Shown here piece after piece: positions 1 to 27,301 of a DNA stretch of 27,301 nt (the first letter of the stretch is position 1; each line of letters begins with the position of its first letter). The stretch is from a virus. The notes under the pieces are model-generated. The model was not told the DNA's origin. It did not search any database and was given only the letters and a program-made list of their open reading frames with translations. The position numbers were made by a program, and so were the translations under genes. The stretch is from positions 1-27,301 of IMG/VR virus record IMGVR_UViG_3300009285_011387; one strand, 5' to 3'.

Positions 1-275
1 AAATACAACTTTGGACAAAATCAAAAGAATGTACATTCGCGATTTTGGATGTTGATATGGCCTCCTACATTGCCAAAAAGCCTAATCGATTTGGATTTAT
101 TACCAGCATGAGCATGAGTACAAATATGAGCTCTTACGAAAGTGCTCTAGTTCAATTCTCGTTAGACCTAGCTGTTCCAATTACAAGAGAAACAGATAGA
201 TATATTATTCAAACCATTCAATCATGGATGCATCGCGAAGAACCAATTTTTCCTATTTATCGAAGAGCGCCGTAA
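1..275 (+). pseudogene. 5' part of a zinc-ribbon gene cut by a tnpB element (also partial at window edge)
   Basis: The reading frame is open from base 3 and ends at TAA 273-275, so the gene begins outside the window. No family is recognisable in the visible stretch. The last codons appear to lie inside the left end of the inserted element. Removing 261-1476 joins the Tyr codon at 258-260 in frame to CAA at 1477. The protein then continues as Q-S-E-Y-L-C-L-Y-C-G and ends in a CxxC/CxxCG zinc ribbon at 1575. Zinc-ribbon tails of this kind recur in other small genes here (4365, 10246). The in-frame join is seen in the sequence; the claim that the gene was once intact is an inference. A functional protein could still be made with the altered C-terminus R-R-A-P. 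Confidence 0.6.
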
Positions 276-277
276 AA

Positions 278-299
278 CCCCTGGCATTTATGCGCGGGG
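278..299 (+). repeat. Left-end subterminal hairpin of the tnpB element
   Basis: CCCC at 278-281 pairs with GGGG at 296-299, and an inner GCA/TGC stem closes a TTTA loop, with mismatches between the two stems. This shape is what a TnpA transposase recognises as single-stranded DNA in IS200/IS605 elements. Confidence 0.7.
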
Positions 300-340
300 A
301 CATAAGGCACAATATTCCATAAATATGATATAATCCAGAT

Positions 341-1459
341 ATGCGAATGACCTACAAGTTTCGCCTGAACCCAACCCGCCACCAGCGCACTTTGTTCAAT
401 AATACGCTGGAACTGTGTCGTTGGGTTTACAACGAAACGCTTGCTACCCGAAAAAATACATGGGAACAGGAAAAGAAATCGGTTTCGCACTATGATACAA
501 TCAATATGCTTCCTGAGTTGAAAAAACAAAGACCGGAACTTATCCAGGTTTACTCTCAAGTATTGCAAGAAGTTTGCGCGCGGGTCGATCTTGCTTTCAA
601 AGCTTTCTTCCGGAGAATAAAGGCAGGAGATAAAAAGCCGGGCTATCCGCGATTCAAGAGCTATGGGCGCTATGACAGTTTTACATATCCGCAATACGGG
701 TTCGAACTTCTCGATAATGGCTTGCTCCTTTCTAAAATCGGTACGATCAAGATCGTTCAGCATCGTCCGCTGGAAGGCAAGATCAAGACCCTGACTGTTC
801 GGCGGGATGCGGTCGGTAACTGGTACGCCAATTTCTCTTGCGAAGTTGAACCAGAACCACTGCCAAAGTCTGATAAGGCGGTTGGCATAGATGTTGGCCT
901 TGAAAGCTTCGCAACATTTTCGACTAGCGAGAAGGTCGCGAACCCGCGCTTTTTCCGCAAGGATGAGAAAGTGTTGACGCGTGCGCAACGCAGATTGTCT
1001 AAAGCCGATAAAGGTACGCCAGAACGAGCAAAACGTCGCAAGGTTGTCGCTCACATCCATCAGCGTATCGCTAACCGGCGCAAGGACTTTGCACACAAAC
1101 TTAGCCGCCAACTCGTAAATGAGTACGGCGTCATTGCGCTGGAAAAATTGAACGAAAAGAATATGCTTAAAAACCATTGTCTTGCAAAAAGCATCTCGGA
1201 TGCAGCTTGGAATCAATTTGCTGAGTTCACTCAATACAAAGCGGAAGAAGCTGGTAGAGAGTGTATGCTGATTGACCCGCGCAATACATCCAAGCGATGT
1301 AGCCGGTGCGGTACTTTGGTTGAGAAAGACCTGTCCGTACGTATTCATTCCTGTCCTGTTTGCGGTCTCGTAATAGATCGAGACGAAAATGCTGCTATAA
1401 ACATTTTAGCTTTGGGGCTACAAAGCTTGGGCTTCAGCCCTAGAAGCCCCCGACTTTAG
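341..1459 (+). CDS. tnpB: TnpB, RNA-guided RuvC-like nuclease of an IS200/IS605 element
   Basis: This 372-aa protein is full length for TnpB. It has the N-terminal OrfB helix-turn-helix region (about 1-50), a RuvC-like nuclease split over G-I-D-V-G-L (D184), A-L-E-K-L-N (E268) and D-R-D-E-N-A-A (346-352), and a zinc ribbon with C320/C323 and C338/C341. All three acidic catalytic positions and all four cysteines are present, so the enzyme looks active. TnpB proteins use a reRNA made from the element's right end to cut DNA next to a TAM, which helps the element persist at its site. The gene starts with ATG about 40 nt after the left hairpin. TATAAT at 328-333 could act as a -10. No transposase TnpA is encoded nearby. 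Confidence 0.97.
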   Translation: MRMTYKFRLNPTRHQRTLFNNTLELCRWVYNETLATRKNTWEQEKKSVSHYDTINMLPELKKQRPELIQVYSQVLQEVCARVDLAFKAFFRRIKAGDKKPGYPRFKSYGRYDSFTYPQYGFELLDNGLLLSKIGTIKIVQHRPLEGKIKTLTVRRDAVGNWYANFSCEVEPEPLPKSDKAVGIDVGLESFATFSTSEKVANPRFFRKDEKVLTRAQRRLSKADKGTPERAKRRKVVAHIHQRIANRRKDFAHKLSRQLVNEYGVIALEKLNEKNMLKNHCLAKSISDAAWNQFAEFTQYKAEEAGRECMLIDPRNTSKRCSRCGTLVEKDLSVRIHSCPVCGLVIDRDENAAINILALGLQSLGFSPRSPRL

Positions 1460-1492
1460 CCGTGGGGAGTAGTCACCAATCTGAATATCTTT
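1447..1492 (+). ncRNA. Candidate reRNA (omega RNA) 3' end: right-end hairpin plus guide
   Basis: In TnpB elements the reRNA scaffold overlaps the 3' end of tnpB and the right end, and the guide is the flanking DNA just past the element. Here the right-end hairpin lies at 1447-1467 and the element ends at 1476. The predicted guide therefore starts at 1477 (CAATCTGAATATCTT...). This guide would match uninterrupted copies of the same phage gene carrying TTTAT upstream. The 5' limit of the scaffold cannot be seen; only the hairpin and the guide position are supported. Confidence 0.5.
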
Positions 1493-1575
1493 GTTTGTAT
1501 TGTGGTACACCGCAATCTATTGAGAACCATTCTTGTGATAAATGTGGCGCGCCGCGCAGTTTTGTTTTAGGATAA
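1477..1575 (+). pseudogene. 3' fragment of the interrupted zinc-ribbon gene
   Basis: The frame from CAA 1477 to TAA 1573-1575 encodes Q-S-E-Y-L-C-L-Y-C-G-T-P-Q followed by a second C-D-K-C-G-A-P-R knuckle, which is a classic four-cysteine zinc ribbon. It has no start codon of its own and the frame runs back into the tnpB right end. Its frame matches that of the 5' fragment ending near base 260 once the element is removed. It ends 2 nt before the methyltransferase ATG, so the intact gene was probably the first partner in that operon. Confidence 0.7.
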
Positions 1576-1577
1576 AA

Positions 1578-2549
1578 ATGACAAAAAACGATTGTATTGA
1601 AATTGGCGTAGATATGGCTAAAATCGGCGGCGATGAAACCTATATAATTGAAAATGCGAATGGAGTAATTAAGCATAACGGAAAAGTAATTGCTGAACAC
1701 GATCAAGGTGTTGTGATTGATTGTCAGGTGTGCAGATATGCTCATTTATTTCCGTTGTCAACTCGAACCGAGGCATATTATCGAGAAGATAGATTTTATC
1801 AACATCATTCACCGGCTGATTGGCTAAGTAAAGAAGTTGAAGAATACAATTCCGGTTTATGGGATTCTGCTTATCATCGTCAAGCAAAGTTACTTTTTGC
1901 TAATTTCCCTCTTTTGGATGTCGGTTGCTCTACTGGAACATTTCTTCATTTTTGGCGGAAAAATTATGGCAAAAATACTGTTTCTTGGGGTATTGAACCG
2001 TCGAAAATGGCACGCAAAAAATCAGTTGTCATGAGCAGTAAAATTGTTCCTGATTATGAAACTTTTATAAACTCCGCTCGATCAGGATGGGCAAACTTCA
2101 ATGTTAGATTATCTTTAGTGCTTGAACATATTCCAAATCCAGTTGAGTTCCTTCGCCAATATGTTAACATACTTGGCAATGGCAATATGATGATTATTGT
2201 TCCTAATGAGTTTAATCCTCTTCAAAGACGTGTTGGCGGGAATTGGTTTGTTTCGGATGTGCATACCAATTACTTCACGTCAGATAGTTTACTTGAAGTT
2301 ATGCAAGAGGCTGGCTTGCAAGTTGTTTATCAAACTGCTACTTTCCCAACTGAATTATTTATCCTGATGGGATTAGATCATCGCGGAAATGACAAATTGG
2401 GCCGGAAATTGCATCGGTATCGTTTGCTCTTCGAAAAGAAAGTGCCAGGAATTTTCAAAGCTTATCATACTTTGTATCATCGCTTTCAATGGGGGCGTGA
2501 GTTAATTTTTGTTGGTGTAAAATCATGTTTCAGACCGGATTGTGAGTAG
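1578..2549 (+). CDS. Class I SAM-dependent methyltransferase
   Basis: This 323-aa protein has a Rossmann methyltransferase core. Motif I is L-L-D-V-G-C-S-T-G (112-120), and V-L-E-H-I-P-N-P fits the later motif of the Methyltransf_11/12/23 group. About 100 residues precede the core and include C-Q-V-C, which could bind a metal. Family members in this setting methylate sugars or small molecules in polysaccharide clusters; the substrate here is unknown. I chose ATG 1578 because an AGGA ribosome site lies just upstream (1568-1571) and the older zinc-ribbon frame stops at 1575. An in-frame ATG at 1542 would overlap that fragment. The gene is followed closely by a DUF2227 gene and a SpsG-like gene. 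Confidence 0.85.
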   Translation: MTKNDCIEIGVDMAKIGGDETYIIENANGVIKHNGKVIAEHDQGVVIDCQVCRYAHLFPLSTRTEAYYREDRFYQHHSPADWLSKEVEEYNSGLWDSAYHRQAKLLFANFPLLDVGCSTGTFLHFWRKNYGKNTVSWGIEPSKMARKKSVVMSSKIVPDYETFINSARSGWANFNVRLSLVLEHIPNPVEFLRQYVNILGNGNMMIIVPNEFNPLQRRVGGNWFVSDVHTNYFTSDSLLEVMQEAGLQVVYQTATFPTELFILMGLDHRGNDKLGRKLHRYRLLFEKKVPGIFKAYHTLYHRFQWGRELIFVGVKSCFRPDCE

Positions 2550-2553
2550 AATT

Positions 2554-3039
2554 ATGCCTAATGGTACTTTTCATGCCAACACAAACCTTCTGGTTGCCGC
2601 TGGCGCGACCGTAGCAAGTCTTTCGCTATCACTTGCCGAGAATAATTACTCTGGCTTTATCGGAACGATATTCTTTGTTCTTGGTGTTCTGTCTGGAATT
2701 CCGCTAACGCCTGATCTTGATTTGGATGAAAATTATTGGAACAGCTTTTACTTTCTTGACATTGCACATAAGTTTCCGGGATGGATTTGGCATTTCTTTT
2801 GGTATCCTTATGCCAAATTGATGCGCCATAGATCAACTTTATCTCATTTTCCAATCTTCTCAACTGCAATACGTTGTGCCTATGTCTTGATACCATTGAC
2901 AATTGCTATACTTTTATTTGATAAAGAAATGATTGTTATTTCGTTTTTTGGTCAAGTACATCCAATGAATTATATTTTTTTTCTATCCGGTCTAGCTATC
3001 AGCGACCTATTGCATTATTTGGCTGATATAATTCTATAA
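2554..3039 (+). CDS. DUF2227-like membrane protein with metal-binding motifs
   Basis: The product is 161 aa. It shows the features I know from DUF2227: an M-P-N-G start followed by H (residue 7) and N (11), then P-L-T-P-D-L-D-L, then a W-I-W-H-F-F-W-Y-P-Y stretch and R-H-R-S-T-L-S-H-F-P. These His and Asp residues suggest metal binding. Hydrophobic segments lie near residues 12-25 and 30-50 and in the C-terminal third. Function is unknown; related membrane-bound hydrolase-like proteins are poorly characterised. GTG 2542, overlapping the methyltransferase stop, is an alternative start, but ATG 2554 gives the family-like M-P-N-G beginning. Confidence 0.7.
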   Translation: MPNGTFHANTNLLVAAGATVASLSLSLAENNYSGFIGTIFFVLGVLSGIPLTPDLDLDENYWNSFYFLDIAHKFPGWIWHFFWYPYAKLMRHRSTLSHFPIFSTAIRCAYVLIPLTIAILLFDKEMIVISFFGQVHPMNYIFFLSGLAISDLLHYLADIIL

Positions 3040-3063
3040 ATAGGTTATAATTGCGTAAATATT

Positions 3064-3990
3064 ATGAGCGAAAAGAAAATTACCTTTCTTACATACGCAG
3101 AATCACAAGTTGGCTTAGGGCATTGGTTTCGCACTCAGGCACTTGAGGATGAAGCTAAAAGTCGCGGTCACGCGACTCATTTTTTGACTAACCGAATGTT
3201 ATTTCGGCAAATGTACTTTCAAATTCGAAATGAAAACGTAGATGATTTTTACAATTGCTTACATCAAATCAAACCTCATGTGCTAATAGTTGATGTGCAA
3301 GGGCATATACCGGACTATATGCATGAGATAGCTCGTAAATTTAATGTCAAAATTGTTATTCTGAATGGCGTTGGTAGAGTGGATGAAAATCACGCCGATC
3401 TTGTAATCGTTCAAGGATTCAATAATGGCAACCAGAACAAAAACACAGTTAGCGGTCCTGAATATGTTATCTTGCGATCCAAATTGAATCAAGTTCCGGC
3501 AATGCATAGCGGAAATGCTTGGTTCGTTTGGGGCGGCGCAAATGATAAAATGTCATTGCTCGAAGCGTTTAATCAATTCGATGATCGAGAAGCAATTTTG
3601 GCCGTTCACAAGGAATTTATTAATCCTTCAACATATAATAAAATTGTAAATACACAACCGAATTCATTGCATTTGATTTGTCAAGTTACCGGTGATGCGA
3701 TGCTGCCAATTATGGCAAATTCCAAACGCGCTTGCATTGCTATGGGAATGACCGCTTGGGAATTGGCATATTTTGGTACACCAACTTATGTTTTCTCTGC
3801 AACTCCAGGTCATTTGAAATTTGCTCAAGATATGGACGCGGCCGGTTTGCTCATGGCCTATCCGCAAGTAGGGTTGCCAGATATTGGAAAAATGAAAGAG
3901 TTTTTAGACCGTCCATTTGAAGTAAATCTATCAAATAAGCCTGATTTGCTTGGAGCGAAACGAGTGATGGATTTGATAGAAAGTCTATAA
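3064..3990 (+). CDS. SpsG/PseG-like nucleotide-sugar hydrolase or glycosyltransferase
   Basis: This 308-aa protein begins with a short beta strand and the G-L-G-H-W-F-R motif (17-23), which matches the GxGHxxR signature of PseG and SpsG (GT-B fold). PseG removes UDP from a UDP-2,4-diacetamido sugar in pseudaminic acid synthesis; SpsG proteins are related spore-coat polysaccharide enzymes. The C-terminal A-C-I-A-M-G-M-T-A-W-E-L-A-Y-F-G-T-P resembles the GT28-type nucleotide-sugar binding region. An SpsF-like cytidylyltransferase lies at 9075, and SpsF and SpsG often occur together. The exact substrate is unknown. The ATG at 3064 is the first start after a 24-nt gap; the spacing to a ribosome site is weak. 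Confidence 0.75.
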   Translation: MSEKKITFLTYAESQVGLGHWFRTQALEDEAKSRGHATHFLTNRMLFRQMYFQIRNENVDDFYNCLHQIKPHVLIVDVQGHIPDYMHEIARKFNVKIVILNGVGRVDENHADLVIVQGFNNGNQNKNTVSGPEYVILRSKLNQVPAMHSGNAWFVWGGANDKMSLLEAFNQFDDREAILAVHKEFINPSTYNKIVNTQPNSLHLICQVTGDAMLPIMANSKRACIAMGMTAWELAYFGTPTYVFSATPGHLKFAQDMDAAGLLMAYPQVGLPDIGKMKEFLDRPFEVNLSNKPDLLGAKRVMDLIESL

Positions 3991-3996
3991 AAAAAA

Positions 3997-4078
3997 TGGC
4001 AAAAATGGCAAAAATTTTACTCGCTTGTCAAAAAAGTGGCAAAAATACCTATTTTTGTCAAATTTTTCTGCCATTTTT
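3997..4078. repeat. AT-rich nested inverted repeat with three TGGCAAAAA copies
   Basis: TGGCAAAAA occurs at 3997, 4006 and 4037. The arm 4001-4017 is complementary to 4060-4078 apart from a 2-nt bulge. Inside it, 4040-4057 forms a perfect CAAAAATA/TATTTTTG inverted repeat. The structure lies just after the SpsG-like gene. It could terminate transcription in both directions or bind a regulator. Confidence 0.6.
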
Positions 4079-4083
4079 ATCAT
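4055..4083 (+). promoter_or_regulatory. Candidate sigma70-type promoter for 4100-10698
   Basis: TTGTCA (4055-4060) is followed by a 17-nt spacer and TATCAT (4078-4083). The right arm of the inverted repeat occupies the spacer, so hairpin formation or protein binding there could control transcription. The first gene starts 17 nt past the -10 box, which leaves little room for a leader. Confidence 0.4.
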
Positions 4084-4099
4084 TTTCGCATAAAGTCAT

Positions 4100-4363
4100 A
4101 TGACAAAAACTAACAGAGATATTATTTTTTACTCATATGATTTTCCGGCAATATGTAGGGAAATGGAATTTCACTTAGAAGTAATGCATACATTTAAAAT
4201 TGGTAAAAACATATACGGAGCGGCCAATGCTACAATTACTAAACCAGAGAAGTTCGCAAATCAAACAGTTAGATTGTATTTTATTAATGGATTTGTGAAA
4301 TGGATCGAAAGAAATAATAGCGATCATCCAGTCAAATATTTCAGTCAAGACAGGAGAGTGTAA
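4100..4363 (+). CDS. Small hypothetical protein
   Basis: The 87-aa product has no family I recognise. It is rich in aromatic and basic residues and has no signal peptide or cysteine pair (one Cys only). It ends one base before the next ATG (4365), and the same reading direction and tight spacing support it being a real operon gene. A GGAGAG ribosome site for the next gene lies inside its 3' end. Confidence 0.6.
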   Translation: MTKTNRDIIFYSYDFPAICREMEFHLEVMHTFKIGKNIYGAANATITKPEKFANQTVRLYFINGFVKWIERNNSDHPVKYFSQDRRV

Positions 4364-4364
4364 A

Positions 4365-4715
4365 ATGTGGCGTGATACAACATCTTATTGGATTTGTGAG
4401 TATTGTGATCGAGTAATATCGATCCAAGATGGAAGTTGTCCGGGCTGCGGCGGGCCTCATCGGTCTACCAGCAAGACTAAAGACGACATGCCGAGAGACA
4501 TACCGAGAACAACTATTTTTGACATGAACAGACAGGATGTACAGCTTTTGCCCCTTAGCGGTTCAACAGCAAGTTTCATAAATCATTCAACAAGTAGTAG
4601 CTCTATGGTTAGCTCTATGGTAATGGGAAATTTCGGTTTTAATTTACCGGCTATAGACCGTCATCCAATAAACACCATCGATCCGTTTAATCCCGGAATA
4701 TACCCATACAAATAA
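4365..4715 (+). CDS. Small zinc-ribbon protein
   Basis: The first 33 residues hold C11-x2-C14 and C25-x2-C28-G-G-P-H-R, a typical four-Cys zinc ribbon. The remaining about 80 residues are Ser/Thr/Met-rich and low in predicted structure (S-T-S-S-S-S-M-V-S-S-M-V-M). The ribbon resembles the tail of the gene interrupted at 261. The preceding gene ends 1 nt upstream with GGAGAG in range of the ATG. Function is unknown; such phage proteins may bind nucleic acids or protein partners. Confidence 0.7.
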   Translation: MWRDTTSYWICEYCDRVISIQDGSCPGCGGPHRSTSKTKDDMPRDIPRTTIFDMNRQDVQLLPLSGSTASFINHSTSSSSMVSSMVMGNFGFNLPAIDRHPINTIDPFNPGIYPYK

Positions 4716-4765
4716 GAACAAGTTACTCGATTTTTATTGATCTTTTAGTTAGATAGGATAACATA

Positions 4766-5830
4766 ATGAAATTACTCAAAAGAATAGCTCTGTTATTTGT
4801 TTTGGTGTTAGTTGTCGTTTCGTGCGCACCACCAGCAGCACCACAAAAATTTTATTTGCCCATGATCCTTGAGCAAAATCAATCCGTTCTAGGTGTTCAA
4901 ATGGAGGGTAATAGCCTGGGCGGACGTAATGTTTACTTGGCTAATGAGAGCGCAATTCATTTATCTTTGCGCTGGAGCGAGGTTGAGGCCATCAGAGGTA
5001 CATATTCATGGATTACAACATTTGATACAATGGCCGCTACCGTGGCAGAAAACAGATTTTTTATTCTCAATCTAAAAAATGCACCGGCTTGGGCGCGTGC
5101 GCCATCTACTCTACAATGCTATGCACCAAAAGTTGAATTTTTTGATGAGTTTGCAAATTTTGTTGTAGCTGCTATCGACCGCTATCATCCAGATGCTATC
5201 GAGATATGGAATGAACCAGACGTTCAACCACAAGCTGCAATAGATAATGGCTATTGGTATGGTTGTATTGGTAACGGTACACTATATGCTCAAATTTTGG
5301 GAGTGGTGTATCCTATTGTAAAGGCACATCATCCATCCGTTGTAGTGCTGGGTGGCGCATTAATGCTTGGGGAAACCCAACACAAATTTACTGAGGACTT
5401 TCTAGCATATACAATTGCATCACCTATCACAAAATACAATCAATCATACCCTGTACCAGCCCCAAAACTATCTTTAACGTCATCCATACATCCATTCGAT
5501 GGTGTCAGTTATCACGCATATATCACGTACCCATCTACAAACTTCGATTACGTATTCGGCAAAGCCGATTATCTTGCTACGCTAACAGATAAACAACTTT
5601 GGGTGACAGAAACCGCTCTTCTGTGCCAAACGGACTGCGGTACGACATTTAAAAATTCACAGACCAATTATCTAACTCATGTTTACAGCAACGCCTATAG
5701 CCATGGTCTAAATGGCTTATTATGGTACAGCTTAGCAAATAACGGATGGTTAAATTCAGATTTGGTCGCCAAAGATGTGAAAAAGCCAGTATGGTATGAA
5801 TACTGTGATTTTTTGGGAGGTTGCGAATGA
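4766..5830 (+). CDS. Secreted lipoprotein with a clan GH-A glycoside hydrolase-like fold
   Basis: The 354-aa protein starts with K-R, a hydrophobic helix (about 7-18) and V-V-V-S-C20, a lipobox that would anchor it outside the cytoplasmic membrane. A short Pro/Ala linker and Y-L-P-M-I (30-34) follow. The catalytic domain shows I-E-I-W-N-E-P-D (acid/base E150) and L-W-V-T-E-T (nucleophile E282). These are the two glutamates of clan GH-A enzymes such as GH5 and GH39. H-A-Y and the N-terminal L-R-W-S-E-V also fit. It probably cleaves a glycan on the host surface or modifies the envelope of the infected cell or lysogen. The substrate cannot be told. AGGA precedes the ATG. YLPMI-like segments suggest a Chloroflexota origin. 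Confidence 0.8.
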   Translation: MKLLKRIALLFVLVLVVVSCAPPAAPQKFYLPMILEQNQSVLGVQMEGNSLGGRNVYLANESAIHLSLRWSEVEAIRGTYSWITTFDTMAATVAENRFFILNLKNAPAWARAPSTLQCYAPKVEFFDEFANFVVAAIDRYHPDAIEIWNEPDVQPQAAIDNGYWYGCIGNGTLYAQILGVVYPIVKAHHPSVVVLGGALMLGETQHKFTEDFLAYTIASPITKYNQSYPVPAPKLSLTSSIHPFDGVSYHAYITYPSTNFDYVFGKADYLATLTDKQLWVTETALLCQTDCGTTFKNSQTNYLTHVYSNAYSHGLNGLLWYSLANNGWLNSDLVAKDVKKPVWYEYCDFLGGCE

Positions 5831-6054
5831 TGACAAAAGTAAAAATTGTTGGGAATGGACTTCCGAAACAAACACAAATATACATCAACGACATTCAAGT
5901 TAATCCAGTAAGCTTGTCTATTCATATGGGTTACGGTCATGCCCCAGAAATTACAATGACATTTATTGGAGAAGTGTCATTCCCAGATGACTTGTCAGCA
6001 GAAATAAGTTTAGCCACAGTCCCATTGATGAAACGCCAAAAAATAGATGAGTAA
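5827..6054 (+). CDS. Small hypothetical protein
   Basis: The 75-aa product follows the lipoprotein gene with an ATGA overlap (5827-5830), which fixes the start and suggests translational coupling. It looks like a small beta-rich domain (V-K-I-V-G-N-G, then I-T-M-T-F-I-G). I recognise no family. It contains no Cys and no membrane segment. Confidence 0.65.
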   Translation: MMTKVKIVGNGLPKQTQIYINDIQVNPVSLSIHMGYGHAPEITMTFIGEVSFPDDLSAEISLATVPLMKRQKIDE

Positions 6055-6310
6055 AATTATTCTTGCTATCGTTTCATTTTTCCAAAAGGAAATTATAATC
6101 CGTTATTGGCCGGATCATCCACATTTAATTAAACTCGATGACTTTCTAATAACTACGAAAAAAACAATTGGATCAATAGTTATTGGGAAAAAATATCAAT
6201 GTATGTTATGTGGCAAATACCTCATGGAGTATGAGCGGAGCTATTGGAAAACATACGAAGATTATTCGCCGGTATGGATGAATAGTCAAAGGACAACAAA
6301 AAGAAAATGA
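6047..6310 (+). CDS. Small hypothetical protein with a CxxC pair
   Basis: The 87-aa product has a hydrophobic N-terminus (I-I-L-A-I-V-S-F-F) and a C-M-L-C-G-K-Y-L pair, possibly half a zinc site. The start overlaps the previous gene by 8 nt and its end overlaps the next start in ATGA (6307-6310). No family is recognised. Confidence 0.6.
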   Translation: MSKIILAIVSFFQKEIIIRYWPDHPHLIKLDDFLITTKKTIGSIVIGKKYQCMLCGKYLMEYERSYWKTYEDYSPVWMNSQRTTKRK

Positions 6311-6516
6311 GATACTTATACTTTTTTAGTTATGTTCATACTGCCGCAAATGGTACTTTTTGTTTTGGATTTAGCGAGGTTGAGTCTGGCGAACTCGTTG
6401 AAACTTATGAGCATATCTTTGATATCAAAGAACAAATCGAAAAACAATTAGAAATGGATAGTATCTCTATCATTAATTTTATTTTACTAAAAGATAAAGA
6501 AAAGGATCAAAAATGA
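6307..6516 (+). CDS. Small hypothetical phage protein
   Basis: The 69-aa product begins M-R-Y-L-Y-F-F-S-Y and continues with a G-F-S-E-V-E-S-G-E strand pair and a charged helix ending I-N-F-I-L-L-K. The layout recalls a widespread class of short phage proteins of unknown role, but I cannot name a family. It overlaps both neighbours by 4 nt (ATGA at 6307 and 6513). Confidence 0.6.
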   Translation: MRYLYFFSYVHTAANGTFCFGFSEVESGELVETYEHIFDIKEQIEKQLEMDSISIINFILLKDKEKDQK

Positions 6517-7181
6517 AAATCGGATTGAATCTCAAAGTTCCAGAAGCGGTCGAATTTTCGAAAAGTTTTCAATCAACAGATATCGTTTACACCCATAGCA
6601 ATGATTATGGTGTTTTGTCTGGTTTATCTAATGTCAGTCGAATGTTATCTCTTACGCCTGATATTCTTCCTGGCTATGTCGAAACTCTGTATAACGAAAA
6701 AATAAGCAATATTGCCTTTAATTTAGAGGGCAGCAGCTTAGATTTGCCCGAACTGGTTGCCAAACAAAAAAGAATGTACGATCAGGTTATCGAATTGATA
6801 GGCATGAAATTGGTCTTTGTCCCTTCTGGGCAATCTTTAGTCCGATGGCCTTCTAGTCTATCAAAATATTGTCATGCTTTGTGTTTTCAAACTCAAAAGT
6901 ATCAAATTGAATCGCCGGAACATTACATTGACATTATCAAAATGACAATTAACATGATACACATTAATCGTCCATCTTTGCCTGTCTGGGTACAAGTATC
7001 TGTCTCACCGCCCACAAAACACAACACGCCAATCCCGAAAATAATTTCAACCATTCAGTCAATATTTAGTAACAATGTGAATGCGGCTGGTATCTATCTT
7101 CACTATCTGCCCGAAGATTGGCAAAAGGCTGAGATTATTTTATCAAGCTTGCTTGTTTCTCGCGCGAGGCAAAATTCATGA
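6513..7181 (+). CDS. Unknown 222-aa protein, possibly TIM-barrel-like
   Basis: I do not recognise a family. The sequence alternates hydrophobic strands and helices. Segments such as I-A-F-N-L-E-G, L-V-F-V-P-S-G, L-P-V-W-V-Q-V-S-V and A-G-I-Y-L-H-Y-L-P-E-D-W would fit successive strands of a TIM barrel, which is only an impression. It is coupled by ATGA overlaps to both neighbours and lies directly before the ATP-grasp gene, so it probably serves the same pathway. There is no signal peptide. Confidence 0.65.
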   Translation: MKIGLNLKVPEAVEFSKSFQSTDIVYTHSNDYGVLSGLSNVSRMLSLTPDILPGYVETLYNEKISNIAFNLEGSSLDLPELVAKQKRMYDQVIELIGMKLVFVPSGQSLVRWPSSLSKYCHALCFQTQKYQIESPEHYIDIIKMTINMIHINRPSLPVWVQVSVSPPTKHNTPIPKIISTIQSIFSNNVNAAGIYLHYLPEDWQKAEIILSSLLVSRARQNS

Positions 7182-8398
7182 CATCTCAAAACAACTCAAA
7201 ATGGGTATGGATTATTGCTGGTGGAATTTTACAAATTCCAATGATAAAAGCCGCCAAAGAGCGCGGCTACAAAGTCATGGTGACTGACCGCGACTTGCTT
7301 GCGCCCGGCTGTCAAATTGTAGATAAGGCGCTAGGCGTGGATACATACGATATTCGCGGCCATATCGTTCTCGCTAAAAATCTTCCATTCAAACCGGCAG
7401 CTGTATTAACGGTTGGCGCAGACGTAGGTCCTACCGTTAGCGCAGTAGCAGAGGTATTTTCTTTACCGGCTGAAAAATCTATAATTGCCAAACGTGTTCG
7501 CAACAAAGCAACTATGCGCGATCTTGTAAATCAAGCACATCCAGTTTATTTAGAAATTGATTACGATCATGTAACCCCTAACTCGAACTGGAAAGCCCGT
7601 TGTAAATCCGCTGGAGTTGATCCATATCCATGTGTTCTCAAGCCAATTGAGGCCAGCGGATCAAAAGGTATCACTCTGATTGAAACACCTTGGCAATGGA
7701 CAAATGCCATGCTAAAAGCACGTCAGTTTACCGGCAATGGTAATCGAAGTTTGATTGTAGAAGAACGGTTGATTGGTAAAGAATACGCGCTGGATTTCTT
7801 CGTGTACAACAAAAGAGTATATTTTGCCAATGCCGCCGAAAGAATTTTTCGTACACGTGGGAAAAAGATAGGCATAGAGGCTGGTCACATCAATCCGTGG
7901 ACGCCGCCAGACGAGGTTATTTTATTGGCAGCAAGAGCTGTAAAGAAATTGGGTGTTACTTTTGGCCCATTCAAAATTGATTTCATCAATGATATTCGTT
8001 ATGGATGGTGTGTTATGGAATGCGCCACTCGTCTTTCTGGTGGTTTCGATCATATGCTTACGTCGCCATTGGCAACCGGAAAAGACATTACCGGATTTAT
8101 GCTAGACATGGCTTTAGGTTTACATCTCGACTCGGAAAAACTAAAAGCCACAAAAAATTCTTTCGTATGTGCTATCGCCCCATTAGATTTATTGCCCGGC
8201 GAAGTGGAATCATGGAATTTGCCAAAAAATATGCCCGGTCAAGAAGATATTATTGTCTTGGCAAAAGACAAAATTCTACCACTCGAAAACAATACAATGC
8301 GCCCAGTTTTTGCATTTGCTAATGGGAAAACACGATTATCTGCAATAAAAAATGCATTTCGCCTTGCCAAAGAAATTAAACCGGAGTATAAGAAATGA
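7178..8398 (+). CDS. ATP-grasp ligase (carbamoyl-phosphate-synthase-like fold)
   Basis: The 406-aa protein opens with a Rossmann-like pre-ATP-grasp domain (W-I-I-A-G-G-I-L-Q-I-P, then V-T-D-R-D). The ATP-grasp core follows, with P-C-V-L-K-P-I-E-A-S-G-S-K-G (151-164; Lys155 and the Gly/Ser-rich loop for phosphates), L-I-V-E-E-R-L-I-G-K-E-Y and M-E-C-A-T-R-L-S-G-G (280-289; E281 at the usual Mg-binding E-x-N-x-R position, with Ala-Thr instead of Asn-Pro). Enzymes of this type join a carboxylate to an amine through an acyl phosphate. In sugar clusters they can amidate or aminoacylate a sugar acid. Overlaps of 4 nt on both sides place it in one operon with the SDR and SpsF-like genes. Confidence 0.85.
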   Translation: MTSQNNSKWVWIIAGGILQIPMIKAAKERGYKVMVTDRDLLAPGCQIVDKALGVDTYDIRGHIVLAKNLPFKPAAVLTVGADVGPTVSAVAEVFSLPAEKSIIAKRVRNKATMRDLVNQAHPVYLEIDYDHVTPNSNWKARCKSAGVDPYPCVLKPIEASGSKGITLIETPWQWTNAMLKARQFTGNGNRSLIVEERLIGKEYALDFFVYNKRVYFANAAERIFRTRGKKIGIEAGHINPWTPPDEVILLAARAVKKLGVTFGPFKIDFINDIRYGWCVMECATRLSGGFDHMLTSPLATGKDITGFMLDMALGLHLDSEKLKATKNSFVCAIAPLDLLPGEVESWNLPKNMPGQEDIIVLAKDKILPLENNTMRPVFAFANGKTRLSAIKNAFRLAKEIKPEYKK

Positions 8399-9063
8399 CA
8401 CAAAAAATGTTCATTAGTGGATTAACTGGAAATGTCGGTACAGCTTGCAGAATGCAATGTGTCAGAAAATTATGGGAAGCATCTGGTGTTTCGCGCAAAA
8501 CCAATCTAAATTTAGTAGATTGGGAATCAACATCGGAATGGATCAGGCAACAACAACCTTTTGATATTGTCGTAATGGCGCATGGTGTTCAAAAGCCAGC
8601 TCTTTTGCGCGAAATAACACAAAAAGACTGGCGCGATGTCATTATGAATAACTTGGATGCGTCCGCGTCTCTTACAACCGCTCTAATGAGACACAACAAA
8701 ATTAATCCAAATGGATTAGTAGTTTATTTTTCTAGCATTCAAGCCACTCAGCCACGTGAAGGACGTAGCGCATATGCTACAGCAAAAGCCGGTATTGAAG
8801 GATTGTGTCGCGCGGCGTCGGTTGAATGGGAAGAAAGCAAAGTAAGAACTGTCTGCTTACGAATAGGACAAATGGCACAACCAATGCAAGGAATTTCTTT
8901 TTCATCAGATTACATCAAAAAGCTCAACCATGCAATCCCTGGCCCGTGGGTACACGCGAACGACATCGCAAAATTAATTTTTGCTCTATACGATCAGCCA
9001 TCCATGAGCGGCGAAACAATTGAAATATCATCAGGTCATCGCTTCAATATTTGGCCTAAATAA
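8395..9063 (+). CDS. Short-chain dehydrogenase/reductase
   Basis: The 222-aa SDR has the cofactor loop T-G-N-V-G-T-A (11-17), S113/S114 and the Y127-A-T-A-K131 catalytic pair. V-V-M-A-H-G-V (59-65) stands where N-N-A-G usually lies. The short length and lack of a C-terminal extension fit the classical SDR class that reduces or oxidises sugars or cofactors. It overlaps the ATP-grasp gene by ATGA. In legionaminic acid clusters an SDR (PtmA type) sits with a CMP-sugar synthase, which is a similar pairing, but substrate identity here is a guess. Confidence 0.88.
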   Translation: MTQKMFISGLTGNVGTACRMQCVRKLWEASGVSRKTNLNLVDWESTSEWIRQQQPFDIVVMAHGVQKPALLREITQKDWRDVIMNNLDASASLTTALMRHNKINPNGLVVYFSSIQATQPREGRSAYATAKAGIEGLCRAASVEWEESKVRTVCLRIGQMAQPMQGISFSSDYIKKLNHAIPGPWVHANDIAKLIFALYDQPSMSGETIEISSGHRFNIWPK

Positions 9064-9074
9064 GAAGAAAAATC

Positions 9075-10079
9075 ATGCTATCCGAACCTAATCTCATTAC
9101 TGTGCTTACCGTTCGTCTCAACTCGTCCCGGTTGCCCCAGAAGGGTATAAAAGAGGTTTCCGGTAAACCAATTATGACATGGATTGCCAAAAGGCTACAA
9201 AGCCTTCCTGGAATGCTAGTAATCGCTACTACCATTGAACCGAGTGATGATCCGATTATTGAAATAGGTAAAGAATTAAATATTCCAATTTGGCGCGGCC
9301 CAATCAATGATGTGGTAAAGCGCATGGATCAAGCAATTTCCGCTTTTATGCCCGACGCTCAATATGTTTTTAGAGCGCTAGGCGACTGCCCGTTTATCGA
9401 GACAGATTTTGTTGCTCGCGCCATTGATGTCATGGCAAGAACAAAAAGCGAAGCATTTCTATGGCATCTTGCCCCTGAAACATGGCCGGTATACGGCGCG
9501 CGTGAATTTCCATATTCCAGAAGTGCATGGAATAAAATCAATAATTTGGCGAAAGGAGATGAGCGCGAACACATAGATTTATACTTTCATCGCAATCGTT
9601 CACTATTCAAAATAGTATATCATCAACCGCCTCCGTTTACTTATTTCCGTCCATACCGACTCGAAATTGATTGGTTCGAGGACTATGATTTAATCAAGGC
9701 CATTGCCGAAGGCGTTGGCATGGATGCTCAGCTGAGTGACATAATTGATTTCCTCGATAAAAACGATGAAATTTCCCGTATAAATCGAGAGAGAGTCGAA
9801 AAAACTGGCCCGATGTCAAGTTATGCATATTCCCAAAGACGTGCATGGATGAAAGCCATGAATGGGAAACCTGTAACTAGCTGGACTGACACAATTTGGA
9901 AACCTCCAGGCGAAGATGCAACTCCGGTATTTTGCTCATCTGGTAAATGTATGGTCGGTTACGGCGATAGCGGCGTATTATATACCAAAGCCGGTGATAG
10001 AATATCTGGAAATGCATTTATAAATTGCACTTGCGGAGCTGGGAAATATTGGAAACAACCGAGAGCACGAAAAATATAA
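9075..10079 (+). CDS. SpsF-like cytidylyltransferase with a Cys-rich C-terminal extension
   Basis: Residues 7-33 (L-I-T-V-L-T-V-R-L-N-S-S-R-L-P-Q-K-G) match the CTP-binding start of the CMP-KDO/CMP-NeuAc synthetase and SpsF family. R-A-L-G-D-C-P-F (100-107) and L-E-I-D-W-F-E-D-Y-D are the later family motifs with metal-binding Asp residues. The domain would activate a sugar acid as a CMP-sugar or transfer a nucleotide. After about residue 240 there is an unusual tail with C-S-S-G-K-C and C-T-C-G (about 286-322), which may bind zinc. Together with the SpsG-like, SDR and ATP-grasp genes it suggests one glycan pathway. The gap from the SDR stop is 11 nt, with AGAAGAAA before the ATG. Confidence 0.85.
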   Translation: MLSEPNLITVLTVRLNSSRLPQKGIKEVSGKPIMTWIAKRLQSLPGMLVIATTIEPSDDPIIEIGKELNIPIWRGPINDVVKRMDQAISAFMPDAQYVFRALGDCPFIETDFVARAIDVMARTKSEAFLWHLAPETWPVYGAREFPYSRSAWNKINNLAKGDEREHIDLYFHRNRSLFKIVYHQPPPFTYFRPYRLEIDWFEDYDLIKAIAEGVGMDAQLSDIIDFLDKNDEISRINRERVEKTGPMSSYAYSQRRAWMKAMNGKPVTSWTDTIWKPPGEDATPVFCSSGKCMVGYGDSGVLYTKAGDRISGNAFINCTCGAGKYWKQPRARKI

Positions 10080-10249
10080 ATCAATCTTGGCATACTCAAT
10101 GCCACGAAATCAAAGACTGGGACACAAAAAATTGTTGTCCAACTTGCCATGATGATGCCCAAGAATATGGCATTGAACCTTGTAGCATTGAAGTAAATGG
10201 CATCACAAAATTTGTTTGTTGCAAATATTGGTGGAGAAAAATAAAATGA
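10049..10249 (+). CDS. Small Cys/His-rich protein, start uncertain
   Basis: The frame encodes W-H-T-Q-C-H-E-I-K-D-W-D, C-C-P-T-C-H-D-D-A, E-P-C-S-I-E-V and F-V-C-C-K-Y-W-W, which looks like a two-zinc-site domain of a kind seen in phage and plasmid hypothetical proteins. The stop forms an ATGA overlap with the next gene. No ATG is available at the 5' end; TTG 10049 or the upstream TTG 10025 would start inside the SpsF-like gene in another frame. I give 10049 as the shortest likely start that keeps all cysteines. The coding frame is more certain than the start. Confidence 0.6.
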   Translation: METTESTKNINQSWHTQCHEIKDWDTKNCCPTCHDDAQEYGIEPCSIEVNGITKFVCCKYWWRKIK

Positions 10250-10698
10250 GATGGATGATTGAAAATTTGTATTCAGCAAGATATTTAGATAATCCAAATA
10301 TACTTTATCAACCTGATTGGCAAGAAAAAATCATGGAAGATCGTGGAATACAATGGACAGTTGAGCACATGAGAAACGCAATAGCAAAAAAATTAGCAGA
10401 GGTCATTCCCTCTACAAAATATTTGTTCTATATTTCGAACTTGCTTATTGAAAGACATTCACAAGAAAACGACATTATTATATGCTTGGCAATGGCAATA
10501 GATATTGTTGAGTTGATTGATCCATCTACCGCGCGTCTTTTCAAGCCATTGCCACTTATATCAATTGCAAAGAGTCGAACTACTTATAACTTTACAACGA
10601 TTATGAAAACATCTTGCGAGGCATGTGGTCATGAATATGGCGATAACAAATATCAAGTATGTCCAGTATGCAAATCGGAAACGCATTTTGTGAACTGA
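10246..10698 (+). CDS. Hypothetical protein with C-terminal zinc ribbon
   Basis: The 150-aa product has a mostly helical N-terminal two thirds and ends with C-E-A-C-G-H-E-Y-G and C-P-V-C-K-S, a four-Cys zinc ribbon. ATG 10246 is supported by a GGTGGAG ribosome site and the ATGA overlap. It is the last gene before the 310-bp noncoding stretch that precedes the portal gene. Function unknown. Confidence 0.7.
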   Translation: MRWMIENLYSARYLDNPNILYQPDWQEKIMEDRGIQWTVEHMRNAIAKKLAEVIPSTKYLFYISNLLIERHSQENDIIICLAMAIDIVELIDPSTARLFKPLPLISIAKSRTTYNFTTIMKTSCEACGHEYGDNKYQVCPVCKSETHFVN

Positions 10699-10708
10699 GA
10701 CGATAATA

Positions 10709-10787
10709 CACTTTGATATCACTTTGAAACAGTTTTATTCAACCCATTGACACAATAAACACTTTGAGATACACTTGTATCGATACA
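10709..10787 (+). promoter_or_regulatory. Promoter of the portal transcript with CACTTTGA repeats and a 12-bp palindrome
   Basis: TTGACA (10747-10752), a 17-nt spacer and TACACT (10770-10775) form a good sigma70-type promoter. CACTTTGA occurs three times (10709-10716, 10720-10727, 10760-10767), the last inside the spacer. TGTATCGATACA (10776-10787) is a perfect palindrome directly after the -10 box, at the expected start of transcription. These are likely operator sites. The - strand early promoters carry different palindromes, so this promoter probably belongs to another control class. Confidence 0.6.
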
Positions 10788-11008
10788 GCATATGGAAATC
10801 ATAAGCCAAGGTCAATTCTAAGAAAAATATCCGCTGATCGAGAAAGAGGTTTAAGCCAAACAGGAAACTCTCGAAAACCAAATAAAGCTCTAACAGAGCG
10901 TGAAACGACCAGAAAAATATATGACAGTGTAACAACCGTTTGTGAAGTGGTAGGGGTAAAACCGGGCAGGAAACCGTGTCTTGCCCGGTTTCTATTTAAG
11001 GACAGAAA
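10788..11008 (+). other. About 220-nt untranslated leader of the portal mRNA
   Basis: Together with the promoter this fills the gene-free stretch 10699-11008. I see no convincing gene: the only long frame starts at a TTG inside the promoter and has no ribosome site. It contains a small GCTCT/AGAGC hairpin (10887-10899) and the strong hairpin at 10959-10991. The portal ribosome site AAGGA (10998-11002) follows directly. The leader may fold into a regulatory RNA; I recognise no known riboswitch. Confidence 0.5.
10959..10991 (+). terminator. GC-rich hairpin just before the portal start (terminator or attenuator)
   Basis: AAACCGGGCA (10959-10968) pairs perfectly with TGCCCGGTTT (10982-10991), and the stem is followed by CTATTT. 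This resembles an intrinsic terminator with a weak U tract. It ends 7 nt before the portal ribosome site, so it could stop or slow transcription unless an antiterminator acts, or it could tune translation. Confidence 0.55.
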
Positions 11009-12799
11009 ATGACAACTTCAAATGATTATTTGAAAACAAAAGAAGTTCAAGAAGAATATGGATACTCGCGATCATCATTGCTAAGATACGAATCCGATGG
11101 TCTTATACATCCATCCTATAGTCCCGGCGGACAACGCCGATATTTGCGGGCTGATATTGAGCGATTAAGAATTAATCCAAGCGAAGCTCAAGCGGCAGAA
11201 ACAATGCCTTACCGCGAGTTTGGATCAGCCGGTTTTAGTAAATGGGCATCTAAACCATATGACGAGAAATTTCGCGAACTAAGAGGGCGCGCCGGTCTAT
11301 CTTTGTATCGAGAAATGAGATTAAATGATCCCGTAATATCTGCAATCTTTACAGCTATTGAGAATGCTTTGAGGCGTCCAACGTGGCGCGTCAGTCCAGT
11401 CAGTCAGGCAGAGGGCGACATTCAATCTGCCGAATTCGTAAATCAAAACATGGAAGACATGAGCTGGTCATGGTCAGATACCTTGTCATTTGTTTTGCAA
11501 TGTCTTGAGCAAGGATACTCAGTTTTAGAAGTTATTTACAAAAAGCGTTTAGGCGAAAATCCACCTCCTTATGTTGCCGATCCTGGACAATCACTATACA
11601 ATGACAATCGAGTCGGTTGGCGAAAATGGGCCCCGCGCCCCGCCGAAACATTAGTAGAAAATGATGAATTTATTATTGACAAACATGGTAGTATACAAGG
11701 CATAAATCAAGAACAACCAGATAGAAGCATAGTACAAATCCCAATCAAGCGGCTATTGCACTTTCGCACAACTGTTATTCCAGCAAATTCTCCAAAGGGT
11801 TTGCCTATACATAGGAGCATGTTTATTCCATGGTGGTATTCGCAAAACATTATGGAAATTGAAGGAATTGGCTTTGAGCGTGACTTGGCCGGTATTCCAG
11901 TAATTTATATGGGTGATGGTACTACAAAATCCGGCCCAAATTCAGATTTTGAAATGGCGAAACAGCTGGTAACAAATATCCGCAATGATGAACAAACCGG
12001 AATTGTTTTCCCTCAACCAAAACTTGGCACAACCAATGACGGAAACGGAATCTTGCTCGAATTGCTTTCGTCTAGCGGTCGCAGACAATATGATACCAAT
12101 GCTATTCTTGAGCGATACGATAAACGCAAGGCACTAGCAGTTTTAGCACAATTTATTATGCTCGGAATGGAACAAGTAGGATCATTCGCTCTTTCAAAAA
12201 GTCAAGGCGATTTATTCATCTTGTCTGTATCGTCCTGGTTAAGCAGCATTGCCGATATCATAAATAGACACGCCGTACCGCGTCTTATGAAATATAACGT
12301 TTTCCCTGGAATGACAGGAATGCCAAAACTTGTCCCTAGCACAGTCGGAATTCCGGACCTGGCATCAATCTCTATGTTTGTCAATCAGCTTGTCAACCAA
12401 GATGTTCTAACTCCAGACATTGAACTCGAGCGTCACCTACGCCAAATCGCCGGTTTGCCAGAAATACCAATAGAAATCAATTCTGCGACCGGCGAGGCCG
12501 GAGTCGGAAAACAAAGTCTATCACTTGAAAAAGCCGCTTTGCTGGTTCGCCGCGTTGGATTGGCAACAAGGGCATTGACAGACCTAAATGTAATTGACAG
12601 CAACCAAGCTGTTGAACTTATGACGCCATTGGTACAAGAATTGCAAGATGGAATTCAAAATGAATTATTGGCAGGCGGTTCTATCAAACGGCAAAAACGA
12701 GTTTCGTCTGCAACTCAACAAGAACAACAGCAAGAGGACGAAGAGGATCAACCAATTCCGCCCCAGCCTATTCGAAAACCAAAACAAAATCCAAAATAG
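11009..12799 (+). CDS. Phage portal protein (DUF935/Mu gp29-like) with N-terminal MerR-type HTH
   Basis: The 596-aa protein has two parts. Residues about 6-53 read as a MerR/excisionase-like winged helix-turn-helix: Y-L-K-T-K-E-V-Q-E-E-Y-G-Y-S, then L-L-R-Y-E-S-D-G-L-I, then wing S-P-G-G-Q-R-R-Y. From about 67 it is a Mu gp29-like portal, with D-P-V-I-S-A-I-F-T-A-I-E-N, W-R-V-S, the R-L-L-H-F-R strand, I-E-R-Y-D-K-R-type helices and a long Gln/Glu/Pro tail. The portal ring is the DNA channel at the capsid vertex and the docking site of the terminase. ATG 11009 follows AAGGA at good spacing. An internal ATG at 11204 could give a portal without the HTH, but it has no clear ribosome site. No capsid or head genes follow, which is unusual. 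Confidence 0.88.
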   Translation: MTTSNDYLKTKEVQEEYGYSRSSLLRYESDGLIHPSYSPGGQRRYLRADIERLRINPSEAQAAETMPYREFGSAGFSKWASKPYDEKFRELRGRAGLSLYREMRLNDPVISAIFTAIENALRRPTWRVSPVSQAEGDIQSAEFVNQNMEDMSWSWSDTLSFVLQCLEQGYSVLEVIYKKRLGENPPPYVADPGQSLYNDNRVGWRKWAPRPAETLVENDEFIIDKHGSIQGINQEQPDRSIVQIPIKRLLHFRTTVIPANSPKGLPIHRSMFIPWWYSQNIMEIEGIGFERDLAGIPVIYMGDGTTKSGPNSDFEMAKQLVTNIRNDEQTGIVFPQPKLGTTNDGNGILLELLSSSGRRQYDTNAILERYDKRKALAVLAQFIMLGMEQVGSFALSKSQGDLFILSVSSWLSSIADIINRHAVPRLMKYNVFPGMTGMPKLVPSTVGIPDLASISMFVNQLVNQDVLTPDIELERHLRQIAGLPEIPIEINSATGEAGVGKQSLSLEKAALLVRRVGLATRALTDLNVIDSNQAVELMTPLVQELQDGIQNELLAGGSIKRQKRVSSATQQEQQQEDEEDQPIPPQPIRKPKQNPK

Positions 12800-12842
12800 T
12801 TCACCCAAGAGGTGAATAAAATTTGATTAACATTGACAAAAT

Positions 12843-12877
12843 AAAAATACCCGCCTTCGATCAAAGGGGGTATTTTT
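12843..12877. terminator. Bidirectional intrinsic terminator between portal and mazG
   Basis: AAAAATACCC (12843-12852) pairs with GGGTATTTTT (12868-12877), with an inner CCTT/AAGG stem and a 6-nt loop. T-rich sequence follows on both strands. It would end the portal transcript from the left and the early - strand operon from the right. A smaller TTCACC/GGTGAA hairpin (12800-12816) lies directly after the portal stop. Confidence 0.85.
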
Positions 12878-12934
12878 ATTTCCATGACTGTCAATCAACT
12901 ATGCTTTTATTATACCACAGATTGTTCTTTATTC

Positions 12935-12967
12935 ATTTCAATCCACGCTCTCCACATGGGGAGCGAC
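12935..12967 (-). CRISPR. Solitary type I-C-like CRISPR repeat (candidate RNA anti-CRISPR)
   Basis: On the - strand this 33-nt stretch starts GTCGCTCCCC and ends GAGCGTGGATTGAAAT. These are the conserved 5' GTCGC and 3' GCGTGGATTGAAAT of type I-C repeats, such as the Bacillus halodurans repeat. CGCTC and GAGCG form the expected stem. There is no second repeat and no cas gene in the window. The repeat begins on the base right after the mazG stop codon, and the operon terminator lies 57 nt beyond its 3' end. It would thus be carried in the 3' part of the early mRNA. Phage-borne solitary repeat units are known to act as RNA anti-CRISPRs (Racr) by occupying Cas proteins. The repeat identity is seen in the sequence; the role is an inference. 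Confidence 0.82.
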
Positions 12968-13312
12968 CTATGTATCGCTACGCTTTTTGCTATCTTCAAA
13001 CGAAAATCCGCTTGGATACCTAATTTTCAATTTGGCAATATTGGTTTCCATGACCTGAGACATATCAAGTCCCATTACTGTACACAGAGCCGCGATATAC
13101 CAAAGGATATCGCCAATCTCTTTTTCGAGTTTATGTAGGTCTATATCATGCGAATGGAAAATGCCTTTTTTGACCATTTCCAATATTTCTCCTGCCTCGC
13201 CGGATATTCCTACCGCGTTCCATACGATCATAAGCTCATTGCCATCGAGAGAGAAACCAGGATTGACAGTTAAGGTTCTTGCTGCAAGAGATTGATATTC
13301 ACTAGCGTTCAT
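12968..13312 (-). CDS. MazG-like nucleotide pyrophosphohydrolase
   Basis: The 114-aa protein has the single-domain MazG/NTP-PPase pattern: G-I-S-G-E39-A-G-E42 and, one helix later, E65-I-G-D68-I-L-W-Y, the four acidic Mg2+ ligands. The helix L-D-M-S-Q-V-M-E-T-N-I-A-K-L-K-x-R-Y-P is the typical end of the domain. It would hydrolyse nucleoside triphosphates to monophosphates, either cleaning the nucleotide pool or lowering alarmone or dUTP levels during infection. The start overlaps the upstream gene by 11 nt. It is the last gene of the operon and is followed at once by the CRISPR-like repeat and the terminator. Confidence 0.88.
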   Translation of the reverse strand: MNASEYQSLAARTLTVNPGFSLDGNELMIVWNAVGISGEAGEILEMVKKGIFHSHDIDLHKLEKEIGDILWYIAALCTVMGLDMSQVMETNIAKLKIRYPSGFSFEDSKKRSDT

Positions 13313-13511
13313 TTTTGTCCCTTTTTTTTATTTGTTTTATGTCAAAAACAAAACATTTTATTCCATTGTCCAGTACAACTACGTAAGCTGGGCCAATATT
13401 GGTTGATTGTATTGTTATGAATTCTCCCCGACAGCCAGTCCATGGATGATTTCCGGTAAGAGATATCTCATCACCGGCAGAAAAAATATTGGATTTGATT
13501 TGATTTGTCAT
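13302..13511 (-). CDS. Small hypothetical protein (beta-rich, KOW/SH3-like impression)
   Basis: The 69-aa product has the order G-D-E-I-S-L-T-G, C-R-G-E-F-I-T-I and Y-V-V-V-L-D-N-G, which suggests a small beta barrel such as an SH3 or KOW fold. The C-terminal tail is strongly basic. It is coupled by ATGA overlap to the gene upstream and overlaps mazG. No certain family. Confidence 0.6.
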   Translation of the reverse strand: MTNQIKSNIFSAGDEISLTGNHPWTGCRGEFITIQSTNIGPAYVVVLDNGIKCFVFDIKQIKKRDKNER

Positions 13512-13789
13512 ATGCTAATATAATCCTTTGGATTGCCATGCTTAGGACAAAAGAAAACACCATGATCTAATCTTACTTCACCGTCGCAAGGATCATTTGG
13601 ATAAAGAATCGAGTGCCAACATATATATTTTGCTGGAATAACTTTTTCTGCTATCACGCGCAAGTTATCGGTTCGTATTTGCCATTCCCTAAAACAAATT
13701 GGACATTTTGGAATTTCAGGCGGCCAATCTACATACATGTCCGCCACAATATAGCCATGTCCTTTTGAGCAAGTGCCTAGTAATGCCAT
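13508..13789 (-). CDS. Small zinc-binding hypothetical protein
   Basis: The 93-aa product has two Cys/His groups: C-S-K-G-H near the start with C-P-I-C at 29-32, and C-W-H, C-D-G-E and C-P-K-H in the second half. Two zinc sites are plausible. The start lies 1 nt after the stop of the upstream frame, and its own stop is ATGA-overlapped with the next gene. Function unknown. Confidence 0.65.
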   Translation of the reverse strand: MALLGTCSKGHGYIVADMYVDWPPEIPKCPICFREWQIRTDNLRVIAEKVIPAKYICWHSILYPNDPCDGEVRLDHGVFFCPKHGNPKDYISI

Positions 13790-13790
13790 T

Positions 13791-13952
13791 TTATTTTATA
13801 TCCACTATGGTAGCATCTATTTTGCCAGAAAATTCTGTTTCAATTTCACCAATGGCCTGTTTAATCTCATCCGACATAAGATTGTCAATCAATGTTTTTT
13901 TCTCGCTAAGTAATAGACTTCTATGGTCTTGCAAATCACTCAGAAAATTCAA
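13791..13952 (-). CDS. Small helical protein, start uncertain or frameshifted
   Basis: The frame 13791-13976 is open and encodes an amphipathic, probably coiled-coil sequence (L-L-N-F-L-S-D-L-Q-D-H-R-S-L-L-L-S-E-K-K and onward to I-V-D-I-K). It has no ATG at its 5' end. TTG 13952 is the first usual start. One extra base near the ATG at 13975 would give M-E-E-Q-A-I-N-L-L-N in frame, so a single-base deletion or sequencing error is possible. The stop lies 1 nt before the next ATG, which supports real translation. Coding is likely; the start is not settled. Confidence 0.5.
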   Translation of the reverse strand: MNFLSDLQDHRSLLLSEKKTLIDNLMSDEIKQAIGEIETEFSGKIDATIVDIK

Positions 13953-13971
13953 TAAATTAATGGCTTGTTCT

Positions 13972-14211
13972 TCATTCTAATGCCTCCAAACTATTTATTA
14001 ATGGCAATGCCTGACCCATTGTATTCAAAAAAGTAATTGTTTCATCCATTGGAATAGAGACTATTATTCCATCGGTGTCTGGATCATTGAGAAAAAAAAT
14101 TTCTTCCACGCGATTGATTATAAATTTTCCATCACTATCGCGTGCTGCATTTAAATGTCTCATACAATTGATGAATTTGTTTCCGGCAATGAGATATGCT
14201 TTATTTGTCAT
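13972..14211 (-). CDS. Small hypothetical protein
   Basis: The 79-aa product shows M-T-N-K-A-Y-L-I-A-G-N-K-F-I-N and a strand-rich middle ending in a helix (I-T-F-L-N-T-M-G-Q-A-L-P-L-I-N). The layout resembles small regulatory or phage accessory proteins, but no family is clear. Its start overlaps the upstream stop as ATGA. No Cys pair and no membrane segment. Confidence 0.6.
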   Translation of the reverse strand: MTNKAYLIAGNKFINCMRHLNAARDSDGKFIINRVEEIFFLNDPDTDGIIVSIPMDETITFLNTMGQALPLINSLEALE

Positions 14212-14375
14212 ACCGGAACTTTTTCTGGCACTTTGAATGGTCCTGGTGCTTCAATTGGCTGATCCACATCAATTCGTTCTGGAACTTCGGTAGGGAATTC
14301 GACCGGTTCAAATTCGATTTCTGGATCACAAAAGTCACGATCTGGGAAGGATGGTAAAGTAATAGTTTTAGTCAT
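14208..14375 (-). CDS. Small acidic Pro/Glu-rich protein
   Basis: This 55-aa gene reads M-T-K-T-I-T-L-P-S-F-P-D-R-D-F and then repeats P-V-E-F-P-T-E-V-P-E, ending V-P-E-K-V-P-V. It is rich in Pro, Glu and Val and probably has little fixed structure. AAGGA lies 9 nt upstream of ATG 14375, and the stop overlaps the next start as ATGA, both strong signs of a real gene. Function unknown; a flexible linker or inhibitor-like peptide is possible. Confidence 0.65.
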   Translation of the reverse strand: MTKTITLPSFPDRDFCDPEIEFEPVEFPTEVPERIDVDQPIEAPGPFKVPEKVPV

Positions 14376-14392
14376 TATTTAATGTCCTTATT

Positions 14393-14836
14393 TCAAAGAT
14401 TACTCTTTCTTATAACAACCATCTCTATAGCAACAGGAACACTACTTATTCTTGCGCGATACTTATCGAGGGTTGCTTTTGCAATTTTATCATAAGGGGG
14501 GCCTCCGTATTTTGGCAAGACAATACTATAAAGAAAAACACCCCATGATCTAACAAGATCGTCTTCAATAATTGCTTTACCTAAAACCTGTACGGTCGCA
14601 AGCACAGGGACGATAGAATCAGAATCTTTTCCAGGAAATACATAGAAATGCTTTGCATAAACCAATGACAAAGTTGATGTCATGCCGCATGTGCAATCCT
14701 CAATTGGAGAAAAATAGGAATGCTTTTTGCAAGGGGCAGTAACAATTCGGTTAGGCCATTCTAGCTCAGACGAATAATAAGAAAGCAAGGTTTCGTTGAC
14801 ACAATCAAAATAAAATGGCTTAAATGCTAATAACAT
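14393..14836 (-). CDS. Hypothetical protein with a Cys/His cluster
   Basis: The 147-aa product has A-P-C-K-K-H-S-Y-F-S-P-I-E-D-C-T-C-G in the first third, a possible metal site followed by a mixed alpha/beta region. The arrangement (W..., A-P-C-x2-H, C-x-C-G) recalls hypothetical proteins from actinobacterial and other mobile elements, but I cannot name a family. A GAGGTG ribosome site lies at good spacing inside the end of the preceding gene. Confidence 0.6.
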   Translation of the reverse strand: MLLAFKPFYFDCVNETLLSYYSSELEWPNRIVTAPCKKHSYFSPIEDCTCGMTSTLSLVYAKHFYVFPGKDSDSIVPVLATVQVLGKAIIEDDLVRSWGVFLYSIVLPKYGGPPYDKIAKATLDKYRARISSVPVAIEMVVIRKSNL

Positions 14837-15328
14837 TTATTCACCTCTTTCTGAGTAAACAATATCTTTTTGCATCCACGCCGTTCCAGCATTTTCGCGG
14901 CTTTCTCGCCCTTCCCATTCGTTCTTCTCTGATTGCCAATGTAATGTTTCCGCAAGGCCAGCTGCGGCCAGAATATAGATCAAGGCCATTCCCAAATTGG
15001 GAATAATAGAATAAGTAGCGTAAAGTATCATCGCACTCCATGTTCCGGTGCAAGTTGGGCAACAAAGCATATCGCCAATTGCGTAACGCAATCCCGTACC
15101 GGTTGCCTCAACCGAATCGCCAGCGCCGGACGAATCTTTTACAACTTTCGTGAATGGTTTTCGTAGCCAGTCAAATACAAAATTGAAAGCGATTGCTCGT
15201 CCGCATCGAAAAGATGCAAACGCAAGAGCAATCAGAGTAAAATAATTCATTTCTGCAAATTTGTAGACGCTGATCGTTACAACGGCCATCAAAAACAAAG
15301 CGACAAAGACGATATGCCAGTTTTTCAT
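14837..15328 (-). CDS. DUF1360-like small membrane protein
   Basis: The 163-aa protein has hydrophobic segments at about 5-23, 28-42 and 98-128. The signature L-C-C-P-T-C-T-G-T-W (88-97) matches the L-x-C-P-x-C-x-G-x-W of DUF1360. The middle helix pair with F-R-C-G-R fits too. Function of the family is unknown; it occurs in Gram-positive bacteria and phages. ATG 15328 is preceded by AAGGAT; a longer frame to 15358 would begin within a few bases of the -10 box and is rejected. It is the first gene of the operon that ends with mazG and the CRISPR-like repeat. Confidence 0.75.
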   Translation of the reverse strand: MKNWHIVFVALFLMAVVTISVYKFAEMNYFTLIALAFASFRCGRAIAFNFVFDWLRKPFTKVVKDSSGAGDSVEATGTGLRYAIGDMLCCPTCTGTWSAMILYATYSIIPNLGMALIYILAAAGLAETLHWQSEKNEWEGRESRENAGTAWMQKDIVYSERGE

Positions 15329-15360
15329 TTTTTTATCCTTGTTTTTATCAGAATACAAGA

Positions 15361-15388
15361 ATTATACTACGATTATGGTCATTGTCAA
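15361..15388 (-). promoter_or_regulatory. Early promoter A with ATGGTCAT operator
   Basis: On the - strand TTGACA (15383-15388), 16 nt, then TATAAT (15361-15366): both boxes are consensus. The spacer holds ATGACCATAAT, 12 of 14 matches to the palindrome ATTATGRYCATAAT found at other promoters of this block. It drives the DUF1360-to-mazG operon. Confidence 0.8.
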
Positions 15389-15403
15389 GATGTAAAACGA
15401 AAG

Positions 15404-17986
15404 TCAAAATAATTTTGGCATTTGGTCACGCCCGGTACGCTTGCGATCAATTTTCTCTTTACTGGATTGCTCATTGTATTGTTTGAGTAAAACTTTTGGA
15501 TCGGTAGTTTGATAAGTTTTGACTAAATTTTGCCAAAATTCCCATCGTCTTTGTCCGACTGGAATATATTTATCAGTCATTTCGATAGCTGTTATATCGT
15601 CCCAGCCAGCCAAAAATGCGCCGATGCTTTCTGAAAGCACACCAGAAAAAGGGTTTAAGAGTCGGCGTGGTGAGTAGCGATCAGGAGGCAAAAAAAGTGA
15701 GGCAATATAACGCGTAAGAGATATAGGCTTAAGAGTAGGATGTGGATTTTTTGCTGCTATGATATGTCCGCTATCCTCATCCCGATATTCTTTCTCTGAC
15801 AAATCATTTAGCCCAGCATCGCGCTCAGATGGTGCTACTTTGCTGAAATACATTACAGGATCAGCGCCTGCTAATTGCTCCTCGATTTCATAATTCCAAC
15901 CGGCTTGAAAAAAGAAACGAGATGCGCCGCCTTCATCGTCATAGCCTCTCGATCCTCGATTCGTTTGAAATGTTCCGCCCCAAGTATTGCCATTTGGCGC
16001 GGCACTTGGGTTTTCAATATATTGGCTTTTTGTATTGCCGGATTGATTATTTAGTAATTTTGCTGGACACTCATCAACGCATTCCCAAATATCAACAATG
16101 CTCTCTGCCATTTCTTCACTCTCAAACTCATGTCCCGCGCCATTTCCAAACGGTTTCATGCCATCGGTAAATCGATTGATTTGATATCCTGGCACAACTT
16201 CTTGCCCAATAATTTTACAGCCGGACGAATGAATTATAGCAAAATTCGCGGGCCAGCGACCTTTACTCCCATCGTAAAGCATCTCTTTGCGATCTACATT
16301 TTTCCAATTTAATGATGTTCCACTGGCAAGTCTGCCTTTGTCAAGAAAACTCTTTGCCTCTGATCCAATTCTACCAGCGTCAATGTTATATGCGCCCGCG
16401 CCGGTTTGGGTAATGTTATCAAGTGGTTTACCATAATACGGCTTCTGAAAACAAATTAAGGGTTCGGCTGCCATTTTTAGGCTTTGCAAGCCATATCGAT
16501 GACCGGCCCAAATTTCTTCCATTTCTGGATTGTCATCTTTTATGCGTGTTCCCTTCGGAAATCCCTGCGCGTACGCGTACAAGAATATGCTATCGTGGAT
16601 CAAGAGTCCAGCATTTTCCATCGCAACGGCCATCCGATGAAAGTTGCGCGCACTGGCAAAAGATATTCCCATTGCGCCTGGATAAAGATGTTCTGCTAAA
16701 GCCGCCCAGGTTTCAGGCTGAAACGCGACCTCGCCGCCATCCCATGAATTAGATGACCAAATAGAACGTCCGTTTTTGCGAACCATCAAGAGATGATTTA
16801 TGTCTAGTGTAATATCATATACATAACCACTATAAGGAACAAAAAACAATCTCTGTTTACCGCTTTTGTGATCTGTTTTCTCAAACCAGAAAGATTTATT
16901 GTCTTTCAAGAAAGTTAATACATATCGCGGTTGAACATGCGATATATTTGGATTATTGCATACAAATCTATCTTCACCTTCATGCTCTGCAAGAGTACAA
17001 CTATGACCAGTCAAAATTGCTAATCGCTGTACAGAATTAGACAGCTCTTTGCTTGATGTAAAAAACTGAACAAAGTCATATTTTTCGCTAACATGACCGT
17101 CTGTAGACAAAAGACCATCCAATAATTCTTGAAGAAGATCACATGAATAATCAAAAATATGATTTGGAATACATTTATTTTCTGCACCGATTCCAAATGA
17201 TCTTAGGTATTCCATCAAATTTTTGTTATAAATCATGGTTTGTTTATTATATTGAGTATATTTCACACCCAGTTTGTCAAGAACATTTTTTATGTTCTTT
17301 TTCTTGCGATCAATCTTCGCGGCAATAGTAATGAAATTCTGTTTCCAGGGTTGATTCTTCCGTTCAACTACTGATCCATCACCAATAAAGATTCCTAAGA
17401 AACGCATAAATTCATGGGCAGGAAATATATCTGGCCCAATCTGTATTGTGTCAAAGGAATTTCCTTCTTTCCAGTTTCCCTGGTTGGTCATCCGAAAAAC
17501 ATCTGGACATTGATCGGCTCGGATAAAATTCCATTTTGGCAGATTGTTTTGACTGCCAACAAAAAGCTTGTGATTTGGCGTAACCATCAAATCAATACTT
17601 CTGCCAGTAAAATGATACAAAATGCCATCATACTCAAACTTTTGATAATCAATAATATTAGCCATTTCTATTTCAAATGAGTTTGGATTTAAAGAATAAA
17701 TAGTACCATCATAGCGGTTTTCCACAATGTCTTTCATTGAAATCCAACCATCAACGGTTAATACTTCTGTTTCAGGCGTATAGCATTGTCCCATGAATCC
17801 CTTGGACGCCCTTTGAAACAAACCATCTGTACCAAACTTTGCTTTTGCGCTATCTTTACCACCAAATCTTTTGACAATACTGGTCAAGTGGTACGGCGCA
17901 TCACAAATCAGCGCGTGAAATTTAGGACCGTCATAACTCTTTGCCCAATCTTCAACTTTAGCATGAATATAATCCAGTTTTGCCAT
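15404..17986 (-). CDS. Beta-class DNA methyltransferase interrupted by an intein
   Basis: The 860-aa precursor starts with motif IV D-A-P-Y (29-32) and has motif I N-P-F-S-G (778-782) near the end, an order typical of beta-class amino-methyltransferases (N6-adenine or N4-cytosine). N-P-H-P-T-L-K-P and A-I-E-M-T-D-K-Y are the later motifs. The intein is residues 68-413; after splicing, G-F-M-G-Q joins S-W-D-G-G-E-V-A-F, giving a mature protein of 514 aa. A large region between the motifs would hold target recognition. There is no restriction enzyme nearby, so it probably protects phage DNA. The start is the ATG at 17986, about 130 nt after the thyA stop, behind two direct repeats. Confidence 0.88.
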   Translation of the reverse strand: MAKLDYIHAKVEDWAKSYDGPKFHALICDAPYHLTSIVKRFGGKDSAKAKFGTDGLFQRASKGFMGQCYTPETEVLTVDGWISMKDIVENRYDGTIYSLNPNSFEIEMANIIDYQKFEYDGILYHFTGRSIDLMVTPNHKLFVGSQNNLPKWNFIRADQCPDVFRMTNQGNWKEGNSFDTIQIGPDIFPAHEFMRFLGIFIGDGSVVERKNQPWKQNFITIAAKIDRKKKNIKNVLDKLGVKYTQYNKQTMIYNKNLMEYLRSFGIGAENKCIPNHIFDYSCDLLQELLDGLLSTDGHVSEKYDFVQFFTSSKELSNSVQRLAILTGHSCTLAEHEGEDRFVCNNPNISHVQPRYVLTFLKDNKSFWFEKTDHKSGKQRLFFVPYSGYVYDITLDINHLLMVRKNGRSIWSSNSWDGGEVAFQPETWAALAEHLYPGAMGISFASARNFHRMAVAMENAGLLIHDSIFLYAYAQGFPKGTRIKDDNPEMEEIWAGHRYGLQSLKMAAEPLICFQKPYYGKPLDNITQTGAGAYNIDAGRIGSEAKSFLDKGRLASGTSLNWKNVDRKEMLYDGSKGRWPANFAIIHSSGCKIIGQEVVPGYQINRFTDGMKPFGNGAGHEFESEEMAESIVDIWECVDECPAKLLNNQSGNTKSQYIENPSAAPNGNTWGGTFQTNRGSRGYDDEGGASRFFFQAGWNYEIEEQLAGADPVMYFSKVAPSERDAGLNDLSEKEYRDEDSGHIIAAKNPHPTLKPISLTRYIASLFLPPDRYSPRRLLNPFSGVLSESIGAFLAGWDDITAIEMTDKYIPVGQRRWEFWQNLVKTYQTTDPKVLLKQYNEQSSKEKIDRKRTGRDQMPKLF
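16748..17785 (-). other. Intein in the DNA methyltransferase, with LAGLIDADG endonuclease
   Basis: The 346-aa intein begins C-Y-T-P-E-T-E-V-L-T (block A) and has V-T-P-N-H-K-L (block B). Endonuclease motifs are F-L-G-I-F-I-G-D-G-S and L-L-D-G-L-L-S-T-D-G-H, which hold the two acidic residues of a LAGLIDADG homing enzyme. Block F is Y-V-Y-D-I-T-L-D-I-N-H. It ends R-S-I-W-S-S-N with Ser as the +1 residue. The penultimate residue is Ser rather than the usual His. The insertion lies beside a conserved G-F-M-G motif, as inteins tend to do. Both splice ends and the nuclease look intact. Confidence 0.92.
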
Positions 17987-18039
17987 AGGGACTTTTTGCC
18001 TTTTTAGATTTTTAGGCCAAATTTGCCAATTTTTTAATG

Positions 18040-18103
18040 CTCTTGCAAAATAATTTCAAAATTTCTTGGTATTCTCTTGCAAAATAATTTCGAAATTTCT
18101 TGA
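18040..18103. repeat. Two 30-bp direct repeats with internal palindromes
   Basis: Copies at 18040-18069 and 18074-18103 start CTCTTGCAAAATAATTTC and end AAATTTCTTG; they differ at one or two positions and are spaced 34 bp apart. Each has a centre like AATTTCGAAATT, a perfect palindrome in copy 2. They lie between thyA and the methyltransferase, upstream of the latter on its strand, and may be operator sites. Confidence 0.65.
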
Positions 18104-18112
18104 CATTTTTTT

Positions 18113-18973
18113 TTACACAACAATATCAAATTTTATAGATGGATGACATTGATAATTCTCTAATTTTAGTTTGGTATGATCCCAAGAAAATATGCTATCA
18201 AATTCCGGAATTTTTATGGACGATAGCGGGAGTGGTGCTCGTAAAGATTGAGACACAAGATCATAATAATGTGTTTGATATATGTGTACATCACTCAACA
18301 TCCCTGTCAAAAGTCCAGGTTCGCGTCCGCATTCTTTAGCCAAAAGAGTCAACAAAATGCCGTATGACGCGATGTTAAATGGCAATCCTACCGCAAGGTC
18401 TACTGACCGTTGATACCAAATTAAATTTAGCCGATTGTCGCCAGAAACAACCACTTGCCATAAAACGTGACATGGGGGGAGTGCCATCTGGTCTAATTCA
18501 GCCACATTCCATGCAGATACCAATAGCCTTCGGCTGAACGGGTCAACTTTCAACGTTTCTACAAGGTCTACTAATTGATTGTACTGATTTGTCAGCCCGG
18601 TCGTACTCGCTCCCCATCCAACCCATTGCGCCCCGTAGATTGGTCCCAAATCCGGTTCTGCAAGCATCGCTGCCTTAGACTCAGGATCATTGTCATATGG
18701 CACCTTGGATGGATTCGCCCATTCGTCCCAGATATGACAACCACGATCTTGAAACCAACGCTTATCAGTAATGCCTCTTAGAAATCCATCTAACTCAACT
18801 GCGATAAGTCTAATTGGCATTTTTTTTGTTGTCAACAAAGGGAATCCTTCGCTCATGTCATGTTGAAACATCGCGCCAATGATTCCCTTTGTCATAACGC
18901 CGGTTCGATTAGTTTTCCATGCATTCAACGGAGCGTTAAATACACTTTTGCAAATGTCTATATATTGCTTCAT
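18113..18973 (-). CDS. thyA: Thymidylate synthase
   Basis: The 286-aa protein makes dTMP from dUMP with methylene-tetrahydrofolate. Key motifs are present: R-T-G near 23, the catalytic A-L-P-P-C168-H, Q-R-S-V-D (phosphate binding, R189/S190), G-L-P-F-N200-I-A-S-Y and D-V-H-I-Y-Q-T-H (228-235). Asn200 favours dUMP; dCMP hydroxymethylases have Asp there, so this is not a clear sign of base hypermodification. Length is a little above E. coli ThyA (264). The ATG 18973 is preceded by GGGGAT. It follows the ribbon-helix-helix gene by about 30 nt and shares its promoter. Confidence 0.97.
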   Translation of the reverse strand: MKQYIDICKSVFNAPLNAWKTNRTGVMTKGIIGAMFQHDMSEGFPLLTTKKMPIRLIAVELDGFLRGITDKRWFQDRGCHIWDEWANPSKVPYDNDPESKAAMLAEPDLGPIYGAQWVGWGASTTGLTNQYNQLVDLVETLKVDPFSRRLLVSAWNVAELDQMALPPCHVLWQVVVSGDNRLNLIWYQRSVDLAVGLPFNIASYGILLTLLAKECGREPGLLTGMLSDVHIYQTHYYDLVSQSLRAPLPLSSIKIPEFDSIFSWDHTKLKLENYQCHPSIKFDIVV

Positions 18974-19002
18974 GCGCGATCCCCGGTTACAAACTTGATT
19001 TA

Positions 19003-19209
19003 TTACCAGTTGCCAAACAATTCCGTTTCGCTGCCTTCATCGATTGCAAAATGCATATATTCGGGCGGAAGTTGCATTTTGTTATCTACGAACGCTCTAA
19101 TCAGATTGCGAATTAGACCGCTTTTTGTTTGACCTAACCTGTCAGCAGTTTCTCTTAGCCGCTGTTCGGTTTCTCTGTCCAGAACCACACCAACATTAAT
19201 ACTTGCCAT
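19003..19209 (-). CDS. Ribbon-helix-helix (CopG/Arc-like) DNA-binding protein
   Basis: The 68-aa protein has a short strand A-S-I-N-V-G-V-V-L, then two helices (R-E-T-E-Q-R-L-R-E-T-A-D-R-L-G, K-S-G-L-I-R-N-L-I-R-A-F), the ribbon-helix-helix layout. Such dimers bind palindromic operators and repress promoters. ATG 19209 is supported by GGAGGCT upstream; a longer frame to 19239 lacks this. It is the first gene behind promoter B, whose spacer has a palindrome, so it may regulate itself. Whether it also binds the ATGNNCAT operators of this block is untested. Confidence 0.8.
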   Translation of the reverse strand: MASINVGVVLDRETEQRLRETADRLGQTKSGLIRNLIRAFVDNKMQLPPEYMHFAIDEGSETELFGNW

Positions 19210-19248
19210 AACTAGCCTCCGATACATAAATATTTTCAATCAGACATA

Positions 19249-19277
19249 ATAATACCATATTGGGCAATATGTGTCAA
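19249..19277 (-). promoter_or_regulatory. Early promoter B with palindromic spacer
   Basis: On the - strand TTGACA (19272-19277), 17 nt, then TATTAT (19249-19254). The spacer contains ATATTGNNCAATAT (19257-19270), a perfect two-arm palindrome. It has the same length and centre spacing as the operators at the other early promoters but different arms. It drives the ribbon-helix-helix gene and thyA. Confidence 0.7.
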
Positions 19278-19295
19278 ATGTTTTTGGTGATTTAT

Positions 19296-19445
19296 TTATG
19301 CCTTTACTTCAAGATTTTTGCTCAGGCATTCTCTAACAAGTTCCATCAAATCACTTTGGGTAAAGCTTTCATCTTTCGATGAAATTTCCCAGAACAAGCT
19401 CAAAAGCGTTTTGAAAACAAGCCATTTCTTTTTTTCGGGAGTCAT
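19296..19445 (-). CDS. Small helical hypothetical protein
   Basis: This 49-aa gene reads M-T-P-E-K-K-K-W-L-V-F-K-T-L-L and ends K-N-L-E-V-K-A. It is predicted to be two helices. ATG 19445 lies 1 nt after the TAA of the previous gene with AAGGA at good spacing, which supports translation. No family recognised. It ends at the edge of promoter B. Confidence 0.6.
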   Translation of the reverse strand: MTPEKKKWLVFKTLLSLFWEISSKDESFTQSDLMELVRECLSKNLEVKA

Positions 19446-19446
19446 C

Positions 19447-19719
19447 TTATTTTTCCTTTTTGATATAGACTATAGAATACCCATTAGGCGGAGGGCAAAA
19501 ACTAACGTGAAATACATGCCATCTTTCCTCGCCGGGCCTCCGTCTAATTTCATGGATCATCCCGTTTCGAACATACAGATAAGTGGTTTTGTTGTTTTGA
19601 AGAACTACAACACGCCTTTTGAAACCGTTATTCAATAAATCATTGGCAACCTCCCAATATTTCTTAAAAACTTTTTTGTCCCATTGCTTTTCGGCAAATT
19701 TCCATTTTTTTGCTTTCAT
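19447..19719 (-). CDS. Hypothetical basic protein
   Basis: The 90-aa product is Lys/Trp/Arg-rich (M-K-A-K-K-W-K-F-A-E-K-Q-W-D) and then beta-rich (R-R-V-V-V-L-Q-N-N-K-T-T-Y-L-Y-V). I chose ATG 19719 because it forms an ATGA overlap with the helicase stop; an upstream start at 19761 would overlap the helicase by 46 nt. No family is recognised; the basic charge could fit nucleic-acid binding. Confidence 0.65.
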   Translation of the reverse strand: MKAKKWKFAEKQWDKKVFKKYWEVANDLLNNGFKRRVVVLQNNKTTYLYVRNGMIHEIRRRPGEERWHVFHVSFCPPPNGYSIVYIKKEK

Positions 19720-21029
19720 AATCCAAGCCAGCCAATAAAGCGCGATGGTTTCATTTTCCAATCATTCATAGACGAAAACCCGCTTAGGTAAACTTGCAGA
19801 CGCGCTCTCGTTACAGCAACGAACGCTAAACAAACCTCATCGGGAATGCTACCTTGGCCAAGGGATGGGAAAACGCCTTTCCGAGGCGGAGAAATCATAC
19901 TATAAGTGTGCGGCAATAATCCAACCGGTTGATACTCACCACTTTTGAGTTTCTTGAAACCTTCACACCAACCAATGCCAAAGACAAAATCACGTTCCAG
20001 TCCTTTCAACCGGTGAATAGTTGAAATTACTACAAAATTTGACCAATTCTTGCTCTTCGCAGCAGCTCCGGCCTCGATCATCTTATCGACATAAGCCAAA
20101 AAATCAGGTAGAGTTTTGAATTGTGTTGCAATGGCAGAAACCGTATCCAAATCGGACAATTTACCATCTTCTGATTCGTCGTTATCGGTAATGTCATCCT
20201 CAATGCTCAGGTACTTTTTATAACATTCGTCATTGATAAATCGAATAGCTGCCGCGACTGATCCAGTGTCAATGACAAATGCCAGCTCTTTTATGAAAAG
20301 CATCAAATCTTTTGCGCCCGATCTCGGACTATCATGGTAAAAAAATCGGGATTTTTGGTCAATTTTCTCAAAACCCGCCAAGGTGCCACAGCATTGACCT
20401 AGAAAATCATTGCCCAGGTAACGAGTAGTGGAATATTCGCCTTTGTGAACACCAAACGGAATAAGATTATGAACTGATCCAATATTATAAATACGCTTGA
20501 ATGCATTTTCGTTTTCTGGTTCAGCAATAACCCTTAGGTACGAAATAACATCCATGATATGTTTTTGCTGCCAGAAAGACCCCCCAGCGATATTGATATA
20601 TGGTACTTTCCGCTTTGACAATTCGCCCTCGAGATATGCCAGTTGGAAACGAGTCCGAGATGCTACAAAAATCTCGCCCGGCTTTCCGCCCAAATCCAAC
20701 AAGGACTTAATTTTAGATGCTACAAATTCCGCCTCTTCCTCTGGACTTTCGAACCAATCAAATTGAATTGGCGATCCTGGCGCGTCATCGCGTGCTGTAA
20801 CATATTTCATCAACGCCTGAGCATAAGGCCCGCCCAGAGCGCTATAATTGTGGGCGATCAATCGCGATGCCGCATCAATGATTTGGCGAGTAGAACGATA
20901 GTTGACTTTTAGCGAAACTGTTTGAATGTCAGGATAAAAGTCAACAACTTGATTAGCTAAAATATCAGGATCAGCCCCATTCCAAGCATAAATGGTTTGA
21001 TCGACATCGCCTACGATTGTAAGAGTCAT
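19716..21029 (-). CDS. C-terminal half of a split UvrD-like helicase
   Basis: The 437-aa protein starts with motif III, T-L-T-I-V-G-D-V-D-Q-T-I-Y-A-W-N-G-A, and continues with V-N-Y-R-S-T-R-Q-I-I (motif IV), S-T-I-H-R-L-K-G-L-E (motif V) and A-F-V-A-V-T-R-A-R-L (motif VI). It lacks the Walker A and DEXD motifs, which lie in the gene at 21882-23288. Placed end to end, the two halves give a complete SF1 helicase with nothing missing at the joint (E-P-G-K-N followed by T-L-T-I-V-G-D). It has its own promoter (21066-21094) and AAAGGATG ribosome site, so it seems made as a separate chain that pairs with the other half. Confidence 0.9.
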   Translation of the reverse strand: MTLTIVGDVDQTIYAWNGADPDILANQVVDFYPDIQTVSLKVNYRSTRQIIDAASRLIAHNYSALGGPYAQALMKYVTARDDAPGSPIQFDWFESPEEEAEFVASKIKSLLDLGGKPGEIFVASRTRFQLAYLEGELSKRKVPYINIAGGSFWQQKHIMDVISYLRVIAEPENENAFKRIYNIGSVHNLIPFGVHKGEYSTTRYLGNDFLGQCCGTLAGFEKIDQKSRFFYHDSPRSGAKDLMLFIKELAFVIDTGSVAAAIRFINDECYKKYLSIEDDITDNDESEDGKLSDLDTVSAIATQFKTLPDFLAYVDKMIEAGAAAKSKNWSNFVVISTIHRLKGLERDFVFGIGWCEGFKKLKSGEYQPVGLLPHTYSMISPPRKGVFPSLGQGSIPDEVCLAFVAVTRARLQVYLSGFSSMNDWKMKPSRFIGWLGL

Positions 21030-21065
21030 TTCATAACATCCTTTCTCGAATTGTCAATTACAAAT

Positions 21066-21094
21066 ATTGTAACATAATGAGCATAATTTGTCAA
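21066..21094 (-). promoter_or_regulatory. Early promoter C with ATGCTCAT operator
   Basis: On the - strand TTGACA (21089-21094), 17 nt, then TACAAT (21066-21071). ATTATGCTCATTAT (21074-21087) fills the spacer. The -35 box overlaps the end of the 82-aa gene. It lets the helicase C-terminal half be expressed on its own. Confidence 0.75.
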
Positions 21095-21339
21095 TCGTCA
21101 ACTTCCACTAATTTTCCTTTTGTTTTGTTGCCATAGACAATAAAGTGACGTGGTTGAACTGTACCCTTCAAGACTTGCACGCCCTCAAAATCGAATGGTT
21201 TTCTATCGCCCATATTGACACGCCCGATATGAATCACCTCTGGTTTACCGTGTTTTTCGCTGAACTGGTCAATCGCCTCTTGCATCCTGACCTCTAAAGG
21301 CCGTTTTGGGTTAAGCTCGTGCCAAAGCATACCGATCAT
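21091..21339 (-). CDS. Small hypothetical protein
   Basis: The 82-aa product begins M-I-G-M-L-W-H-E-L-N-P-K-R-P-L-E-V-R-M-Q-E and then shows a helix-strand pattern with I-H-I-G-R-V and G-V-Q-V-L-K-G-T-V-Q-P-R-H-F-I-V-Y. GGAGAGGAG precedes ATG 21339. The family is unknown to me. It lies between the two helicase halves, behind the HNH gene, and may have travelled with it or may be an older neighbour. Confidence 0.65.
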   Translation of the reverse strand: MIGMLWHELNPKRPLEVRMQEAIDQFSEKHGKPEVIHIGRVNMGDRKPFDFEGVQVLKGTVQPRHFIVYGNKTKGKLVEVDD

Positions 21340-21355
21340 TTTTATACTCCTCTCC

Positions 21356-21913
21356 CTAAATGTGTTTCCATGTACGTCTTGATACAACATCATAAATGTT
21401 AGCGCAACTAACACTAAACTGTTCTGCTAACTCCTCTATTTTTTTCGCTCTCTTACCAATATCAATTTTGTCAATTTCTTGTCTGATAAATAAAATATCT
21501 TGTTCTAGCAACTTAGCACGAACATGATTTCCACCTTTCCTTGTATGACGACGTTCCTTTTTAAACATATCTCTCATGTTTTGCACATGAGTACAAGCAA
21601 ACAGATGACTTGACCGAACACAAGGCCGATTATCACAAGTGTGACAAACGCCATGTCCGTCGGGAATATCACCATACGCAAGATAATAAAAAACAGAATG
21701 AGTGTGACGATCCCCTATTCCATATAAATGAACACTTCCATACCCATCAGTATCTTTGCCGCCTATCCATTCCCAACAAGAATCCAAATCATCAATTCGG
21801 TTTACTTTTGACCAAAGATGTTCCAAAACCGTTTTTCCGCGACGAGTGCGATTCCAATCAACCACACTATAATCAGTCCGATTATATTGATTTCCAGTTG
21901 TTATACACATCAT
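21356..21913 (-). CDS. HNH homing endonuclease with C-terminal HTH
   Basis: The HNH_3-type core is G-H-G-V-C-H-T-C-D-N-R-P-C-V and S-H-L-F-A-C-T-H-V-Q-N-M-R-D-M, with the His/Asn/His and Cys residues in place. W-E-W-I-G-G-K-D-T-D-G-Y-G upstream is also typical. The C-terminal R-A-K-L-L...I-R-Q-E-I and E-E-L-A-E-Q-F-S-V-S...T-W-K-H form a helix-turn-helix of the kind found in phage homing endonucleases. The frame can be traced to TTG 21928, but ATG 21913 or 21910 after CAGGA is more likely. It starts precisely where the helicase reading frame is broken, so its insertion probably split that gene. Confidence 0.9.
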   Translation of the reverse strand: MMCITTGNQYNRTDYSVVDWNRTRRGKTVLEHLWSKVNRIDDLDSCWEWIGGKDTDGYGSVHLYGIGDRHTHSVFYYLAYGDIPDGHGVCHTCDNRPCVRSSHLFACTHVQNMRDMFKKERRHTRKGGNHVRAKLLEQDILFIRQEIDKIDIGKRAKKIEELAEQFSVSCANIYDVVSRRTWKHI

Positions 21914-23288
21914 TTTTTCCTGGTTCAAGGCTCAGGGTGATTAAAATTCGTAAAGCCTGAGCATTAACGTCTTGCGCCTCATCAACAATTACATGAGTAA
22001 ATCTTGATTGCCACTTCGCTCTAAATGCCCCATCATTAATCAAGCGTTGTTCAACGTCATAAATCATATCAGCAAATGTCATAAACCCTTCTTTGCTCAT
22101 CAAGGCGTCAAATTCGGCGCGTGCTCGATCCATGCGTTTACCATGGTATTCACCCAACGTTTGAACAAAATAATTTCCATCATCCCTACTAGTTAAGCAA
22201 AGGTATTTAGCCTGATTGACCATTGCTAAAACTTCAAATGGGCCCGGTCGATTGTCCTCATCAAACCATAAATTTTCGGTAATTCCCCGCAAAATTTTCT
22301 TGACTTGCCAATCCTTGGGTAATGTCCGTTTGTCGCCCTCGGATTTCAAAATACGATTGCAGGCCGCATGAATAGTACAAATCTGATTACCGGCGTTTCC
22401 TGATCCAAATTCCGGTACAATTTTGACAACCTTTTCTAGCATCTCCCTAGATGGTTCTTTGCCAAAAGTAACAGCAAGAATGTTATCTGGACTAATACCA
22501 TTGTTTACCAGAAACTTAATTCGATGAACCATTGCAAAGGTTTTTCCCGATCCCGGAGGCGCTAATACTCGAATGCTTACATTGACCGGCTTTGAAATTG
22601 CACTAAGTTGCTCATCGTTAGCGGTTTGAGTCTTGATCTCTTTTGGTTCATCGCTGCCATTCGATTCTATCAAAATCTCATTACCAAAGATTGTTTCTAC
22701 TGAAAAAACGGCATTTTCGACAATTTTTTCAGTTTTTTGAATAGTAGCAATAGTTTTGATATCACTATTAGATGATTCTTGCACAGTCCCTAAGATTTTG
22801 TCAGTCCACTCAAGTTCACTTGCTGCTAAATCATTGTCCAGCCAAACAAAGCCAATATTATCATTCCAGCATTTTGCAAATGGACGACCGGCATTTGCGC
22901 CCTTGTCTTTGCCAACCTTCCCAATAGATTTTGGTTGATGACACTTTGGGCAATTTCCGGCGCGTTTTCGCCATATCAATAATGTTCGCACAGCTGATTC
23001 TAAGCGAATATCCCAACCGCTTACACGTGTAATATACACACCGCTAGCTTTCCCGCTGATCGGTTTTTTTGTTGCCGAGTCCTGTATCCAGAGGCGAATG
23101 CTATCTTCTCCGGTCTCGTCAGCATAACCACTCTTGCCGATACTAGATCGGACAATAATTTCCGATTTTTCATCAATGGCAAGTCTATATAATTCCTCAC
23201 TATCAAAGCCACAATTGGCAAGGAAAGGAAGTTTCGTTTCAAAAGTTTTTTTAGAGAACCGGTCAATCACTTTACGCCTCCTCAACAA
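21882..23288 (-). CDS. N-terminal half of a split UvrD-like helicase, with GRF-like zinc finger
   Basis: The 468-aa protein has an N-terminal domain of about 200 aa with C113-P-K-C116, K-G-A-N-A-G-R-P-F-A-K-C140 and G-F-V-W-L-D. This resembles a zf-GRF DNA-binding finger, though with fewer cysteines than the standard. The helicase core follows: Q-motif region, Walker A A-P-P-G-S-G-K-T (243-250), A-V-T-F-G, and motif II V-D-E-A-Q-D (435-440). The helicase sequence ends at E-P-G-K-N (459). The last nine codons (D-V-Y-N-N-W-K-S-I) are read from the inserted DNA up to a TAA. The partner half lies at 19716-21029. It overlaps the HNH start. Confidence 0.9.
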   Translation of the reverse strand: MLRRRKVIDRFSKKTFETKLPFLANCGFDSEELYRLAIDEKSEIIVRSSIGKSGYADETGEDSIRLWIQDSATKKPISGKASGVYITRVSGWDIRLESAVRTLLIWRKRAGNCPKCHQPKSIGKVGKDKGANAGRPFAKCWNDNIGFVWLDNDLAASELEWTDKILGTVQESSNSDIKTIATIQKTEKIVENAVFSVETIFGNEILIESNGSDEPKEIKTQTANDEQLSAISKPVNVSIRVLAPPGSGKTFAMVHRIKFLVNNGISPDNILAVTFGKEPSREMLEKVVKIVPEFGSGNAGNQICTIHAACNRILKSEGDKRTLPKDWQVKKILRGITENLWFDEDNRPGPFEVLAMVNQAKYLCLTSRDDGNYFVQTLGEYHGKRMDRARAEFDALMSKEGFMTFADMIYDVEQRLINDGAFRAKWQSRFTHVIVDEAQDVNAQALRILITLSLEPGKNDVYNNWKSI

Positions 23289-23300
23289 ACGATATATAAT

Positions 23301-23330
23301 ATTATAACATGATGACCATATTTATGTCAA
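23301..23330 (-). promoter_or_regulatory. Early promoter D with ATGGTCAT operator
   Basis: On the - strand TTGACA (23325-23330), 18 nt, then TATAAT (23301-23306). AATATGGTCATCAT (23309-23322) lies in the spacer, 12 of 14 matches to the shared palindrome. It drives helicase half N, the HNH gene and the 82-aa gene. A GAGGAGG ribosome site follows just before ATG 23288. Confidence 0.75.
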
Positions 23331-23354
23331 TGAGTTTCTTACTCGAAGAATCAA

Positions 23355-23382
23355 ATGATCCATCTTTTTAGAGATGGATCAT
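23355..23382. terminator. Hairpin after the membrane-protein gene
   Basis: ATGATCCATCT (23355-23365) pairs perfectly with AGATGGATCAT (23372-23382) around a 6-nt loop. It follows the stop of the - strand gene 23389-24087 and precedes promoter D, so it is a likely terminator, although the U tract is weak. Confidence 0.6.
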
Positions 23383-23388
23383 CGAAAT

Positions 23389-24087
23389 TTAACGTTTATT
23401 CTGTTTGTTTGCTGGACGTTGATAGAAATCATCACTGGCATCAAAAGCTGTTTTTGTCACAATTCCACTTCTCAGATCAGTGACGAAATCTCGTACAACA
23501 ATTATTGCAGTTGTCAGCAATTTCGCAATTGTTCTTACGAACGTTTCAACGTTCTCAATTGATTCCCTAAAACCGGCTGTAATTGCATACTCGCTGCCGA
23601 GGTTGTATACAAAAATGCTAACAACCAGTGTTTTGATTATCAATCTGGTTTCCATCAATCCATACGACCGGAAATCGACATCGGTATAGGTATCAACTAC
23701 GGCAGTCAGCAAACGCAGAATTGTATACGGATTACTAAAATAGGTCAAAATCTTGTCTTTTACACTTTTGCCAGACCGCAAATTGATCGTTACGGCCATC
23801 ATGTAACCAAAGTAAATTTGCAAAACTGATAAACCGATCCCAAATGCCCACGATTCCGGCGATAACGTTGTCCTGCCGATCAACCATTGAACCATCTGAT
23901 AAAAAGTTTCATAGTTCATGACTGGCTGCATACCAACCGAGTCGTAGTATTTTGCCGAAGTGGTTACATCGCCCCGAAAATACATGACTCCAATCACCAA
24001 CATTAACAACCCGATCACAAACCGGATAAAGCCAGCGTAGATATTCCGCTGAGAACCTTTTTCTTCGGAGAAAAACAAAAAGCTCAT
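23389..24087 (-). CDS. Multi-pass membrane protein of unknown function
   Basis: The 232-aa protein has about four or five hydrophobic segments: around 17-38 (F-I-R-F-V-I-G-L-L-M-L-V-I-G-V), 81-103, 119-135, 147-168 and 188-205. No enzyme motif is visible. It could alter the host membrane or uptake. AAAGGAG lies 8 nt before ATG 24087. It is second in the operon behind promoter E, about 58 nt after the SWIM-like gene. Confidence 0.65.
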   Translation of the reverse strand: MSFLFFSEEKGSQRNIYAGFIRFVIGLLMLVIGVMYFRGDVTTSAKYYDSVGMQPVMNYETFYQMVQWLIGRTTLSPESWAFGIGLSVLQIYFGYMMAVTINLRSGKSVKDKILTYFSNPYTILRLLTAVVDTYTDVDFRSYGLMETRLIIKTLVVSIFVYNLGSEYAITAGFRESIENVETFVRTIAKLLTTAIIVVRDFVTDLRSGIVTKTAFDASDDFYQRPANKQNKR

Positions 24088-24145
24088 GACAAAACTCCTT
24101 TCAATCAGCTAATTGACTTCGAGACACAAGATTTTCGTCTGCCGG

Positions 24146-24562
24146 TTATTTTTCGCAAATCGCTGTTTTCGCAACCAAATAAAATTTACGGCTAGGAATA
24201 TTCAGCGACCATGCCACAACCTTCCTGCCGCCCAATCGCAATAAAAGATCAGCATTTTTCTCATTTTTTGCAATCCCTATCGAGATTCCAGAATCTTTTG
24301 CCGCCGTGAGAATAGCCGCTAAGCCGTGTTTACAAAGAGTAATTTTGCTGCCCTTGCAAACAAGTTCACCTTTGCCGGTTATCAAACGGCACTCCGTTGA
24401 CATACATCCATTGCCGCGCCGAAGAATAACCTCGTACTGTTTACCATCGCTGCCCGGCACAAGAACAGTTTTGGCATGACCACTGCTATCGCGTGTCAAA
24501 ATTTTGGTCAAATTGGCGCTAACAATAACCTTTGCGATATCGAACGGACTCATTTGTTTCAC
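24146..24562 (-). CDS. Hypothetical protein with SWIM-like zinc motif
   Basis: The 138-aa product contains C-K-G-S-K-I-T-L-C-K-H-G-L-A-A-I-L in its middle; the C-K-H-x2-A-x2-L helix is typical of the end of SWIM zinc fingers (CxCx(n)CxH). Upstream C-R-L-I-T-G-K-G-E-L-V-C provides further ligands. SWIM domains bind DNA or proteins. I chose GTG 24562 because GGAGG lies 6 nt upstream; ATG 24553 is also possible, while ATG 24607 would sit in the promoter. The motif match is loose, so the family is uncertain. Confidence 0.6.
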   Translation of the reverse strand: MKQMSPFDIAKVIVSANLTKILTRDSSGHAKTVLVPGSDGKQYEVILRRGNGCMSTECRLITGKGELVCKGSKITLCKHGLAAILTAAKDSGISIGIAKNEKNADLLLRLGGRKVVAWSLNIPSRKFYLVAKTAICEK

Positions 24563-24596
24563 TGAACACCTCCGATACTGATCTTGCAATGAATTG

Positions 24597-24636
24597 ATTA
24601 TGACCATAATTATAATACAATATAGCGATTTGTCAA
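24597..24636 (-). promoter_or_regulatory. Early promoter E with the best operator palindrome
   Basis: On the - strand TTGACA (24631-24636), 16 nt, then TATAAT (24609-24614). ATTATGGTCATAAT (24597-24610) has perfect arms and lies over the -10 and start site rather than in the spacer. It drives the SWIM-like and membrane-protein genes. Confidence 0.8.
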
Positions 24637-24640
24637 GCCG

Positions 24641-24991
24641 CTAAACGCATTCTAATAAATATCTAATGTCAATACCGTTCTCTGCCATAAATTCATCTTC
24701 GTTTACTTCTGCCCAATCGCACAAGTTTACAGTATTATCCCAAGACATTTTATGCATTAATGAGTACATCAATAGCATTTCATGTATCAGGTTCTTCTTT
24801 CTCCAATTTCTAATTATGTATTTTTTTTCATCAAAAACAATGATCCCGTAATACATAATTCTAGGCTGAACAACTCTAATGGCATCCCCGATCTTAACTA
24901 CATGACCGGAATTGTTTAAATAAACTTCCATGCTGGGCTTATCCGATTCGAGTGTACCGGATAAGGCATTTTTCAAATAGATAACTCTCAT
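24641..24991 (-). CDS. Hypothetical protein
   Basis: The 116-aa product reads M-R-V-I-Y-L-K-N-A at the start, has a beta-rich first half (V-V-K-I-G-D-A-I-R-V-V, I-M-Y-Y-G-I-I-V-F) and an acidic helical C-terminal part (D-W-A-E-V-N-E-D-E). No family is recognised. I prefer ATG 24991, 7 nt after AAGGA, over ATG 24997, which is too close to it. It is the only gene behind promoter F before promoter E begins. Confidence 0.6.
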   Translation of the reverse strand: MRVIYLKNALSGTLESDKPSMEVYLNNSGHVVKIGDAIRVVQPRIMYYGIIVFDEKKYIIRNWRKKNLIHEMLLMYSLMHKMSWDNTVNLCDWAEVNEDEFMAENGIDIRYLLECV

Positions 24992-25015
24992 TTGCATATC
25001 CTTTTATTTGTATAT

Positions 25016-25045
25016 ATTATAAACTATTTATGGTCATAATGTCAA
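25016..25045 (-). promoter_or_regulatory. Early promoter F with ATGACCAT operator
   Basis: On the - strand TTGACA (25040-25045), 18 nt, then TATAAT (25016-25021). ATTATGACCATAAA (25027-25040) fills the spacer, 13 of 14 matches to the palindrome. It faces away from the terminase promoter 26 nt to its right. Confidence 0.8.
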
Positions 25046-25070
25046 TGCACATCCCGAAATCAATAAATTC

Positions 25071-25099
25071 TTGCATAAAAAAATGCAACATGATACAAT
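25071..25099 (+). promoter_or_regulatory. Terminase operon promoter
   Basis: TTGCAT (25071-25076), 17 nt, then TACAAT (25094-25099). TTGCAT and ATGCAA (25083-25088) form an inverted repeat over the -35 box. It has no ATGNNCAT operator, in contrast to promoter F beside it. GGTGA precedes ATG 25126. Confidence 0.6.
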
Positions 25100-25125
25100 A
25101 AATAAAATAATATTTGTGGTGACAT

Positions 25126-25815
25126 ATGGATAAAAAATTGGCAAATCAACCAGAAATTGAAGACCAATCAGAAAATGATGAAAACGAAATAGAATTATTC
25201 GATCCTGGCGAAGAACCAACTAGGAAAGCTTTTACGAGAACATATCGCACAGGTACAGTTTATAGCAATCAAGAGATTTCAAATATTGACAAGGATAGCG
25301 GCTTAGTCAACCCTGTATGGGAAATTCAACCTCAGATTGGTGAAACCGATTATTATTATCGTGCATTTTTGATTTTTGCCGACCTTCCTCCGGCAGAAAG
25401 AAAATATGGTGATGCATACAAAAAATTCACCGGCAAAGTGGCTAGTCCATCACCCGCATTTTTAGTAGCCGCTAAAAACAATTTATGGATTTTGCGCGCA
25501 TCGGCCCTAGATGTTCATCGCTATCAAGCGCAAAAAGAAACATGGGTATTGAAAGATGATGATCGGCGCAGAGCTGATTATGAGATAGGCGAATTGCTAA
25601 GAGAGTTGTCACTAAAAAGACTGGAACAAGTCAATTTTGCCGATCTTAGCGTAAATCAGGCGCTTCGATTTGCCGAACTAGCATCGATGTTACAAGCAAA
25701 TTCAATTCCGAAAGATATGCTCAATGGTGATAACATCAAAGATTTACTTACATCTTTACCGGATGATCGGCGCAAAGTTGTTATTGGTATTCTAATTGCT
25801 AAATTCAATGAGTAA
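25126..25815 (+). CDS. Terminase small subunit-like protein
   Basis: The 229-aa protein has an acidic, disordered N-terminus (about 1-35). A helical region follows, A-F-L-I-F-A-D-L-P-P-A-E-R-K-Y-G-D-A-Y-K-K-F-T with W-I-L-R-A-S-A-L-D-V-H, that recalls the helix-turn-helix of phage small terminases (spacing of Y-x2-F and W-x2-R-A-x2-Y/D). A long charged helix stretch completes it. Small terminases recognise the packaging site and bring in the large subunit. Its position 2 nt before the large subunit gene is the strongest support. The family match is by eye only. Confidence 0.65.
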   Translation: MDKKLANQPEIEDQSENDENEIELFDPGEEPTRKAFTRTYRTGTVYSNQEISNIDKDSGLVNPVWEIQPQIGETDYYYRAFLIFADLPPAERKYGDAYKKFTGKVASPSPAFLVAAKNNLWILRASALDVHRYQAQKETWVLKDDDRRRADYEIGELLRELSLKRLEQVNFADLSVNQALRFAELASMLQANSIPKDMLNGDNIKDLLTSLPDDRRKVVIGILIAKFNE

Positions 25816-25817
25816 CA

Positions 25818-27301
25818 ATGGCTAAAAAATCAGCAGAAAACATTATTAAATTGATGCAAGAGCTACCAAATGATTCAATTGCTGAACTCATTACCAATTC
25901 TCCTGAATGGCGCGATGCGGTTCAGCCATTCATGCAAAAAGAAATTGAATTAGACAATGGTAAATATCCGGATGATCCACTCAAATTTATACAAAATATT
26001 TTAGAATATAATCTCTGGCAAAAACAAATTGACATCGCTAAATCCGTTCAAGAAAATAGAAATACAGTTGTTTCTTCGGGTCATTCGGTAGGAAAAAGCC
26101 TTCTCAGCGCGACTCTTGCAGCTTGGTGGTTAGCAACTCACGACCCAGCAGTAGTTATTACATTAGCACCATGCTATGACGATAAAACTGAGGTCTTGAC
26201 AGATCGCGGATGGATGTTTTTCGCAAATTTAGATGGTTCTGAAAAAATCGCCTGTTTATCAAAAGACGGTCAAATTAAATACGAGTATCCCGAAGATCGA
26301 TTTGTTTTTCCTTATTCTGGCGAATTGGTTGGTTACAAAAGTCAATTAATTGATTTTCTTGTTACGCCAAATCACCGATTACTGTTTGATACTTTTATAA
26401 CTCGCAACGAAAAACAAGGAACATTCAAGGGAAAGATTATCTCTGCCGAAAATGCTTATGGCAAAAACGGTCGTTTCAAAAAATACGCCAAGTGGACAGG
26501 TAAAGATACTAATATTTCACTTGATTGGGCAGAATTTTTGGGTTTTTGGTTTGCAGAGGGATGGGCAGAATACAATCCAGAAAAACGAAAATACCGTATT
26601 GTTTTAACTAATTCAGATCAAGAATATACAGAAAACTTACTAAAACGTGTTGAACTATCTTATAAATGTTACAGAAAAACCCAAAAACCACACATTATAG
26701 ATTACACTGTTTACAACAAACAGATGGCTTTCGAGTTTGTAAAATATGGAAAAACATTCACGAAACGAGTTCCAGAAAACATAAAAAATGCTACCCCGGA
26801 AATAATCAACGCCTTTCTTTATGGATTCTGGCAAGGTGATGGTTCTACAGACAAAAACAATAGCACTTGTTTGCTAACATCAAATTACGCTCTAGCAGGT
26901 GATTTACAAGAGTTGTGTTTGAAAATCGGAACTATCGCAAACGTAGAAACTAGAAAATTCTATCCAGGTTCATACGAAACAGACAAACCTCAATATGCTG
27001 TTAAGTATTGGAATAAACGCGGTAAATACCCACAAGCACATAGATATCAAAATCAACGCAATCATACAAACAAGTACCCCGGATGGTACAAAACCGAATA
27101 TTCCGGCTATGTCTATTCTGTAAAAGTATCTGATTACAACCCCGGCGATGGAGAAGGCGGAATTATTCTAGTCAGGCGTAACGGAAAATACATTTGGAGT
27201 GGGAATACCCACGTTCAAGTGAATAATATTTTGTGGCGCTATATGCGATCAATGGTAAGATCAAAAAATCTTCCAGGCGAAATTTTTGATACTCCTCGCT
27301 G
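25818..27301 (+). CDS. Terminase large subunit, intein-containing, cut by the window edge
   Basis: The frame is open from ATG 25818 to the end of the window (494 codons). Walker A is S-S-G-H-S-V-G-K-S (86-94), preceded by W-Q-K-Q-I (67-71), the adenine-binding Q region. The ATPase strand V-V-I-T-L-A-P (112-118) is interrupted by the intein (119-463) and resumes with T-H-V-Q-V-N-N-I-L-W-R-Y-M-R. Joined, A-P-T-H-V-Q-V is the normal terminase motif. The enzyme pumps DNA into the capsid through the portal and cuts concatemers. The Walker B and nuclease domains lie beyond the window. Confidence 0.92.
   Translation, partial: MAKKSAENIIKLMQELPNDSIAELITNSPEWRDAVQPFMQKEIELDNGKYPDDPLKFIQNILEYNLWQKQIDIAKSVQENRNTVVSSGHSVGKSLLSATLAAWWLATHDPAVVITLAPCYDDKTEVLTDRGWMFFANLDGSEKIACLSKDGQIKYEYPEDRFVFPYSGELVGYKSQLIDFLVTPNHRLLFDTFITRNEKQGTFKGKIISAENAYGKNGRFKKYAKWTGKDTNISLDWAEFLGFWFAEGWAEYNPEKRKYRIVLTNSDQEYTENLLKRVELSYKCYRKTQKPHIIDYTVYNKQMAFEFVKYGKTFTKRVPENIKNATPEIINAFLYGFWQGDGSTDKNNSTCLLTSNYALAGDLQELCLKIGTIANVETRKFYPGSYETDKPQYAVKYWNKRGKYPQAHRYQNQRNHTNKYPGWYKTEYSGYVYSVKVSDYNPGDGEGGIILVRRNGKYIWSGNTHVQVNNILWRYMRSMVRSKNLPGEIFDTPR
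26172..27206 (+). other. Intein in terminase large subunit, with LAGLIDADG endonuclease
   Basis: The 345-aa intein starts C-Y-D-D-K-T-E-V-L-T-D-R-G-W (block A), has L-V-T-P-N-H-R-L-L-F (block B), and nuclease motifs F-L-G-F-W-F-A-E-G and L-Y-G-F-W-Q-G-D-G-S. It ends R-R-N-G-K-Y-I-W-S-G-N with Thr at +1. The penultimate residue is Gly, not His, and block F lacks the usual N-H pair (V-Y-S-V-K-V-S-D-Y-N). Length and end sequences are close to the intein at 16748-17785. Confidence 0.93.

Follow-up and report, generated by a model that had tools for sequence, protein, structure and literature searches.

A solitary type I-C CRISPR repeat behind the mazG gene of an uncultivated phage, a candidate RNA anti-CRISPR

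Known RNA anti-CRISPRs and the type I-C repeat

In viruses, 2,103 solitary CRISPR repeat units (SRUs) have been catalogued, and among proviral SRUs whose host carries CRISPR-Cas, the subtype is the same in 83% (PMC10651486). Two RNA anti-CRISPRs (Racrs) from this work are the relevant precedents. RacrIC1, from a Bifidobacterium pseudocatenulatum prophage, has been shown to inhibit type I-C; it is located 11 nt downstream of an acrIC5 homologue with which it is co-transcribed (PMC10651486). RacrIF1, from a Thiocystis prophage, belongs to type I-F and is a small RNA made from its own promoter; it acts through the product upstream of the cut, which has no 5' handle (PMC10651486). Interference also drops in the presence of a non-targeting crRNA (PMC10651486), a finding compatible with a simple decoy. 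Repeat cleavage in type I-C systems is the task of Cas5d/Cas5c, and the resulting 5' handle is 11 nt long (PMC5965380); the Cas5c-Cas7 clamp on this handle nucleates Cascade assembly (PMC7684278).

The locus described here comes from an uncultivated phage represented by a viral metagenome record, of which 27,301 bases were analyzed (hereafter the window). Like RacrIC1, it consists of a solitary I-C repeat on a phage just behind a co-directional gene (at a distance of 11 nt in RacrIC1 and 0 nt here), with which it is expected to share a transcript. The differences are that the gene preceding RacrIC1 is an acrIC5 homologue and that inhibition has been demonstrated for it, whereas the gene preceding the present repeat is mazG and the locus is known from sequence alone. 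The likeness to RacrIF1 that we propose is a solitary repeat processed by the host crRNA endonuclease that sequesters Cas proteins, although RacrIF1 is of type I-F and has a promoter of its own. The first-pass annotation, which recognized the repeat and read it as a candidate Racr, expected type I-C members to be new when they come from outside well-studied hosts; this is not supported, given the published and tested RacrIC1, the catalogue cited above and some 20 further repeats in IMG/VR (see below). The phage repeat is most likely a further example of a known phage trick, RacrIC1 having been experimentally proven earlier, and contributes a clear case for type I-C, in a phage that has not been cultivated.

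The repeat and its counterparts in host arrays

The minus strand at positions 12967-12935 reads GTCGCTCCCCATGTGGAGAGCGTGGATTGAAAT, a single 33-nt type I-C CRISPR repeat that begins with GTCGC, continues with an imperfect stem and ends in the tail TGGATTGAAAT, which corresponds to the 11-nt crRNA 5' handle. The window contains no other copy within 3 mismatches, and the next best ungapped match to the repeat anywhere in it has 14 mismatches of 33. Neither a full nor a partial second repeat was detected in the flanking 100 bp, where alignments were no better than those of shuffled flanks; this comparison, of the kind used for SRUs, rules out a hidden or degenerate second repeat. Viral mini-arrays comprise two or more repeats with a spacer between them, whereas here there is a single repeat. 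A PADLOC scan of 10 window proteins, a subset of the open reading frames (ORFs), gave no cas genes. The first-pass claims of one full-length repeat, no second copy and no cas genes thus stand within these searches.

In the sense of SRUFinder, an SRU matches a known CRISPR repeat with identity and coverage of 90% or more each. Applying these thresholds without running SRUFinder itself, we found identity over the full length at 32/33 positions to one, and at 31/33 to most, of the array repeats of Cohnella rhizosphaerae. The repeat is intergenic, between the mazG stop (12968) and the portal stop (12799), and the window has the phage portal, terminase-like and mazG genes of a mobile element. A chance match is excluded: the number of 31-of-33 matches to one given repeat expected in the window is 5e-13, or 9e-9 when scaled up to all 17,823 known repeats that make up the SRUFinder library (PMC10651486), and a covariance model built from nine array repeats scores the phage repeat at 50.3 bits (E 2.6e-11, a rough E-value). 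The second match of this model is the same palindrome on the opposite strand. No Rfam family reaches its gathering score, CRISPR-DR9 scoring 14.7 bits vs a cut-off of 45, and no exact copies of the phage repeat were detected in the viral and bacterial collections searched. A spurious open frame (12823-13023, + strand) runs across the repeat and reads FNPRSPHGERP, resembling the peptides that arise where I-C repeats are read as genes; similar peptides occur in locus L041.

The comparison with repeat collections that the first-pass annotation had proposed did yield an array with closely similar repeats. A scan of a bacterial genome collection identified one genome, that of C. rhizosphaerae, with a repeat 1 mismatch away from the phage copy; most repeats of the array in question (L060) are 2 mismatches away. 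This array adjoins cas3c-cas5c-cas8c-cas4c-cas1c-cas2c (cas5c, E 9.4e-82; cas8c, E 2e-149), and because of this gene content the repeat class is assigned to type I-C. Among 398 sampled genomes of the phylum to which Cohnella belongs, two more have similar repeats. The likeness is confined to the repeat sequence: the Cohnella locus comprises tens of repeats, spacers and a cas operon, whereas in the window a single repeat stands by itself, with no cas gene found among the scanned proteins.

In the nine array repeats, the 8-bp stem is fully paired and shows compensatory changes. The phage stem consists of CGCTC/GAGCG plus CC/GG, that is, five lower and two inner pairs are retained, but pair 8-17 is a C-A mismatch, whereas this position is paired in 9/9 array repeats, with both C-G and U-A represented. 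The lower stem noted in the first-pass annotation is accordingly intact, while the stem as a whole is not. Because pair 8-17 is broken, the phage 33-mer is best described as a repeat-like element rather than an exact array repeat. The two mismatches to the common Cohnella repeat are located in the loop and the upper stem, leaving the lower stem and the handle unchanged. The folding energy of the phage repeat is -9.9 kcal/mol vs -16.8 for the Cohnella repeat, -14.7 for that of G175 and -10.5 for the solitary repeat of Bacillus pumilus plasmid p576.

Operon setting, relatives and other solitary repeats

The gene directly in front of the repeat encodes a MazG nucleotide pyrophosphohydrolase (12968-13312, - strand; PF03819, E 9.4e-12; phrog_229, E 2.3e-36); its frame ends at 12968 and the repeat starts at the next base, as originally described. 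Upstream of mazG, the presumed operon (13302-15358, - strand) comprises small ORFs at 13302-13511, 13508-13789, 13972-14211 and 14393-14836 and a gene for a DUF1360 protein at 14837-15358, and the frames from the promoter down to mazG are closely packed or overlapping. The presumed promoter is a sigma-70-like TTGACA-16-TATAAT element at 15388-15361 (- strand) that matches the consensus at 12/12 positions, which supports the promoter call made previously. This arrangement would give a single unbroken transcript from the promoter through mazG into the repeat. Behind the repeat, a stretch of 57 nt (12878-12934, - strand) leads to a strong, bidirectional intrinsic terminator hairpin at about 12838-12882, between the convergent mazG operon and portal gene; the spacing of 57 nt given earlier is correct within a few bases. 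The 57-nt stretch is AT-rich, contains an extended -10-like element, TGTGGTATAAT, and runs into the terminator, and the window contains no near match to its first 34 nt elsewhere. It may function as a pseudo-spacer, that is, the stretch coated by Cas7.

Among the operon proteins, no Pfam or NCBIfam match to an anti-CRISPR was detected; an acr gene next to a Racr is common but no requirement. The 79-aa product of the ORF at 13972-14211 (- strand) gave sub-threshold sequence matches (E 0.21-0.28) to 6scf and to 2x4i, which we take to belong to the same family as 6scf, namely AcrIII-1. The residue aligned to the catalytic His of AcrIII-1 (6scf; PMC7293037) is a Met in this ORF, and the single-sequence fold (pLDDT 47) is too poor to use.

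The same placement was looked for in related phages, but the repeat is absent from all portal and mazG relatives fetched (portal identity up to 67%, with locus L019 the closest); with the helicase as query, no relatives came up. No consistent host taxon emerged from TnpB, ThyA, MazG and portal, and nothing found supports the Chloroflexota host suggested in the first-pass annotation. A plasmid of Leptolinea (Chloroflexota) with an I-C-like array was considered and rejected, the repeat match of ~85% being no better than that of Firmicutes plasmids.

About 20 other solitary I-C-like repeats were found in IMG/VR viral contigs. Single I-C-like repeats occur in loci L037, L038, L040 and, within one phage group, L043-L045, and about twenty others measure 34-37 nt; the census pattern for the longer repeats skipped those of 32-33 nt, which another search covered in part. 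All three inner stem pairs are retained in 18 of 26 solitary sequences (the phage repeat is among the 26 and not among the 18), against ~5% expected for random letters; the weakly paired L073, L080, L087 and L091 are probably chance matches. In L070, L071, L081, L083 and L084, the repeat lies 8-16 nt behind a gene on the same strand, and the genes preceding the solitary repeats share no family. Together with the phage repeat, this collection suggests that I-C Racr candidates often ride on the 3' end of the mRNA of another gene. As a general mark of solitary repeats, the gene-repeat-terminator layout is not convincing: a terminator within 110 nt behind the repeat was detected in 3 of the 23 cases tested vs 0.85 expected. 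Plasmid p576 of B. pumilus (NZ_LR026976.1, L047) has the same succession of a gene, one I-C repeat, a short stretch and an intrinsic terminator, but its repeat is of 32 nt, has a different stem, lies 39 nt behind the gene and is on a plasmid. In L043, L044 and L045, the gap that separates a putative capsid gene from its neighbor holds the same solitary 32-nt I-C repeat, 4 nt ahead of the start of that neighbor.

Proposed function and alternatives

The window contains one repeat, on the strand of the operon, with the lower stem and the handle intact, a gene directly before it and a terminator soon after it. From the identity of the repeat, its solitariness and its placement, we consider it probable that the element is a type I-C Racr, carried at the 3' terminus of the mazG operon mRNA as a substrate of the host Cas5c; the Racr reading proposed previously thus holds as the best explanation. 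The operon would be transcribed from the 15388-15361 promoter through mazG into the repeat, with transcription stopping at the terminator. The host Cas5c would then bind the repeat hairpin and cut at its 3' base, after stem base G22, giving a product with the 5' end UGGAUUGAAAU. This downstream product would consist of the 11-nt 5' handle, about 57 nt and the terminator hairpin, and could nucleate Cas5c and a filament of Cas7 around a guide that has no useful target. The upstream product, a hairpin left on the mazG mRNA, could hold Cas5c, so that both products would withdraw Cas proteins from genuine crRNAs. The working product of RacrIF1 is the upstream one, which has no handle, and that of the I-C variant should be the other: as the crRNA nuclease of type I-C also binds the handle, it is the handle-bearing downstream product that should assemble, and inhibition may come from the 3' side of the cut, in contrast to RacrIF1. 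A more specific version is tentative and, in all its parts together, rather doubtful: the I-C Racr would form part of the 3' end of a metabolic-gene operon mRNA and have no promoter of its own; Cas5c would free from it a decoy with a 5' handle and a terminator cap, on which a spurious Cascade would assemble, and the C-A mismatch would tune either the binding of Cas5c or its release.

Several observations weaken the Racr reading, namely the C-A pair at 8-17, the lack of an exact copy in the collections searched, the lack of a recognized acr gene in the operon and the absence of the repeat from the related loci fetched. Three of these, the broken pair, the missing counterpart in related loci and the missing acr gene beside the repeat, also speak for an inert relic, left over from a decayed viral mini-array or from recombination with a host array and kept by chance. 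Yet neutral decay should spread changes evenly, whereas the handle and the lower stem are intact; moreover, there is neither a leader nor a partial second repeat, and the exact abutment to the gene end and the retention before the terminator suggest a selected placement, even if one sequence cannot prove it. A relic appears unlikely. That the repeat, once cut by Cas5c, provides a one-repeat guide in which the next ~34 nt are a real spacer turning the host Cascade against a competing phage or one of the host's own genes is improbable. In its favor are the intact 5' handle and the existence of viral mini-arrays with targeting spacers (PMC11656645), but known mini-arrays have two or more repeats; with no second repeat there is no 3' handle here, and the stretch behind the repeat is AT-rich, carries a promoter-like element and runs into a terminator. 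Nothing close to its first 34 nt occurs elsewhere in the window, and in phages the region as far as the terminator had short matches only.

Two further functions can be envisaged for a repeat in this position. Directly behind the mazG stop, it might be a 3'-UTR element at which Cas5c cleavage in an I-C host trims or regulates the mazG mRNA, or one through which the phage exerts Cas-dependent repression; transcriptional repression of this kind by repeat-like sequences has been noted (PMC10651486). We regard this as quite improbable, given that the terminator already provides the mazG mRNA with its 3' end and that no target complementarity supports repression. Very improbable, in our assessment, is a site of recombination or attachment by which the phage would integrate into a CRISPR array of its host, a route noted for other phages with repeat-like sequences (PMC10651486): no integrase or site-specific recombinase was matched among the window proteins scanned, although the window may be a partial genome, and the scan gave nothing nearer than a transposase of the TnpB type and, at the N-terminus of the portal protein, a weak excisionase-like match.

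Elsewhere in the window, a gene for a TnpB-type RNA-guided nuclease (341-1459, + strand; NF040570, E 1.7e-103) is located at the left end of the record. It is followed at 3064-10079 (+ strand) by a run of sugar-modification-like genes (PseG-like, ATP-grasp-like, SDR-like and SpsF-like), of which the PseG-like gene alone was matched to a model, the others being read from the sequence. Apparent intein or homing-endonuclease insertions are present in both the methyltransferase-like (15404-17986, - strand) and the terminase-like (25818-27299, + strand) proteins, the genes of which share a 27-nt stretch, 89% alike, on opposite strands. Finally, a tandem pair of AT-rich 34-nt units, 88% identical, lies at 18037-18104, just downstream of thyA.
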